Shown here one piece after another: positions 1-64,000 of a stretch of DNA of 64,000 nucleotides. Under the pieces are notes generated by a model. The model did not search any database, was not told the DNA's origin, and saw nothing but the letters and a program-made list of their open reading frames with translations. Position 1 is the first letter of the stretch, and every line of letters starts with the position of its first letter. The DNA is taken from the NCBI GenBank assembly GCA_029936675.1, contig JAPYSB010000010.1:1-64000 (forward strand), given 5' to 3'. The DNA comes from Dehalococcoidia bacterium (GTDB lineage Bacteria; Chloroflexota; Dehalococcoidia; Lucifugimonadales; UBA826). A program made the translations under genes and the position numbers.

Positions 1-1872
1 AGGGACTCGTGTGGGGGTAGGAACTTGTGTTGGGGGTATGGGTGTACCGGTAGGAACTGGGTCTTGTGTTGGTAATGCCTCTACAGAAGTCTGAGGTGTT
101 ACCACAGCCGGGATCGGTGTTGGGGGTATGGGTGTAGCGGTAGGTTCTGGTGTTGGGACTTCAGTTGTCTGTAAACCAACTAATGCAAGGGGCGTAGGAG
201 TAGGAAATTCGTTGGCTGATTGAGGTTTTGAAGGTTCAATAGCCGAATCAGCTGGAGGTTGTTGAGGGGAAGCAGCTTCTTTGCTTGGATCAGGCTCTGT
301 AGACTGAGCATCTTGAGTTTGAAGGGTAAGGCCTATGGCGAATCTAGAAAACCCTGGAGTTGTGGCTGAAAATCTTTCGTAAAATAAATCTTCAGATCCA
401 ATAAATGAACCTTCATGTATTGTTGGCAAAACCTGCCACTCATCTTTGAAGCGGTAAAGGCCGATATCATTTTTTTGGATCCCGGATTCTTCTAGCCATT
501 GTCTTTTGACTTGGAACTCGATTATGCCCGGTAAAGTGTCTGTAACAACTTCACCCGCATCAACGGTTATTTCCATTGCTCTCAGGAAAATAACGTTTGG
601 AGGTGCCATTAATGCATCTGTTTTTACGCTTTCTACGTTCAACTTTGCCTCATTACCGGCAAGGCCTCTTGTAGAGGCAGAGATATTGGATAGGTGACCT
701 ACACCAGCAACAGCAGGAAGCGAAATTTGTGCATATAGATAGTCAGGATTAGGGCCAGAAGAAAATACGATATTTTCTGCGATTGGTAGGTCAGCGGCCA
801 ATTCAGGTTCTTCAGGTATTATGATAGGGGCTTGAGGTACCAAAGAGGATTCTGTTGTATCTGTTACACCTGTTGCCAGACCGACGGCGGATCCCCCTCC
901 CAACATTGTGGTGGCGGCGAATCCAATGATAGCCAAAATGGCTACAGCGGCAACTCCTGTCGCCCATGTGTTTCTTCTTTTCCAAATAGGATTACGTTTA
1001 GACAACGATCTTATTGTCCTAGGCATAACCCTGGTGGCTAATGTTTGATCACCAGTATCTGTAAGTTGATCTGCCACCTCATCAATAGCGTCCATTAATT
1101 CATCAGCCGATTGAAATCTGTCATTTACACTTGTCGCTAAAGCTTTGCTGAGAAGATTATCTAGTTCTTCTGGACAGCTTTCTATAACGCTAGAGAGTGG
1201 TTCGTATTCACCGTTCATATGGGCATTGAATATGTCGTAGGCACTTTCTCCTTGAAAAGGAGGAGTTCCGGTAAGGATTTGGTAAAGAAGACAGCCAAGT
1301 GAATAAATATCAGATCTGCCATCTATGTCACGGCTTTGAATTTGCTCGGGGGACATATACAGTGGGGTTCCAACCGTAGAATCAGGAGTGCTCACTGTGT
1401 TCATCACATCAGCTGTGGCGATCCCAAAATCAGTTAATTTCACGTCGCCGGAATCAGAGATTAGAACGTTTGCTGGCTTAACATCCCTGTGGGTCACACC
1501 ATTTTCATGTGTTACTGCAAGAGCTGAGGCAATTTGAGCCGCTACTGTTAAGGCTCTTCTTGTCGGAAGCGGGTCACCCTGCTCAATTATTCGAGCTAAG
1601 TTCTCAGGGACATATTCGGTGACTATGTAATGTCGACCCTCTTCTTCGCCATGATCGAACACCTTTATAACATGTGGATGTTCAAGGGATGCAAGAATTG
1701 AGGCTTCTCGCTGGAACCTCTCAAGGAAGTCACCATCACTGTGTGCTTCGGCGAGAATTTTGACCGCAACTATCTGACCGGTGGAAGGGTCGTGTCCACG
1801 ATAAACGGTTCCTTGACCGCCTTTCCCAACGATCTCAAGAAGTTGGTATCGACCGATTCTTCTAATTTGCAT
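1..1872 (-). CDS. Membrane Ser/Thr protein kinase with PGF-pre-PGF-like outer domain (C-terminus cut by window edge)
   Basis: The reverse strand reads open from an ATG at 1872 to the left edge, giving at least 624 residues. Residues 1-265 or so form a Hanks-type kinase: glycine loop VGKGGQGTVY near residue 15, HRDVKPANV near 126, DFG, then GTPLYMSPEQ. One hydrophobic segment near 299-322 follows an Arg/Lys-rich stretch, so the kinase should be cytoplasmic and the rest outside. Residues about 360-512 resemble the PGF-pre-PGF domain of archaeal surface proteins and end in ATTPGFSRFAIG. From about residue 524 onward the protein is a Pro/Thr/Val-rich low-complexity tail made of PTP-type units, probably a wall or surface spacer. 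The true C-terminus is not visible. The divergent neighbour is a pentapeptide-repeat protein. The kinase call is firm; the outer-domain name rests on motif resemblance. Confidence 0.92.
   Translation of the reverse strand, partial: MQIRRIGRYQLLEIVGKGGQGTVYRGHDPSTGQIVAVKILAEAHSDGDFLERFQREASILASLEHPHVIKVFDHGEEEGRHYIVTEYVPENLARIIEQGDPLPTRRALTVAAQIASALAVTHENGVTHRDVKPANVLISDSGDVKLTDFGIATADVMNTVSTPDSTVGTPLYMSPEQIQSRDIDGRSDIYSLGCLLYQILTGTPPFQGESAYDIFNAHMNGEYEPLSSVIESCPEELDNLLSKALATSVNDRFQSADELMDAIDEVADQLTDTGDQTLATRVMPRTIRSLSKRNPIWKRRNTWATGVAAVAILAIIGFAATTMLGGGSAVGLATGVTDTTESSLVPQAPIIIPEEPELAADLPIAENIVFSSGPNPDYLYAQISLPAVAGVGHLSNISASTRGLAGNEAKLNVESVKTDALMAPPNVIFLRAMEITVDAGEVVTDTLPGIIEFQVKRQWLEESGIQKNDIGLYRFKDEWQVLPTIHEGSFIGSEDLFYERFSATTPGFSRFAIGLTLQTQDAQSTEPDPSKEAASPQQPPADSAIEPSKPQSANEFPTPTPLALVGLQTTEVPTPEPTATPIPPTPIPAVVTPQTSVEALPTQDPVPTGTPIPPTQVPTPTRVP
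28..144. repeat. Direct repeat inside the kinase Pro/Thr-rich tail
   Basis: Positions 28-54 and 118-144 carry the same 27-base unit with one mismatch, 90 bases apart. Shorter related units lie between and around them. On the coding (minus) strand they encode Pro-Thr-Pro-Ile/Val units of the low-complexity tail, so this is a coding repeat. The copies are too few and unevenly spaced for a CRISPR array. Confidence 0.8.
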
Positions 1873-2030
1873 ATGAGTATAGTTTTACTGACATTAAATA
1901 AAATCTCACTTAATATTAGATTACATATGAGTGATTTAGTCACGGGTGTTTACACTTATATGGACTCAGTTCGAATAAAATACACCTTGTTTGTTATTGT
2001 TAACTAGACGTTTTAGAGATAGGTTGGTGT

Positions 2031-2546
2031 TTGTCTATGCAAAAATTGAACCGGGCTGAGGTGGAAATAGTTCTTGCGTCAGGAAGTTCCTTAGCTGGGT
2101 CAGATCTATCTGAAACAAATCTGTCAGGTATAGATTTTTCCGCTGTGGATATGAGTTCATGTGATATGAGATATACAGACTTAACTGGCGCGGTTTTAAA
2201 TTCAGCTAATTTGAGTCACTCAAATATGGGAGCAGCAGACTTGTCATTAGCTTCACTGAAGAGAGCTAACTTAAAGAACGTGGATTTGCGTTGGGCAATT
2301 CTGAAAAATTCCGATTTCACTGATTCCGACATGCAATCTATTGGATTGCTAGAGGCAAATATTTCAGGATCAATACTTTTACGGGTCAATTTAAGCGATG
2401 GGGATTTAAGGAGAACCAATCTTTCTGGAGCATCTCTTGTGGGAGCTAATCTCTCACGATCTAATTTGGCCATGGCTGATCTGACAGGTGCTGCTATAGG
2501 GGGAGTGTCATTCGACACATGCAACACATATGGCACCAAATTTTAA
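2031..2546 (+). CDS. Pentapeptide-repeat protein
   Basis: The 171-residue protein is built almost entirely of A(D/N)LXX-type pentapeptides (for example ADLSLASLKRANLKNVDL), which fold as a right-handed quadrilateral beta-helix. There is no signal peptide or membrane segment, so it is probably cytoplasmic. The TTG at 2031 lies about 8 bases after an AGG; the ATG at 2037 is an equally possible start. Family members include DNA-mimic gyrase protectors, but most have no known function and nothing here points to gyrase. It is divergent from the membrane kinase and ends 8 bases from the convergent ligase gene. Confidence 0.85.
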   Translation: MSMQKLNRAEVEIVLASGSSLAGSDLSETNLSGIDFSAVDMSSCDMRYTDLTGAVLNSANLSHSNMGAADLSLASLKRANLKNVDLRWAILKNSDFTDSDMQSIGLLEANISGSILLRVNLSDGDLRRTNLSGASLVGANLSRSNLAMADLTGAAIGGVSFDTCNTYGTKF

Positions 2547-2554
2547 ATATCGGT

Positions 2555-4129
2555 CTACTCCTGCTGATCCTTTAAGAGTCTCCTCAAAATCTTACCGGAT
2601 GCATTCTTAGGAATTGTATCGATAAATTCTACTTCTCTAACGTACTTAAAGGTCGCTACCTTTGATGAGACGAAAGACATAACAGCATCTTCAGAGATAT
2701 TACTTCCTTTTGTCTTGACTACGAAAGCTTTAGGAATCTCTCCGGATTCTTCATCTGGTTTTCCAATCACGGCTGCGTCAGATATTTCTGGATGTTCTAT
2801 TAGCAAGCCTTCTAACTCAGCCGGTGGTACTTGGAACCCTTTATATTTGATTAATTCTTTCTTCCTATCAAGAATCCAAACGTAGCCGTCCTCATCCATT
2901 TTGCCTATGTCACCAGTGTGCAGCCATCCATCCGACGTAATAGTTTCCTGTGTAGCTTCAGGGTTATTGAAATACCCCTTCATGACTTGGGGGCCCCTGA
3001 TTACCAACTCTCCTACCTCCCCGGGGGTCAATTCTTTAGTAGGGTCTTCAACATCGACTATTTTTTCTTCAGTATCTGATACGGCCGGTCCAATTGAGCC
3101 GGCTTTTAGAAGATCCGGTTCTGTGAAATCTATATTCGTTACAGGAGATGACTCAGTCATTCCATATCCTTGAATAACAGGGCAATTCAAAACTTCAGAT
3201 ATTTTTAACTGTAATTCGGAAGAAAGGGGTGCTGCTCCGAACATGGCAAATTTGATGCATGACAAGTCCCTCGATGCCACCCCTGGATACTGACTCAACC
3301 CTAATCCTACTGGCGGTACGGTGAAAAGCTTCGTCACTCGATGAGTTTCGATTAAGTCTAAAAACTCTTCCATATCGAATCGTCCCATCATTACTTGGGT
3401 TGAACCAGCAGCTATGCAAGGATTCATCAAAACATTCATACCGTATATGTGAAATAGTGGAAGGTGTACAAGAATTATGTCGTCCTCTCCCATCGATGCC
3501 CCGCCGGAAAGACCCATGATCTGTTCCACATTGCTTACCACGTTGAAATGAGACAACATTACCCCTTTGCTAAGGCCCGTTGTACCTGATGAATACGGAA
3601 GGGCTGCCAGATCATTTTCTGGGTCTATATTTGTCGCAGTATATGCTTCAGAGTGGCTCAATAATTCCCAAAATGACCCTAGAGTAGCTTTATCGGATGT
3701 TATAGAAATTGATCGGACTTCATTTGTAATTAACTTTTTGGCTTCTTCTAGGATTTCATTTAGCGATTCATGAACTACTAAAATTTCACACCCGCTGTCC
3801 TGCACTTGGTGTGCAATTTCCCTTTCCCGATATCCTGAATTTAGTGTAGATACTATTGCTCCTGATCGGCTTATTCCGTGGAATGCTATGACAAATTCAG
3901 CGCAATTGGGGGCAAGTATTCCAACCCGATCACCTTTCGAGATTCCTAATGTTTTTAAAGCACCCGAAAATTGTGAGCTATATTCTTCTAACTCAGAGAA
4001 AGTGTAGCTGTTATCACCATCAATTATGGCGGTTTTATCGGGGAACTTTAGCGACGCTTTTGTCAGAATATCGTGGACCGGATAAACACCATATGGTTTC
4101 AATGAAGGCCTTGTGATATTTGCTGGCAT
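2555..4129 (-). CDS. Acyl-CoA synthetase, 4-coumarate-CoA ligase type (AMP-binding)
   Basis: This 524-residue adenylate-forming enzyme has the P-loop-like YSSGTTGLSKG (179-189), GYGMTESSP (321-329), GWLHTGDIG (401-409), the hinge DRKKELIKYKG (421-431), and the catalytic lysine in PKNASGKILRR near the C-terminus. These are the hallmarks of ATP-dependent carboxylate:CoA ligases. Overall length and motif spelling are closest to 4-coumarate and medium-chain acyl ligases. It would activate an aromatic or fatty acid to its CoA thioester in the cytoplasm. A GAGGTG ribosome-binding site precedes the ATG. The substrate cannot be told from sequence alone. Confidence 0.9.
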   Translation of the reverse strand: MPANITRPSLKPYGVYPVHDILTKASLKFPDKTAIIDGDNSYTFSELEEYSSQFSGALKTLGISKGDRVGILAPNCAEFVIAFHGISRSGAIVSTLNSGYREREIAHQVQDSGCEILVVHESLNEILEEAKKLITNEVRSISITSDKATLGSFWELLSHSEAYTATNIDPENDLAALPYSSGTTGLSKGVMLSHFNVVSNVEQIMGLSGGASMGEDDIILVHLPLFHIYGMNVLMNPCIAAGSTQVMMGRFDMEEFLDLIETHRVTKLFTVPPVGLGLSQYPGVASRDLSCIKFAMFGAAPLSSELQLKISEVLNCPVIQGYGMTESSPVTNIDFTEPDLLKAGSIGPAVSDTEEKIVDVEDPTKELTPGEVGELVIRGPQVMKGYFNNPEATQETITSDGWLHTGDIGKMDEDGYVWILDRKKELIKYKGFQVPPAELEGLLIEHPEISDAAVIGKPDEESGEIPKAFVVKTKGSNISEDAVMSFVSSKVATFKYVREVEFIDTIPKNASGKILRRLLKDQQE

Positions 4130-4151
4130 ATGACACCTCTTAGGTCTCTAT

Positions 4152-4448
4152 TTATGAAAGATAAAGTGTTATTTCTGCATGCGGGAATGATACAGCAAGA
4201 TTGCAATGGCGTTCCCTTTCTAGAGTGGTTGTATAGCTAACAAAGCCGGGGTCATCTTTCTTTAGGGTATGTGGGCAATCTTGCCTACGTTCCATGTGGG
4301 GGCATAAGTGCATATCTTTTTGGTAGTCCCAGAACCCCACCATTTTCATAGGTCCATAAAGTGTCTCTGCAACGATCCGAAGATCTGAAATTATTTCGGT
4401 GGCCCTTAAAGTTCCTTGACCCTTGATATCAAGAGCGATTTCTTCCAT
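4152..4448 (-). CDS. Small Cys/His-containing protein downstream of thiL, unknown function
   Basis: This 98-residue protein is not recognised. It has a cluster HLCPHMERRQDCPHT around residues 47-61 and a further HC near residue 81, spacing that could bind a metal ion. There is no signal peptide or membrane segment. Its start lies 4 bases after the thiL stop, and its GGAG ribosome-binding site is inside the last thiL codons, so the two are almost certainly co-transcribed and probably translationally coupled. The C-terminal half, with alternating hydrophobic residues, suggests beta-strands. No function is assigned. Confidence 0.65.
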   Translation of the reverse strand: MEEIALDIKGQGTLRATEIISDLRIVAETLYGPMKMVGFWDYQKDMHLCPHMERRQDCPHTLKKDDPGFVSYTTTLERERHCNLAVSFPHAEITLYLS

Positions 4449-4452
4449 GCTA

Positions 4453-5445
4453 TTAATTCTCCGTGAAGTGGTCCCATCCGCCTGTTGTTATTGATATTTG
4501 GGTCCCGGAATTATCCACGGCATTTACATGCCCTGAACCAATTTCTATTTCTCCAACAATGTGTAGATCCATTTTGGTTGAATCAGAGATGTATTTGATA
4601 AGGGATTCGTGACCCGTGATCAATAATTCATAGTCTTCACCACCACTTACTGCCATTTCCTTGAAATTATCGGGAAATGATAATTTCAGTTCTTCGTGTA
4701 CGGGAATGGAATCTATATTTATAGTGGCATTAACGCTGCTGGCGACGCATATTTTCTTAAGATCATTCAAGAATCCATCACTAATGTCCATTCCTGTCTT
4801 AATTCCCATATCCAAGAGACTGATACCTTCGGGAATTCGTGGTTTTGGCAGATAATGCGCCTCGTAGAAATGTGATGATTTTTTGAGCTCGCCATTTAAA
4901 AGGAGTCTGAGGCCAGCATTCGAACAACCAAGAGCCCCGGTGACAGCGATAACATCCCCTGGAACGGCTGTTTTCCTTTTCATAGTTTCGGGTTTGTCTG
5001 TGGAACCAACTACTGTAATGGAAATGAAAAATGTGTCTGACTTCACTATATCCCCACCGACCAATTCTCCCCCGTAGGTATTTAAGAGATCTGAGAAACC
5101 TAAATAGAGATTTTCCAATTGTTCGACCAATATGTCTGCCCTCAATCCTAGGGTAACCACTGAATATACTGGTTCACATCCCATGGAGGCTATGTCGCTG
5201 TAATTTACAGCAAGCGATTTCCAACCCAGGTTCCGCATATCTACTTCATTACTGACGAAATGTACCTTGTCCACCATAGCATCGGTAGTGACAACCTGTA
5301 GATTACCGAGGTTACCTATTACCGCAGCGTCATCTCCGATGGCGACTTGTATTTTGCTTTTTGTATTGGGTGTAACGTTTTGTTCCAGCACTGCTTCCAG
5401 CCTGGCTATAAGGTCAAATTCGCTTATTTCTGATATTTTTGTCAT
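4453..5445 (-). CDS. thiL: Thiamine-monophosphate kinase
   Basis: ThiL phosphorylates thiamine monophosphate to the active cofactor thiamine diphosphate using ATP. The 330-residue length is normal. Visible family motifs are GDDAAVI (37-43), TTDAMVD (53-59), NYSDIASMGCEP (81-92), GGDIVKSD (130-137), GMDISDGFLNDL (218-229) and SGGEDYELL in the C-terminal part; the aspartates bind Mg-ATP. The thiamine diphosphate product would serve enzymes such as the TPP-dependent protein encoded near 46 kb. It is followed directly by a small unknown gene and is divergent from the enolase-superfamily gene at 5544. Confidence 0.95.
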   Translation of the reverse strand: MTKISEISEFDLIARLEAVLEQNVTPNTKSKIQVAIGDDAAVIGNLGNLQVVTTDAMVDKVHFVSNEVDMRNLGWKSLAVNYSDIASMGCEPVYSVVTLGLRADILVEQLENLYLGFSDLLNTYGGELVGGDIVKSDTFFISITVVGSTDKPETMKRKTAVPGDVIAVTGALGCSNAGLRLLLNGELKKSSHFYEAHYLPKPRIPEGISLLDMGIKTGMDISDGFLNDLKKICVASSVNATINIDSIPVHEELKLSFPDNFKEMAVSGGEDYELLITGHESLIKYISDSTKMDLHIVGEIEIGSGHVNAVDNSGTQISITTGGWDHFTEN

Positions 5446-5543
5446 TTAACTACGATTTTAATCTCTATGAAATATGACTTCGCCCCTACTAAGTGATATA
5501 AAAGGCCAAGTCATAATATATGCATTTCATGGGAGTACGGTAA

Positions 5544-6689
5544 TTGAAAATCACAGAAATTAAAACATTTCACATGTCTGCAACGCCACATAAATCAGAT
5601 GCCAACAACTGGTTGTTCCTTAAAATTTATACTGACACAGGTATTTACGGTGTCGGTGAGGGTAGTCTTCAATACAAAGATCTAGGCCTCACAGCAGAAA
5701 TTGAAGATTTTTCCAAATTTCTGATTGGAAAAGACCCTTTCGCGATCGAATTTATTTGGACATCCTTGTATCGGAGAGTGACATGGACGGGTGGTGCGGT
5801 AACTATGAGTGCTATAAGTGCTATAGATCTAGCGTTATGGGATTTAAAAGGTAAGGCTCTAGGAGTACCGGTGTACGAATTGTTAGGTGGGAAAGTTCGG
5901 GATGCGGTCCCACTATACGCAAATGGCTGGTTTGAGAATGCTGTTACCCCTAAAGACCACGCCGAGGCGGCTGTACAAACAGTGAAATCAGGGTACCCAT
6001 GCCTAAAGTTTTATCCATTCAAAGGTCAATATGTAACTACTCTTGAGAGAATAAAAAAGGGAGTTGAGTTAGTAAAGGCTGTAAGAGATGCGATTGGACC
6101 AGACATACAGATAGGAATCGATGTTAGGGCTAGATTGGATTTTTGGAGTGCATTGCAAGTTGCCGAAGAACTTATTCCTTATAAGATCTCCTGGATTGAG
6201 GAGCCTATACAGTTTGATAATCCAAAGTTGATGGGCGAATTTGCAAGAAAATCTAGGGTCCCGGTATCGACTGGTGAACAGCTGTACAACCGCTGGGATT
6301 TCCAACCATTGCTAGATGAAAAAGCTATTTCTATCATCCAGCCAGATATATGTCACGCTGGGGGGATTTCGGAACTTAGGAAAATAGCCTCTGCCGCAGA
6401 AACACAATATGTTAGTGTGGCTCCGCATAATTCCAACGGCCCAATATCGACCGCAGCAAGCCTTCATTTGGATATGAATATTCCTAACTGTTTCAAACAA
6501 GAGATATTTGTGAGCTTTTTGGGCAGATATGAAGCTATATTGACGAATCAGATTCCAATTCACGAAGGCTTTGCCACCCCTCCAGTCGGTCCAGGGTGGG
6601 GGACGGACATAAATGAGGAGGCCCTAAAGGAGTTTCCACCTTCTGATTACACGCCAGTAGATTCTGAACCTTACACCGAATTTTTCTAG
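5544..6689 (+). CDS. Enolase-superfamily dehydratase, galactonate-dehydratase-like
   Basis: This 381-residue protein of the mandelate racemase/muconate lactonizing family has the capping domain in residues 1-125 and the barrel after it. Metal-ligand candidates are D193 (GIDVRARLD), E219/E220 (WIEEP) and E245 (STGEQLYNRW). K155 lies in LKFYPF, and H295 in APHNSNGP resembles the catalytic His of D-galactonate dehydratases. The DxHGR sequence typical of true DgoD is replaced by DVRAR, so the substrate may differ. The start is a TTG with GGGAG eight bases upstream. It converges with another superfamily member across a 12-base gap. Expected reaction: dehydration of a sugar acid to a 2-keto-3-deoxy acid. 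Confidence 0.85.
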   Translation: MKITEIKTFHMSATPHKSDANNWLFLKIYTDTGIYGVGEGSLQYKDLGLTAEIEDFSKFLIGKDPFAIEFIWTSLYRRVTWTGGAVTMSAISAIDLALWDLKGKALGVPVYELLGGKVRDAVPLYANGWFENAVTPKDHAEAAVQTVKSGYPCLKFYPFKGQYVTTLERIKKGVELVKAVRDAIGPDIQIGIDVRARLDFWSALQVAEELIPYKISWIEEPIQFDNPKLMGEFARKSRVPVSTGEQLYNRWDFQPLLDEKAISIIQPDICHAGGISELRKIASAAETQYVSVAPHNSNGPISTAASLHLDMNIPNCFKQEIFVSFLGRYEAILTNQIPIHEGFATPPVGPGWGTDINEEALKEFPPSDYTPVDSEPYTEFF

Positions 6690-6701
6690 GGTGACCGCAG
6701 A

Positions 6702-7835
6702 TTAAATAACAGCCACCCTTTTCTTTTCGAATCGATTCCAATCCCATTCTGAACCCCAACCGGGTCCTGATGGCGGGGTTACCCATCCAGAAACAGGTCT
6801 AATGGGGTTAAGTAAACCTATTTCCTCACCCAATTCAGCTCCTCTTGCTGGAGGGGCATTCTCAAACCAATCTATGTTTGAAATTCCGCAATTAATATGT
6901 GCATGAACTATGCCAAAAAGAGGGCCATAGGCATTCGGTTCAACAGTTGTATTCAATTGGGCTGCGAATTTGGATGCATTCACAATGGGGGTTGTTCCAT
7001 GTCTGCCATTGACTCGGAGAATATCAATTGCACCTGTTTTCAACCACAGCTGGCTGATTTCTGGTTCATTCATAAGAGTCTCAGCTCCAGCAACAGGTAT
7101 TTTTAGTTGCTGACATAAATTTACATAATCTTCATGATGGCGGTCTGGTAAAGGTTCTTCAAGCCATATGAAATTTAGGTCTTCCAATTCCTTCCCGATT
7201 TCTACAGCTTCGTCGAAAGTGTAATTCACCAAGGCTGCGTCATGCATTAGACCTATATTGTCACCAAATACTGTTCTAAATGCTTTAAACGTTTCTATAT
7301 TTTTCTCGACACCAAATGGAAGATGATCTTTTAGTACCGTGAATCCCGCCTCAATCCCGGCTTCTCCATCAAGGAGCAGTTCTTCGGGAGTGACCCCGGC
7401 AGTGTTGTAATAGGCTTGTATTTTCCCCTTTGCTCCGCCAAGTAGTTCAGATACCGGTAAATTTTTGACCTTTCCTTCTATATCCCAAAGGCAGTTATCA
7501 AATCCTCCATACCAACCCGGTTCAAAAAAACGGCTTACTGATTTTAGTTTAGATAAAAGGAGATCTTTTTCGAGAGGATTTTCTCCGACTACTAGTTCTC
7601 TCAGTTGTGCTATTTGTCTCCATGTTAGTTCGGTATATCTCCAATCCCCTACAGTACAAATTCCATGGATACCTTCGTCAGTCATGACTTGCATAACCTG
7701 TACCGGAACCGGTCCACCTTTAGGAAAAGCTTGTTGCCACCTGAGTTCTGAGGGATTTCCCACTGGCACGACTTGTGTGACGATGGGGTACATGGGAAGC
7801 TCAAAGACAGATATTTCAACAGACGTTATTTTCAT
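6702..7835 (-). CDS. Enolase-superfamily protein, mandelate racemase-like, atypical active site
   Basis: This 377-residue protein has the superfamily architecture with capping domain and barrel. Metal-ligand candidates are D199 (MHDAAL), E226/E227 (WLEEPLPDRH) and E252 (AGAETL). A KDH sequence (169-171) takes the place of the usual KxK. The strand that normally carries the His of the Asp-His dyad reads VEPNAYGP, so that His appears to be absent or displaced. It is only distantly similar to the gene it converges with, so this is not a tandem duplicate. No clear Shine-Dalgarno precedes the ATG. Substrate unknown. Confidence 0.8.
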   Translation of the reverse strand: MKITSVEISVFELPMYPIVTQVVPVGNPSELRWQQAFPKGGPVPVQVMQVMTDEGIHGICTVGDWRYTELTWRQIAQLRELVVGENPLEKDLLLSKLKSVSRFFEPGWYGGFDNCLWDIEGKVKNLPVSELLGGAKGKIQAYYNTAGVTPEELLLDGEAGIEAGFTVLKDHLPFGVEKNIETFKAFRTVFGDNIGLMHDAALVNYTFDEAVEIGKELEDLNFIWLEEPLPDRHHEDYVNLCQQLKIPVAGAETLMNEPEISQLWLKTGAIDILRVNGRHGTTPIVNASKFAAQLNTTVEPNAYGPLFGIVHAHINCGISNIDWFENAPPARGAELGEEIGLLNPIRPVSGWVTPPSGPGWGSEWDWNRFEKKRVAVI

Positions 7836-7917
7836 TAATACAGCATATATGAAACCCCAAAAGCGGTGGAGCTTAGCGAACTATGGAATGGTCATCTCAC
7901 CCTAACAACAATGGGAA

Positions 7918-8475
7918 TTAGTTTGTCTCAAATTGGTCATTCAGAGTGAGACCTTCGTCGAAATCTACGTCTAATGAGTGGATGAGCCGTGAGAGCATTG
8001 AGTAATACCCGACTGTGACTAGAAAATCTATTGTCACTTGAGGCCCAAGCAGGTGCTCAAGCGCCTGGTATGTTCGGGAAGTTAAGGTACCGTTTTTAAC
8101 TAATTCTTTGGCTGACTGAATAAATATTCCTTCTTTTGCTGGCAATCCCATAGGGCCCTTACCAGATAGAATGGAATCAATCACTTCATCTCTTACCCCG
8201 ACTTCCCTTGCTATCGGTTCGTGTTGCGCCCATTCGTACCCGTTTTTCATCTCATTTGCAGTGGTGAGTATGGCAGTTTCCCTAATGATGGGGTCCAGAT
8301 GGGAGTTATACCGAATGTATTCTCCTACCGTGGTCACGGCTTTGGTGGCTTCAGGATTGTTCAGAAGAGCAGAAAATACGTTTGCCACATGCCCTCTTGT
8401 TTTCGATATGTTGTCATAAATATTTTGCTGGGATTCTGGTAAGTCGTCTCTTTTTATGTAAGGAACTCGGGCCAT
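7918..8475 (-). CDS. Carboxymuconolactone decarboxylase-like (AhpD-fold) protein, no cysteines
   Basis: The 185-residue protein has the all-helical CMD pattern: MARVPYIKRDDLP at the N-terminus, then RETAILTTANEMKNGYEWAQHEPIAR split around residue 80. This corresponds to the segment that in AhpD carries the redox CxxC. There is no cysteine anywhere in the protein, so it cannot be a thiol peroxidase partner. It belongs with the CMD-like proteins of catabolic operons that lack the disulfide. A strong AAGGTGG precedes the ATG. It lies 82 bases upstream of the co-directional enolase-superfamily gene, which suggests a shared transcript. Confidence 0.8.
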   Translation of the reverse strand: MARVPYIKRDDLPESQQNIYDNISKTRGHVANVFSALLNNPEATKAVTTVGEYIRYNSHLDPIIRETAILTTANEMKNGYEWAQHEPIAREVGVRDEVIDSILSGKGPMGLPAKEGIFIQSAKELVKNGTLTSRTYQALEHLLGPQVTIDFLVTVGYYSMLSRLIHSLDVDFDEGLTLNDQFETN

Positions 8476-8521
8476 TTTGCCACCTTCTTATTGAGAGAAC
8501 TAGTACCGTGATTAGATGAAA

Positions 8522-8599
8522 TGGTGGGCCTGCCTGGACTCGAACCAGGGACCTCAGTCTTATCAGGACTGCGCTCTAACCGGGCTGAGCTACAGGCCC
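8522..8599 (-). tRNA. tRNA-Ile (GAT)
   Basis: On the minus strand a full cloverleaf can be folded. The acceptor pairs GGGCCTG with CAGGCCC. The D-arm starts TAGCTCAGCC, the anticodon loop CTGATAA gives GAT, and the T-arm has GGTTCGAGTCC. The discriminator is A and the 3' CCA is encoded in the DNA (8522-8524). Confidence 0.95.
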
Positions 8600-8724
8600 A
8601 TTTCATAGAATTTAGCTATGAGAAAAGTGTCTTTGCCACTATTAAGACCCGATAGCTAATTTCAGCGTCAGCTTGGTATTATACATTTCAATTATATCTA
8701 TCTGTAGCGGGTTAAGGGTTTCTT

Positions 8725-9075
8725 TTGAGTAATCAGTGCAAGTTTTGGGATTGTTTTGAAAATATATCCCCTGTTCACACGTTTTGCGGGGATCACTTTG
8801 AATGGTTTCAAATCGGTGATATTGATGAATGCCCAATATGCAAAAAGGGTAAATTTGCCCGGTTCCCACTATGTACTGATTGTGACATTAAATCGGATGA
8901 GGTAGTAAATTCAGATCAAACCAAACTTGCTACTATACAACTGCTCTCCGCGGTTGATGATGTAATTTTAATGGTCAAATCAGATGCTCCTGCTTGGCCA
9001 GAGGATAAGCAGAAACAATTGGAACATCTTGAGCAGACGGCAAATAAAGTTCGCCGTGAACTTCAATCGGGTTAG
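8725..9075 (+). CDS. Small zinc-cluster protein, unknown function
   Basis: This 116-residue protein has paired cysteine/histidine motifs in its first half: CKFWDC, HTFCGDHF, CPICKKGKF and LCTDC. These could form one or two treble-clef or ribbon-like zinc sites. The second half (about 65-116) is charged and helical without cysteines. The start is a TTG; no strong Shine-Dalgarno is seen. I do not recognise a named family. Proteins with this layout are often nucleic-acid or protein-binding adaptors, but that is only a guess. It sits between tRNA-Ile and a convergent cupin gene. Confidence 0.65.
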   Translation: MSNQCKFWDCFENISPVHTFCGDHFEWFQIGDIDECPICKKGKFARFPLCTDCDIKSDEVVNSDQTKLATIQLLSAVDDVILMVKSDAPAWPEDKQKQLEHLEQTANKVRRELQSG

Positions 9076-9082
9076 ATACTTT

Positions 9083-9102
9083 TAGAAAGCCCCTTTACGG
9101 GG
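9083..9102 (-). terminator. Weak hairpin between convergent genes
   Basis: A CCCC/GGGG stem (9090-9093 with 9099-9102) overlaps the cupin stop codon. On the minus strand it is followed by CTTTCT, which is only a poor T-tract. It may end the cupin transcript. Confidence 0.3.
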
Positions 9103-9490
9103 TGTATTCTTCCACTATCTCCACTGGAGTGTTTCTCGCCACGATCAGTTCCAGAGGTTCTGTCAAACTATCGTTGATTGGCTGGTGGATCGAGTTTTGT
9201 GGTACATATAGAAAATCACCAGCTTCAATCTCCAAGGTGGTGCCCAAGCTAGGCCCAGTTAGAAATCTTCCTTTTCCCTTCGACACATATATCGCTGATT
9301 CGCAATTCACATGATGATGGGGACTAGAGGCACATCCAGGTGGTACTGTGGCCACTGCGAGGTGTATGCCTTCAGCCCCCACGAGCCCCTGCGATACCCC
9401 TGCTAATCTTGTCATTTGGCCAGATGATATCTCAACTTCCAGGTTACCTTTTTTAACAACCTGGCATTCAGTATCGTATTTTGATGTCAT
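9095..9490 (-). CDS. Cupin-domain protein
   Basis: The 131-residue single cupin has motif 1 as PHHHVNCESAIYVSKGKGRF (metal-binding His and Glu) and motif 2 as GDFLYVPQNSIHQP with the last metal His. It therefore keeps a plausible Fe/Mn site. Small cupins of this kind act as dioxygenases, isomerases or sugar/acid binding proteins; the reaction is not predictable. It lies just downstream of the Lin0512-family gene in the same direction (33 bases), so the two probably form an operon. Confidence 0.85.
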   Translation of the reverse strand: MTSKYDTECQVVKKGNLEVEISSGQMTRLAGVSQGLVGAEGIHLAVATVPPGCASSPHHHVNCESAIYVSKGKGRFLTGPSLGTTLEIEAGDFLYVPQNSIHQPINDSLTEPLELIVARNTPVEIVEEYTP

Positions 9491-9523
9491 GGTTTAAATA
9501 AACTCCCACAAAAAAATCTTAAA

Positions 9524-9868
9524 TTAAATATCAACTTTAGCAATTACGGCAGCATTGACTATTAAAGTAAAATCTCCAGACCCTTCAGTTCCTTCAATTT
9601 CCATACCACCTTGTATAACTTTCAATTTCCCGCTTCCATGAGGTAAGACCCCCAACACGATATCTTCATCGACTTCATCTGGTCGGGTTGTGGCAATCGT
9701 AACTTCAACCACCATGTTTTTTGAAGTGTCAGGGCCAAACAACCCCAACCCCATGATGCTACTTTGATGTACGGCGTTCCAGACAGCTCTTCGAGCGGCC
9801 TCAGTTGTATTTTGTCCATGCAGATCTATTCCTGTACCCATTTCGAGTATTAAAGGCTTTAGTGCCAT
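9524..9868 (-). CDS. Lin0512-family protein, unknown function
   Basis: The sequence MALKPLILEMGTGIDLHGQ at the start and the following AARRAVWNAVHQSS match the conserved Lin0512 family of small proteins without known function. The reading frame is open upstream to 9910, but the ATG at 9868 is chosen. It has GGAG about eight bases upstream and gives the family's usual N-terminus. The protein is about 114 residues, cytoplasmic, beta-alpha in character, with a conserved Asp-Leu-His-Gly segment. Co-directional with the cupin gene downstream. Confidence 0.8.
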   Translation of the reverse strand: MALKPLILEMGTGIDLHGQNTTEAARRAVWNAVHQSSIMGLGLFGPDTSKNMVVEVTIATTRPDEVDEDIVLGVLPHGSGKLKVIQGGMEIEGTEGSGDFTLIVNAAVIAKVDI

Positions 9869-9980
9869 AGTTAATCTCCGATCTAAACTATTTAATGACT
9901 TTTGACTCAAAGTAATTCTAACTGATCAAGCAGATGCCGTGGATTTCAATCATTGGGAAACAGCCCTGATTTAATTGAAG

Positions 9981-9996
9981 TGTCCTTTTAGAGGAC
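9981..9996. other. Short hairpin in the gap upstream of tRNA-Gly
   Basis: TGTCC (9981-9985) pairs with GGACA (9992-9996) and is followed on the plus strand by TTTTC. It could be a weak terminator or a leader hairpin of the divergent Lin0512 gene. Nothing else is evident between 9869 and the tRNA promoter. Confidence 0.25.
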
Positions 9997-10078
9997 ATTT
10001 TCAGGACAGGTTTTTCCCATTTTCTGGAAGCATTCAACCTTTAGATGAAATTACTGGATTTCGTAGCTAAATTTATCC

Positions 10079-10084
10079 TATAAT
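10079..10084 (+). promoter_or_regulatory. -10 box of tRNA-Gly
   Basis: A perfect TATAAT lies 11 bases before the mature tRNA 5' end, so transcription would begin almost at the tRNA. No good -35 hexamer is visible at the right distance. Confidence 0.5.
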
Positions 10085-10095
10085 GAGGCTTTCGC

Positions 10096-10170
10096 GCGGC
10101 AGTAGCTCAGGGGTAGAGCATTTGCTTCCCAAGCAAAGGGCCGAGGGTTCGAATCCCTTCTGCCGCTCCA
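10096..10170 (+). tRNA. tRNA-Gly (CCC)
   Basis: Acceptor GCGGCAG pairs with CTGCCGC. The D-arm begins TAGCTCAGG, the anticodon loop TTCCCAA gives CCC, and the T-arm has GGTTCGAATCC. The discriminator T is followed by an encoded CCA (10168-10170). Confidence 0.95.
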
Positions 10171-10224
10171 AAACTGCTTTATCCTAAATTTTCAAAACAA
10201 GAATAACCGTGTCAAAGGGACGTT

Positions 10225-11508
10225 ATGAGTAATTTGAGAATCAGAGACGTTCGCACCATATTTACTGAGCCCGATAATATTCGCCTAGTGATAGTAAAAA
10301 TTGAGACAAACGAACCAGAAATATACGGGGTAGGGTGCGCGACTTTTACTCAAAGGCCGACCGCGGTGTTTGCAGCTGTTGAGGATTACTTAAAACCATT
10401 TTTGATTGGCAAAGATCCGGCAGATATAGAAGACATATGGCAATCTTCCTACGTTTCATCCTACTGGCGAAACGGGCCAGTGTTAAATAACGCTTTAAGT
10501 GGGATTGACCAAGCTTTGTGGGATATTAAGGGTAAATTGGCCGGAATGCCCGTTTATGATTTGCTCGGTGGGAAGGCTAGAAGTTCAGCTGCTGTTTATG
10601 TTCACGCGAATGGGAGTGAATATCAGGAAGTAGAGGATGATGTGCGAATGTATATGGAAGAAGGATTCCACCACATTCGTGTTCAGGTTGTTACTCCAGG
10701 TTATGTGACATATGGCAATAAAGGTTCGTCTGGTGAGTCTATTTCCTCAAAATATGGCCCAAGATTGGGAACTGACCGAATATTTGAACCGTTATCAGAT
10801 ACTTTACATGCCCACCCTGGCGGAATATTTGAGCCTGGACCCTATATGAAGTCAGCGTTGGGGCTTTTTGAATACATAAGGTCAAAAGTTGGTTGGGATA
10901 TTGAAATACTTCACGATGTTCACGAACGGATACCGCCAATCCAAGGGATTGGGTTTGCTAAGGAAGTTGAGCAATACAAACTTTATTTCCTGGAAGATCT
11001 ATTTTCACCTGAAGATAACGATTACTTCAGAATGGTGAGGCATCAAACCAGTACTCCAATAGCAATGGGAGAACTTTACAACAACCCTCATGAAGTTATT
11101 CCTATGGTGAAAGACAGACTTATCGATTTTTTGCGGATCCACATATCACAGATAGGTGGAATTACCCCTGCAAGGAAATTAGCAGCTTTGTGCGAGGCTT
11201 TTAATGTGCGTACGGCTTGGCATGGCCCAGGTGATACCTCTCCTGTGGGTCATGCCGCAAATCTTATGCTGGATCTAAACACTATTAATTTTGGGATTCA
11301 GGAATATGCAATATTTGGTGATAACAGTAAGGAGGTGTTTCCTGGGTGTCCCGAGGTGAAGGACGGATATATGTGGCCTAACGGATCTCCTGGTCTAGGT
11401 ATTGATATTAATGAGGCGCTTGCGGCAAAATTCCCCTTCAAGGATAGAGCTTATGGCGGTGCTTGGGACACGGTACGTAGGGCGGATGGGAGTGTCGTCA
11501 AGCCTTAA
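10225..11508 (+). CDS. Mannonate dehydratase-family (ManD/RspA-like) enolase-superfamily enzyme
   Basis: The 427-residue protein has the motif series of the ManD group: LHDVHERIPPIQ, YFLEDLFSPED, PIAMGELYNNP, LRIHISQIGGITPARKLA (first half and second half are separate blocks), VRTAWHGPGDTSPVGHAA and FGIQEY. ManD members dehydrate D-mannonate or related aldonic acids to 2-keto-3-deoxy acids, though many homologues have low or unknown activity. An AGGGA ribosome-binding site precedes the ATG. It starts a plus-strand run that continues with pxpABC two bases after its stop in the upstream-extended frame, so the genes are probably co-transcribed. Confidence 0.88.
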   Translation: MSNLRIRDVRTIFTEPDNIRLVIVKIETNEPEIYGVGCATFTQRPTAVFAAVEDYLKPFLIGKDPADIEDIWQSSYVSSYWRNGPVLNNALSGIDQALWDIKGKLAGMPVYDLLGGKARSSAAVYVHANGSEYQEVEDDVRMYMEEGFHHIRVQVVTPGYVTYGNKGSSGESISSKYGPRLGTDRIFEPLSDTLHAHPGGIFEPGPYMKSALGLFEYIRSKVGWDIEILHDVHERIPPIQGIGFAKEVEQYKLYFLEDLFSPEDNDYFRMVRHQTSTPIAMGELYNNPHEVIPMVKDRLIDFLRIHISQIGGITPARKLAALCEAFNVRTAWHGPGDTSPVGHAANLMLDLNTINFGIQEYAIFGDNSKEVFPGCPEVKDGYMWPNGSPGLGIDINEALAAKFPFKDRAYGGAWDTVRRADGSVVKP

Positions 11509-11561
11509 ATTTGGCGATGGGGAAAAAGTTACGAAGTTTTTATCGAGGAGGGAAATTTAAA

Positions 11562-12326
11562 TTGAATTTAAAGATAGATTTTAATTGTGACATGGGTGAA
11601 AGTTTTGGCATGTATAAAATGGGATTTGATGAAGAAGTGATAAAACACATTTCTTCGGCCAATATCGCCTGTGGATTTCATGCAGGAGATCCAATGTGGA
11701 TGCGTAAAACCGTCGAATTGGCAGAATCACATGGGGTTGGGGTTGGGGCACACCCTAGTTACCCTGATCTTAATGGGTTCGGTAGAAGAAACATGAATGC
11801 CACCCCTGAAGAAGTGCGCAATGATGTGGTATATCAAGCTGGAGCTTTAAAAGCGTTCACATCGGGCCGGAATTTGCAGCATGTAAAACCTCATGGAGCT
11901 ATGTACAACCAAGCCGTTGGTGATGCTGATTTAGGGAAATCAATATGTGAAGCAGTTCTTGAAGTGGATTCCGAAATTATTTTGCTAGCACTGGCGGGAT
12001 CAGCATGGATAGATGTTGCAAAAAATATCGGAATGCGGGTTGCTAGGGAAGTTTTTGCAGATAGAGCTGTGCATAGCGATGGCACTTTGGTGTCCAGATC
12101 TCAAGAAGGATCTGTTATTCATGATCTTAATGAGGTAGTTGATAGAAGTTTACAGATGGTGACCGAAGGCAAAATTGTGTCTGTGGAAGGCGATATAATT
12201 GAAGTTCAAGCAGATTCGATATGCCTTCATGGTGATACCCCCGGAGCAGTTGATATGGCCCAAACATTGAAGGAACAATTCGTGGCGAATGGGGTTGAAA
12301 TTACCCCACTATCAAATCTCGTTTGA
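11562..12326 (+). CDS. pxpA: 5-oxoprolinase subunit A (LamB/YcsF family)
   Basis: PxpA, with PxpB and PxpC, hydrolyses 5-oxo-L-proline (pyroglutamate) to glutamate with ATP. The N-terminus LKIDFNCDMGESFG, then IACGFHAGDP, GAHPSYPD and LQHVKPHGAMYNQ, are signature YcsF segments. The frame is open from 11511, but the TTG at 11562 is chosen because GAGGAGG lies ten bases upstream and the resulting 254 residues match the usual family length. It is followed by pxpB after nine bases. The neighbouring ManD-like gene suggests these genes may be part of a broader acid-utilisation operon. Confidence 0.92.
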   Translation: MNLKIDFNCDMGESFGMYKMGFDEEVIKHISSANIACGFHAGDPMWMRKTVELAESHGVGVGAHPSYPDLNGFGRRNMNATPEEVRNDVVYQAGALKAFTSGRNLQHVKPHGAMYNQAVGDADLGKSICEAVLEVDSEIILLALAGSAWIDVAKNIGMRVAREVFADRAVHSDGTLVSRSQEGSVIHDLNEVVDRSLQMVTEGKIVSVEGDIIEVQADSICLHGDTPGAVDMAQTLKEQFVANGVEITPLSNLV

Positions 12327-12335
12327 AGGAAATGC

Positions 12336-13073
12336 ATGGATGATATAACGGTGAATACCTCTCCTGTTTTTGCCCCTATGGGTGACTCCGCTTTGATGGT
12401 GGTGGCAGGCAATAATATCTCGGTTGAAGTCAACCAAAAAGTTCACAATATGATTTCCATTATTAAAGGACAGAATTGGCCCGGCATAAAAGAAATTGTG
12501 CCGACATATAGTTCATTTGTAATTCATTTCGATCCGTTGATATTTTCGTTTGACGGTTTGACTGAATGTGTAGCTGACCTTTGGGACTGCAACGAAGTTT
12601 CAGAAGACACCAATACCAAAACAGTTTTGATTCCCACTCTTTATGGATCAAATTATGGCCTTGACCTCGAGTCAGTGTCTGAATTAACAAACCTGTCAGT
12701 GGAAGAGGTCATTGGTATCCATTCCGAAACGGAGTATTTAGTCTACGCCTTAGGTTTTAGCCCTGGTTTTCCGTACTTGGGAGATTTAGACCCAAGAATT
12801 CATTGCCCAAGACTAGAAACTCCCAGGATAAGTGTTCCTAAAGGTTCTGTGGCTATTGCGGATTCCCAAACCGGTGTGTATCCAGTTTCTAGTCCGGGAG
12901 GGTGGCGATTGATAGGCCAGACCCCAGTTACAATGTTCGATCCGAATAGGCCTCACCCATCCATAGTGAACCCGGGGGACTACATACGTTTTGTACCCAT
13001 TAGCTCTGAGTCTGAATATGAGGAAATATTTGAAATGTCTTCGAATGGTAGCTATGAGGTTCAAGTACAGTGA
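12336..13073 (+). CDS. pxpB: 5-oxoprolinase subunit B (KipI/allophanate hydrolase subunit 1 family)
   Basis: The 245-residue protein has the family signatures EYLVYALGFSPGFPYLGDLD, PRISVPKGSVAIADSQTGVY and PGGWRLIGQTPVTMFDP. It forms a complex with PxpC that supplies the catalytic core of 5-oxoprolinase. An AAGGA lies seven bases before the ATG. Its TGA stop overlaps the GTG start of pxpC by four bases, a typical sign of coupled translation in this pair. Confidence 0.93.
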   Translation: MDDITVNTSPVFAPMGDSALMVVAGNNISVEVNQKVHNMISIIKGQNWPGIKEIVPTYSSFVIHFDPLIFSFDGLTECVADLWDCNEVSEDTNTKTVLIPTLYGSNYGLDLESVSELTNLSVEEVIGIHSETEYLVYALGFSPGFPYLGDLDPRIHCPRLETPRISVPKGSVAIADSQTGVYPVSSPGGWRLIGQTPVTMFDPNRPHPSIVNPGDYIRFVPISSESEYEEIFEMSSNGSYEVQVQ

Positions 13074-14167
13074 TAGAGATTTTAAAGGCTGGTACACTAA
13101 CCACCATTCAAGATGCCGGCCGCTCAGGCTACCAAGAATTAGGTGTTCCTGAAACAGGAGCTCTGGACAAATTTTCATTTCGCTGTGCCAATTTACTGAC
13201 GGGCAACCATGAAAATACTCCAGCGATGGAGGCTGTCTTATTCGGCCCAGAGATTAAATTTTCGGATGATTCTTTCATCGCCATAACAGGGGGAGATCTT
13301 TCTCCCACTATAGATGGCACCGAGGTGAATTTGTGGGAGACGTTGCCAGTCAGTGCAGGATCAATACTTTCTTTTTCCGGACCAACAGGTAACGGGATAC
13401 GGTCTTATGTATCGATTTCAGGAGGATTTTTCGGAGATAAAACTCGATCGGTGATGGGGAGCTATTCAACTTATCTGCCGGGCGAATTTGGGGGTTACGG
13501 AGGTAGGGCGTTAAAGGACGGAGATGTCCTTCATATTGGTATGGCAGAGGAAAATTTTGCAGGGGAACTGGTTTTGGAAAACCCACCTACCTTTGGGGAT
13601 GATGAAACACTTAGAATCATACTAGGTCCGCAAGATGGTATGTTTGTTCCAGCAGCCATTCAAACTCTGACTTCAAGTTCCTATGAAGTTACTCCCAATT
13701 CAGATCGGATGGGCTGTAGGTTGGATGGACCGATGTTGGAACATTTGGATGGCCCTGATGTCATATCTGATGGGACTGCATTTGGAGTCATTCAAGTTCC
13801 AGGTGACGGCAAGCCCATTATTTTACTTTCTGATAGGGGGACTACTGGTGGGTACACTAAGATAGCCACCGTTATATCTGCTGATAGGAGTAAATTAGCT
13901 CAGCTAATACCAGGAGGAAATATTAATTTTGAAGTGGTTAGCCAGGAAAAAGCCGTTAATTTATTAAGAGACCAAGAGAAATTACTCTCCTCACTATCAG
14001 TAGATGTGGGAGTTCCCTTAAATATTAAAGTGAATGGTGTGCCAGTGGATGTAGTTGACGATGAGGATCAGCCGGCAATGGGAATTAATGTAAAACACGT
14101 TACTTACAAAGCAGTAGTGTCCGACGGCCACAAAGACCATCAAATAGAATTGGAAATATCTGAATGA
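13070..14167 (+). CDS. pxpC: 5-oxoprolinase subunit C (KipA/allophanate hydrolase subunit 2 family)
   Basis: The 365-residue protein begins IEILKAGTLTTIQDAGRSGYQ, the standard KipA/PxpC N-terminus (TTIQD, GRxGYxxLGVP). It continues with ALTGGDLSP-like, SNRMGCRL-like (here SDRMGCRLDG) and IQVPGDGKPIILLSDRGTTGGY segments. It is the partner of PxpB in pyroglutamate hydrolysis. The GTG start overlaps the pxpB stop. There is no KipR/LysR-type regulator beside the operon in this window. Confidence 0.93.
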   Translation: MIEILKAGTLTTIQDAGRSGYQELGVPETGALDKFSFRCANLLTGNHENTPAMEAVLFGPEIKFSDDSFIAITGGDLSPTIDGTEVNLWETLPVSAGSILSFSGPTGNGIRSYVSISGGFFGDKTRSVMGSYSTYLPGEFGGYGGRALKDGDVLHIGMAEENFAGELVLENPPTFGDDETLRIILGPQDGMFVPAAIQTLTSSSYEVTPNSDRMGCRLDGPMLEHLDGPDVISDGTAFGVIQVPGDGKPIILLSDRGTTGGYTKIATVISADRSKLAQLIPGGNINFEVVSQEKAVNLLRDQEKLLSSLSVDVGVPLNIKVNGVPVDVVDDEDQPAMGINVKHVTYKAVVSDGHKDHQIELEISE

Positions 14168-14184
14168 AATTGTGAGGTGAACAT

Positions 14185-15237
14185 ATGGGTAAGAAAATGG
14201 CAGTGGTCGGAACAGGTGCGGCTGGAAGTTATATCGGAGCTTTTCTGACGAGAGAAGGACACGATCTCGTCCTCATCGACATGTGGGGGGAACATGTCGA
14301 TAAAATGAATGCCGACGGGATTGACGTTTCGGGTTCTCAAGGCCCGTTTAATGTCCCTGTACGGGCCCATCATTTTTCCGATGCCTCCCAACTCAAAGAT
14401 AAATACGACATTATATTTTTTGCTATGAAATCATATGACACTGTGTGGGCGGCCCATTTTGCGAAAAACCTGTTGGCCAGTAATGGTGTGCTTGTGAGTA
14501 ACCAAAACTGTATGAATGACTTAACCTTAGCTTCAATAGTAGGCTTTGAAAGAGAAATTGGTTGCGTTATGTCGGGGATAACAGTCGGACTTTGGGAACC
14601 AGGTCATGTAAATCGAGGTGGCCAGCCAGGTAGAGATCGTGGGCATGATGTTTTCAGGGTCGGGGAGTTGCACGGCAGGATTACCCCGAGAGCAGAGGAG
14701 ATTGCGGAACTTTTGTCTTGTATCGATGGCTCAAAAGCTACCTCAAACATATGGGGCGAGAGATGGTCAAAACTTACTACAAATGCCTCCTCAAATCCTA
14801 TAACTGCCATGACAGGGCTTGGTTCAAACGGCGCGGCAGAGCTACCGGAAGCAAGAAGATTACAAATCGAAATTTCAAAAGAATCTTGTCGAGTTGCCTT
14901 AGCTCAAAATTTCGATGTTGAACCAATAAAAGGCATTACTGCAGACGTTTGGTCACGAGCGGATGAAGGCGATATTTATGAAGAATTAGATGAAAAATTC
15001 TTACCAAATCCAGGAGCAAGTGATTGGAAATCGTCTATGTCACAGGACGTAACCAAAGGCCGGAAGACGGAAGTTACCTTGATGAATGGATATATTTCAG
15101 AACAAGGTGCCTTGGCTGGAATACCGACGCCAGTTAATACCGCTATTACCTTTGTAGTGGATGAAATTGACCGAGGCGTGAGACAAGCAGATGTGCTAAA
15201 CATTAAAGAGGTTTTATCTAGAGCGGGAATTACATAA
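14185..15237 (+). CDS. 2-dehydropantoate 2-reductase-family oxidoreductase (ApbA/PanE-like)
   Basis: The 350-residue protein has an N-terminal Rossmann fold with GTGAAGSYIGAFL (residues 9-21) for NAD(P), a helical C-terminal domain, and the Lys/Asn/Glu region around NASSNPITAMTG typical of ketopantoate reductases. GAGGTGA precedes the ATG. Being downstream of pxpABC rather than beside panB/panC, it may be a catabolic 2-keto-acid reductase and not the pantothenate enzyme, so panE is not assigned. Confidence 0.8.
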   Translation: MGKKMAVVGTGAAGSYIGAFLTREGHDLVLIDMWGEHVDKMNADGIDVSGSQGPFNVPVRAHHFSDASQLKDKYDIIFFAMKSYDTVWAAHFAKNLLASNGVLVSNQNCMNDLTLASIVGFEREIGCVMSGITVGLWEPGHVNRGGQPGRDRGHDVFRVGELHGRITPRAEEIAELLSCIDGSKATSNIWGERWSKLTTNASSNPITAMTGLGSNGAAELPEARRLQIEISKESCRVALAQNFDVEPIKGITADVWSRADEGDIYEELDEKFLPNPGASDWKSSMSQDVTKGRKTEVTLMNGYISEQGALAGIPTPVNTAITFVVDEIDRGVRQADVLNIKEVLSRAGIT

Positions 15238-15243
15238 ACAAGT

Positions 15244-15858
15244 ATGTTTGAAATTCTTCATGAGTTGTCGAATTGGATCAGAGAATTTGCCGAAACAGAT
15301 TGGGCAATTCTAATACTGTTTGTAACAGCTTTCTTAGAGTCCACTATTTCTCCTATTCCCCCTGACCCGTTACTGATTCCTATGGCCATCATCAAACCCA
15401 GTTCGGCCATATGGCTTGCTGCCCTGTGCACATTGGCCTCTGTGTTGGGGGCTGTACTGGGACATCGGCTTGGGTCCCAATTCGGGAGACCATTACTTGG
15501 TAGATTTGTCTCAGAAAGTAGGATTCAATCAGGAGAAACGCTGTTCGATAAATATGGTATTTGGGCTGTTTTGGTGGCCGCTGTCACGCCTATACCTTAT
15601 AAAGTGTTCACTATCCTGGCAGGTGTACTGAACCTAGATATGAAACGATTTCTCATTGCATCTATTATTGGGCGGGGGATGAGGTTTCTTAGCCTTGGTG
15701 TTGTGATATTTCTGTTCGGTGAAAATGTCCAGAATTTTGTTGAAGAACAATTTGAAACTCTTACTTTGTTAGCCGGTGCCGGTGTAGTGGCTTCCGTTCT
15801 TTTTGTTGTGATACTTGCTAAATGGAAAACTAAACGACGCTCTAGGAAAAAACAATAA
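15244..15858 (+). CDS. VTT/SNARE-associated (DedA/YqaA-type) membrane protein
   Basis: The 204-residue protein has four to five hydrophobic segments. It carries the VTT-domain hallmarks FLESTISPIPPDPLLIPMA near residue 30 and the re-entrant-loop proline region AAVTPIPYKVFTILAG near 115. Family members are inner-membrane proteins linked to lipid scrambling or undecaprenyl-phosphate recycling. The C-terminus is a Lys/Arg-rich cytoplasmic tail. It starts six bases after the reductase stop and converges with ruvB. Confidence 0.85.
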   Translation: MFEILHELSNWIREFAETDWAILILFVTAFLESTISPIPPDPLLIPMAIIKPSSAIWLAALCTLASVLGAVLGHRLGSQFGRPLLGRFVSESRIQSGETLFDKYGIWAVLVAAVTPIPYKVFTILAGVLNLDMKRFLIASIIGRGMRFLSLGVVIFLFGENVQNFVEEQFETLTLLAGAGVVASVLFVVILAKWKTKRRSRKKQ

Positions 15859-15871
15859 GATGTGTAGTAAA

Positions 15872-16906
15872 TCAAAGTTCCATACGGGATTGAAGCCGAC
15901 TCGAAGATGGCTGATTAAATTCATATCCTAAATGCTCATAGGCCCTTCTAGTGGCTACCCTTCCCCTTTGTGTACGATCTAGGAATCCCATTTGAATCAA
16001 ATATGGTTCGTACACATCCTCAATAGTTTCAGACTCTTCATTAATTGAGGCAGCTATCGTGTCTATGCCGACCGGCCCTCCGTCAAATTTTTCAATAATG
16101 CATTTAACTACGTTCACATCCACCCCGTCGAGGCCTAAATCATCTATTTTTAAATCAGTTAAAGCTTTGAGTGCTACATCTTGGGTTATTATGTTGTCAG
16201 CCACGACTTGGGCATAATCCCTCACTCGTCTTAATAACCTATTTGCGACCCTTGGGGTTCCTCGCGCCCGTTTTGCAATTTCATGAAGACCGTCTGGGCT
16301 GTACGCTACATCAAGAATTCTTGCTGATCGAAGAAGAATCTGTTCCATGTCCTGTACGGTATAAAACTCCAGTCGATGAATGGAACCGAACCTATCCCTA
16401 AGTGGTGAACTAATCATTCCATAACGGGTAGTTGCACCAATTAAGGTAAAAGGTTTTAGAGAGAGATTCATGCTTCTTGCCTTGAGTCCTTTATCTATAA
16501 CCCAAGTCACAAAAAAATCTTCCATTGCTGGATACAGAACTTCCTCTACTACTCGACTCAAACGGTGTATTTCATCTATAAAAAGAACATCATCTTGTTG
16601 GAGTTGACTTAATATTGCCACCATGTCTCCAGCTCTTTCGATGGCTGGCCCAGATGTGGTTTTTATTCTAACTTCCATCTCGGTAGCTACGATATTTGAT
16701 AGGGTTGTTTTCCCGAGTCCAGGAGGGCCATAAAGCAGAAGGTGGTCCAATGGTTCACCTCTCTGTTTGGCTGCCGTCATTGATATCGAAAGCGTGTTTT
16801 TTATACCATCCTGACCCACATAAGTAGATAAATTCTTGGGACGTAAATTTGTGTCAAGGCTATGATCCTCTTCGTGAGTACTGCCAGAAACGAGTCTATC
16901 GTCCAC
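15872..16906 (-). CDS. ruvB: Holliday junction branch-migration ATPase RuvB
   Basis: The 344-residue protein has Walker [11 protein letters not shown], Walker B FIDEIHR, sensor segments [17 protein letters not shown] and the winged-helix C-terminus ending in [19 protein letters not shown]. It is the hexameric motor that works with RuvA on Holliday junctions. The start is a GTG with AAAGGA about 12 bases upstream. ruvA and ruvC are not adjacent in this window, so the gene stands alone. Confidence 0.97.
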
Positions 16907-17018
16907 GCGTTTGATAGTCCTTTGTTAAAGTTTCTATTTTGCCAGATTCTAGGTTTGATATAAACTCAATATCAATTAAAACTTAAAGTAATTACAACAT
17001 TACACCGTACTGATCAGT

Positions 17019-17048
17019 TTGACACGTTTTTTTATAACCCAATAAACT
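17019..17048 (+). promoter_or_regulatory. Sigma70-type promoter of the methylmalonyl-CoA operon
   Basis: TTGACA (17019-17024) and TAAACT (17043-17048) are 18 bases apart. Transcription would start about 35 bases before the mutase ATG. This is the only perfect -35 hexamer I saw in an intergenic region with a matching -10. Confidence 0.5.
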
Positions 17049-17090
17049 CACAATGGAAATATCACCTAATTGTGTTGGAGAATCTGTTTT

Positions 17091-18743
17091 ATGGCAAAAA
17101 GAACAATAGAAGAATGGGAAGAGACTACACTGAGTCCTTTAAAAGAAAGATTCGGGGAAAGAAAGGATTCCTTTGAAACAATGTCAGGGATACCGATAAA
17201 CACGATCTATACCGAACGAACCAAGACGGGGCCCACTGAATTTACAGATGAATACCCAGGGGAATACCCTTTTACACGTGGAGTTCAGCCAAATATGTAC
17301 AGGGGGCGTCTTTGGACCATGAGGCAATACGCCGGGTTGGCTTCTCCAGAGGAATCAAACCGTAGGTATCGCTACTTACTGGATCAAGGTCAGACGGGAT
17401 TGAGTGTAGCTTTTGATTTACCAACTCAGACGGGATATGACTCAGATCACCCAATGGCAACAGGCGAGGTAGGTCGTACCGGTGTACCGATATCTAGTCT
17501 GGCTGATATGGAAATTTTGTTCGATAAGATTCCCTTGGACAAAGTAAGTACATCCATGACTATAAATGCCACTGCTTCGGTTCTACTTGCTTTGTATATT
17601 GCGGTAGGCAAGAAACAAGGAGTAATGCCAGAGGCGCTGAGTGGAACTATACAAAACGATATTCTCAAAGAATATATAGCTAGGGGCACTTATATCTACC
17701 CCCCTGAACCATCAATGCGTCTAATAACTGATGTTTTTCAGTTTTGCAGTAAGAATGTTCCGAAATGGAACACCATAAGTATCAGTGGCTACCATATGAG
17801 TGAGGCCGGAGCCAACGCAGTGCAAGAATTAGCCTTTACTTTTTCAAATGCTATTGCTTATGTTGAGGCGGCTATATCCTCAGGCTTGGACGTTGACGCT
17901 TTTGCAGGACGCCTGTCATTTTTCTTTGTTGCGCAAAGCAATTTGTTTGAGGAAGTCGCCAAATATCGAGCAGCTAGAAGGATGTGGGCCAAAATAATGA
18001 AGGAAAGGTTCAATGCCAAGAATGACCGCTCTTGTATGATGCGCTTCCATACACAGACAGCAGGGGTGACATTGACTGCTCAACAGCCTGATAACAATGT
18101 AATAAGAACCACGATCCAAGCCTTGGCAGCTGTATTAGGGGGGACCCAGTCACTGCATGTCAATTCCAAGGATGAAGCATTAGCCTTACCTACAGAAGAA
18201 TCAGTTCAAATATCTCTTAGGACCCAGCAAATACTGGCCCATGAAAGCGGAGTGTCTGAATCGGTGGACCCACTGGCAGGCTCCTATTATGTTGAGCATC
18301 TGACGGATGAATTGGAATCCCAAGCATTTAGATACATTGAATCTATGGATGGGATGGGAGGAGCTGTAGAGGCACTAAGAGAAGGATTTCAGATACAAGA
18401 AATTCATAACAGCGCCTACCAACACCAGAAAGAAGTAGAAAGCTTAGATAGAGTGGTGGTTGGGGTTAATCAATATCAGTCACCAACACCCCCGATTGAA
18501 AAATTGCAAACAATATCACCTAGTGAAACTCAAAATCAACTGGCACGATTGGCAAAAGTGAAATCTGAACGAAATGATAAAGAGGTACACGACTCCTTAG
18601 AAAATTTGAGGGCCGTAACGAAAAATGGATCAAATACAATGCCAGTATTAATAAAGTGTGTGGAATCATATGCTACAGTCGGAGAAATATCAGATGTATT
18701 CCGAGACATTTTTGGAGAACAAACAGAATTCACCCCATTTTAA
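17091..18743 (+). CDS. Methylmalonyl-CoA mutase, large (catalytic, alpha) subunit of split type
   Basis: The enzyme interconverts methylmalonyl-CoA and succinyl-CoA with coenzyme B12. About 550 residues cover only the substrate-binding TIM-barrel half: [62 protein letters not shown] and [18 protein letters not shown]. The B12-binding half is a separate gene at 20357. The ATG at 17091 is preferred over an upstream TTG because GGAG lies ten bases before it. It is first in a four-gene plus-strand operon with acyl-CoA dehydrogenase, epimerase and mutase small subunit, a propionyl-CoA or branched-chain acyl-CoA route to succinyl-CoA. Confidence 0.96.
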
Positions 18744-18764
18744 TAGACTGAGAGGAGCAAAAAA

Positions 18765-19916
18765 ATGTCTGATCTTCTTTTAAGTGATGATGAAATTTTG
18801 TTAAAAAACACAGTATCGGATTATTCTAAAAATGAATTGGCCCCTAGAGCGGCTGGATATGATGAAAGCGCATTGTTTCCTTGGGATAACGTATCTGGGA
18901 TAGGCGATTTGGGTTTATTCGGCCTTACGATACCTGAGGAATATGGTGGTAGTGGTGGGACGACAAGGCAATTGGCAATAGCCGCCGAGGAAATAGCAAA
19001 GGGATGCGCTGCTACTTCGGTAGTTTATATAGCCCATCTATCTTTATGCACCCAATTTATAAACATGTTTGGTAACGAAGAACAAAAACGTAACTATTTA
19101 CCGGATCTTGCATCGGGTAAAAAAATCGGAGCCTTTGCTTTGTCCGAACCCGGAGCCGGTAGTGATGCTGCAGCTATAAAAACCTCGGCTGTTAAGTCTA
19201 ATGGACACTACGTCGTGAATGGCATAAAGACTTGGATTAGTAATGCTCCGGAGGCCTCTATACTGGTGACTTTAGCAACCTCGGACACCTCTAAAAAACA
19301 TAGGGGTATAGAAGCTTTAATAGTGGAATCGGATACCGGAGGGATAGTAACAAACCAAATTCATGGAAAAATGGGGGTCAGGGCTTCCACTGTTGGGGAG
19401 ATCATTTTCGATAACGTGCTGGTCCCAGGAAAAAATAGAATGGGTGGGGATGAACAAGGGTTTGGGCAAACTATGGAAGTTTTAAATGCAAGTAGAATTT
19501 CAATTGGGGCTCAATGCGTTGGGATAGCACAAGCAGCCTTGGAAGCGGCCGTTGACTATGCAATACATCGAGAGGCTTTTGGCGGGCCTCTTTCAGATTT
19601 ACAGGGGATCCAATGGATGATTGCAGAGATGGCTACCGAAATCGAGGCAGCTAGGCAATTAGTGATGAAATCTGCATCCCTTAGAGACGCGAATCTACCA
19701 TTTGCGACGGAAGCCTCTATGTCAAAACTGTACGCATCTAAAGTTGCAATGGAGAGTGCTCACAAGGCTGTTCAAATACATGGAGGTGCAGGATATTTTG
19801 CCCCAACGCCGGTGGAAAGATACTTTAGGGATGCTAGAGTCACAGAAATATATGAAGGGACTTCCGAAATTCAAAAATTAGTTATTGCAAGAAACATTTT
19901 GAAAAAACAAGGATAG
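18765..19916 (+). CDS. Acyl-CoA dehydrogenase
   Basis: The 383-residue flavoprotein has FALSEPGAGSDAAAIKT and WISNAP signatures for FAD/substrate binding. The catalytic-base region near the C-terminus is QIHGGAGYFAPTPVERYFRDARVTEIYEGTSEIQ, split by the conserved R. It oxidises an acyl-CoA to the 2-enoyl-CoA and passes electrons to ETF. AGAGGAGC precedes the ATG. Its place between the mutase subunits suggests a short- or branched-chain substrate that ends in propionyl- or methylmalonyl-CoA. Confidence 0.94.
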   Translation: MSDLLLSDDEILLKNTVSDYSKNELAPRAAGYDESALFPWDNVSGIGDLGLFGLTIPEEYGGSGGTTRQLAIAAEEIAKGCAATSVVYIAHLSLCTQFINMFGNEEQKRNYLPDLASGKKIGAFALSEPGAGSDAAAIKTSAVKSNGHYVVNGIKTWISNAPEASILVTLATSDTSKKHRGIEALIVESDTGGIVTNQIHGKMGVRASTVGEIIFDNVLVPGKNRMGGDEQGFGQTMEVLNASRISIGAQCVGIAQAALEAAVDYAIHREAFGGPLSDLQGIQWMIAEMATEIEAARQLVMKSASLRDANLPFATEASMSKLYASKVAMESAHKAVQIHGGAGYFAPTPVERYFRDARVTEIYEGTSEIQKLVIARNILKKQG

Positions 19917-19920
19917 TTAG

Positions 19921-20355
19921 GTGAATAACGAATCTACATGTAGCGCGAGGCATATAAATCATGTGTGCATTGCTGTTTTGAATATTGAAGAGACTCTGGA
20001 ATTTTATGAAAATCTGTTTGGAGTTACTAAGTCCGGGGAGATAGAAACTATCGAAGATCAGGGTGTCAAAGCAGCCTTAGTGAGGGTTGGGGCTTCTCAA
20101 CTGGAATTTATTCAACCTATTGACAATGAAAATGGAGTTGCTAAATTCATAGATAGAAGAGGCGAAGGAGTTCACCATATATGCTTCGAGGTAGATAATC
20201 TGGAATCCAAACTCAATGAGCTAGATCTAGCGGGAGTGCAACTGATAGATAAAGAACCACGGGACGGTTTATCAGGAACCATAGGGTTTATACATCCAAA
20301 ATCCACTAGAGGCGTTCTAATAGAATTAGTCGATCAAAAAACGGCCCGGAGATGA
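19921..20355 (+). CDS. mce: Methylmalonyl-CoA epimerase
   Basis: The 144-residue vicinal-oxygen-chelate protein has [23 protein letters not shown] at the start (broken here by its repeat unit), [13 protein letters not shown] in the middle, and a final [15 protein letters not shown]. The metal His and Glu residues of the family are present. It converts (S)- to (R)-methylmalonyl-CoA for the mutase. GTG start four bases after the dehydrogenase stop. Confidence 0.93.
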
Positions 20356-20356
20356 T

Positions 20357-20752
20357 ATGACATCCAAAATTATCAGAGTACTGGTTGCAAAGCCGGGGTT
20401 AGATGGTCACGATAGAGGTGCCAAAGTGATAGCGCGGGCGCTTCGTGATGCAGGTATGGAGGTGATTTACACTGGTATCAGACAAACCCCGGAAATGATA
20501 GCTCAAGCAGCAATGCAAGAAGATGTGGATGTAATTGGTCTCAGCATATTGTCTGGTGCTCATATTGAACTTTTCCCTCAGATAATTAGGGAATTGAACA
20601 ACAGGGAAATGGGGGATGTTTTGATTGTTGCAGGCGGGATAATACCTGAGTCAGACCACCGCTATCTTACGGATATTGGCATAAAAGGGATATTTGGCCC
20701 AGGTACATCCACTTTAGATATAGTTACTTTCATCCAAGAATCGGTTAAATAA
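20357..20752 (+). CDS. Methylmalonyl-CoA mutase, B12-binding small subunit
   Basis: The 131-residue protein is a free-standing cobalamin-binding domain. It has [18 protein letters not shown] with the DxHxxG motif, [17 protein letters not shown] with the SxL motif, and [10 protein letters not shown] with the GG motif. It completes the split mutase encoded at 17091. It begins one base after the epimerase stop, the last gene of the operon. Confidence 0.96.
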
Positions 20753-20847
20753 TTTTGCAGATTTAATTATTAATTCATCCTTTTAATGCTAGATTTATAG
20801 AATTAAGTTAGTATTAACCTCTGAATTTTTGTATGAGAATGTTATAA

Positions 20848-21447
20848 ATGGAACAATATTTGACACTTATATTAGCCTGCTTGGTTAGTTATATATTTGG
20901 TGCCCTTCCCTTTGCCCATAGAATCAGTAGAATAAAAGGAATAGATATATTTTCTATTGGGACTGGGCTGGCAGGGGCCTCCAATGTCATGAAGAATGTA
21001 GGGCGCTGGCCGGCTCTAATAGTTCTTGTATTTGATATAGCAAAAGGAGCCTTGGCGGTCATAGTGTCAGGCATGATGGGTGTGGAGGGACCTCTAATTT
21101 TGCTTCCAGCAAGTGCAGCAATATTTGGTCATTGGAATTCTATATTTACTCGCTTTAAGGGAGGGGATGGAATGGCCATTGCGGGTGGTATTGCTATCGC
21201 CCTATTTGGTGGGATAGGTTTATTTGCTTTTTTTGTAGCAGGTATAGTTTCGCTTTTAACTCAGAAACTTTGGCTAACCTCTTTAACCAGCATAATCTTC
21301 GCCTATTTGTCTATTATGCTCCTTACTCATCTCTTTAATAAGGATGAGGATATTGCTGTTGGATTTACTGCAGTTGTGCTGTTGATTTTAACTCACGCAA
21401 TGAGAGGCCATGCTCGGAGAAGGAAAATTGCCAGGCAGTCCGGATAA
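20848..21447 (+). CDS. plsY: Glycerol-3-phosphate acyltransferase PlsY-family protein
   Basis: The 199-residue polytopic membrane protein has five or so hydrophobic segments. Its PlsY-like motifs are YIFGALPFAHRISRIKGIDI, GTGLAGASNVMKNVGRWPA and HWNSIFTRFKGGDGMA. PlsY transfers acyl groups from acyl-phosphate to glycerol-3-phosphate at the membrane. The usual GSGNxGATN is GTGLAGASN, so it is a divergent member. No clear Shine-Dalgarno is seen before the ATG. It converges with the DUF4340 gene. Confidence 0.82.
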   Translation: MEQYLTLILACLVSYIFGALPFAHRISRIKGIDIFSIGTGLAGASNVMKNVGRWPALIVLVFDIAKGALAVIVSGMMGVEGPLILLPASAAIFGHWNSIFTRFKGGDGMAIAGGIAIALFGGIGLFAFFVAGIVSLLTQKLWLTSLTSIIFAYLSIMLLTHLFNKDEDIAVGFTAVVLLILTHAMRGHARRRKIARQSG

Positions 21448-21457
21448 ATCGAATGCG

Positions 21458-22402
21458 TTAGTCAGATACTAAAATATCTGATTTCTTCATCAGTAAAAAA
21501 TCACCTAATATGTACTGAATTAAAAATACGGTAGATTGGCTTGGTGTTTTTACATAATAGGACTCGTCGTCTTTCTTTATTAATTTCAACCGTGTTGTCG
21601 GTGAATTAGATTCTTCTGATGTGTTAATGCGTACCGAGCCATCGGGAGCGTCGAAATCGAGAGATTTGGCGTCCTGATCATTCTCAAATCCTGCTGCAGG
21701 GAGAACCTGTATTGATTGCAATAAATAATCCATTATTTGAAGGTTCGCTAGACCTTCAAGTATTCCATCTGGGCCTGCAACCACCCAATCGCTCTCTTGG
21801 GTTTTATAAATAGAAAAATTCTCATTGCTGTCTGGGTAAATAAAATCAAAAGACGTTACATCTGCCGGTGGTATCGATATTACAATAGGGTTTCTCCAGG
21901 AATCAGGGTCTGAGGAAAAAATCCCATTCTGTGAGCAAGGTATGGAATACACTTCGGTTTTACCAGATTTTCTCACATAACAAAGTCTTACATCCGGTGA
22001 CCATTTCCCAATATGAAATTGCTCCTGGAGAGAGGGGCCTACATAGAAAGAAATCTTAGTACTGTTTTCGTCATCTACGCCTAATAGTTTGTGGTACTTA
22101 GTTTTTTTGGCAACTAATTGAGCTCCAGACACATCATTCACATGTTCCCAAAAGGCAGCTAATTTTGGGGCGAAAATCGGATTATCGGCCACTTCCCAAT
22201 AAGAGTCATTTACCTTTATCAATTCGGATGCTAGCCCATCATCCGTCTTAATATCAACCTGATTTATAATATCTTCGCTTATGGGTAAAAGTCCTTCTAA
22301 AATAAATTCGTCAGTACCGCCTATAACGATTCTGTAGAATAGTCCCGAGATACCTATGACTATCAGTGCTATGAGTACGTATCCAACTTGCCTGCTTTTC
22401 AT
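21458..22402 (-). CDS. DUF4340 domain protein of a Gld-like ABC system
   Basis: The 314-residue protein has an N-terminal membrane anchor (residues 7-27) and a large outer part with repeated beta-rich modules (ISFYVGPSLQEQFHIGK, DWVVAGPDG), as in DUF4340 proteins. These sit beside GldG-type ABC auxiliary proteins. Its ATG shares one base with the stop of the upstream permease-GldG fusion (TAATG), so they are coupled. It probably works at the outer face of the membrane with that transporter. Substrate unknown. Confidence 0.82.
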   Translation of the reverse strand: MKSRQVGYVLIALIVIGISGLFYRIVIGGTDEFILEGLLPISEDIINQVDIKTDDGLASELIKVNDSYWEVADNPIFAPKLAAFWEHVNDVSGAQLVAKKTKYHKLLGVDDENSTKISFYVGPSLQEQFHIGKWSPDVRLCYVRKSGKTEVYSIPCSQNGIFSSDPDSWRNPIVISIPPADVTSFDFIYPDSNENFSIYKTQESDWVVAGPDGILEGLANLQIMDYLLQSIQVLPAAGFENDQDAKSLDFDAPDGSVRINTSEESNSPTTRLKLIKKDDESYYVKTPSQSTVFLIQYILGDFLLMKKSDILVSD

Positions 22403-24699
22403 TAGTCTGAAACCTCGTTCTGGTCAGAGCCTTCACTTTTGGGAGTTGCTCCGACTGCCCACCTGTTTCTGAAACCTTTGCTTCTGCGTTGCATGAACCT
22501 GGCAAGTCCTAAAATGACGAAAGCTAGGGGCACTCCCCCTATGTTTGAGTACTGCACTATATTTCTGTGACTGTCAGAGGAAAATACCAAGTTACGTTCA
22601 GAAACCACCTTTGATCTTACTGAAGCTAAATTATCCTCCTGTGCAAGCCAGTCGATGATGTTGAGTCCCAATAGGACGTTACTGTTAAAACGAGTTGCAG
22701 TTTCGGAGATCCAATCAGCATCTCCTGTGATGACCATTCTGGACCCATTGCTGTGTTCCAGGGCTACGCCAAGGTCACTTAGAACAAAGTTATCTCCTGT
22801 GGCTTCAGAGAATGTGGGGGAATTTGGTCTCAGATTCCTTAAATTCATGTCGATGAAGCCGAATTCAGTCGTTGAAATCAACGGGCTCACAGTGTATTGG
22901 GAATCAGGTAAGTCTAAGATACCAACTGTGCTAGCCCAAGGCATTACTACATTACTGACTTCCCCTCCAATTTTACTTTCGACAACTTTTGCCTTTACCC
23001 AATACGGGTAGGGTAGGTATACATTCCCGGCACCTCCAGTTCCAAAGGCTAGGGTTTCATTAGACTGAAGATCGAAGACTAAATCTGACTCCACGGATAT
23101 ACCAAATTCCGATAGTATGAAATCTGCCGAACTGTCTCTGTTTGATATGCCAGCTAATTGGTTGAAGTCTACGAGGACTGGTTCTATAGCTATGAAAGCC
23201 TTACCACCATGGGAGATATAATCTTTGATGGATTCTCTATGGGTTTCTCCTATACGAGATTTGGGAGATATAATCATGAGTACATCCACACTTTCTAAGT
23301 CTATAGGAATACCTTCTTCAGCCGCTAATGTTTTTACTTGGTATTGTTGATTTAAGACTGAAGCAAAAGACTGCAATTCGCCGGATATTTCCATTTCCTG
23401 GTGGCCCGATAAAAATGCGACAATTTTCTTTTGAGATCTATCGTCAAGCATCTTGTTAACCAAACTGGCAAGCCGGTATTCAAATCCGTCAACACTTTGT
23501 ATGAAAGGGATTACCTCACGTTTGTCTAGGTAGGTTAGCGCCAATCCCATATAGCCCGTTTTGATTTGCAATTCTCCCTGGGATCTCAGATTAAACTGAA
23601 TCGGGGGTATCCCGGCGTTAGTCGCTTTTTTCAAAGCTTTTTCATCATCTTCTGGAAATTGCCGTACCACCTTGACCATCCCATCTGAACTGGCCTCCAC
23701 GTCGTCTAAGAAATCATTAATATCCCTTGATACGGGTGAAACCTGTACAGGAGGATCTTTGGACATGTATATGTCTATTGTCAATAAATCATCCAGCTGG
23801 CTCACGATTTCTTCGGTCGCCGGACTTAAGGTGAAAATTTTATCTTCAGTAAGATCCAACCTGCCTTTAATTGAAGTTCCAAACCACCCAATGAGAATGC
23901 TAAGAACGATAAACCCAGCCACCCCGAGTTGTAAGTTTCGGTACTGAGGCGTTTTATGGCTTAGAGTCCTACTTCTCATTATCAGAAAGGTCCCACAAAG
24001 GAAGGTGGAAATCAGCGACAAGAAGTAAAGTATGTCCCTAAAATCTATAATCCCTCTTCCAATGTTGTTGAAATGAGTTATCGGACTTAGCAACTGTAAT
24101 AAATTCGCAGCAGTAGAAGGTAAGGTTATTGCCACGATTTCTAGCCCCATTATCATGAGGGCCATGCTTACGGTCAGGCCTAGTATGAAAGAGACTATTT
24201 GGTTTCTTGTAAGACTAGAGGTAAATAATCCTATAGAAACCAAAGAACCGGCAAGAAAAATACTACCAATATATTGGGAGATTGAGGCACCCCAATCTAA
24301 ATCTCCAGCACTGGTTAAAGATAGAGGTATGCCGATGGTAGCCACGATAGCTATCGACACAAATAATAATCCTGATGTGAATTTTGCTAAAAGCACAATC
24401 CAACCTCTAATAGGCTGGGTAAGTAAGGTTTCTAAGGTCCCGTCCCGTTGTTCTTCTGACAACAATCTCATTGTGGCGGCCGGTATAAAAAGGGCTAATA
24501 GCCACGGTAAGGATGGCTTGTCTATGGCGAAATCAACGGTGAATAAAGGCCTTAGAGAAGCCTCTCCCGTTAAGAGGGCTGATTGGAAGAATGACCAAGA
24601 CAGCATAGCGACGAACACCACGATTAATATGTAACCGGTGGGTTGGTCAAAATAGCCTTTGAGATCTTTTTTGATTAAAGCTAAAAATGGAGACTTCAT
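22402..24699 (-). CDS. ABC-2 permease fused to GldG-type auxiliary domain
   Basis: The 765-residue protein joins two parts that are separate genes in gliding bacteria. Residues 1-250 are an ABC-2 permease (GldF-like) with about six membrane spans and the segment EEQRDGTLETLLTQP. Residues about 262-745 are a GldG-like ABC_transp_aux region between two membrane anchors, containing DIYMSKDPPVQVSPVSRD and a GHQEMEISGELQSF segment. The start overlaps the ATPase stop by four bases. It should be the membrane and outer part of an export or envelope-remodelling system. Gliding itself is not implied. Confidence 0.88.
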   Translation of the reverse strand: MKSPFLALIKKDLKGYFDQPTGYILIVVFVAMLSWSFFQSALLTGEASLRPLFTVDFAIDKPSLPWLLALFIPAATMRLLSEEQRDGTLETLLTQPIRGWIVLLAKFTSGLLFVSIAIVATIGIPLSLTSAGDLDWGASISQYIGSIFLAGSLVSIGLFTSSLTRNQIVSFILGLTVSMALMIMGLEIVAITLPSTAANLLQLLSPITHFNNIGRGIIDFRDILYFLSLISTFLCGTFLIMRSRTLSHKTPQYRNLQLGVAGFIVLSILIGWFGTSIKGRLDLTEDKIFTLSPATEEIVSQLDDLLTIDIYMSKDPPVQVSPVSRDINDFLDDVEASSDGMVKVVRQFPEDDEKALKKATNAGIPPIQFNLRSQGELQIKTGYMGLALTYLDKREVIPFIQSVDGFEYRLASLVNKMLDDRSQKKIVAFLSGHQEMEISGELQSFASVLNQQYQVKTLAAEEGIPIDLESVDVLMIISPKSRIGETHRESIKDYISHGGKAFIAIEPVLVDFNQLAGISNRDSSADFILSEFGISVESDLVFDLQSNETLAFGTGGAGNVYLPYPYWVKAKVVESKIGGEVSNVVMPWASTVGILDLPDSQYTVSPLISTTEFGFIDMNLRNLRPNSPTFSEATGDNFVLSDLGVALEHSNGSRMVITGDADWISETATRFNSNVLLGLNIIDWLAQEDNLASVRSKVVSERNLVFSSDSHRNIVQYSNIGGVPLAFVILGLARFMQRRSKGFRNRWAVGATPKSEGSDQNEVSD

Positions 24700-25694
24700 G
24701 GCCCTTGTTTTGACCTCTCAGTCTCATTTTCTGATGTGAGGGTGTGGAATACATCTTCTAGACGCATACGTTCTTCATGCAATTCCCACAATATCCATCC
24801 ATTACTTGCGGCGATCCTAAATATAGATGGCCTTGGATCTTCCAAGCCTGATAGATTGACGATGTATCTTTTTCTAGAATCAATTGGATCCAATCGTTGG
24901 ACAGAATCTACCGAATCTAACGCAGAGAGGCCTGATTCAATTTGACTACCTTCAGCCTCCACATATATTTTTCTTAGCCCTGGTGTGAGTTGGAAAATTT
25001 CATCGACTGGGCTGTCGGCCACAAGCTGACCTCTGTTTATAAGGAGAACTCTCTCACAGGTGTTTTCCACTTCCTGCATGACGTGAGTTGTCACTAAAAC
25101 AGTTCGTTCTTGACCCAAAGACTTAATTAGATTCCTCATTGATAAACGTTGGTTTGGGTCTAATCCTTCAGTAGGTTCGTCCAGTATCAGGATTGAAGGA
25201 CGATGAATTATTGCACCTGCCAGTCCAACCCTTTGGTGATAGCCTTTGGAAAGTTCACTTATAGGCCGATAGAAAACTTCTTGTAAGCTGGCTTCTTCGA
25301 CGGTTTGTTCCAAGTTGCGGGTTCTCTCATTGCCTGAAAGTCCCCTTAGGTCCGCTATAAAATCGAGATATTCACTGACTAATAAATCTTCATACAAGGG
25401 ATTGTTTTCTGCTAAATATCCAATGCTTTTTCTGGTTTCTAAATCGTTCTCTGAATTGTCTATTCCGTTTATAAACACTTTACCGGTGTCTGGAGTGTAG
25501 TAGGAAGTCAACAGTCTCATGGTGGTTGTTTTCCCGGCACCATTCGGGCCAAGAAACCCGACTATCTCGCCTCTTTTGATTGAAAAAGATAAGTTGGATA
25601 CAGCTTTGTGAGGCCCGAAGTTTTTACTCACCATTTCCACGGAAATAGTGACGTTCGGGTCTATAGGGGTTTCAATTTCTTTATCGGTTGACAT
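24696..25694 (-). CDS. ABC transporter ATP-binding protein (GldA-like)
   Basis: The 332-residue ATPase has Walker A GPNGAGKTTT (49-58), signature LSKGYHQRVGLAGA, Walker B ILILDEPTEGLDP and the H-loop TTHVMQE. A C-terminal domain of about 100 residues is like those of ABC-2 export ATPases. It drives the fused permease encoded next. The three genes 25694 to 21458 overlap or touch, forming one operon. Confidence 0.93.
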   Translation of the reverse strand: MSTDKEIETPIDPNVTISVEMVSKNFGPHKAVSNLSFSIKRGEIVGFLGPNGAGKTTTMRLLTSYYTPDTGKVFINGIDNSENDLETRKSIGYLAENNPLYEDLLVSEYLDFIADLRGLSGNERTRNLEQTVEEASLQEVFYRPISELSKGYHQRVGLAGAIIHRPSILILDEPTEGLDPNQRLSMRNLIKSLGQERTVLVTTHVMQEVENTCERVLLINRGQLVADSPVDEIFQLTPGLRKIYVEAEGSQIESGLSALDSVDSVQRLDPIDSRKRYIVNLSGLEDPRPSIFRIAASNGWILWELHEERMRLEDVFHTLTSENETERSKQGP

Positions 25695-25709
25695 AGGACC
25701 TTCCCTTTG

Positions 25710-25730
25710 GGGCGGTTTTTTAATCCGCCC
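25710..25730. other. GC-rich inverted repeat between groL and the ABC operon
   Basis: GGGCGG (25710-25715) pairs with CCGCCC (25725-25730) around a nine-base T/A loop. In the groL direction it is not followed by a T-run, so it is an imperfect terminator at best. It could be an attenuator or mRNA-stabilising hairpin ahead of the ABC genes. Confidence 0.35.
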
Positions 25731-25746
25731 TGTCGAGAATTAAAAT

Positions 25747-27348
25747 TTAGTCGTCAAATGGTGCGGGTAATTTAGGAGGGTCCAGCTCTGTAACAAGAGA
25801 TTCTGTGGTTAGGACCATACCAGCTATGCTGGCAGCATTTTCAAGAGCCGACCTGGTGACTTTCACTGGGTCAATCACGCCGAATTCATACATGCTCCCA
25901 TACCTATCATTTTCAGCATCAAACCCATAGTCGCCACTTCCTTGTTTGATGGCCTCCAGTACTACAGCGCCACTAAAACCGGCATTTTGTACTAGAAGGA
26001 CAACAGGGGCATCTACAGAGTCCAACACAATTCTGGCCCCAGTCGCCTCGTCGGAACTACCTGAGTAATTGGCACGTAAATCAGCGGCGATTCGAATAAG
26101 TGACGTGCCGCCTCCTGGGAGTATTCCCTCTGCCATAGCTGCTCGAGTAGCGGATAAGGCATCTTCCACCCTTTGTTTCTTTTCCTTTAATTCAATTTCC
26201 GTTGAAGCTCCGACCTTTATTATAGAGACACCACCAGATAGCTTTGCTGCACGCTCTTCCAATTTTTCGCGGTCGTAATCAGATTTGGTTTCTTGAGCTT
26301 GAGACTTTATATTGCTAACTCTTGCATCGATGAGGCTTGCCTCTCCACCCCCTTCGACAAAAGTGGTGGAGTCCTTGGTGGATATCACTCTTCTGCATCT
26401 TCCCAGGTCTGAAATTTCTATAGAATTAAGATTCCTACCCGTTTCACCACTTATTACAGTCCCACCAAAAAGGATGGACATATCCTCGAGAATCGCTTTT
26501 CTTCTATCCCCAAAAGCAGGAGCTTTTACCCCAAGGCAATTTAGTGTCCCTTTCATTTTGTTTACAACGAGTGTCGCCAGTGCCTGCTCCTCTATATCTT
26601 CAGCTATCAGTACTAATTCTCTGCCGACAGCGCTAAATTTTTCAAGAAATGGGAGTAAATCCTCCAGACTGGTTATTTTTTCAGAAGTAATAAGGATGTG
26701 TGGCTCATTAAGCTCTGTGACCATTCTGTCCTGATCAGTCACGAAATAAGGAGACAAATATCCCCGGTCTATTTCCATGCCTTCTACATACTCAACTTCA
26801 TAGTCTAGGCCGGGTGATTCTTCAACAGTGACGACGCCATCTTTTCCAACCTTACTCATCACCTCACCTATCAAGTTGCCCATTTTCTCATCATGTGCTG
26901 AGAGCACAGCTACCTGAGCAATCTGTTCGTCTCCGGTAACATCTTTTGAGACATTTATTAATTCTTTTGTTATTACGTCGACTACTTCGTCAATACCTCT
27001 TTTCAAGGCCATGGGGTCAGCACCTGCCGCTATATTCTTGAACCCGTTTTTTAATATAGCCTGGGCTAAAATAGTCGATGTGGTTGTACCATCTCCAACA
27101 TCGTCATTTGTTTTCGAGGCCGCTTCCTTGAGCAACTGTGCGCCCATATTGGGGAATGGTTCTGGTAGTTCGATCTCTTTGGCAATGGTTACTCCATCAC
27201 TACATATCTGAGGAGGCCCGAACTCTTTTTCTAGGATTACATTCCGACCATTAGGTCCTAAAGTTATCCCCACAGTGCGGGCGACAAGATCGATACCTTT
27301 CATCAACTGAGATCGGGCATCTTCTTTAAATTGGAATTGTTTTGGCAT
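25747..27348 (-). CDS. groL: Chaperonin GroEL
   Basis: The 533-residue Cpn60 has TLGPNGRNVILEKEFGPP, the ATP-site aspartate in DVGDGTTTST, EGMEIDRGYLSPYFVTD and GGGTSLIRIA. It folds client proteins as a 14-mer. The C-terminus ends LPAPFDD and lacks the usual Gly-Gly-Met tail. No groES lies beside it, and no CIRCE operator (TTAGCACTC-N9-GAGTGCTAA) is found in the 62 bases upstream, where only a short TACC/GGTA palindrome is seen. It may be a second, constitutive GroEL read through from the upstream genes. Confidence 0.96.
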   Translation of the reverse strand: MPKQFQFKEDARSQLMKGIDLVARTVGITLGPNGRNVILEKEFGPPQICSDGVTIAKEIELPEPFPNMGAQLLKEAASKTNDDVGDGTTTSTILAQAILKNGFKNIAAGADPMALKRGIDEVVDVITKELINVSKDVTGDEQIAQVAVLSAHDEKMGNLIGEVMSKVGKDGVVTVEESPGLDYEVEYVEGMEIDRGYLSPYFVTDQDRMVTELNEPHILITSEKITSLEDLLPFLEKFSAVGRELVLIAEDIEEQALATLVVNKMKGTLNCLGVKAPAFGDRRKAILEDMSILFGGTVISGETGRNLNSIEISDLGRCRRVISTKDSTTFVEGGGEASLIDARVSNIKSQAQETKSDYDREKLEERAAKLSGGVSIIKVGASTEIELKEKKQRVEDALSATRAAMAEGILPGGGTSLIRIAADLRANYSGSSDEATGARIVLDSVDAPVVLLVQNAGFSGAVVLEAIKQGSGDYGFDAENDRYGSMYEFGVIDPVKVTRSALENAASIAGMVLTTESLVTELDPPKLPAPFDD

Positions 27349-27410
27349 TATTAAACCTCGTTAATTTCTTTTGGTCCGTACCTTAAATGGTATTAAATCT
27401 AGCTCTGAAT

Positions 27411-29690
27411 TTAAACTTTTGCGTCATCTAGGGCCTTTTTTATGGCTGTAGGAGACATTGGTAATTCCCGCATTCTCACTCCGGTGGCGTCATATAAAGC
27501 ATTGGCCATTGCAGCGAGCGTTGGTACTAGAGGGGATTCCCCTACCCCTCTCACACCGAAAGGGTGCCCTGGATTGAATACCTCTACGACCACAGAATCT
27601 ATCATGGGCAGGTCCAAACTTGTGGGCATTCTGTAATCTAAAAGGCTTGAATTCATGACTTTACCGTCGTCACTCATAAAGTATTCCTCGTTTAAAGCCC
27701 AGCCGATACCTTGTGCTGTACCTCCCTGTATTTGACCTTCTACGTAGTCTGGATGAATTGCCTTGCCTACGTCGGTGAAAGGAGTGCAGCGAAGGACTGT
27801 CGTCTTGCCGGTTTCCTCATCTACTTCTACGTCTACCAGCATCGCCGCGAATGACCCCCCCACGCCTCTAGGGTTGACTCCGGCGCTACCAACAATGGGT
27901 CCACCTGTGCCATTTGAAGCCGCTGCAATTTCCTTAAAAGTCAGTTTGAGTTCAGGGTCGGATTTGTGTTGGGCAATTCCGTTAGTATATTCAATTTCCT
28001 CTTCCTTCGCGTCCCATACCAAACTAGCTCTTTTTAACATTTCCTTTTTAACTTCTTGCGCCGCTTCAAATGCAGCCCACCCAGATTTGAAAGCAACCCC
28101 ACTGCCACCGGTTACTGATGTATAGCCTATGGAATCAGTATCTGCAACTTGTGGGTTGACGTCTTCCACAGGTATGGAGAGGACTTCGGCAAGTTGCTGT
28201 GATATTGCAGTTCTAGAACCTCCGACATCAACAGAACCTTCTGATAGATTGACTACTCCATCCGGTGTAACAATGGCAACGCATGCCGCGGGGCCGGTGT
28301 TATTTCTCCAGTACCCGAAAGCTATCCCTCTTCCTTTTAACTTACCTTCAACTTTTTCCAAAGGTGTTTGGTAATGGTCATGATTTTTTACAATTTCCGA
28401 AAGCTCAATCATTCCAATTTTGCCGTTGACAACCCCGTCTGATCTTCTTGTGCCTTCCTTGGCAGCATTCAATAAACGTAGATCCACCGGGTCGATTTTT
28501 AGCTTCTCCGCGATCTCGTCCATAACAGTTTCTACCGCTAAGGCACCTATTGGAGCCCCGGGCGCTCGATATGCTGTAGTTTTCGGTTTGTTGTCGACCA
28601 CATCATATCCATCCAACTGTAAATTCTCGATGTCATAAGGGGAAAGCATACATGCGGTAGCCCCTCCTATGGGGGAGCCTGGGAATGCACCTGCTTCAAA
28701 AGCAAGATAACCTTGGGCGGCAGTAATTTTTCCGTCATTTGTGACACCTATCTTCACCCTAACAAAACTTCCAGATGTTGGCCCAGATGCCTCAATAACT
28801 TCGGATCGTGTCATGAACATCTTAACTGGGTTGCCAGTTTTTTTGGATAGAAGCGCGGCTAATGGTTCTAAGTAGCATGGAAGCTTCCCTCCGAAACCGC
28901 CGCCGATTTCCATCGGTACTACAGTTACTTTTGATACAGGCAGGCCTAGGACAGTGGAGACTTGATCCCTGATCCCGAAATGACCTTGGCTGCTGCACCA
29001 AATAGTAACGTGCCCATCTGACCTCCAGGAAGCTGTACCGTTTTGTGGTTCGATATAACCCTGATGAACTGTTTTAGTGCGATATTCTCTTTCAATGGTT
29101 AGGTCTGCCTTTTTAAACCCCTGATTTATATCGCCGAGTATGTATTGATCGTGACTAGCAATGTTGGAATTGTGAACTTCGTCCCCTGACATCGAGGCAA
29201 ATCTAATAGTGTCATGGAGAATTGGGGCATTTTCAGCCATCGCAGATTCGACGTCTGTCACCGATTCCAGAACTTCATATTCCACCTTGATTAAGGATAA
29301 AAGTTCTTCTGCGTCATGAAGCCCACTAGCGGCGATAGCTGCTATTGGGTGGCCTTTGAATAAAACTTTATCAGAAGCTAAAATCCTATCTCTCACATAT
29401 TTCATATTCGCATAGAGATCTTCACCAACCTCTGCAGGTTTATCGGGCAAAGGAGATAAGTCACTGGAAGTGACTATAGCCTTGACCTCCGGGTGAGCAA
29501 GGGCTGCAGAGAGATCTATTGACTTAATGCGGGCATGTGCGTGTGGACTTCGTAAAACCTTGCCAAATAACATTCTAGGCAGGTTTAAATCCGCCCCATA
29601 TTGAGCTTTTCCTGTAACTTTATCTGCTCCATCGTGGCGGACAGGTCTCTTTCCAATAACGCTGTAATTTTTTGGTGTCTGCGTTGCCAA
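27411..29690 (-). CDS. Xanthine dehydrogenase-family molybdopterin-binding subunit
   Basis: This 759-residue large subunit has the aldehyde-oxidase/xanthine-dehydrogenase a/b hammerhead domain first (KVTGKAQYGADL, LRSPHAHARI). The molybdenum-binding domain follows, with GGGFGGKLPCYLEP, TAYRAPGAP and the catalytic glutamate in GVRGVGESP. It would hydroxylate an aldehyde, purine or N-heterocycle. The FeS and FAD subunits it needs are not in the window. The start is TTG, with AAGGAG eight bases upstream. It follows the enolase-superfamily and SDR genes on the same strand. Confidence 0.93.
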   Translation of the reverse strand: MATQTPKNYSVIGKRPVRHDGADKVTGKAQYGADLNLPRMLFGKVLRSPHAHARIKSIDLSAALAHPEVKAIVTSSDLSPLPDKPAEVGEDLYANMKYVRDRILASDKVLFKGHPIAAIAASGLHDAEELLSLIKVEYEVLESVTDVESAMAENAPILHDTIRFASMSGDEVHNSNIASHDQYILGDINQGFKKADLTIEREYRTKTVHQGYIEPQNGTASWRSDGHVTIWCSSQGHFGIRDQVSTVLGLPVSKVTVVPMEIGGGFGGKLPCYLEPLAALLSKKTGNPVKMFMTRSEVIEASGPTSGSFVRVKIGVTNDGKITAAQGYLAFEAGAFPGSPIGGATACMLSPYDIENLQLDGYDVVDNKPKTTAYRAPGAPIGALAVETVMDEIAEKLKIDPVDLRLLNAAKEGTRRSDGVVNGKIGMIELSEIVKNHDHYQTPLEKVEGKLKGRGIAFGYWRNNTGPAACVAIVTPDGVVNLSEGSVDVGGSRTAISQQLAEVLSIPVEDVNPQVADTDSIGYTSVTGGSGVAFKSGWAAFEAAQEVKKEMLKRASLVWDAKEEEIEYTNGIAQHKSDPELKLTFKEIAAASNGTGGPIVGSAGVNPRGVGGSFAAMLVDVEVDEETGKTTVLRCTPFTDVGKAIHPDYVEGQIQGGTAQGIGWALNEEYFMSDDGKVMNSSLLDYRMPTSLDLPMIDSVVVEVFNPGHPFGVRGVGESPLVPTLAAMANALYDATGVRMRELPMSPTAIKKALDDAKV

Positions 29691-29807
29691 TACAAAACTC
29701 CTTCAGAGATTCTAAAAAGTGAAAACCGAGGTATAAATCCACCCCTCAGTTTACCATACTGCTTTGGTCTAAGTAGTCATAAAATTATTGTCAGGGACCC
29801 TTGAAAA

Positions 29808-30893
29808 TCAAGAAACCGCAAATTTCCGCAAATTGTCTTCGTTAAATGACAGTCCTAATCCAGGGGTTTGGGGTAAGACAATCTCCCCTCCGACGATCTC
29901 GGGTTCCTCATTGAACATGGCAAAGGTCCATGGCATGTGTTCCACATATATACCGTTCGGGCAAGCAGCCAAACAGTGCATCAAAACCTCGGTAGCCAAA
30001 TGTGTAACAACTGGTAAATTGTAAGCCTCGGCAAGATGAGCTGCTTTCATCCATTGCGTTATACCTCCGACCCTGAGCAAATCTACCATCACAATATCGA
30101 TAGATCTTCGTTCTACTTGAGTCCTAAATGGCTCTATTCCGTAATGGTATTCTCCAGCTGCAATTGGCGTGTCTAGGGCATCGGCGATGCGCGATAAACC
30201 CTCAAAATCCTGATGATTGATTGGGTCTTCTAGCCAAAAAAGATTATATGCTGCAAGTTCTCTTCCTATGGAAATGGCGGTGTTGACGTCCCAGCCTTGA
30301 TTGATGTCCAGCATGACAGTAATGTCCGGACCCACCGAATTTCTCATCGTTTCCATTCTAGCTATTTCTTTTTGAGCACTATCTTCAGCTCCCATGCGAA
30401 ACTTCATCGCCTTGAAACCCTGAGATACAAGTTCTTTACTTGTACTTTCTAACCGGCCCAAGTCGAACGTCCGCCATAAATAACCGCTGGCATAAGTTGG
30501 CACAGTATCTCTGAATCCCCCGAGTAATCTGTGTACGGGTTCTGACGCAGCTTTGCCTTTAATATCCCATAGGGCAACATCAATTCCTGAAACTCCTCGC
30601 GTCACAAGGCCCGCCGGGGCCCCACCTCCTGCCAGATTTCTCAGATAAGTATTAATATGTTCTACTCGCCTGGGGTCTTCTCCAATAATATGTTCAAGCA
30701 ATGCGTCAACGGTTTCTTTCAATGCCTTTACCATTATTGAACTCGCGAACCCTGAGTAGCCTATTCCCTCAATACCGTCATCGGTGATGATTTTTATAGT
30801 TATAAATTCTGCCCTACTTCCAACCCCTCCTGACAGAGGGCCTTCCTCTCTAGGCAGGCTGACAACACCAGTTTCAAATCTCTGTATTTTCAT
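29808..30893 (-). CDS. Enolase-superfamily enzyme, mandelate racemase group
   Basis: About 361 residues from the ATG at 30893. That start is preferred over 30917 because GGGAG and AAAGGAA lie just before it and it gives the typical MKIQRFETGVVSLP opening. Active-site candidates are the KFR pair in FKAMKFRMG, metal ligands in MLDINQGWD, WLEDPINHQD and IAAGEYHYG, and an Asp-His dyad in MVDLLRVGGIT and VTHLATEVLMH. This is the fullest mandelate-racemase-type site of the four paralogues here. It is co-directional with the uronate-dehydrogenase-like SDR upstream (24-base gap), consistent with sugar-acid catabolism. Confidence 0.87.
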   Translation of the reverse strand: MKIQRFETGVVSLPREEGPLSGGVGSRAEFITIKIITDDGIEGIGYSGFASSIMVKALKETVDALLEHIIGEDPRRVEHINTYLRNLAGGGAPAGLVTRGVSGIDVALWDIKGKAASEPVHRLLGGFRDTVPTYASGYLWRTFDLGRLESTSKELVSQGFKAMKFRMGAEDSAQKEIARMETMRNSVGPDITVMLDINQGWDVNTAISIGRELAAYNLFWLEDPINHQDFEGLSRIADALDTPIAAGEYHYGIEPFRTQVERRSIDIVMVDLLRVGGITQWMKAAHLAEAYNLPVVTHLATEVLMHCLAACPNGIYVEHMPWTFAMFNEEPEIVGGEIVLPQTPGLGLSFNEDNLRKFAVS

Positions 30894-30917
30894 TTCCTTT
30901 TCTCCCTTTGCAATCAA

Positions 30918-31730
30918 TCATTCTTGTGGGTCTCTAGACTTCATGACTGAAGACCGTTTTTTTGACGGAGCCCATTGCGTACCTGCGTTATCTTCAGGTT
31001 CAAAGCCTATTATTTTTCGCCCTTCTTCCATATCCCATATCCCATAAATGTTATCTGACATCCCGTAGACGATAGCAAATCCCACAGACTCTGGTGCATC
31101 TATGCTGCAGGCGATCAGACTAGCCGTGTCTTTATGACTCATCCATAAAGACAGGGCGGACGGTGCAAAGGTGGGATCGTCTGGTTCCATCACCCACCCT
31201 ATTCGCATGCATATAACCGACATTCCGTACTCGTCGTGGAAATAGCTACCTAAGGATTCTCCGAATGCTTTGCTCACCCCATAATAGCCGTCGGGCCGTA
31301 CCAGATTGGTGGATAAAGGAATAATCGGGTGACGTACTTTTCGGAAGTCTCCCTCATAGATTTGTTTATATGGATTATCCTTTAATGGATAAAACCCCAG
31401 GGCATGATTACTGCTGGCAAAAACAATTCGTTTTACTCCTGAAAGGCGGGCAGCCTCATATACGTTCCGGGTACCTATTATGTTGTTTTCCAAATTGGTT
31501 TCCCAATCACCTTGATGGTTCGGATCTGCTGCCAAATGGACAACTGTGTTAATACCTTGGAAGGCAGGTATTATTTCATCCAAATTTGAAAGATTAGCAA
31601 CGGTGGTAGGGAATCCCGGTACTTTTTCAAGGTCGAGACCACTTAATGAGTATTTAGGTGATAAGTTTGATCGGATTATCCCACCTATTTTTCCTGCCAA
31701 CCCTGTTATCAGGACTTTTTTTCCACTCAA
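30918..31730 (-). CDS. NAD-dependent epimerase/dehydratase-family SDR, uronate-dehydrogenase-like
   Basis: The chosen TTG at 31730 has GAGGGAG eight bases upstream and gives SGKKVLITGLAGKIGG, the classical extended-SDR nucleotide site. The open frame reaches 31784 without a good ribosome site. The 270-residue protein has VVHLAADP, FASSNHALGFYP and YGVSKAFGE (catalytic Tyr-Lys). Overall spelling is close to uronate dehydrogenases, which oxidise uronic acids to aldarolactones. That fits the dehydratase gene that follows. Confidence 0.85.
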   Translation of the reverse strand: MSGKKVLITGLAGKIGGIIRSNLSPKYSLSGLDLEKVPGFPTTVANLSNLDEIIPAFQGINTVVHLAADPNHQGDWETNLENNIIGTRNVYEAARLSGVKRIVFASSNHALGFYPLKDNPYKQIYEGDFRKVRHPIIPLSTNLVRPDGYYGVSKAFGESLGSYFHDEYGMSVICMRIGWVMEPDDPTFAPSALSLWMSHKDTASLIACSIDAPESVGFAIVYGMSDNIYGIWDMEEGRKIIGFEPEDNAGTQWAPSKKRSSVMKSRDPQE

Positions 31731-31935
31731 CTGCTCTTCTCCCTCAACTGTTCTTATCCAGTGGATATTTATTTTTTTATCCAAAGGCCTGTATTATCAA
31801 ATAAACTACTAAGGGAGCAATACAAGCCCATAGTATTAATCTGGGTGTGATGTGCATAAATCTACCTGTATGTGGATTAGCAAAAATCACGGTGATCTTA
31901 GCACAAACTATCTCAGTCTCGGAGAAATTAAGTAT

Positions 31936-32745
31936 TTGAAATATAAGATTATTGCACTTGATATTGACGGCACGTTAAAAGGGGACTCTTCTTCGATTTC
32001 CCCCTACATGCTGGAAATATTGCAAGAATGCGCCAGCCGAGGTGCTTTGGTTTCAGTTGCCACAGGTAGGAGCCTAAAATCTGCTCTGATTTTTCTCCGA
32101 GAAGCCCCCATGATAGAGACAATCGTGTCTTTTCAAGGTGCATTGGTGAGTTTCGATAAAGGAGAAAAAAAGGTGTGGGAGAGTTTTCTTTCACCCGATC
32201 AGGTGTCACTTTCAGTTCGATTACTAGCCCAATCTGATGTGGAGATAGTGGGCTACGCAGGAGACGATGTTTATGTTGAAGAAATGACCGACTGGGCTGA
32301 GGCGTACGGAGAACGAAATGGGGTAAAAATATTTCTAGTCGATTCTTTGGAAGAAGTTGGAAGAGATTTATATCGTGTCTTAGGAGTTGGAAACCCAGCG
32401 GTGGTGGCGGAATTAGAGTTAAGTTTAAAATCAAAATATTCCGCTGAGCTGTACTCCACCCGCTCACTACCACATTTCTACGAAATACTTAGTGTTGATG
32501 CAGGTAAAGATAAAGCTTTAGCATGGCTTTGCTCCCAGACTGATGTGAAGGTTGAAGAAGTGATAGCTTTTGGAAATGGGTTTAATGATGTAGAAATGCT
32601 TAAGTGGGCCGGCACAGGGGTTGCAATGGTTGGAGGAGAATCTGTCGTTTTTGAAGTGTGTGATGACCTGGCCAAAAGTCCGAATGAAGACGGTGTGGCT
32701 GTCTATTTAGAAGATCTTTTATCAAAGAATCAGATAGGTTTATAG
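31936..32745 (+). CDS. HAD-superfamily hydrolase, Cof type
   Basis: The N-terminus KYKIIALDIDGTL holds the nucleophile and acid aspartates. SVATGRS is motif II, and AFGNGFNDVEMLKWAGTGVAM is motif III/IV of Cof-type phosphatases. The TTG at 31936 with GGAG eleven bases upstream is preferred over the GTG at 31852, which would add 28 residues not typical of the family. About 269 residues, cytoplasmic, likely sugar-phosphate or flavin-phosphate phosphatase. The ribokinase gene begins five bases later. Confidence 0.88.
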   Translation: MKYKIIALDIDGTLKGDSSSISPYMLEILQECASRGALVSVATGRSLKSALIFLREAPMIETIVSFQGALVSFDKGEKKVWESFLSPDQVSLSVRLLAQSDVEIVGYAGDDVYVEEMTDWAEAYGERNGVKIFLVDSLEEVGRDLYRVLGVGNPAVVAELELSLKSKYSAELYSTRSLPHFYEILSVDAGKDKALAWLCSQTDVKVEEVIAFGNGFNDVEMLKWAGTGVAMVGGESVVFEVCDDLAKSPNEDGVAVYLEDLLSKNQIGL

Positions 32746-32750
32746 AAGGC

Positions 32751-33677
32751 ATGTCGATTCCATATCTCGTGGTATTTGGCAGCCTGAATGTTGATTTAAT
32801 TTCAACTGTAGGGGAGTTGCCTAAAGATGGTGAAACCATTTTTTCGGAGTCATTTGTTATTGAAAATGGCGGTAAAGGTGCCAATCAAGCAGTTGCAGCC
32901 TCAAGATTAGGCGCAAACGTGACAATGATTGGAAGAGTGGGGGCCGATGTTTTCTCAGGACAAGTATTAACAGACCTGAAATCTGAAGCGGTGGATGTCA
33001 GTCGCATAAAAAAAGATTTAAATCACAGTACAGGTATAGCTTTGATAACGGTAGATTCAAAGTCTGAAAATACTATTGTTGTGTCATCTGGTGCCAATAT
33101 GATGTGTGGTCAAGCTGAGTTGAATTCCCTTCAGGACTGTATAGTCGGTGCGAGCTGCTTGATGCTTCAAAACGAAGTGCCGCTTGAAATTAACCTAGAG
33201 GCAGCGAACATAGCACAGCGTAATAATGTTCCCGTAATTTGGGATCCAGCACCATTTGTACGAGACATTGATCAACTTATAAGAAAAGTAGATTTTCTTA
33301 CCCCTAACCAAAGAGAAGCTGAATTACTTCTAGATTGTGAATTAAATAATGTGAAATCTGTTCATACAGCTTTATTGAAAATGAAGGATCTTACTCGGGC
33401 GATATGTATTATTACCATGGGCCGTGAAGGACTCTTTTTTTTATCAGTAAACGAACTGGTACACGTACCTAGTTTGAGGGTGCTAAGTGTTGACTCCGTA
33501 GCTGCTGGGGACGCCTTTACAGCAGGGTTGGCTGTCGCAATATCTGAAGGTTTAACTCTTAATGCAGCGGTCAAACTGGGCTCCGCGGCTGGAGCACTTG
33601 CAACAACCAAGAGGGGTGCTCAAATTTCGATGCCCTTGAGGACAGACGTAGAATCGTTGATGCGCAAGACTAGTTAA
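32751..33677 (+). CDS. rbsK: Ribokinase (PfkB family)
   Basis: The 308-residue kinase has the substrate-binding opening VVFGSLNVDLISTVGELP, GGKGANQAVAASRLG (second PfkB signature region), WDPAPF, LTPNQREAELLL, and the anion hole DAFTAGLAVAI with the catalytic Asp. It phosphorylates ribose or a similar sugar. It is coupled with the HAD hydrolase upstream and overlaps the end of convergent pyrD by four bases. Confidence 0.9.
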   Translation: MSIPYLVVFGSLNVDLISTVGELPKDGETIFSESFVIENGGKGANQAVAASRLGANVTMIGRVGADVFSGQVLTDLKSEAVDVSRIKKDLNHSTGIALITVDSKSENTIVVSSGANMMCGQAELNSLQDCIVGASCLMLQNEVPLEINLEAANIAQRNNVPVIWDPAPFVRDIDQLIRKVDFLTPNQREAELLLDCELNNVKSVHTALLKMKDLTRAICIITMGREGLFFLSVNELVHVPSLRVLSVDSVAAGDAFTAGLAVAISEGLTLNAAVKLGSAAGALATTKRGAQISMPLRTDVESLMRKTS

Positions 33678-34690
33678 TTTCTAGGATCACCTTTATTTGT
33701 AAAAAGTTCAGATAGCTCCTTATTGATCCTTTGGACAACCCTTGGTCCTTGATAGATAAGGGAGGTGAGAATTTGGATCGAACTGGCTCCTGCCTTTAAA
33801 GCCTCGTAGGCTTGATACCCGTTTGAAATTCCTCCACAGGCATTAATTTCTATGCTATCCCCGAATTCTGCTTGGTAAGTTTTAACCATCGCTATAGTAT
33901 TTTCAAATAAAGGACTTCCGCTAAGCCCTCCTTGCCCAACAGCAAGCCCATCATGCGCAATCGGTATCGTGTTAGATATGGTCAGAGATTCCACTTTTTC
34001 TTCAAGGCAAATGCGGCCTAAATTCAATGCTTTTTCATCATCACCATCCTCTGATTTATAAGGAGGCATTTTTACAAGGAGAGGTTTGGATTTGTTCTGA
34101 CTTACTTCAGCCAACAGTGATCTAAGTTTGCTTGGCTCTTGAAAAATTCTTAGACCTTTAGTGTTTGGTGAACTTATGTTCAATTCTATTGCATCACAAA
34201 AAGGCTCCAATTGTTGATGGCATTCAGCAATGTCAGGAACATCTGTTCCAGAAACGCTGATGATGCGGACTGATTTTTTTGGGACAGATGCTATTTTGAA
34301 TATTTCTGATAAAATCCTTTCAAGGCCATCTCCAGGGAAGCCTAGGGCATTGATCAACGCGGATTGATCTTTGAGTCTAATAACCCTTGGTTTGGGATTG
34401 CCAGGCCTCGACTCCTTGGTTACGGTGCCACCCATAACATATCCGAAACCGAGCTCTTGAAGGGAGGATAAGAATCTGCAGTTTTTGTCATACCCGGCCG
34501 CCAAACCAACTGGGTTTCTTATAGGGATACCTGCCACCGTTGCTTCTAAAAGCTCGTTGTGATGTTGGAAACCACTCCCCATAAATTTCCAGAACCAAGT
34601 TTGAGAAAGGCCAAGGTCCGATAGTTGCCAAGCCGTTTCTGGCTCCAATGTGAATAGAAGCGGTCTCATTAATTTCTTATACAGCTGCAT
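33674..34690 (-). CDS. pyrD: Dihydroorotate dehydrogenase (quinone), class 2
   Basis: PyrD oxidises dihydroorotate to orotate in pyrimidine synthesis and passes electrons to quinone at the membrane. The 338-residue protein has a class 2 N-terminal helix region, then NPVGLAAGYDKNC, GGTVTKESRPGNPKPR, ELNISSPNTKGLR with the catalytic Ser, KMPPYKSEDGD, and CGGISNGYQAYEALKAGAS. AGGGA precedes the ATG. No other pyr genes are adjacent. Confidence 0.95.
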   Translation of the reverse strand: MQLYKKLMRPLLFTLEPETAWQLSDLGLSQTWFWKFMGSGFQHHNELLEATVAGIPIRNPVGLAAGYDKNCRFLSSLQELGFGYVMGGTVTKESRPGNPKPRVIRLKDQSALINALGFPGDGLERILSEIFKIASVPKKSVRIISVSGTDVPDIAECHQQLEPFCDAIELNISSPNTKGLRIFQEPSKLRSLLAEVSQNKSKPLLVKMPPYKSEDGDDEKALNLGRICLEEKVESLTISNTIPIAHDGLAVGQGGLSGSPLFENTIAMVKTYQAEFGDSIEINACGGISNGYQAYEALKAGASSIQILTSLIYQGPRVVQRINKELSELFTNKGDPRN

Positions 34691-34837
34691 ATGATGTCCC
34701 TAAGGGTGTCCGTTACAGGCTCTATTATATTGAAATTATGACAAGGTTACTTATATGGGTCGTGTATTATCTGGCATATAATGGTCGGGACGGTGGGTAT
34801 ATAGTGAATAGTTAGATAAAAGGAATCTTCAAAAGAT

Positions 34838-35584
34838 ATGGATTTGCAATTTGAACTGGGAGAGTCTGACGCTCCAAAAGGACACGCATTGGTCTATTTC
34901 AATGATGTGTCCACTGGGTCTTGCTTTGCCTCATATATAGTCCTTCTTCCAATCACTGTAGATGTAAGCAAATACGTCCCACCATTTTTGATGAATCAAG
35001 TAGGTGAAATTGGACCTGGTGACATGTCGGCTTTTGCTTTTCCTCCTGCTCCCGAAGAGGTCGAGGATGTAGAATTTTTGAAAAACCTGGCAGAGACGAG
35101 GCATGACGATTTGATATTTGGTGGCGGATACACCGCCTCGGATGTGACATCAGCAATGATGAAAGTAAATGATGTGGTTCAGGCTTATTTGGAACTATAC
35201 GAAGATGGCTCAGATGTCAGTGTTAATGACCAACACGCAGCACTTTCTGAAAAATCAAATTACCAAGTGAACGATATTGTTTACTCTATGATGAGTGAAC
35301 CTGATCGGTTGAGCGAATTAACAAAACTTGTCGGCCGAATGCGATACGCCATTGAATCAGATGAAGAATCTCTCGTGGTTGAAACAGAGGCGGACCTAAA
35401 CGCTATCTCTACTTATTTCTCGGAAATTTTCCAGATGCCGATTTTGATTGAATGGGCATGTAAGGAAGGAGAAAGGGCGTCCGGCATCGCAGAGTTGTAT
35501 CTCAAAAGGTGTTACCACCTAAGTTTAGAACAATACGAAGATTTAGGCAGAGTGGAAGAACAAATAAAGTCATTAGGTGACTAA
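34838..35584 (+). CDS. Conserved-looking hypothetical protein, unknown function
   Basis: The 248-residue acidic protein is not recognised. It begins MDLQFELGESDAPKGHALVYF, whose middle resembles a beta-strand-rich opening domain. Then comes a PPAPEEVEDVEF linker and a largely helical remainder with EADLNAISTYFSEIFQMP. There is no signal peptide, no membrane segment and no metal-binding cluster. AAGGA lies 13 bases before the ATG. The gene is monocistronic, between divergent pyrD and a co-directional enoyl-CoA hydratase. A TATAAT at 34777-34782 may be its -10 box. Confidence 0.7.
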   Translation: MDLQFELGESDAPKGHALVYFNDVSTGSCFASYIVLLPITVDVSKYVPPFLMNQVGEIGPGDMSAFAFPPAPEEVEDVEFLKNLAETRHDDLIFGGGYTASDVTSAMMKVNDVVQAYLELYEDGSDVSVNDQHAALSEKSNYQVNDIVYSMMSEPDRLSELTKLVGRMRYAIESDEESLVVETEADLNAISTYFSEIFQMPILIEWACKEGERASGIAELYLKRCYHLSLEQYEDLGRVEEQIKSLGD

Positions 35585-35651
35585 TAATCTAAGTTTTAAA
35601 ATATTTTTGTTCTAAAATCCACTAATAGAGGACTTCAACGGAGACGTTCCA

Positions 35652-36458
35652 ATGACTGATTTGGTTCAAGTTTGTGACAGAGGCCATGTTCGGGTAATCA
35701 GAATGAATAGGCCGGGCAAAAAGAATGCGGCTTCCTTGGAATTGGCTTGGGGAGTAATTGAAGCAATAAGGAATGCGACGAAAGAAGACGACGTATGGAT
35801 TATTGGTTTGACAGGTACAGAAGATTCTTTTTGTGCAGGCTTGGACCTAACCCCTGAGGAAGACCAAGATAGATTTATACCAATGTCAGACCAAGATAGA
35901 TATTTAGATGATCTTGGTTGGGTGAGCCGCTTCTATCTGACTTTAAGAGAGGAATGCGACAAGCCGATTGTTGGCGGGATCAACGGTGTAGCAGTAGGGG
36001 CGGGGTTGGCCTTAGCTATGGCTACTGATATTCGTATAATGGCTAACTCGGCGCGCCTTTTGGCAGGATACCCCCGAATTGGCGGGTCCCCTGACGGTGG
36101 CTTGTCAATGACATTGTCTCAAGCAATAGGTTATGAACAAGCCATGAAATTCCTCCTTGAAAACAAAGCTGTTACAGGTGATGAAGCCATGGAGTTGGGG
36201 ATGGTTAGTCGTGTCGTTTCTGATGAATTGTTTGAGGAGGAATTCAACAAATATCTGGATTCTCTGACTAATTTATCCCCGATTACAGCAAGGGCGACAA
36301 AAAAGGTGCTTAGGGCGGCAAACCGGATCGATGTTGAAAAACAACTTCATTATGAACTACTTAATATAGGCAAATCATTGGGTAGTTTAGATGGGAAGGA
36401 AGCTAGGAAAGCATTTATAGAAAAACGCCTTCCCATTTTCACTGGGAAAACTGAGTAA
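35652..36458 (+). CDS. Enoyl-CoA hydratase/isomerase family protein
   Basis: The 268-residue crotonase-fold protein has GTEDSFCAGLDLTPEE (oxyanion hole), GGINGVAVGAGLALAMATDIRI (split here by its hinge) and GGSPDGGLSMTLSQAIG. One of the two catalytic glutamates of hydratases is replaced (GSPDGG), so an isomerase or other crotonase reaction is possible. GGAG lies nine bases upstream of the ATG. Confidence 0.9.
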   Translation: MTDLVQVCDRGHVRVIRMNRPGKKNAASLELAWGVIEAIRNATKEDDVWIIGLTGTEDSFCAGLDLTPEEDQDRFIPMSDQDRYLDDLGWVSRFYLTLREECDKPIVGGINGVAVGAGLALAMATDIRIMANSARLLAGYPRIGGSPDGGLSMTLSQAIGYEQAMKFLLENKAVTGDEAMELGMVSRVVSDELFEEEFNKYLDSLTNLSPITARATKKVLRAANRIDVEKQLHYELLNIGKSLGSLDGKEARKAFIEKRLPIFTGKTE

Positions 36459-36463
36459 CCAAC

Positions 36464-37312
36464 CTAATTTATTGCATTTGCTCTTTCTTCAAGAGTTGCT
36501 ATCTTAAATATGGTCCAATGTCGCAGTTGGGCTATATCTGTTCCATTTTGATCCTGCAAAAGCACATCAAAGTTGACGAAATGATGGGCTTTTCTCTCGT
36601 AGGCATCAACCATATGGGCGGCTCCGATCACTTGACTTCCAACCGGAACCACGTTCAAATGCTGGATCCGGCTCCTGGTGTGCATTGAGGAAGGTATATC
36701 GTAATTGTGTCTCATCAACTGTTCGGCCCATCCGGCTGTCCACGATGGATGGGCGATAGGATTACTACCAACGAACAATGGGTTGTTCGTTGGTTGTTTC
36801 TCCGAGGTGAATTCGGCTGCTGTCTCGACAGTAAAATCAACCTTCTTGGCAGCCCAATCAACCCCAATTTCAGCGGTCTCCAGCGTCAGTGATTTTTTCT
36901 TTTGTCCTTCTTCAGTCGGGTTTAACGAGGTCGACCGAACGAATTCGCTGGCCCAATCAGCCTTCCCTAGACCAACTTTGCCTACCACACAGACTACCTC
37001 TTCTTCGTTAATCATCTCTACAGACCAAGATTTTGCGGTATTTTCCTCCGTTGCCCTTATGGTAAGTAGGTCTCCAGGAATTGTTGGTTGTCGGAAAGAG
37101 TATTCCGCCCAACCGACTTTTAGCCATTCTTCTCCTAGAGCCTCTAATATTGTATCTGTAGCCCAGCCCCATACCGTTACGCCTCCCACCAACGCTCCGG
37201 GAAAACCATAGGCTTTAGCAATCTCTGTGGAATGTATAGGATTCGATATATCCGGACTGTCCTCGTGCCCGAGGTAGGCGGTTACGGAATTTTCGATGAC
37301 TTTTTGTGCCAT
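36464..37312 (-). CDS. Double hot-dog protein, MaoC-like dehydratase
   Basis: The 282-residue protein has two hot-dog halves. An N-terminal one contains NPIHSTEIAKAYGFPGALVGGVTVWGW (signature region shown in part) with the MaoC-type Asp/His region. A C-terminal one has HTRSRIQHLNVVPVGSQV. It would hydrate an enoyl-CoA or act as a thioesterase-like protein. GAGGTGAG precedes the ATG. It converges with the enoyl-CoA hydratase gene with five bases between them. Confidence 0.75.
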   Translation of the reverse strand: MAQKVIENSVTAYLGHEDSPDISNPIHSTEIAKAYGFPGALVGGVTVWGWATDTILEALGEEWLKVGWAEYSFRQPTIPGDLLTIRATEENTAKSWSVEMINEEEVVCVVGKVGLGKADWASEFVRSTSLNPTEEGQKKKSLTLETAEIGVDWAAKKVDFTVETAAEFTSEKQPTNNPLFVGSNPIAHPSWTAGWAEQLMRHNYDIPSSMHTRSRIQHLNVVPVGSQVIGAAHMVDAYERKAHHFVNFDVLLQDQNGTDIAQLRHWTIFKIATLEERANAIN

Positions 37313-37389
37313 AGACTCACCTCTTTAATTTAACTCATTTGGATTCGTAATGTAGGATACTTGATAGTTGTCGGATTTGTCTTTTATTT

Positions 37390-38256
37390 TTAGAGTGACA
37401 TGCAAAGATTTCTTATTGCGTCGGCGATTAAATTTGTGTTTTCCATCGGTAAAAAATGAGAGTGCTCTGGATACCTTTGTACAGTCGCATTAGGGAACAT
37501 GTTACCCAAATCATCTCGAGTGATGGATGGTCCGAAATCATCAAAACTTTCAGTAGATTTCATAGCCCTAGCTAACAGGATTGATACCGGGTTTTCGTAA
37601 CCTTTTAGGCATTCAAGGACGGCAGGGTTTATATAGGCACCATACATTGCGGCTTCCGCCGATGGCGGACATGAGAGCCTATAGGAATTTCCTTGTTTTT
37701 CTAAGCCATGCTGACAATAATCCATTAGGACTGCTTTTTCCCAGGAAGCAAAATTTTTGTGCTGTGACAATCGTTCATACATCTGGGAAGGACTTTCCCA
37801 CTCATTTCTTCTTTTTGAAACCGGATGGGAATAATGAAGTTTACCAGTTTCATCCTTCCTTCTATACCTTTGATCAACAAATAAACTCGGATCACAGAGG
37901 ACCAGTCCTTTGACGATATCATCCATCTTTGTCGCAACAGAGGTTATTACGTGCCCCCCCATGGAATGTCCGATACCTACAACGTTTCTTAATTCCATTG
38001 TTTCGATTATTTTAATCACGTCGGGAACAAAAGAATCCCAAGGAAATGGTGGCTGAGTGTTCGTACTTTTTCCGTGACCTCTTAGGTCAATGGAAATGCA
38101 ATGACATCCTTCCAGTTTTTCGATGACACGGCCCCAAATACGACCATGGAACCCGGTGGCGTGGCAGAAGACCAAAGTAGGACTATTGCCTTCCCATTCG
38201 TATATCGTATTTTGGTAATCCTTAATAGGAATTTCAATAGTTGTCGGCTCTTTCAA
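37390..38256 (-). CDS. Alpha/beta hydrolase
   Basis: The 288-residue hydrolase has the oxyanion region FCHATGFHGRIW, the nucleophile elbow GIGHSMGGH (Ser in GxSxG), and the catalytic His in PEHSHFLPME near the C-terminus. TTG start with AAGGA nine bases upstream. It may be an esterase, lactonase or haloalkane-type enzyme; the substrate is not predictable. Confidence 0.88.
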   Translation of the reverse strand: MKEPTTIEIPIKDYQNTIYEWEGNSPTLVFCHATGFHGRIWGRVIEKLEGCHCISIDLRGHGKSTNTQPPFPWDSFVPDVIKIIETMELRNVVGIGHSMGGHVITSVATKMDDIVKGLVLCDPSLFVDQRYRRKDETGKLHYSHPVSKRRNEWESPSQMYERLSQHKNFASWEKAVLMDYCQHGLEKQGNSYRLSCPPSAEAAMYGAYINPAVLECLKGYENPVSILLARAMKSTESFDDFGPSITRDDLGNMFPNATVQRYPEHSHFLPMENTNLIADAIRNLCMSL

Positions 38257-38269
38257 GAATAAAATCCTT

Positions 38270-38305
38270 TGGGCAAAAAGAGACCGCAGTCAATGCTGCG
38301 GCCTC
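38270..38305 (-). terminator. Rho-independent terminator after the aldolase gene
   Basis: CCGCAG (38284-38289) pairs with CTGCGG (38296-38301) around a six-base loop. On the minus strand the stem is followed by CTCTTTTTG. It ends the 40036-38327 transcript and separates it from the hydrolase gene. Confidence 0.75.
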
Positions 38306-38326
38306 CTTTTGTCCATTTGATGTGGT

Positions 38327-39220
38327 TTACCAAGCCATTTTACGGCCCATTTCCTTCCGCAATTTATCAGCTATGCTTTCATCTGGGACATGTACAATTC
38401 TCGCCCCGATTTCATGTAATGCATGTCTAGCTCGTTCTTCTATAGTGAGATTTTCATCCTGCCAACTGCACAAAAAGGTTAAACCAGATTTATCGCAGGC
38501 CCTTTTGACTATATTTCTAGCCTCGTCCATTTCCTTTGTATAGGGAGGGTCATGAAGGTCTGGATCACCATGAGACATACCCATATCGCCGGGCCCCCAC
38601 TCGGCAAACGAAATTCCAGGTACCGCAGCAATATTGTCCGCATCTGGTAAGCAAAACCTATCTTCAATTTTAAGACCCAATAGGAGTTCACCATTTGGGT
38701 TCAACGGCCATGGGTCCGCCTTCCTCATATATTCTGTCGGATCCATATCCCATATCGCCGCTGGTTCTCGTTGCCCGCCCCCACCTCGTAAACCTTCCGG
38801 TATGCCTTGATCTCTTCCAATGGTCTGGAAGACATATCGTGAGGCCGCCACAAACATTGCAACGGCGTCTGCTCTTCTAGTATGAGTATGTAGGATACCG
38901 TGTACCCCTGTTGACAGCACATGTCTGATTTGCCAGGCATTATATATGACCTCTTCTGGGGTCATGCAGTTTGAAGGAACGGTTGTGATAACCGTTGGTG
39001 TGAGATGGCCACTTGGAGTCGGCCCACCATCCCTCAGTCCCTTCATGAATTTACTTAAACCGACGGTATCAAAAGGGTGATGCTCAAAATCATACTGGAT
39101 CAAATCAGCCCAAGTTTGAGACATCTCTTTACCGTTCTCGTAGGTCAACTCTCCCGCGGAAACGGCAAAAATTGCCTGACCTTGTTCAATGAGTTCTATA
39201 CATTTATTAATTCTGCTCAT
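38327..39220 (-). CDS. HpcH/HpaI aldolase-family protein
   Basis: About 297 residues from the ATG at 39220, chosen because GGAGG lies eight bases upstream. The family signatures are the GILHTHTRRADAVAMFVAASR region, LGLKIED (metal Glu/Asp), and GISFAEWGPGDMGMSHGDPD (glycine-rich strand with metal Asp). These enzymes cleave 2-keto-3-deoxy acids or 4-hydroxy-2-ketoacids into pyruvate plus an aldehyde, a logical next step after the sugar-acid dehydratases encoded elsewhere in the window. The upstream SDR gene is in the same direction. Confidence 0.86.
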   Translation of the reverse strand: MSRINKCIELIEQGQAIFAVSAGELTYENGKEMSQTWADLIQYDFEHHPFDTVGLSKFMKGLRDGGPTPSGHLTPTVITTVPSNCMTPEEVIYNAWQIRHVLSTGVHGILHTHTRRADAVAMFVAASRYVFQTIGRDQGIPEGLRGGGGQREPAAIWDMDPTEYMRKADPWPLNPNGELLLGLKIEDRFCLPDADNIAAVPGISFAEWGPGDMGMSHGDPDLHDPPYTKEMDEARNIVKRACDKSGLTFLCSWQDENLTIEERARHALHEIGARIVHVPDESIADKLRKEMGRKMAW

Positions 39221-39286
39221 ACATTTTTCCTCCATACTCAGTTACAGATATTTTAATCGAAGCTACACAGAACGCAATTTTTGAGA

Positions 39287-40036
39287 TTATTGAGCTATAT
39301 AACCACCATCGATAACGAGTTCAGTTCCCGTCACAAAGGAAGCTTCGTCAGATGCTAGAAATAGAACTCCATAGGCTACTTCAATCGATTCCCCGGTCCT
39401 TCGCAAAGGTGTCTGGGCGACATACTCGTCCCGTTTGCTTGCAATCCCATGATTCGAAGAGGTCATAGGAGGCATGAAGCCGGGATGCACCGTATTTACA
39501 CGTACTCCATATGGTCCATATCTTACTGCCATGGCTTTACTGAAAATTCTGACTGAGCCTTTAGAGGCGTGATAGGCGGGATGCCCGTATTCTCCTCCAA
39601 CAAATCCCATGATTGAAGATATATTTACTATTGACCCTCCACCTTGGGACTTCATAATTTCCGCGGCTGTCTTTGTTCCCAGGAAAACTCCAGTCGAATT
39701 GACATTCATTATGTTGTTCCAATCATCAGTACTCAACAAATCAGAAGTAGACGTACTACTGATGCCGGCGTTGTTTACTAAGATGTCTACGGAGCCATAT
39801 TTACTCAGTACGTTGTCAGACATTGTTTGCCAATTCTCTTCACTAGAAACATCACAAATTTCGAAATGTGCGTTGCCTCCAGCTTCAGATATTTCCTCAA
39901 CCAAGCGTTGTCCGGATTCGGAATCTACGTCGGCTAAGATGACATTCGCCCCTTCGCTAGCAAACAATTTAGATTCTGAAGACCCCATTCCATTGCTTGC
40001 TCCTGTGACTATGGCTGTTTTACCTTTCAGTCTCAT
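39287..40036 (-). CDS. Short-chain dehydrogenase/reductase
   Basis: About 249 residues from the ATG at 40036, which has GGAGG six bases upstream; the frame is open to 40075. Visible motifs are TGASNGMGSSES (cofactor), NNAG, the Ser of NISSIMG, and YHASK (catalytic Tyr-Lys), with the C-terminal FVTGTELVIDGGY. NAD(P)-dependent alcohol or keto reductase. It is probably co-transcribed with the aldolase gene. Confidence 0.92.
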   Translation of the reverse strand: MRLKGKTAIVTGASNGMGSSESKLFASEGANVILADVDSESGQRLVEEISEAGGNAHFEICDVSSEENWQTMSDNVLSKYGSVDILVNNAGISSTSTSDLLSTDDWNNIMNVNSTGVFLGTKTAAEIMKSQGGGSIVNISSIMGFVGGEYGHPAYHASKGSVRIFSKAMAVRYGPYGVRVNTVHPGFMPPMTSSNHGIASKRDEYVAQTPLRRTGESIEVAYGVLFLASDEASFVTGTELVIDGGYIAQ

Positions 40037-40150
40037 ATTTACCTCCAAACTCGAACTCGGTTGTAGCTCATCCACTATTTATTTTGTATTATGCTTTGAA
40101 TCTCGGCAAATGTCAGGAAAAGACTAATACATATACTAAAAGGTAATTCT

Positions 40151-40669
40151 ATGGATTTCAGGGAAATATTGAAACTTCAATTTGACGAATACGAATCAGC
40201 AACAGAAAAGCTGATGGATGGATTAAGCCACGAAGAAAGACGATTCATGCCGTCTGAAGAATCGCATCATATAGATTTCGCTTTATGGCATGCATCAAGA
40301 GCTGAGGATATTCTTTTGAATTACGGGGTGAGAGAAGAGGAGCAATTATGGATCAGAGGTGGATGGGCAGAAAAAATGAGTATCCCACCGACCGACACCG
40401 GCCTGGGATACACCGGCCAGCAAGTAAAAGATATGCCGGTAATTTCTCTTGATGATTTACTTGCCTATTTTAAGGCTGTTAGGGCGGAGACACTTGAATG
40501 TGTAAGGACTATCGAGCCCGATGAAATGGACAAAAGATCTCCTTTTGAGCGTTTACATCGCCAACTACCAGAAGTGACTAAAGGTGGTGTTTTAGCCCAC
40601 ATGGTCGTCGAACCATGTCAACATCTAGGTCAAATAGGATACATTCGAGGAATTATCCAGGGAATGTAA
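40151..40669 (+). CDS. DinB-superfamily protein
   Basis: The 172-residue four-helix protein has the His-bearing segments HHIDFALWHASRAED near residue 39 and LAHMVVEPCQHLGQIGYIRG at the end, the usual metal-binding layout of DinB/YfiT proteins. These include thiol-dependent transferases, but most have no known reaction. It is followed after 22 bases by the CoA-transferase gene. Confidence 0.8.
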   Translation: MDFREILKLQFDEYESATEKLMDGLSHEERRFMPSEESHHIDFALWHASRAEDILLNYGVREEEQLWIRGGWAEKMSIPPTDTGLGYTGQQVKDMPVISLDDLLAYFKAVRAETLECVRTIEPDEMDKRSPFERLHRQLPEVTKGGVLAHMVVEPCQHLGQIGYIRGIIQGM

Positions 40670-40691
40670 TTTTCTCAGAAAGGTTGAACAC

Positions 40692-43178
40692 GTGAGTTTA
40701 GGTAATACCCAGGTTTTAAGTGGTCTAAGAATAATCGAGATTGGCAGGGATGTATCCACTGCCTATGCCGCAAGGTTTTTCGCTATTTATGGGGCCGAAG
40801 TGATTGTTATAGAACCCCCAGAAGGCCATAACATAAGATGGCAGCCGCCATGGCCTGAGGATATTCCAGATCCAGAAAAGAGTTTATTGTTTGCTTATCT
40901 CGGTGGAGGGAAAAAGTCAGTTGTAATTGATTTCGATAGTGAGTCCGACCTAGATACTCTACGAAATCTCTTATTGTCTTCCCATGGAGTTCTAGATAGT
41001 TATCCTCCAGGATATCTTGCGAGCTATGGATTAGATTTAAACGATATGTGCGATTTAAAGAAAGATTTGTCGGTGGCCCAAATTAGCCCATACGGACAAT
41101 TTGGACCTCAAGCTCATTGGAAAGCATCATCAATAACAGCGGCAGCATCCGGAGGTCAGATGTATCTGGCCGGAGATATTGATAAACCACCTCTTTTCAC
41201 TGTAGGACATCAGGCCTACTATCAAAGCGGTGTTCAAGGGTTTGGTGCCTTACTGGCAGGCATTTATTCCGCCAAAAGTACTGGGACCGGAGAAATATTT
41301 GATCTTTCCGTGCAGGAAATTCAAGCTGCGACCTTGGAAGGCGGGGGACCCTCCGCTATGTGGTTTGGCGGGGAACAGACTCGAAGTGGTAATAATCCTA
41401 GAGCTCTTTGGGGTATTTATGAATGTTTGGATGGCTGGATAGGTGTTGCGTCAATGCCGAGACAAACTAAATCTGTATTAGACGCCATGGGGTATTCCGA
41501 AATGAAAAAAGACCCTATATTCAATACTGGAGGGTGGAATCAAGAGTCAGACGATTTGCTTAGAGTACTTGTTCCTGCATTTACGGCAACCAAGACAGCG
41601 AAAGAGATTTTTGAAATAGCAGATCAACACCGGGCCCCGTTTGGAATGATACCGACACCAAAGGATTTGATTGAATGGCCTAACCATCAAGTGACTGGTT
41701 TTTGGAATGAGGTTGATCATCCGTTATTGGGCACTCACTTATACCCTTCAGGCCCTATCGGCTTTAATGGTGACAGGGGAGAATTCGAACCGGCTCCTAG
41801 TATAGGGCAGCACACGGATGAAATAGTTGGAACCCTTCCAAAGTTTGTAGGAGACAAGGAAGCCTTACCCCTGGAGGCTGAAAATCTTCCTATGCCTTTG
41901 TCTGGTGTTAGGGTAATTGATATGACCCAGGTGTGGTCAGGCCCTTATGGGTGCCGGTTCTTGGCGGACATGGGAGCTGATGTTGTAAAAGTGGAGGGAC
42001 CTACATTTCCTGACCCAGTTAGAACCGCAGGAGGTGCTCGCGAAACCCCAGACATAGATCTCGCTCCATATTTTAATGAATACAACAGAGGGAAAAAGGG
42101 ATTATCACTCGACTTTAAAAAGCCAGAAGGTATGAAAGTCCTAAGAGAACTGGTGGCAACAGCGGATGTATTTGTCGAAAATTGGTCTTCAGGCGTTGCC
42201 GAAAGGAACAGTTTGTCATATGAGGACCTAAAGGTAATAAAACCTGATTTAGTCTACATATCTATGCCAGGATTTGGCCATCAGGGGCCTGATTCTTCAA
42301 GGGTAGGTTTCGGGCCCACAATTGAACAAATGGGTGGACTAGTAGCTTTGCAAGGATATGAGGGGGGACCACCCCATAAATCGGGAATATCTTATGGAGA
42401 TCCTATCGCTGGCTCGACCTGCGCTGCGTCTGTTATAGCTTCTTTGGTGTACAGAGAAAAAACAGGTGAAGGGATGTACTGTGTAATCCCTCAAAGGGAC
42501 GGTGTTACCGGATTGGTGGGTGAGTATTTTGTTGCAGAATCTCTGGGAATTGAACTGCCTGTACGGACTAGTCCCAGACACCTCAAATCTGCCCCGCACA
42601 ACGTGTATGAAACCCTTCCAGATAAAGAAGGGAGACCAATAATGGGCCTTTTAGCACGGAGCCCAAACCCGGAAATTGTCGACTATGCCTTTGATAGGTG
42701 GGTCGCGATCGACTGCCAAACAGATGAAGGATGGGAGAAGATTGTTGAAATTATTGGGGAAGAACGATTACGGGATGAAAAATTCCAGGCAGCAGAAAAT
42801 CGAAGAAAATATGTGGAAGAAATCGACGAAGTGATTTCAGCATGGACCAAAAATCAAGATGCTGAAGAGATATCCAAGGTATTTCAGAATGCCGGAGTCT
42901 GTGCAGCACCGGTGATGTCCCCGGCGCTGTTGATGAATGATGCTCATATGTTAGAAAGGGAAAGCTTTATAACGGTGGTTCACGATATCGCTGGCGAACA
43001 CCTGGTATCAAGACCATCATGGCGAGCCAAAAGACGTACAGAATTGCCGGCAAAATCAGGCCCCTGCTTTGGTGCTGACAGTGATGAAATATTAGCTGAA
43101 TTAGGATATTCGGAGAAACATATTGAAGATTTATATGAGAATGGAGTAACTTCCCGAAATTTGCTGGGTGGAAGATAA
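40692..43178 (+). CDS. Tandem two-domain CaiB/BaiF (family III) CoA-transferase
   Basis: The 828-residue protein contains two complete family III units: residues 10-390 or so (GLRIIEIGRDVSTAYAARF) and 402-828 (GVRVIDMTQVWSGPYGCRF). In single-domain enzymes the catalytic aspartate lies in a GD-x-x-x-G segment. The C-terminal copy keeps it as GISYGDPIAG (D570). The N-terminal copy has VGHQAYYQSG, with H173 where Asp is expected. The two units may form an intramolecular version of the interlocked dimer with a single active half. The protein moves CoA between carboxylic acids. GTG start. Confidence 0.9.
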   Translation: MSLGNTQVLSGLRIIEIGRDVSTAYAARFFAIYGAEVIVIEPPEGHNIRWQPPWPEDIPDPEKSLLFAYLGGGKKSVVIDFDSESDLDTLRNLLLSSHGVLDSYPPGYLASYGLDLNDMCDLKKDLSVAQISPYGQFGPQAHWKASSITAAASGGQMYLAGDIDKPPLFTVGHQAYYQSGVQGFGALLAGIYSAKSTGTGEIFDLSVQEIQAATLEGGGPSAMWFGGEQTRSGNNPRALWGIYECLDGWIGVASMPRQTKSVLDAMGYSEMKKDPIFNTGGWNQESDDLLRVLVPAFTATKTAKEIFEIADQHRAPFGMIPTPKDLIEWPNHQVTGFWNEVDHPLLGTHLYPSGPIGFNGDRGEFEPAPSIGQHTDEIVGTLPKFVGDKEALPLEAENLPMPLSGVRVIDMTQVWSGPYGCRFLADMGADVVKVEGPTFPDPVRTAGGARETPDIDLAPYFNEYNRGKKGLSLDFKKPEGMKVLRELVATADVFVENWSSGVAERNSLSYEDLKVIKPDLVYISMPGFGHQGPDSSRVGFGPTIEQMGGLVALQGYEGGPPHKSGISYGDPIAGSTCAASVIASLVYREKTGEGMYCVIPQRDGVTGLVGEYFVAESLGIELPVRTSPRHLKSAPHNVYETLPDKEGRPIMGLLARSPNPEIVDYAFDRWVAIDCQTDEGWEKIVEIIGEERLRDEKFQAAENRRKYVEEIDEVISAWTKNQDAEEISKVFQNAGVCAAPVMSPALLMNDAHMLERESFITVVHDIAGEHLVSRPSWRAKRRTELPAKSGPCFGADSDEILAELGYSEKHIEDLYENGVTSRNLLGGR

Positions 43179-43197
43179 ATCCCTAAGGAACGTTGTA

Positions 43198-43737
43198 ATG
43201 GAAAATGGACAGGAAGTATGGATTATTAGCGGGGTTCCAGCGGCGGGGAAAACAAATACTTCAAAAGCACTTGCAAGCACCTTTGATAGAGCAGCTGTTA
43301 TCAGCAGAGATGAATTGCAAGGTCAGATAATCTCAGGAAATGTATGGCCCGATGGAAAACCAACATCTGAAGCGGATTTACAGATCGACATGAACGTTCG
43401 AAACCAATGCGCCTTGGCCAATTCATACCTACATCACGGATTTGTACCTATATGTGACGATGTCGTCGGTAAACAACAATTAGATGTATACCAGTCAAAG
43501 TTGAAAACCTCTGCTGTTTATCTGGTTACCCTGAATCCTCCTTATGCTATTGTTCGGCAAAGAGACGCCGACAGGCCTGCTGAGGATAGATTTGCTAACC
43601 CTGCGCGATGGAACCTACTCTACCAATATATAGAGACCCTTAATGGGATAGGGTTGTGGTTCGATAACTCAAATATGACGGTGGAGCAATCGGTCGAATA
43701 CATATTGGGCAATAAGACTAAATGTTTAGTTAACTAA
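43198..43737 (+). CDS. P-loop kinase-like ATP-binding protein
   Basis: From the ATG at 43198 (AAGGA upstream; a GTG at 43168 overlaps the previous gene) the protein has 179 residues. It carries the Walker A GVPAAGKTNTSKALA near residues 12-26, an SRDELQ segment, and an Arg-rich lid RQRDADRPAEDR. The layout is like small kinases of the shikimate/chloramphenicol-phosphotransferase or zeta-toxin type. The substrate is unknown. No antitoxin-like partner is adjacent, so a toxin role is not supported. Confidence 0.75.
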   Translation: MENGQEVWIISGVPAAGKTNTSKALASTFDRAAVISRDELQGQIISGNVWPDGKPTSEADLQIDMNVRNQCALANSYLHHGFVPICDDVVGKQQLDVYQSKLKTSAVYLVTLNPPYAIVRQRDADRPAEDRFANPARWNLLYQYIETLNGIGLWFDNSNMTVEQSVEYILGNKTKCLVN

Positions 43738-43753
43738 ATGGGAGGCGTGGTAA

Positions 43754-44191
43754 ATGCCGAAATTGAGTAAAAACGGAATGGAAGAGTTTCTGACCACCGG
43801 TGCAAAAATTCTTAAACTAGGTACTGTTACTGAAGATGCCTATCCGTATGTAAATCCACTTTGGTACAGTTATGAAAACGATGTTTTTCTTGTCGCAGGT
43901 AGGAGTAAGGCAGTATGGGTGAGCCATATCAGAAAAAACCCCAAAACATCACTTTGTATCGACACTTACATAGCTCCCTACACAAGAGTTATTGCAGAAA
44001 CAGACGCTGAAATTCTGGATCCTGAATGGACAGGGGATTGGGAACACTGGGCCCACAGATACCTGGGAGAGAAAGAAGGACATCAGTACTACGAGGATAC
44101 CAAACACATGCCCAGGGTATTGGTGAAGTTGACCCCCAGGAAATTGACCACATGGGCAGGCCCAGGCTGGCACCCACGTTATCAGGGATAG
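43754..44191 (+). CDS. Pyridoxamine 5'-phosphate oxidase-family (split-barrel flavin-binding) protein
   Basis: The 145-residue protein has KILKLGTVTEDAYPYVNPLWY, then VFLVAGRSKAVWVSHIRKNP, the beginning of the FMN or F420 split barrel. A C-terminal PRVLVKLTPRKLTTW strand completes it. These proteins are flavin- or F420-dependent reductases or oxidases; which cofactor cannot be told here. GGGAGG lies six bases before the ATG. Confidence 0.85.
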   Translation: MPKLSKNGMEEFLTTGAKILKLGTVTEDAYPYVNPLWYSYENDVFLVAGRSKAVWVSHIRKNPKTSLCIDTYIAPYTRVIAETDAEILDPEWTGDWEHWAHRYLGEKEGHQYYEDTKHMPRVLVKLTPRKLTTWAGPGWHPRYQG

Positions 44192-44266
44192 ACAGAGTTC
44201 CTAGCCTATTTTCTTTATGGTTCCCAACTTCCTGTTTGATAGGTACTCTTGAGTTAAGATAGCATC

Positions 44267-45346
44267 ATGAAACACGTCATCGTATACAAAGAGGCCGGAA
44301 GATATGCCGGCTGGCCTGCCAACTACGGTATTTGGAACTGGGGAGACGAGATTGTCACCGGGTTCACATTAGGGTTTCATAGCGTTGATGGCGGATTTCA
44401 TTTCAGGGATAAGGACCGGCCTTTTACGACAATGCAGTCCCGCAGCACTGACGGTGGTTTAACCTGGGATACTGGCCCGGCACCATTATCGGCCCCTGGG
44501 GATGTTGCTATTTGTGCTGATGAGCACATGAACCTCTCGCTCGGTCCTTTGCATTCTCGATCCAACCCACCAGAATCATTTAATAAAACCATCCATTTTT
44601 TGAACCCGGATTTTGCCATGCTTATGGGAAGAACTGGTTTGAGGAAAGGCTGCGAGTCATATTTTTTCGTGACATATGATCGATGTCTTACCTGGCAGGG
44701 TCCTTACTCGTTTCCAATGTTTGGAGAGCTCGGGATAGCGGCCCGTACAGATATTATTAAGGATCGATCAGATACCCATAGGGCAAAGTTCTTTCTGTCT
44801 TCTACCAAACCCGACGGTGATGAGGGGAGGGTATTTTGTGCTGAAACGCAAAATGGAGGCCGTTCATTTAAATTTATTTCCTGGATAAGAGAAACCCCGG
44901 AAGGCTTTGATATTATGCCCTCCTCCTTGAAATTGCCCTCTGGCAGACTGATGACAGCCCTTCGCTGTCGCTCCTCTGAAAATAATCGAGGTTGGATTGA
45001 TTTAATGTATTCAGACGATGAGGCTGTTTCGTGGAGCCAACTGTCAAAACCTGTGGCTAATACTGGTGTCGGCGGGAACCCTCCTGCGATGCTCCGTCTT
45101 TCCGATAGCAGAGTATGTTTGATTTACGGTTATAGGGATGAAGGTTCAGGGGTCAGGTATGTTGTAAGTGAAGATGAAGGCGAAACATGGGGAGAGGAGA
45201 TCATTCTTCGGGAAGACGCCGGTAACCACGACATCGGATATCCAAGAGTAGTAGAAAGAGCCGACGGAAACCTAGTTGCAGTCTACTACCACAATGATGT
45301 TGCTGATGGAGAACGATACATCGCGGCAACGATATGGAAGCCCTAG
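44267..45346 (+). CDS. Sialidase-fold (BNR/Asp-box repeat) protein
   Basis: The 359-residue protein contains several Asp-box motifs: STDGGLTWDT, TYDRCLTWQG, TQNGGRSFKF, SDDEAVSWSQ and SEDEGETWGEE, spaced as the blades of a six-bladed beta-propeller. No signal peptide is seen, which is unusual for secreted sialidases, so it may act in the cytoplasm or be exported in another way. Whether the arginine triad of true sialidases is present was not settled. It converges with the TPP enzyme gene. Confidence 0.82.
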   Translation: MKHVIVYKEAGRYAGWPANYGIWNWGDEIVTGFTLGFHSVDGGFHFRDKDRPFTTMQSRSTDGGLTWDTGPAPLSAPGDVAICADEHMNLSLGPLHSRSNPPESFNKTIHFLNPDFAMLMGRTGLRKGCESYFFVTYDRCLTWQGPYSFPMFGELGIAARTDIIKDRSDTHRAKFFLSSTKPDGDEGRVFCAETQNGGRSFKFISWIRETPEGFDIMPSSLKLPSGRLMTALRCRSSENNRGWIDLMYSDDEAVSWSQLSKPVANTGVGGNPPAMLRLSDSRVCLIYGYRDEGSGVRYVVSEDEGETWGEEIILREDAGNHDIGYPRVVERADGNLVAVYYHNDVADGERYIAATIWKP

Positions 45347-45349
45347 TAT

Positions 45350-46999
45350 TTAAAACATTCTGTGCGGCATTGCAGGCTCTTCTTTTGTAATTACCTCTAG
45401 CACTGCCGTATTTCCGGATTTGACCGTGTCGACACATCTTTTAATTGCTGCGCCAACTTCATCAGGGTTATCCACCATTTCGTTATAGCTGCCAAGGGCA
45501 TCAGCTATTTTGGTATAGTCACCTGTTGTATATTTAGTTCCATATAGTTCGTTTGCCGTGGGGAAATTATGCGGTCTGTAAATTCCCATTGCTGAATTGT
45601 TAAGAATTATGGTGAATACGGGAATTTTTTCCCTGACTGCTGTCTCAATATCGAGTCCTACCATTCCAAAACCATAGTCTCCGATCAAGTTGACAGCGAC
45701 TTTATTGGGCTCTGCCATACTGGCACCCATGGCCAATCCAAGACTGTAACCCAACTGCGTCGATTTACCCCAGGCTATGAATCCGTTTGGGTTCACAGTG
45801 TTATAGAAAGGGATTATTTGATCTCTTGGGCTACCAGAATCGTGAGTCACTATAGTTTCGGCAGGGTTAGTGTTTTGCATTAATTCCCAGATGACTCGGT
45901 AAGGGCTGATGGGGGTTTCATCAGATTGAAGATGTGGCATCCATTCTTTAAACCAGTCCTCTCTTACTGAGGCGATCTCATCTTCAAATTTGAATGATTC
46001 ATTTCGGTTACTGGAGCCTAATAATTCCTTTACCTCTTTGATCAGTTCTTCTAATACCAGTTGAACATCACCAAGGACTGCGTGGTCTGGTGAATAATCT
46101 TTGTTTAGGTCATCAGAGCTGTTTGTGATCTGAACCAGTGTCTTTTTATCTAATTCATTCATCCCATAATGAATTCGAGTGAAACTTGTGCCGATTCCAA
46201 AAATCATGTCAGCCTTACCAATAAAGTGGACAACCATATCGGTTGTAGAACTACTTCTGGTTCCAAGTGCCAATTCATGTGTTTCCGGGAAAGCACTTTT
46301 GCCTGCCATTGACGTCATAACAGGAACTCGGGCTAACTCGGCGAGTTCTATTAGTTGCTTTGATGCCTTGCCGTATAAGACCCCTTGCCCTGCTTGTATG
46401 ACAGGTCTGCTGGCGCCCAGTAACATTTTTGCTGCTGTCTTTATATCTTGAGGGTCCCCAGCGCTTTTCCTGTTTTCGACATTTGTATAACTAGTGTTCA
46501 TACCTTCGGGTAATTCTTCGCTGAGGATATCGCTGGGTATTTCCAGAAGAACGGGACCCGGCCTACCCAATCTAATCTGACTGAAAGCCCGCCTCATCAT
46601 ATCTGGAATGTTTTCCGGCAGTGAAACTTTACCGGACCATTTAGTCACGGTGCGGTATGTCTCACTGGGACTGAATGTAGGATGAACTCCATGTCGAGAT
46701 CTCGGATTTGAGCCAGGAAGAAGCAAAATAGGTACGGAGTCTGCATATGCAGTTGCTACCCCGGCGAATGCGTTTTCAGCGCCCGGTCCGGCCTGCATAG
46801 CGAAAACTCCGGTTTTATCTCCATTAGTTATACGACTGTACCCATCAGCGAGGTTAACTCCAACACGCTCCTGTCTGAAAATAAGTGGTCGTATGCCGGC
46901 CTTGGCCCCTGATTCCTCCAAACGATTGAATGGAATTACTCCCATAAAATCTACACCTTCCGATTTGAGTATCTGAGCGATTAAATCTGAGCCTGTCAT
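45350..46999 (-). CDS. Thiamine-diphosphate-dependent enzyme, acetolactate synthase-like
   Basis: About 549 residues from the ATG at 46999 (AAAGG eight bases upstream; an ATG at 47017 has no ribosome site). The N-terminal PYR domain has the catalytic E44 in RQERVGVNLADGY, a central TPP_enzyme_M domain follows, and the C-terminal PP domain carries GDYGFGMVGLDIETAVRE (motif with GDG changed to GDY) and NNSAMG. It is in the acetolactate synthase/benzoylformate decarboxylase/oxalyl-CoA decarboxylase superfamily. There is no partner small subunit, so a decarboxylase in catabolism is more likely than branched-chain amino acid synthesis. Confidence 0.88.
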   Translation of the reverse strand: MTGSDLIAQILKSEGVDFMGVIPFNRLEESGAKAGIRPLIFRQERVGVNLADGYSRITNGDKTGVFAMQAGPGAENAFAGVATAYADSVPILLLPGSNPRSRHGVHPTFSPSETYRTVTKWSGKVSLPENIPDMMRRAFSQIRLGRPGPVLLEIPSDILSEELPEGMNTSYTNVENRKSAGDPQDIKTAAKMLLGASRPVIQAGQGVLYGKASKQLIELAELARVPVMTSMAGKSAFPETHELALGTRSSSTTDMVVHFIGKADMIFGIGTSFTRIHYGMNELDKKTLVQITNSSDDLNKDYSPDHAVLGDVQLVLEELIKEVKELLGSSNRNESFKFEDEIASVREDWFKEWMPHLQSDETPISPYRVIWELMQNTNPAETIVTHDSGSPRDQIIPFYNTVNPNGFIAWGKSTQLGYSLGLAMGASMAEPNKVAVNLIGDYGFGMVGLDIETAVREKIPVFTIILNNSAMGIYRPHNFPTANELYGTKYTTGDYTKIADALGSYNEMVDNPDEVGAAIKRCVDTVKSGNTAVLEVITKEEPAMPHRMF

Positions 47000-47052
47000 G
47001 TTAGTAACCTTTCCCATTTAACGTCGAATGCTCGGAGTGTCGACTGGATTCT

Positions 47053-47128
47053 TGGCAGGGGTGGCAGGGTTCGAACCCACGACCTATGGTTTTGGAGACC
47101 ATCGCTCTACCAACTGAGCTACACCCCT
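47053..47128 (-). tRNA. tRNA-Trp (CCA)
   Basis: Acceptor AGGGGTG pairs with CACCCCT. TAGCTCAGTTGG starts the D-arm, the anticodon loop CTCCAAA gives CCA, and the T-arm has GGTTCGAACCC. The discriminator is G, and the 3' CCA is encoded (47053-47055). Confidence 0.96.
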
Positions 47129-47227
47129 GTATTTAGTGATTCCAGAGTCTAAAACTATATCAAAAATCATATCGATATTAATAATATTAAGAATTGCAAT
47201 GGAAACAGAGAAATCCATTATGAATCA

Positions 47228-47236
47228 TGATATAAT
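47228..47236 (+). promoter_or_regulatory. Extended -10 promoter of the small membrane peptide gene
   Basis: TGATATAAT at 47228-47236 is a perfect extended -10 element (TGnTATAAT). No -35 is evident, which is usual for this class. The transcript would start about 25 bases before the ATG at 47270. Confidence 0.55.
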
Positions 47237-47269
47237 ATCTCAATAACAAATTTTGAATGGAGGACTTAA

Positions 47270-47431
47270 ATGGATCCAATATTACCTGTACTGAGTTTGC
47301 TTTCCCTAGGGCTGGCCGCTTCGCTACTAGTGGTGTACCTTTTGGTACCATCGGAACCTGCTGCGTTAAACACTAGAATTTCATACCAGCATTTGCAAGG
47401 TCGATTCCTAGTCGGTCCTGAAATTTTCTAG
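47270..47431 (+). CDS. 53-residue single-span membrane peptide, unknown function
   Basis: An ATG with GGAGG seven bases upstream opens a 54-codon frame ending in TAG at 47431. The protein has a hydrophobic stretch LPVLSLLSLGLAASLLVVYL (residues 5-24) and a short tail PSEPAALNTRISYQHLQGRF. The strong ribosome site and the extended -10 promoter 34 bases upstream argue that it is expressed. It is alone, between tRNA-Trp and a convergent lipoprotein gene. It may be a small inner-membrane subunit or regulator; I do not recognise it. Confidence 0.6.
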   Translation: MDPILPVLSLLSLGLAASLLVVYLLVPSEPAALNTRISYQHLQGRFLVGPEIF

Positions 47432-47500
47432 TGAATGCTGAAAAGGTTTTGCGGGATGGCCGCACCGAACTACATCGGTTGAGTAACTTGAACTTCTGAG

Positions 47501-48565
47501 TTAACAGTTACCGCCATCCACAATCCCCTGGGTCGCCTTAGCGCTGGAGTTTCTAGGCAACACCCTTCCACTTCCATCTACCGACCAGATCGACTTCTTC
47601 CATTCAGTAGTGTTGTCAGCTGAGGGTTCGCTGGTAACGACTAGCCAGACATGTTTCATGGGGTCTCTTGTGGTTATCATTTCAGACTGGCGTAAATCCG
47701 GATAACAGGATGAAAGGTAGGAATACATTCTGTCGTTTGCCTCTTGTTCGTTTCGTATGACCGGGGTGCAGCCTGCGGCGATTTCCGTTGTATTCGAAGA
47801 ATCACCTACTGATTCATTGGATAAGGCAAGTGCCAACCAGACTTCTTTTGCCCGATCATTCAACGGTTTTATCGTGGCGTCTCGCTTCACACTCCACACC
47901 CCGTAATCATCCATTGAATATTGAGGATCAGATACGATAACCCAATCCCCAGTCTGCTGACTTTTTTGAGCTATCAACATAGAGACTGGCATTTCCGGGT
48001 GACATTTGGCTAATTGAGTCCAAAGAACGGTGGCTGCGTCATTTTGGGTTATTACGTCGGTTGCTGCGGGTGACATTATGTTGTTATCACAATTCCCCTT
48101 TAAATAAGTGTTCCATAATTCAGCTTTTCTGTTGTGGGGCACAAGCTCACCTGATGGTTTTATTAGCCAGGTGCCGAATTCCTGTGGGGAGTCCGTTGCA
48201 GGGGTAATCAACCAATTTCCCTTATTGGCAGTATTCACCGTGAGGTGCCCAACGTCTATTGAAATACATTTCGTGAGAAAGACCCAAAGTTCTTTACCAG
48301 CTGTAGTTTCACTTGTAATAGCCGGGGGGGGAACGAGGGTTGGTTCGGCTACTGCATTGGCATTCCCGTTGCTGGAATTCGTTTCCTTCACTGCGTCAGC
48401 ACTACCAGCTTCCGTTTCACATTCCCATGTTCCTTCAGCTGCATTGAAAACTTTCTCGCATTCGACTGTTTCCTCTTCCGAACCTCCGCAAGAGAGCAAA
48501 AGCCCGGCAGTTACAACGAATAGTAGAACCAGAGTTAAAAACCGGAGGGGAGAATATTTTTTCAA
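47501..48565 (-). CDS. Lipoprotein with three tandem Trp/Cys repeats
   Basis: The 354-residue protein begins with a lipoprotein signal (LLLSC, C26 is the lipidated residue), then a low-complexity Ser/Thr/Asn/Ala linker to about residue 88. Three related units follow at about 92-152, 180-243 and 279-344. Each starts LW-x-x-L-x-x-C (C100, C188; YSYLSSC gives C287), continues with a VW(L/V)V-type strand, and closes with VW/TW-x-V-x-P-x-N-x-x-A. The cysteines after C26 occur once per repeat plus extra pairs, suggesting disulfides outside the membrane. TTG start. Function unknown; not a known solute-binding family. Confidence 0.75.
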   Translation of the reverse strand: MKKYSPLRFLTLVLLFVVTAGLLLSCGGSEEETVECEKVFNAAEGTWECETEAGSADAVKETNSSNGNANAVAEPTLVPPPAITSETTAGKELWVFLTKCISIDVGHLTVNTANKGNWLITPATDSPQEFGTWLIKPSGELVPHNRKAELWNTYLKGNCDNNIMSPAATDVITQNDAATVLWTQLAKCHPEMPVSMLIAQKSQQTGDWVIVSDPQYSMDDYGVWSVKRDATIKPLNDRAKEVWLALALSNESVGDSSNTTEIAAGCTPVIRNEQEANDRMYSYLSSCYPDLRQSEMITTRDPMKHVWLVVTSEPSADNTTEWKKSIWSVDGSGRVLPRNSSAKATQGIVDGGNC

Positions 48566-48780
48566 ATTAACCCATCGTCCTTGTTATTATTCTGATCGTA
48601 GGTACATATTCCGATAGTACGGGAGAATTATAGACCTAGAAGAATATTTAGGTAACTCGAATTAGGGCACCTATGTAATTGCCGGGGGACTATGATATTG
48701 ACTGTATATGGGGACAGTTTGTTGTGAATCCGCAGTTGGTATAGATCGTCCTGCATTTAATTAAAATAAGGGTCACCCCA

Positions 48781-48828
48781 CAAAGGAGGCAAAAATGTAT
48801 GTCATTGAACATGTAAATTTTGCCTTTG
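48781..48828. other. Long imperfect inverted repeat downstream of rnpB
   Basis: Outer arms CAAAGGAGGCAAAA (48781-48794) and TTTTGCCTTTG (about 48818-48828) pair apart from a GG bulge. The inner arms ATGTATGT and ACATGTAA pair partly around the CATTGA loop. It lies about 25 bases past the RNase P RNA 3' end. It could be a processing or termination structure, though no U-run follows in the rnpB direction. Confidence 0.4.
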
Positions 48829-48851
48829 TATACATACCGTTTGCCCACGTC

Positions 48852-49208
48852 GGTTGAGGGGAACTGTAAGCCGAGTTCTGTAGTCAGCCATATAGGCTGA
48901 GCGACGACCATCTATCTAGTCCTACCGTTGCCGATAGGATCAAGCGGCCAACCCAGGTCAGGTTCGGAACCTTATAGACCTCTATTAGGCCTTGCTCCGG
49001 ATGGGGTTTGCCTGGACCGCAACTGTTACCAATTACGCGGTGAGCTCTTACCTCACCTTTTCACCCTTACTGCTTAGCAGCGGTTTGTTTCTGTGGCACT
49101 TTCCGTCGGGTCACCCCGCCCCGCCGTTAACGGGCATCCTTCCGAGTGGAGCTCGGACTTTCCTCTCGGTGTATATACACCCAGCGGCCGTCCATTCCCC
49201 TCAAACCT
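48852..49208 (-). ncRNA. rnpB: RNase P RNA (bacterial class A)
   Basis: The minus strand contains the universal landmarks in order: GAGGAAAGTCCGAGCTCC, ACAGAAA, AGAGCTCACC, AGATAGATGGTCG and the 3' ACAGAACTCGGCTTAC. The ends pair as P1 (GAGGGGAA with TTCCCCTC, extended by GGTTT with AACC), giving about 350 nucleotides. The RNA is the catalytic part of RNase P, which cuts tRNA 5' leaders. An extended -10 promoter lies just upstream. Several short open frames over this stretch on both strands are chance frames. Confidence 0.96.
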
Positions 49209-49214
49209 CCTTGT

Positions 49215-49223
49215 ATTTTACCA
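49215..49223 (-). promoter_or_regulatory. Extended -10 promoter of rnpB
   Basis: Read on the minus strand, TGGTAAAAT is a TGn-type extended -10 seven bases before the proposed RNA start near 49208. No clear -35 is present. Confidence 0.5.
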
Positions 49224-49250
49224 TTATTAGTTTTGGTAAATCCTTGATAG

Positions 49251-50591
49251 TTATAGGGAAATTTTGACCGATTTGTCCTTGACAGTAATAAGGGATACGT
49301 ACTCGTTGAGGAAGGCCTGCTGCTTGGTAAAAGATTGCTCCATCCATGTCTCCATAAAAGGTGCAACTTCCTCTGGGGTGCAACTTAAGAAAGCCTGCTC
49401 TCTGGCATTGTCCAAGGCCTGAAGGTATAGTTCCAATCTTCCAACTACAGATTGTCCTCGAGCCGTTTTTTTCATGAACTCCACGAATCTTTTCTCGGCA
49501 CTTACTACTTTAGTGAACCTGTTTTCTGCCGCGAGGCGGAGTTTCTTTTCCCCTTTTTGGCCTGAGACACTGTCTTCTAATTTTCCGTTCTGTACCATGG
49601 TGACTAACATTTTCAAGACTCTGGTTTCCAATTTGTCGGTGGTCCAAGTATGGTAGCCGCAAGTTCCCTGATTCCCCTTCGACTGACATTGGTAATACCG
49701 ATACGTATTTTTGACTCTTTCTCCCCCTTGCCTTTTCCAAATCTGTTTTCTAGTTACTCCCATCATAGTGTTGCCGCAATACCCGCACTGGCACAGACTA
49801 GAAAGTAAATAAGGTTCAAGGGTAGGAAATCGTTTGTATTTTCTTCTTTCCCTAACCTTGTCTTGAGCAGCTCTAAACAAGCCTGTATCTATGATGGCAT
49901 CGTGGTTTCTAGTCAACTTCAATCCGAAGCGTTGGTAGGTCCCGATGTAGGAAGAATTTTTCAATATATCTCGTACGGTGACTATATTCCATGATTTTCC
50001 TCTCCTCGTCCGAATATTTGAGTCATTCAAGAATCGAACTACTTTTCTGAGACCCATATCCTCGTTCACATACATTTCAAAAATTTGCCGAACCACCACA
50101 GCTTCTGGGTCTGTGATTGTAAATTCACCTGATTCAGTAGTAATGTAGCCAAAGGGAGGTTTCCCTAAGGATTTTCCCGACATTGCCCTGCTTTGCATCC
50201 CGTTTTTGATGTTGTTACTTTTTGAAACCGAAACCCCTGGCGCATTTATGTGTATAAGCGCATTCTGTAACACATCTGGATAATCATCATTTAAACAATA
50301 AAATGATGAATTGGCTTTTTCTACTGAAATCACATTTCTGGCCACAGATTCTAAATCAGATCCTATGTGCCGGGCATCCGGAATTACAATTAAGTAGCCT
50401 GCGGAATCTTTCTCAACGATATTTATAAGGTGTCTTAAATTTGAACTAGCCCCAATAGGGGCAAGCTCATCTTGCACGATCGAATTGATTTGATGATTGT
50501 ATTGGTCCGAGAAATGACCAACTGACGAGTGGAAATCACTTTGTTCTTGCCAAAAATCCACTAAATTATTGCAATATCCTATTACTCTCAT
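49251..50591 (-). CDS. Large serine recombinase-like protein with a degenerate, probably inactive catalytic domain
   Basis: This 446-residue protein has the Recombinase domain, with KSLGKPPFGYI near residue 140 and WNIVTVRDILKNSSYIGTY near 201. A zinc ribbon follows (C269/C272 and C302/C311), then a coiled-coil C-terminus, as in large serine recombinases. The N-terminal resolvase domain is worn. The Y-x-R-V-S catalytic serine motif reads Y6-C-N-N-L10, and the D-R-L-S-R loop reads D72-A-R-H-I76. The nucleophile and both key arginines are therefore missing, and the protein should bind DNA but not recombine it. Its ATG overlaps the COG1579 stop by four bases, and rnpB follows 42 bases downstream. 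No att sites or phage genes are nearby. Confidence 0.85.
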   Translation of the reverse strand: MRVIGYCNNLVDFWQEQSDFHSSVGHFSDQYNHQINSIVQDELAPIGASSNLRHLINIVEKDSAGYLIVIPDARHIGSDLESVARNVISVEKANSSFYCLNDDYPDVLQNALIHINAPGVSVSKSNNIKNGMQSRAMSGKSLGKPPFGYITTESGEFTITDPEAVVVRQIFEMYVNEDMGLRKVVRFLNDSNIRTRRGKSWNIVTVRDILKNSSYIGTYQRFGLKLTRNHDAIIDTGLFRAAQDKVRERRKYKRFPTLEPYLLSSLCQCGYCGNTMMGVTRKQIWKRQGGERVKNTYRYYQCQSKGNQGTCGYHTWTTDKLETRVLKMLVTMVQNGKLEDSVSGQKGEKKLRLAAENRFTKVVSAEKRFVEFMKKTARGQSVVGRLELYLQALDNAREQAFLSCTPEEVAPFMETWMEQSFTKQQAFLNEYVSLITVKDKSVKISL

Positions 50592-51298
50592 TTATAGGCG
50601 GCCCTACAAAGTATTCTCCCGCAAGAATTGCAATACACGAATTCATCGGTCGTTTTAAGGGTGTCTAGCAGTTTCTTGGGGATAGAGAGACGGCATTCAG
50701 AGCATCTATCACTTTCCACCAATGCGATCGCTATGCCTTTATTTGCCTTACCGACCCTATCGTAGATGTGAAGGAGGTTCACTGAACACCGCTCGCGAGC
50801 AATTTGTTGAGCTGGTTCCTCTGCATTTAGTTGATCTAACAATTGTTGCTGTTTTGATTGAAGACTCGCTACTTTTTCCTGGTGATTAATTTCAGCGCCT
50901 TCCAACTGGGTCGCAGCTTTTTCTAGACCCTGATCGTACCTTTCGGTTTCTTCCATACGAGCTAGCAACACTTCTTCTTTAGCATCGATTAAATCGCTTA
51001 AATTACCTACTTCGTCTTGCAAGGCGGTCAACTCTTTTGGGCTGTTTATTTCACCGGCGTAAATTTTGGATTCAATGGAATTTTTTCGATCGGCTAATCG
51101 CTGTATTTCTCGTTCGATTTCTCTCTGGTTTTTGTTAACCGTTTGATGTGCAGCTGAAATTTGTTGGAATATGTTTCCTGCTTTAACAACAGCACTATCG
51201 TCACCAATAGAGGCTTCAGTATCCGATAGATCCTTTCGTAAATTAGAAATGGACCTGTCCAGAGTTTGTAGATTTAAGAGCAAAGATACGTCATACAT
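50588..51298 (-). CDS. COG1579 coiled-coil/C4 zinc-ribbon protein
   Basis: The 236-residue protein is a long coiled coil (residues 10-165) containing the conserved YAGEINSPKELTALQDE segment (80-96). A C-terminal zinc ribbon follows, with C199/C202 and C223/C226 in CSECRLSIPKKL and YCNSCGRIL. This is the widespread DUF164/CT398 family, proposed to bind nucleic acid or regulate transcription. In several bacterial groups it is a neighbour of rnpB, as here, but with the degenerate recombinase inserted between. Confidence 0.9.
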   Translation of the reverse strand: MYDVSLLLNLQTLDRSISNLRKDLSDTEASIGDDSAVVKAGNIFQQISAAHQTVNKNQREIEREIQRLADRKNSIESKIYAGEINSPKELTALQDEVGNLSDLIDAKEEVLLARMEETERYDQGLEKAATQLEGAEINHQEKVASLQSKQQQLLDQLNAEEPAQQIARERCSVNLLHIYDRVGKANKGIAIALVESDRCSECRLSIPKKLLDTLKTTDEFVYCNSCGRILCRAAYK

Positions 51299-51483
51299 AT
51301 TTCACCAAGAATCCTTTAAAGGAACTGTAATTGAACCCGGAGTTTCAGGCAAATATGAAAATTGCTCGGTCATGCTTTTACTTAAACCCATAGATACAGT
51401 TGAGGAACGCTTGGAGTAGTAATGTATAGTTGTGTAAACTTGCCTGAAAAATATTGGATTGAGATAAATATAAAAAGGTTTAT

Positions 51484-52938
51484 ATGTCCTACACTAATCC
51501 CGTGGATCTTTTTCAAGATAAACCTAAGACAAAAATTGTTTGTACCCTGGGCCCCTCCTCCGATACTGAGGAAATTTTAATAGAATTGATTAAAACTGGT
51601 ATGAATGTGGCTCGTCTTAATATGTCCCATGGCGAAAAAAGTGGCCATGAGATAATTTTCAACAGGGTTAGAAAAGTATCTAAAGAACTGGGTATACCAG
51701 TGGGCATAATGGTGGACGTGCCAGGTGCTAAATACCGTACAGGCCCTACGGACCCAGGAGCCTTGGAACTTCAAGAAGGAGATAAAATCACTTTAACTAG
51801 TGATGACGTTGTCGGCAATAAAAATCTGGTTAGTGTTGCTCCTCCTGGCATCCATGTAGACGCTGAGCTAGGTGGCACTATTATGGTAGATGATGGGAAC
51901 CTCGAACTTTTTGTTGATGGCATATTGGATGAGAATGTAAATTGTACCGTCGTTCGAGGTGGAAGGTTGACGGAAAGACGAGGTGTAGTGACTCCAGGAC
52001 GGGCCCCATCTCAAAAATTTCCTGACGAAAAAGCTATTGAATGTCTTAAATTTGCAGCCGATCTCGGCGCAGATTTTGTGGCTTTGTCCACTGTAACTCG
52101 GAGGGAAGACATATGGACCGCTAGGTCAATCCTTCGTGAGAACGGGATGAAAAAGCCGCTAATAATATCGAAGGTTGAGAGAGCTGAAGCTATAGATAAT
52201 CTGGATGAGGTCGTCGAAGCCAGCGATGCTCTGATGGTTGCCAGAGGTGATATGGGTGTAGAAATTCCTCTATACAGGGTGCCCGTGGTTCAGAAAGAAT
52301 TGATTCGGAAAAGTAATTCTGCTGGCAAACCTGTGATAACAGCAACTCAAATGCTTGAATCTATGGTTCATTCTTCCTCTCCGACTCGGGCGGAAGTAAC
52401 TGATGTTGCTAACGCCGTGTTTGATGGATCAGATGCGATCATGCTGTCAGGCGAAACTTCGATAGGAAAATTCCCCATCGAAGCTGTGAAAATAATGGTT
52501 GATACTTCTAAGGAAGCAGAGGCAGCATTGCCATATCGCAAAATGATGGAAGAACGGTTTCTTCAATTGGAACCCAAGACTGATGACGCAATAAGTTACG
52601 CGGCCTGCCAGACGTCAAATTTGCTTGGTTCAAAATTCATAATTGCCTTTACCGAGTCAGGAAATTCTGCAGGCCGGGTTTCACGATACCGACCAGAATC
52701 ACGGATATTAGCCTTAACTCCATGGGAAGAAGTGTGTAGAGTCCTGACCCTGAGATGGGGAGTATATCCAGTTATTGTAGATAGCCCTACCGACGTGGAT
52801 GAATTTTTTACCGTGGGAGAAAATGAAGCTAGGAAATTTATGGTAGGGGATAAAAAGGGAACGGTTGTTTTAGTGGCTGGAACTCCTATCGGTGTGCCAG
52901 GTTCAACTAATATGCTAAGAGTACTACAATTGGGCTAG
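51484..52938 (+). CDS. pyk: Pyruvate kinase (divergent)
   Basis: The 484-residue enzyme converts phosphoenolpyruvate and ADP to pyruvate and ATP. Seen are TKIVCTLGPSSDT, ARLNMSHG, the catalytic-lysine segment ISKVERAEAIDNLDEV, ARGDMGVEIP, TATQMLESM and GSDAIMLSGETSIGKFP, then the C-terminal regulatory domain. The usual GPEIRTG is GAKYRTG, so it is a divergent member. AAAGG precedes the ATG. Confidence 0.93.
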   Translation: MSYTNPVDLFQDKPKTKIVCTLGPSSDTEEILIELIKTGMNVARLNMSHGEKSGHEIIFNRVRKVSKELGIPVGIMVDVPGAKYRTGPTDPGALELQEGDKITLTSDDVVGNKNLVSVAPPGIHVDAELGGTIMVDDGNLELFVDGILDENVNCTVVRGGRLTERRGVVTPGRAPSQKFPDEKAIECLKFAADLGADFVALSTVTRREDIWTARSILRENGMKKPLIISKVERAEAIDNLDEVVEASDALMVARGDMGVEIPLYRVPVVQKELIRKSNSAGKPVITATQMLESMVHSSSPTRAEVTDVANAVFDGSDAIMLSGETSIGKFPIEAVKIMVDTSKEAEAALPYRKMMEERFLQLEPKTDDAISYAACQTSNLLGSKFIIAFTESGNSAGRVSRYRPESRILALTPWEEVCRVLTLRWGVYPVIVDSPTDVDEFFTVGENEARKFMVGDKKGTVVLVAGTPIGVPGSTNMLRVLQLG

Positions 52939-52979
52939 ATGGGTTAGGAAAATTCTAATATACATACGAGGAGGTGCGG

Positions 52980-55160
52980 GTGTTAGAGTTATATAACACT
53001 CTCACAAGAAAAAAATCTGCCTTAGTACCGCACGAAAAAGGCAAATTCAGTGTTTATACATGTGGGCCAACAGTCTACCGAGACGCCCATATCGGAAACC
53101 TGCGATCATATTTGATGGCCGATTGGATTCGACGGACATTGCAAGTTCTTGGCAATGAAGTTACCCATATAAAGAACATAACCGACGTCGGGCATATGAG
53201 GCAGGAGGTTCTTGAACAGGGTGAGGATAAAGTAATAGCGGCCGCTATAGCGGAGGGTAAGACTCCGGCCCAAATAGCACAGTTTTACACCCAGCGTTTT
53301 CTGCACGATGAACTGGCGATCAATATATTACCTGCCAACGAATTCCCCAAGGCAACGGAACATGTGAATGAAATGATTGAAATTATTGGTTCACTACTTC
53401 AATCATCTCTCGCATATGAAGTGGGCGGGAATATATATTATGATATTAATTCCTTTCCAACTTACGGCAATTTGTCAGGTAATATTCACGAATCAGAACT
53501 TCAGGAAGCTGTGAGAATTGAATCGGACCCTTTAAAAAAAGATCCTCGAGACTTTACCCTTTGGAAGAAAGCTGAGGAAGGAAGAACTTTAAAATGGCCT
53601 AGCCCTTGGGGCGACGGTTTCCCAGGTTGGCATATTGAATGCTCCGCTATGTCAATAAAATATTTAGGTAGACACATAGATGTTCATACCGGCGGTGTAG
53701 ACAATATATTCCCCCACCATGAGGGGGAAATTGCCCAAAGCGAAGGATATACCGGCTCCCAGGTAGTGAATCATTGGGTCCATGGCCAACACTTACTGGC
53801 CGATGGTGTGAAAATGGCTAAATCGGCCGGCAATGCCTTCATAATATCCGACTTGTTAGAGAGGGGAATTGATCCGCTGGCATTCCGTTATCTTTGTATG
53901 ACTGCCAAGTATCGGACGAGGATAAATTTTACATTCACTTCGTTAAAGGCCTCCGAAACAGCCCTCAATAAATTGCGTAGACACTACATTTTATTCAACA
54001 AGAGCTCTCAAAAAAAGAATTCAAACATTGAGGCACTCAAAGAATGGAACGAAAGGCTGATTGCAATTGTCTGTCAAGACCTGAATATGCCGGGATTACT
54101 AGATGCGATATGGAGATTAATAGAATCATCTGATGTAGAGGATTCAGATAAAGCGGAAATATTGAGATCGATTGATGCCTTGATGGGACTTGGATTGGAG
54201 TCTACAGGTGACATGTACGATTTACCTGAAAAAATAGTTGATAAATCAATGGAAAGAGCCGCGCTGCGAACATCTTTTGATTATAAAAACTCAGATCGAC
54301 TAAGGGCAGAGATTGAGAAACAGGGGTATTTGGTGGAGGATTCTAAAGATCGCACTACTGTAAGGGTTAAGGATTCCTCAGAAATCAGGGAAGAAAAGTG
54401 GAAAACAATATCTGCCTCCTCTGAAGTTGCCTCTAATATTTTTCTTGAATCCCTTATACCAGTCACAATAGGAATGGTTGTCAATGGCTATCCTGACGAT
54501 ACACGACGTTGTATTTCCAGTGTAATTAAATGGACTGATATTGACCAAACGGAAATAATTGTTTTGGACAATGGGTCCACTGATTCCACAGGGGAGCTTT
54601 TAGAAGAAATGACTCAGGGTCAAGAAAATCTGCAGGTTATGCATGCTGATCATTCTTTGGGTGACGGGTCTGCAAAAAATATTTTACTGAAGAAGGCAAA
54701 AGGAGAAGTCTTCATTCTTCTCGATCCAAGCGTAGAAATTAAGGGTGATTTCGTAAAGCGGATACAAGACTTGTTGGAGGACCCAGAGGTCGGCATAGCT
54801 GGTCTAGCTGGACTTAGAACAGAGGATTTATTGCATTTTCATGATGGCGAAGGAGAATCTGGACATATGGATGCAATGCAGGGTTATTGTTTCGCTTTGA
54901 AACGAGCAGACCTGCAAAAAGTCGGATTAATGAGAGAATCTTTCAGATATTACAGGAACCTGGATTTGGATTACAGTTTCCAATTCAAAGAACAGGGGTT
55001 CTCCGTCATAGCTGACCACACTTTACCTATGGAATTGCACGACCACAGAGGATGGACTGCTTTATCAGAAGGAGAAAGGGACGAGTTAAGTAGGAAAAAC
55101 TACGGTAGATTCCTTAAAAAATGGAGAGGCCGAACGGACCTGTTGGTCTCCAACGTGTAA
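52980..55160 (+). CDS. cysS: Cysteinyl-tRNA synthetase fused to a family 2 glycosyltransferase
   Basis: From the GTG at 52980 (GAGGAGG five bases upstream; a GTG at 52974 is within that site) the protein has 726 residues. Residues 1-470 are a complete class I CysRS: HIGN in AHIGNL (37-40), zinc ligands C28, C221 (HIECSAM), H246/H247 and E250, KMAKS (278-282), and a short DALR anticodon region ending in [17 protein letters not shown]. Residues 490-726 form a GT2 domain, [18 protein letters not shown] with [21 protein letters not shown] (DxD-like), and [19 protein letters not shown]. No stop or ribosome site separates the two parts. It charges tRNA-Cys; the second activity is unknown. Confidence 0.93.
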
Positions 55161-55252
55161 TTACGTATACAACCTTCGTGCTATGCTCTAATATTTTTAT
55201 GTTCTAATTTTCTTGTCCTAATGTTACGGATTTTTCAGACGGAGATTTTATT

Positions 55253-56287
55253 TTGGATAGTTTGTCATTGCCTTTATTATGGGTGGTTCTTGGCAGCCTG
55301 GCAGCAACAATTCTGATATCGGCGACACAACTTACAAAGAATGCAGATATCATAGCCTTTAAGACTGGTTTAGGTAGATCTTTTGTTGGTGTTGTTTTAC
55401 TAGCAACTGCGACCTCTTTGCCGGAATTGGCTACGGGCATGAGTTCTGTGTTGTCTATCGGAGGATCGGGAGGGGCTGACCTCGCAGCAGGCGACGCATT
55501 TGGCAGTAATATGTTTAATCTCTTGATCATAGGGTTGTTAGACCTCATGTGGCGAAGAGGACCAATATTAAGCTCATTAGGTAGTACTCCGGCCCTTGTA
55601 GGGGTTTTGTCAATTGTTGCAATTTCATTAGGTGGACTTGGAATATTAATCCACGGTAATTTAAACTTGGCGCCATCTTGGCCTGTTAGCCCAGTTTCAG
55701 TGGCCTTGATAGTAGTCTTTGGGGTGGCTCTTTTTGCGATATTTAAGGAGGAGCAGGATTCAGACTCATATGAGGAGCACAATATTTACGCCTCGGCTAG
55801 TCTAACTAGGGCTACTTTGGTTTACCTCATATCGGCTCTTATAGTTGTCGTTGCTGCGTATTTCCTCGCTCATACTGGTGACCAGCTTGCTGATGCGATG
55901 GGCTGGGAAAAAAGTTTCATGGGTACTCAATTCCTTGCGCTTAGTACCTCCTTACCTGAACTTGCAGCCTCCGTTGCTGCAATACGTATTATGGCACCGG
56001 AATTAGCTATAACAAATTTACTTGGAAGTAACCTATTCAATATGGGATTTGTGTTGTTTTTGGATGATGTAGCCTATACAGATGGACCCCTATGGAGCAT
56101 GGTATCGCCGGTTCACTCCATAACGGCTGTAATAGCAATTTTGATGACGACTGTAGTATTGGTACCGGTTATCAGCAAAGCAAGAGTATCTTTGGGACGA
56201 ATTGTCACCTTGGAATGTGTTGTACTATTAGGCCTCTATGTATTATCGAGCGTCCTAGTATTTTCCATCAGCAGCTCTGCTCATTAA
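55253..56287 (+). CDS. Na+/Ca2+ exchanger-family (CaCA) membrane protein
   Basis: The 344-residue protein has about ten hydrophobic segments and the two inverted alpha-repeats. The first is VVLLATATSLPELATG with AGDAFGSNMFNLLI, the second TQFLALSTSLPELAAS with NLLGSNLFNMGF. These hold the ion-binding Glu/Asp/Asn residues. It likely exchanges Na+ or H+ for Ca2+ at the cytoplasmic membrane. TTG start with GGAG upstream. Confidence 0.9.
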   Translation: MDSLSLPLLWVVLGSLAATILISATQLTKNADIIAFKTGLGRSFVGVVLLATATSLPELATGMSSVLSIGGSGGADLAAGDAFGSNMFNLLIIGLLDLMWRRGPILSSLGSTPALVGVLSIVAISLGGLGILIHGNLNLAPSWPVSPVSVALIVVFGVALFAIFKEEQDSDSYEEHNIYASASLTRATLVYLISALIVVVAAYFLAHTGDQLADAMGWEKSFMGTQFLALSTSLPELAASVAAIRIMAPELAITNLLGSNLFNMGFVLFLDDVAYTDGPLWSMVSPVHSITAVIAILMTTVVLVPVISKARVSLGRIVTLECVVLLGLYVLSSVLVFSISSSAH

Positions 56288-56328
56288 AAAAGCATGTGTA
56301 ATTACAAAAATGTGGAGTAGGAGTGAAA

Positions 56329-56649
56329 ATGTTTTTTGAACTAAGAGAATATAGGTGCCTTAATGGACAGAGAGACAATTGGGTGAAATTTATGGAAGAA
56401 GAAATTATTCCTTTTCAGGTATCAAAAGGAATGGTAATACTTGGTAGTTTCACTGGCCAAGAAGAGGATGATTTGTACATTTGGATACGTCGGTTTGAAA
56501 GCGAAGAGGAAAGAGAGAAACTCTATCAAGCAGTTTATGAAAGCGATACATGGAAAAATGAGATTGGCCCCAAGATTCCTGCCATGATGGATCGCAGTAA
56601 GATAGTTGTCCGTCGAATAGAAGCCTCTTCTCGTTCCGTTATTCAGTAG
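56329..56649 (+). CDS. NIPSNAP-family protein
   Basis: The protein of about 106 residues has the ELREYRC opening, DLYIWIRRFESEEEREKLYQAVYES, and a metal-free ferredoxin-like fold expected of NIPSNAP proteins. The ATG at 56329 has AGGAG eight bases upstream; a GTG at 56323 would add two residues. The function of bacterial members is unclear. It precedes the amidohydrolase gene by 18 bases. Confidence 0.85.
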   Translation: MFFELREYRCLNGQRDNWVKFMEEEIIPFQVSKGMVILGSFTGQEEDDLYIWIRRFESEEEREKLYQAVYESDTWKNEIGPKIPAMMDRSKIVVRRIEASSRSVIQ

Positions 56650-56667
56650 ACGGATTGACCCCGACTC

Positions 56668-58179
56668 ATGGGTGGGGACTTGGACGGCCGTATATTTTTA
56701 AATCCGACAGTATTTGACGGGGTTGAGTTCAGTTCGGTACCTTCAGTGCTGGTGCATCGGGACGGCAGCATCAAACTAGATTCCCCGGCGACACTTAATT
56801 CCAATAAGGGATTAAAAGCAAAAACATTTGATGGGCGGGGCCTGACCCTAGTTCCTCCATTTCATGATACTCATATTCATCTTTTAAGCTATGCCGCGAA
56901 TATCCTTTCGTATGATATTCGTTCAGAAACAGAAATATCGAAGGAACACTTAGCCGATCTTGTAAAGAAAGCAGCTTTCTTTCAAAGAAATTCCAATATG
57001 GTTCGCCTTCAGGGGTTAGAGCATAAATTTCAAGAAGGAATTTCTTTTGTTGATAGGACCTTACTTGATGAGGTATTACCCGATAGGCCTCTTATAATTC
57101 AGACGACTTCCGGGCATGCCCATATTTTAAATTCAGTTGCCTTGAACCTGGCAGGGATAAAAGAGTCGACTGATGAACCTCCAGGAGTAACTTTCGAACG
57201 CACTCTGAGTGATGGGAAGTTGAATGGGGTGATATACGAGTCCGGTGATTATTTAGAAGGCAAACTTCCCTCATTGGAAGCCTCATCAATGAAAAACGGC
57301 ATCATTTCAGCTTTGACTCTAATTCATTCCAGAGGCATAAACTATCTAACCGATGCCACCCATTTGAATGACATTTCCCGCTACGAACTTATATCTAAGG
57401 TTATCAATGGGTTTCCATTAAACATGCATCTTATATTTATGCCAGCGGTTACATCCCTCAGAGATTTTGTAAATGCAGAACTACCATACCGCTCTACGGA
57501 AGGGAAAATGATTGTGGGTCATTCAAAAATAATGATAACCAACTCTGGAGGTGAACTTCATCCAGGTAGGAAGGAATTTCAAGAGATGGTCAGAGAGAGC
57601 CATTTCCAGGGGTTTCCTGTAGCTATTCATTCTGTTGATGTGGGTTCAACCGATATGATCCTTGAGGTTCTAATGGGTGATTATTTGCCGGGTGACCGTA
57701 TAGAACATGCCTCAGAACTTCGAGATGACCAGATAATTAAAATGGCAGGTCTCGGAGTATCAGTGTCTACCCAGCCATCGTTTATATATGAAAGAGGGGA
57801 TACCTATTTATCTAACCATCCTGCTAGTGAAATAAATTCACTCTATCGAATTAATAGTTTGAAGAAAGCTGGTATCACTGTATCGGCCTCCTCAGACTCT
57901 CCTGTTACCTACCCTGACCCGATGAAGACAATTTATTCGGCTATGACACGCAAAACAAAATCAGGGTATGTCCTCAATTCAAAAGAGGCGATTTCAGCAC
58001 TTGATAGCTTAAAGATGCTCACCACCGATAGTGTTACTATTTCTGCGTTACGTGATGGATCGTTGCAAGACCCCAAAACCCTTGATAAAGATTCCTTGGT
58101 TTTAGACACAAATTTAGCTTCAGGTGAGGCCGATAACATACTGGGAACCAAGATTACGAGAGTCAAAGATTTCAATTAA
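56668..58179 (+). CDS. Amidohydrolase, YtcJ-like
   Basis: The 503-residue metal-dependent hydrolase has HDTHIH (H66, H69, H71) as first metal site, GVIYESGDY, a NSGGELHPG segment, AIHSVDVGSTDMILEV, RIEHASELRDDQI and SASSDSPVTYPDP with the catalytic Asp. It follows the YtcJ/COG1574 layout of an inserted domain within the barrel. Likely hydrolyses an amide, lactam or ester; substrate unknown. It is followed by another amidohydrolase gene. Confidence 0.87.
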   Translation: MGGDLDGRIFLNPTVFDGVEFSSVPSVLVHRDGSIKLDSPATLNSNKGLKAKTFDGRGLTLVPPFHDTHIHLLSYAANILSYDIRSETEISKEHLADLVKKAAFFQRNSNMVRLQGLEHKFQEGISFVDRTLLDEVLPDRPLIIQTTSGHAHILNSVALNLAGIKESTDEPPGVTFERTLSDGKLNGVIYESGDYLEGKLPSLEASSMKNGIISALTLIHSRGINYLTDATHLNDISRYELISKVINGFPLNMHLIFMPAVTSLRDFVNAELPYRSTEGKMIVGHSKIMITNSGGELHPGRKEFQEMVRESHFQGFPVAIHSVDVGSTDMILEVLMGDYLPGDRIEHASELRDDQIIKMAGLGVSVSTQPSFIYERGDTYLSNHPASEINSLYRINSLKKAGITVSASSDSPVTYPDPMKTIYSAMTRKTKSGYVLNSKEAISALDSLKMLTTDSVTISALRDGSLQDPKTLDKDSLVLDTNLASGEADNILGTKITRVKDFN

Positions 58180-58230
58180 CTATCAATATAAAAAGAAAGA
58201 CAAATCAAATTTATTGAAAGGAGTTTTTAA

Positions 58231-59682
58231 ATGACATCCGCAATCCCGGACATTCTCATTGCAGGTGGCCTCCTCGTGAACGGATCAGGTATAACAAAAA
58301 TGGATGTGGCTGTTTTAGGGGAAAAGATAGTGGAAGTAGCCCCACATCCTTCAGATATCAAAGCTAAACGAGTGATAGATGCGGCGGGCCTTTATGTGCT
58401 GCCAGGGCTGATTGATGCTCATAATCACCCGATTAATTTAGATAAAATGGACAGTTTTACCCTCAGTGCCGCTTTTGGAGGAATCACGACTGTCATTCCA
58501 TTTATGCAAAATATGAGAAGCAGAGGAATAGAAGGTACAACCTCAGAGACGATAGATAGGTTCATAGAAGAGTCGAGTGAAATTTCATATCTAGATTTTG
58601 GAGTGCATGCCATATTATTCGGCGATGACGATGTAGAGGTAGAAGTCCCTAAATTGATAGACAATGGGGTAATTTCGTTCAAGATGTACATGACTTACCC
58701 CAGGAGAGGCATGATGATGCCGGATGATCGAATGCTTAGGGCAATGTCCCTGGCGGCTGATGCTGGGGGGATTGCGATGGTCCATGCGGAAAATGGATAT
58801 TGTATTGACTTTCTGACAGATAATTTTATTGACGATGGCCTTACATCTCGTGAGTATTACGCAAAATCGCAACCCAGAATCTTGGAAGTTGAGGCCGCTA
58901 ACCGCGCCGCAACATATGCATCTGTTACTAATTGCCCACTTTATGTGGTCCATTTGAGTGCCAGAGAAGTTCTTGACGTACTGAATCGATATCGCGAGGA
59001 AGGCAAGGATGTATTTACAGAAACTTGCCCTCAATATCTTGATTTAACAAACCAGACTTTGATGGAGCACGGAGCGCTAGCCAAGATAGGACCTCCTTTA
59101 AGAGAAAGAGAGGATAATGCCGCTATGTGGGAAGGTTTACAAAACAATGTGATAGACACCATTGCAAGCGATTTTTGTGGCTTTAGTAAAGCTCATAAAT
59201 ATTCTGGTGGTAGAAGTTCAGCGGCAGTGGAAGCAGTTGATGAAATTGATGAGAGTGGCAGTATTTTTGAAGCCAGCTTTGGAGGCAACTGGACAGAACA
59301 AATGTTGCCAGTTGTTTATGAAGAAGGGGTCAATCAAGGACGGATTACTATGATGAGACTTGTTCAAGTCATGTGTGAAAATCCTGCCAAAATATTTGGA
59401 CTGTATCCACAGAAAGGAAGCATAAGCGTTGGTTCGGACGCCGATATAGTCTTGTTTGATCCTGCCATGAAACATGTTCTTTCGGCTGAAGCACAGCACT
59501 GTAAGGCAGATTTTACAATGTTTGAAGGCAAAGAAATATTGGGTAAGGCTGTGTATTCAATGCAAAGAGGCCGAACTCTTATTGAGAACGGAGAGATGAA
59601 AAGTGAGCAAGGTGGAGCCCTATATCTTCCAGGTGACGTTAATGTGACCGCCAGTGCTCCAAAAGGATATAAAGTGGAATAA
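58231..59682 (+). CDS. Dihydropyrimidinase/hydantoinase-family amidohydrolase
   Basis: The 483-residue protein carries the hydantoinase binuclear site: H64 and H66 (GLIDAHNHP), K151 (the carboxylated lysine, in VISFKMYMTYP), H185 (VHAENG), H241 (YVVHLSAREV) and D313 (ASDFCGFS). It opens cyclic amides such as dihydropyrimidines or hydantoins. GAAAGGAG lies eight bases before the ATG. Confidence 0.92.
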   Translation: MTSAIPDILIAGGLLVNGSGITKMDVAVLGEKIVEVAPHPSDIKAKRVIDAAGLYVLPGLIDAHNHPINLDKMDSFTLSAAFGGITTVIPFMQNMRSRGIEGTTSETIDRFIEESSEISYLDFGVHAILFGDDDVEVEVPKLIDNGVISFKMYMTYPRRGMMMPDDRMLRAMSLAADAGGIAMVHAENGYCIDFLTDNFIDDGLTSREYYAKSQPRILEVEAANRAATYASVTNCPLYVVHLSAREVLDVLNRYREEGKDVFTETCPQYLDLTNQTLMEHGALAKIGPPLREREDNAAMWEGLQNNVIDTIASDFCGFSKAHKYSGGRSSAAVEAVDEIDESGSIFEASFGGNWTEQMLPVVYEEGVNQGRITMMRLVQVMCENPAKIFGLYPQKGSISVGSDADIVLFDPAMKHVLSAEAQHCKADFTMFEGKEILGKAVYSMQRGRTLIENGEMKSEQGGALYLPGDVNVTASAPKGYKVE

Positions 59683-59691
59683 GGTAAACAT

Positions 59692-60678
59692 ATGAATATT
59701 GACATACATAGCCATGTGATCCCGACACAATTTTGGAATGCGTCTGATAAAGGGCAGAGTTGGTTTGGTGCCAAACTTGTTGAGAAAGATGGCAACTCCT
59801 ATGTAGACACTATGAACCGATTTGCCGGACCTATTGAACCTAACTGGCGCCTCAGTATGGATGATCGCTTGAATCTTATGGATTCCATAAACGTAGATAT
59901 GCAAGTTGTATCGACTCCTCCGTATTTTTTTAACTATCACCTTGATCCCGACGAGGGGGCTCAAAGTGCGAGGTCAGTGAATGAAGATTTAATGGATTAT
60001 GTAGCTCATGACCCTAACCGGTTTCAGGCATTGGCCAATGTCCCTTTGCAGAATGTGGACAAGGCGGTGTCTGAATTAAGGTGGGCTATAAAACAAGGCT
60101 TCAAAGGCGCAGAAATATGTACCAATGTTAACGGGACAAACTATGACGATCAGTCTTTATGGCCTTTCTTTAAAGTAGCAGAGGAACTCGATGCTTTTTT
60201 ATTTTTTCACCCACATGCCCCGGCTGGTTCAGATCGGATGAAAAATTTTTACCTAGCAAACACGATAGGTAACCCACTAGAGAACACAGTGGCGATAGCC
60301 AGCATTGTGTTTGGAGGGCTGTTAGATGAATGTCCCGATCTTAAATTATGCTTCGCCCATGGCGGTGGCTACGCTTGTTTTGGAATGCCTAGAATGGATA
60401 GAGGCTTCAAGGTTAGGTCAGAGGCGAGGGAAAATATTACTTCACTACCAAGTGAATATCTTTCTAAGATATATTATGACTGCCTTACACACGGGCCAGA
60501 AGAATTAGAATACCTAGTGAACAGGGTGGGATTTGATAGAGTCCTACTGGGGAGCGACTTTCCATTTGATATGGGTTTGGATTCCCCGCCAGAATGGATT
60601 TCCCAAATGCCATTTTTGGATAATGCAAGTAAAGAAGCCATTTTGGGTGGCAATGCTAAAAGGCTCCTGAAGATTTAA
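59692..60678 (+). CDS. Amidohydrolase 2-family protein (ACMSD-like decarboxylase)
   Basis: The 328-residue protein has metal ligands H6 and H8 (DIHSH), H173/H175 (FFHPHAP), H223 (FAHGGGYACF) and D289 (LLGSDFPFDMG), the pattern of 2-amino-3-carboxymuconate-6-semialdehyde decarboxylase and related gamma-resorcylate-type decarboxylases. It would act on an aromatic or ring-cleaved carboxylate. It starts nine bases after the hydantoinase stop, so the two are co-transcribed. Confidence 0.88.
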   Translation: MNIDIHSHVIPTQFWNASDKGQSWFGAKLVEKDGNSYVDTMNRFAGPIEPNWRLSMDDRLNLMDSINVDMQVVSTPPYFFNYHLDPDEGAQSARSVNEDLMDYVAHDPNRFQALANVPLQNVDKAVSELRWAIKQGFKGAEICTNVNGTNYDDQSLWPFFKVAEELDAFLFFHPHAPAGSDRMKNFYLANTIGNPLENTVAIASIVFGGLLDECPDLKLCFAHGGGYACFGMPRMDRGFKVRSEARENITSLPSEYLSKIYYDCLTHGPEELEYLVNRVGFDRVLLGSDFPFDMGLDSPPEWISQMPFLDNASKEAILGGNAKRLLKI

Positions 60679-60679
60679 A

Positions 60680-60703
60680 GGCGTTTCAAAGAAACCCTTT
60701 TTT
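60680..60703 (+). terminator. Rho-independent terminator after the amidohydrolase operon
   Basis: GTTTC-AAA-GAAAC with outer GG/CC pairs (60680-60697) is followed by TTTTTT (60698-60703). It lies two bases past the amidohydrolase stop. Confidence 0.65.
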
Positions 60704-60797
60704 AGATAGTGTTGGTCTATATAGCTGTTTGATCCGTCTGATTTGGACGCCCCGTTTACCGATGCCATCCTTTCAATGAGTACAATTGGATACAAAA

Positions 60798-62441
60798 TCA
60801 GCGTGCAGAGCTATGGGCATGTCGGGCATGCATTGTAGGGTTCCACGTTTGAGGTGGGATTGGCCATTTCTCGACTCCACATCGATACATCCACTCCTTG
60901 TAGGATTTCTGCATCTTTAACAGCCGATCTTTTTCCTTCTCGGCTAGATTATTTAGTTCAGTTCTGTCCTCAGTCATGTTATATAGTTCCCATCCCTCAC
61001 CCACTTCACTGACCAACTTCCATTCCCCATTTCTCATCGCGCGGCTGCCTTCATGTTCCCAAAATATTGAGTCGCTTCTTGACCAGGTGCCTTTATCTAC
61101 AACTTCTAGAAAACTTGACCCCTCCAAAGGAGTTATCTGGTTACCGTTGTGTTCCTTTGGGTAAAAGGCCTCTGCCGCATCGTAAATCGTTGCAGCTATG
61201 TCCATTATGTGAGTCGGTTCATGAACTATGGAGGATCTTTTGATTTTCTTTGGCCAGTTGAATATAAACGGGGTTGATATACCACCCTCATGAGTCCATC
61301 TTTTGAACAATCTGAAAGGTGTATTGCTTGCATTAGCCCAAGGCAGGTCATAACTCATAAAGGTGTCATCAGGCCCCGGCTTGAAATCTCTATTATTTCC
61401 TATCTGTATTTTCCTGCCATCCGGGGTAGGGGATGAATATTGCAAAGGAGTCGGGCGTTCAGTCTCTTCAGCTAGGAATTCAGCGCAACCACCATTATCT
61501 GAAAGAAACATAACAACGGTGTTTTCATCCAGTGATAATTCCTTTAATTTACCCAAAATCTTGCCGATTCCTTGATCCATCCGGTCGATCATAGCCGCGT
61601 AGACAGCCATTCGGAGATCTTCCCAATCTTGTTCCTCAACAGCCCCCCAAGGCCTTGAAGAGGAGTTTCTAGGAGATATTTCCCACTTTGAATCCAATAT
61701 GCCCTTTCCCTTGAGTTCCTCATGTCTACTCGTCCTGATCTTGTCCCATCCTTGCCGGTATTTTCCAACGTACCTTGCGATATCTTCTTCGTATGCATGT
61801 AATGGCCAATGTGGGGCGGTGTATGCCACATGCATGAAAAAAGGATTGTCGGTTTTTGAAGAATCCTCAAGCATAGAAACAGCATTATCACTAATGGCAT
61901 CAGTTAAGTAGAAATCTGAGGTGTCTATGTCCAATAGGTTCTCATCTTTCATTAAAGTTTTGGGATGGAAGAAATTTGCAGCCCCTGCAACAATGCCAAA
62001 AAATTTATCAAACCCTCTTTGGACCGGTGTAGGATGAGTTTTATTACCTGGAGCCCAGGTAGAAGCATCAGTGAGATCATAACCTCCACCAACATGCCAT
62101 TTGCCAGACATGTAGGTTTGGTAACCGTTTTTCTTGAGGACTTCAGCAATAGTGACAGAAGTTTCGTTAAGATAGCCCTGGTATCCCGGGACATTGATTG
62201 AAGTTGGTTGCCCGAAAGTTGAGACCATATGACCTACCCCTGTCTGCTGGGGGTTCAAACCGGTTAATAAGGCTGCACGCGAAGGGCAACATCGAGCCGA
62301 ATTGTACATTTGGGAGAAGCGGATCCCATTGGAGGCAAGAGAATCAATGTTTGGGGTATTTATCTCTGAACCATAACAACCTAGGTCAGAGTATCCCATG
62401 TCATCAGCTAGGATTAGTACAAAATTGGGTTTTGAGGCCAT
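60798..62441 (-). CDS. Arylsulfatase-family sulfatase
   Basis: The 547-residue protein has metal ligands D13/D14 (LADDMGYSD), and the formylglycine site C51 in CCPSRAALLTG (C-x-P-S-R). HVAYTAPHWPLHA and SDNGGCAEF supply further metal and substrate ligands. No clear signal peptide is seen, so it may be cytoplasmic. The enzyme hydrolyses sulfate esters; a maturase (anaerobic or FGE-type) is not in the window. It converges with the amidohydrolase operon. Confidence 0.93.
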   Translation of the reverse strand: MASKPNFVLILADDMGYSDLGCYGSEINTPNIDSLASNGIRFSQMYNSARCCPSRAALLTGLNPQQTGVGHMVSTFGQPTSINVPGYQGYLNETSVTIAEVLKKNGYQTYMSGKWHVGGGYDLTDASTWAPGNKTHPTPVQRGFDKFFGIVAGAANFFHPKTLMKDENLLDIDTSDFYLTDAISDNAVSMLEDSSKTDNPFFMHVAYTAPHWPLHAYEEDIARYVGKYRQGWDKIRTSRHEELKGKGILDSKWEISPRNSSSRPWGAVEEQDWEDLRMAVYAAMIDRMDQGIGKILGKLKELSLDENTVVMFLSDNGGCAEFLAEETERPTPLQYSSPTPDGRKIQIGNNRDFKPGPDDTFMSYDLPWANASNTPFRLFKRWTHEGGISTPFIFNWPKKIKRSSIVHEPTHIMDIAATIYDAAEAFYPKEHNGNQITPLEGSSFLEVVDKGTWSRSDSIFWEHEGSRAMRNGEWKLVSEVGEGWELYNMTEDRTELNNLAEKEKDRLLKMQKSYKEWMYRCGVEKWPIPPQTWNPTMHARHAHSSAR

Positions 62442-62538
62442 TTCACCGTCACACTAAAGATTGAACAGCCCATCATTTTTATTGCAGGCTACAGCAAGCG
62501 GCTGCGTGAACCTATTTACTTGTTTAATTGAAGACGAA

Positions 62539-63678
62539 TTAATTGGCGCCGACAAAAAAATTTTCACTGGAGAATGTCCCATTTACAATAGGGGCTGCTT
62601 CTACTTCTAGCCAATTTTCCAATAGTGTTGAATACACCCCTCTGAAATCTTGGTTAGGTACAAGATCTCCTTGGTCCAGTGCTTCTGAACGAGTATCGGG
62701 GTAACGACTGTACATACCACCTTTCACCCCCGGGCCGATAACGAAAGATACCCCAGCCGCGCCATGATCGGTACCAGACCCATTGTCCCTAACTCTCCTT
62801 CCGAATTCAGAAAAAAGGAACATGACAACGTTGTCATCATCCCCACTCTGACGGAGATCGTCCCAGAAATCCTGGATTGCTGCGGCCAATTCTGTCCAAA
62901 GTTTGGAGAAAGCAGGTGCCTGTGCGCCATGGGTGTCATAACTACCTTGTTGAGTGTAAAACACTCTTGTGCCAAGACCTACTTTGTGTATCGAAGCGAC
63001 ATCACGGAGGTTTCGAGCTATTAGGCTATTACTGTATTCAATGTTGGATTCATATTTTTCCGGAGCAGCCTTCAATATATCGGCTCCCTTAAGAGCATCG
63101 ATTCCAGTCTGACCTAGATATTCCATAACTGGTCCTGATCCCAATGCAGCGCCATACATATTTGAGAAACGAGTCAGCATTTTATCTCTTACTTTGTCTT
63201 GTTCTATACCGGTGAGTAATCCATAGGTTTCCAGTTCAGCAACCGAAGCTACCGAAACATTTGGGGCTACCAGAGCCCTTGGTAAGCCTTGTCCTATGTT
63301 GACGGCGGTAACAGGATTTTCTCCCTTCGGATCAAATTCTCTAGTCACTCTTCCAAGCCATCCCTCAGTCCCAACCTTATCGGGTTCGGCGGTGTGCCAA
63401 ATATCCATAGCTCGAAAATGTGACCTAGTTGAGTTGGGGTAACCGATTCCATGGATGATAGCCATGTCCCCTGTCTTATAAATGTCAGCCATCGGTCCCA
63501 TGGCAGGGTGCATTGCAAACTCTTGATCAAGAGTCAGCATACTTTCTTGAGATACTTGCAAGGACCGTCGATTGTCGTAGTAGTTGTTGTCGTTATAGGG
63601 GATTATGGTATTGAAATAATCGTTACCCCCTGTCAACTGTACGACAACGATAACTGGGGCTTTGTCTTTGGTTACCAT
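62539..63678 (-). CDS. DUF1501 protein
   Basis: About 379 residues from the ATG at 63678 (GGGAG nine bases upstream). The family signs are VVVQLTGGNDYFNTIIPYND, HPAMGPMADIYKTGDMAIIHGIGYP, SHFRAMDIWHTAEP and FSEFGRRVRDNGSGTDHGAAG. DUF1501 proteins belong to the alkaline-phosphatase/sulfatase clan and usually pair with DUF1800 genes. No DUF1800 gene is seen in the window, but it may lie upstream beyond the right edge. The normal twin-arginine signal is lacking. Confidence 0.9.
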   Translation of the reverse strand: MVTKDKAPVIVVVQLTGGNDYFNTIIPYNDNNYYDNRRSLQVSQESMLTLDQEFAMHPAMGPMADIYKTGDMAIIHGIGYPNSTRSHFRAMDIWHTAEPDKVGTEGWLGRVTREFDPKGENPVTAVNIGQGLPRALVAPNVSVASVAELETYGLLTGIEQDKVRDKMLTRFSNMYGAALGSGPVMEYLGQTGIDALKGADILKAAPEKYESNIEYSNSLIARNLRDVASIHKVGLGTRVFYTQQGSYDTHGAQAPAFSKLWTELAAAIQDFWDDLRQSGDDDNVVMFLFSEFGRRVRDNGSGTDHGAAGVSFVIGPGVKGGMYSRYPDTRSEALDQGDLVPNQDFRGVYSTLLENWLEVEAAPIVNGTFSSENFFVGAN

Positions 63679-64000
63679 GTAAATGTCTCCCGCTTGCAGC
63701 AAGTAATTTTTGGAATTATACGACGATACTCAACTAATCGATATAGATATTTATCGTAAAACCTATAATGGCTAAATTTCGCTTATTCTTTGACCTTAAC
63801 ACACATACTATGTGACCTTACTCTTTAGCATGGTTAATAATTTCTTTCCTAGTCTTGTTTCTTACCGGTAATGTGCCTATTACCTCAAGGGGTCCATTAC
63901 TCATGGAATCGCTCTACGGGACTTTCGGAATATTTTGTTGTCGGTCCTTCAGCATAATGTATAAATCGTCATTACTGTCTGGAATCAAAAAATAGGTTAG
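63679..64000. other. Right-edge region with no recognised gene
   Basis: About 320 bases with no convincing gene. On the minus strand a 29-codon frame with no start runs in from the edge and ends in TAG at 63914-63916. It could be the last part of a gene continuing beyond the window, but this length is expected by chance about one time in four. No tRNA, clear terminator or repeat is seen. Confidence 0.4.

Follow-up and report, generated by a model that had tools for sequence, protein, structure and literature searches.

Several described systems come close to the protein that is the subject of this report. LysX is an aminoacyl-tRNA synthetase (aaRS) paralog fused to a transferase, and YadB is an aaRS-like protein that modifies tRNA (PMC9437257). 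The class-I aaRS-like ligases, including MshC, have been treated elsewhere (PMC2922099). Enzymes that glycosylate tRNA are also known, namely QTGAL and QTMAN, and their known role is in queuosine (PMC12518689). No description of a cysteinyl-tRNA synthetase (CysRS) fused to a GT2 glycosyltransferase domain was found in the open-access literature searched, which supports the suggestion made in the original prediction that such a fusion is novel; the fused protein is apparently undescribed so far. Because it passes the CysRS model TIGR00435 (402.2 bits, cut-off 340), it would readily be labelled as a plain cysteine--tRNA ligase and its extra domain overlooked. Our preferred reading, to which we give a probability of roughly 35%, is that it is a tRNA-Cys-directed glycosyltransferase.

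The gene lies in a window of 64,000 nucleotides, the whole stretch of DNA that was analysed, from a Dehalococcoidia bacterium. A single stop-free frame on the forward strand runs from GTG at 52980 to TAA at 55158-55160 and encodes 726 amino acids. There is an alternative GTG start at 52974, but the one at 52980 is favored because it has a proper distance, 5 nt, from the GGAGG at 52970-52974 upstream of it. The features are as follows.

52970 to 52974, forward strand: Shine-Dalgarno-like GGAGG, 5 nt before GTG 52980 (sequence)
52980 to 55160, forward strand: fused gene, type-B CysRS, CysS_C and GT2, 726 aa, GTG start (open frame, Pfam, TIGR00435)
53025 to 53954, forward strand: CysRS catalytic domain, PF01406 (Pfam)
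53088 to 53099, forward strand: HIGN, within the CysRS catalytic domain
53811 to 53825, forward strand: KMAKS, within the CysRS catalytic domain (motif KM[A/S]KS in 59 of 59 fused copies)
53955 to 54251, forward strand: CysRS helical segment between the catalytic and anticodon-binding domains (AF2 model; 1u0b alignment, residues 1-464)
54252 to 54365, forward strand: CysS_C-type anticodon-binding domain (PF23493, E 0.0044, below cut-off; residue conservation)
54366 to 54452, forward strand: linker with a conserved S-S-S-x-E-V motif (alignments)
54453 to 55157, forward strand: GT2-fold domain (PF00535; GT-A fold; residue conservation)
54567 to 54569, forward strand: uridine-type Asp, D530, of the GT2 domain (conservation)
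54723 to 54731, forward strand: DPS replacing DxD in the GT2 domain (conservation)
54963 to 54965, forward strand: base-position Asp, D662, of the GT2 domain (conservation)
55044 to 55046, forward strand: H689 of the GT2 domain (conservation)

One uninterrupted 726-residue frame holding both a CysRS and a GT2 domain had been predicted, and this is confirmed; there is no internal stop, and both Pfam domains exceed their cut-offs (tRNA-synt_1e, E 1.7e-91; Glycos_transf_2, E 1.1e-16, with 61.6 bits for the GT2 domain against the PF00535 cut-off of 23.3). The zinc ligands, HIGN and KMAKS are likewise present as claimed and kept in relatives, the ligands C28, C221, H246 and E250 being invariant in all 59 fused copies aligned. 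The full-length AF2 model has a pLDDT of 85 and a pTM of 0.82, and a model of the CysS_C-GT2 part has a pLDDT of 91 and a pTM of 0.84.

The fusion is real and conserved. A full-length fused protein is present in 28 of 60 relatives, mostly from the same order, at 44-92% identity, and pieces of it occur at contig ends in two more. When GTDB species genomes were scanned for the GT2 domain, 76 of the best 80 of 120 confirmed loci proved to be clearly fused and the remaining four are interrupted by contig ends or masked bases; all of these best 80 belong to SAR202/Dehalococcoidia or to unplaced Chloroflexi records, and members from outside the Chloroflexota may exist beyond them. Several fused loci are on single-contig chromosomes (e.g., OY282441 and OX638353). 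The recurrence of the same fusion in roughly half of the relatives sampled, in the GTDB loci and on complete chromosomes rules out an assembly artefact, and so an error at the junction is excluded and the fusion is a recurrent one in other SAR202 genomes. Matches in 24 of 294 genomes sampled from the class indicate a patchy distribution, and a GT2 profile search found fused proteins in many further families of the Chloroflexota; a search of plasmids for GT2 relatives gave weak generic GT2 matches only. The dN/dS values are 0.09-0.13 (about 0.1) in both the CysRS half and the GT2 half, which indicates purifying selection on both and rules out a pseudogene or a drifting glycosyltransferase half. 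The joint of the CysRS and the GT2-like domain is ancient.

The genes that surround the fused loci are mostly housekeeping genes. A pyruvate kinase, a Na/Ca exchanger and a MeaB-looking GTPase recur among them, and they provide no specific functional clue. A serine-recombinase-type gene (PF07508) at 49251-50591 of the window has relatives at nearly the same upstream position in 19 fused-gene loci, and it may be a domesticated recombinase. Long His-rich C-terminal tails, e.g., HTHEHKHWPDHSHTH, are present on fused proteins of families f114, f122, f139, f154 and f162 (L125, L140, L141, L142 and L144) and are perhaps metal-binding.

The fused protein has a CysRS paralog in its own genome, where a separate canonical CysRS (G000:C10) adjoins ispD-like and ispF-like genes. 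A further CysRS-family gene occurs in 29 of the 30 other fusion genomes, many of which also have an MshC-like gene. The 44 tRNA predictions of the source genome include one tRNA-Cys(GCA), and no second, dedicated tRNA-Cys was found among them. A CysRS tree groups the fused proteins into one clade (100/99) beside unfused 'type B' CysRSs, which have the motif NITDVGH; the Borrelia CysRS is near the fused clade, and MshC is far away in a clade of its own (100/99). This single clade beside the type-B enzymes suggests that the fusion probably arose once, within a type-B CysRS. In some Chloroflexota families (G352, G403, G417, G439, G543 and others; L151-L163), a type-B CysRS is apparently the sole full-length CysRS and is accompanied by an MshC-like gene. 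Genes of this MshC-like kind are frequent across the phylum.

The CysRS half had been described as having a short anticodon region, and this needs correction, as a CysS_C-type anticodon-binding domain is present. Its PF23493 score is 17.5 bits against a cut-off of 23, and the canonical CysRS of the source genome likewise falls below the cut-off with 18.0 bits. Residues R430, Y435, D439 and D454 of this domain are the equivalents of E. coli R427, W432, D436 and D451, which we take from the literature on 1U0B to be the residues that contact the anticodon. CysRSs are the best structural matches to the model of the fused protein; among them is the CysRS:tRNA-Cys complex 1u0b, which aligns over residues 1-464. 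This match and the passing of TIGR00435 argue for a tRNA-Cys-directed glycosyltransferase, and we infer that the CysRS part binds tRNA-Cys. Against this, the four residues may instead be conserved because the domain needs them to fold.

Since MshC is itself a CysRS paralog, one might expect the fused protein to act like MshC or BshC, that is, to join cysteine with an amino sugar that the GT2 domain produces and so give a mycothiol-type thiol. The source genome, in which no MshC was found, has an MshA-like GT4 (344 bits, cut-off 462.5) adjoining a weakly MshD-like GNAT (75 bits, cut-off 163) at G000:C3 178114-179298 (L229:6085-7305 and 5177-6082), and this pair would fit such a role. However, the fused protein reaches only 221.7 bits with the MshC model TIGR03447 (cut-off 485.1), and this score, the separate MshC clade and the retained anticodon-binding domain rule out membership of MshC. 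In addition, genomes of other families have both the fusion and MshC-like genes, and BshC (PF10079) has no match in the source genome, which is 96% complete. We therefore regard a cysteine ligase of this kind as quite improbable. The mycothiol or bacillithiol link in the original prediction is left weakly supported: the failed MshC model and the absence of BshC speak against it, while the MshA-like/MshD-like pair keeps it alive. That pair, unaccompanied by MshC or BshC, possibly represents an unusual thiol pathway in SAR202.

The model of the GT2 domain is a complete GT-A fold, with Z scores of 21 to ppGalNAc-T2 and 20.6 to PcManGT. Among 59 fused copies, there is no variation at its uridine-type Asp, the D and S of DxS, E+2, the base Asp or the final His of HxH, and this conservation, together with the dN/dS of about 0.1 in both halves, counts in favor of a tRNA-Cys-directed glycosyltransferase. 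The sequence LLDPS had been proposed to be DxD-like, but its third position is Ser. This D-x-S is found in all readable Dehalococcoidia copies and D-x-[S/A/G/N] in nearly all others, and no examined protein, fused or GT2-only, has an Asp at the third position, whereas a DxD is kept by the four further GT2 proteins of the source genome (DAD, DAD, DVD and DAD). Not every active glycosyltransferase requires a DxD, and so this departure makes GT2 activity less likely, yet still possible. Judging from the conserved residues, it is plausible, not assured, that the domain is catalytically active.

The absence of the metal-binding third Asp from all members examined counts against the preferred reading, and it would be expected if the GT2 fold had ceased to transfer sugars and now served an auxiliary CysRS as an appended domain for regulation or for binding (of tRNA, the ribosome, a nucleotide or a partner protein). 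Appended domains are frequent in aaRSs. Loss of the uridine-type Asp has the same bearing on the two explanations; 8 of 15 GT2-only proteins (see below) have this residue and those of f113/f125 do not, whereas all 15 retain the anticodon-domain residues. The base Asp is present in 59 of 59 fused copies and in 14 of the 15 GT2-only proteins. The site residues that are invariant in the fused copies and the retention of the full GT-A fold speak against an appended domain that has lost its enzymatic role, and we consider this explanation somewhat less likely than the preferred reading.

The GT2 profile search also found GT2-only proteins of about 290-340 aa, devoid of the CysRS catalytic part, in other Chloroflexota families. 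In these proteins, the GT2 domain is preceded by a CysRS-type anticodon-binding domain, as a profile search, Pfam and the conserved residues all indicate. PF23493 scores over its cut-off in three of nine that were scanned and below it in the others; equivalents of R427, D436 and D451 occur in 15 of 15, as does an aromatic residue at 432. Most GT2-only genomes have an unfused type-B CysRS elsewhere, and in some it is the only full-length CysRS found. The GT2 and type-B CysRS genes of f125 are adjacent, tail to tail, in seven genomes (four read directly). Across 400 Chloroflexota genomes, with analyst-chosen thresholds for the two genes, 92 have both, 14 have GT2 only, six have the CysRS only and 288 have neither (Fisher p 4e-67, counting genomes as independent and ignoring shared ancestry). 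Thus, relatives with separate CysRS and GT2 genes, which the original prediction held would count against it, do exist, but they do not undo the link between the two; because the separate GT2 protein keeps the anticodon-binding domain and accompanies a type-B CysRS, the link is strengthened. The retained domain and the co-occurrence support the prediction that a glycosyltransferase-like domain is coupled to tRNA-Cys or to cysteine, and the conserved residues of that domain, the co-occurrence and the f125 adjacency favor the tRNA-Cys-directed glycosyltransferase in particular. On the GT2 tree, the fused and GT2-only architectures need about three state changes, which would fit either an ancestor with GT2 alone or subsequent losses of the catalytic part of the CysRS. 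In G596 (L143:6980-8833), a 618-aa frame consists of about 300 aa that are weakly cyanophycinase/S51-like (below cut-offs), followed by CysS_C and then GT2.

The GT2-only proteins also bear on an arrangement like that of LysX, in which the fused CysRS would supply Cys-tRNA or Cys-AMP and cysteine would be attached to a glycan or glycolipid built or bound by the GT2 domain. An aaRS paralog with a transferase-type domain, in a genome where a separate CysRS is available for translation, is consistent with this. The GT2-only relatives, however, have no CysRS catalytic domain and yet have the anticodon-binding domain, and the surroundings of the fused genes showed no cluster of cell-wall or lipid genes. 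Retention of the domain that reads tRNA, and not of the one that activates cysteine, favors the tRNA-Cys-directed role over a cysteine-sugar ligase, and we find the LysX-like arrangement improbable. The fused protein might also be a spare or stress CysRS, e.g., one that resists an inhibitor or is adapted to scarce cysteine, with a GT2 domain of little importance. Its CysRS motifs are all intact, and the GT2-only genomes in which the unfused type-B enzyme is the only full-length CysRS found would agree with this; but a GT2 domain that is as constrained as the CysRS domain, and that persists in other lineages without the CysRS catalytic part, makes a spare CysRS very unlikely.

If the fused protein is a tRNA-Cys-directed glycosyltransferase, the CysRS part, or the anticodon-binding domain alone in the GT2-only relatives, would hold tRNA-Cys, and the GT2 domain, presumably active and with tRNA-Cys as its acceptor, would move a sugar from a sugar nucleotide onto the bound tRNA. 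The sugar would be placed either at the anticodon loop or on the tRNA in its charged form, Cys-tRNA. A mannose-1-phosphate guanylyltransferase-like gene is next to or near the GT2-only gene in three f122 genomes, which is a weak hint that GDP-mannose is the donor. The mostly housekeeping neighbors mentioned above count against such an enzyme. About as tentative is the broader proposal that a widespread Chloroflexota enzyme glycosylates tRNA-Cys, its GT2 domain being aimed by a CysRS or by the anticodon-binding domain only.

The protein appears to link cysteine tRNA with a glycosyltransferase fold across many lineages of a phylum to which the abundant marine SAR202 bacteria belong. Action of the GT2 domain on tRNA-Cys would make a tRNA glycosylation outside queuosine directly testable, and both the tRNA modification and this type of bifunctional aaRS would be new. 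If the domain has no such action, the protein would still be a clear example of an aaRS paralog repurposed with a second enzyme-type domain.

Among known proteins, the fused protein shares all of the catalytic motifs, the zinc ligands and the anticodon-binding domain with ordinary CysS (TIGR00435; the nearest solved structures are 3sp1 from Borrelia and 1u0b from E. coli with tRNA-Cys), but it is an extra paralog, carries about 235 aa of GT2 domain at its C terminus and forms its own clade within type B. With the GT2 family (PF00535; ppGalNAc-T2, PcManGT, 6p61 and WrtF) it has in common the GT-A fold, the uridine-type Asp and the base-position Asp; it differs in having DxS instead of DxD and in being joined to CysRS or CysS_C, and its subfamily was met only in the Chloroflexota in this analysis. 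MshC, the mycothiol cysteine ligase, is also a CysRS paralog with the same catalytic fold, but it belongs to another clade and has neither an anticodon domain nor a glycosyltransferase fusion. LysX (the MprF-LysRS of mycobacteria) resembles the fused protein in being an aaRS paralog that carries a further transferase-type domain and coexists with a separate canonical aaRS; the aaRS and the partner domain are different, and the fused protein has no MprF membrane transferase domain, Pfam finding CysRS and GT2 domains only. Finally, QTGAL, QTMAN and YadB/Glu-Q-RS are proposed as analogies only, for a sugar or an aaRS-like modification at the tRNA anticodon loop; QTGAL and QTMAN act on queuosine tRNAs and not on tRNA-Cys, have no CysRS part and are known from eukaryotes.
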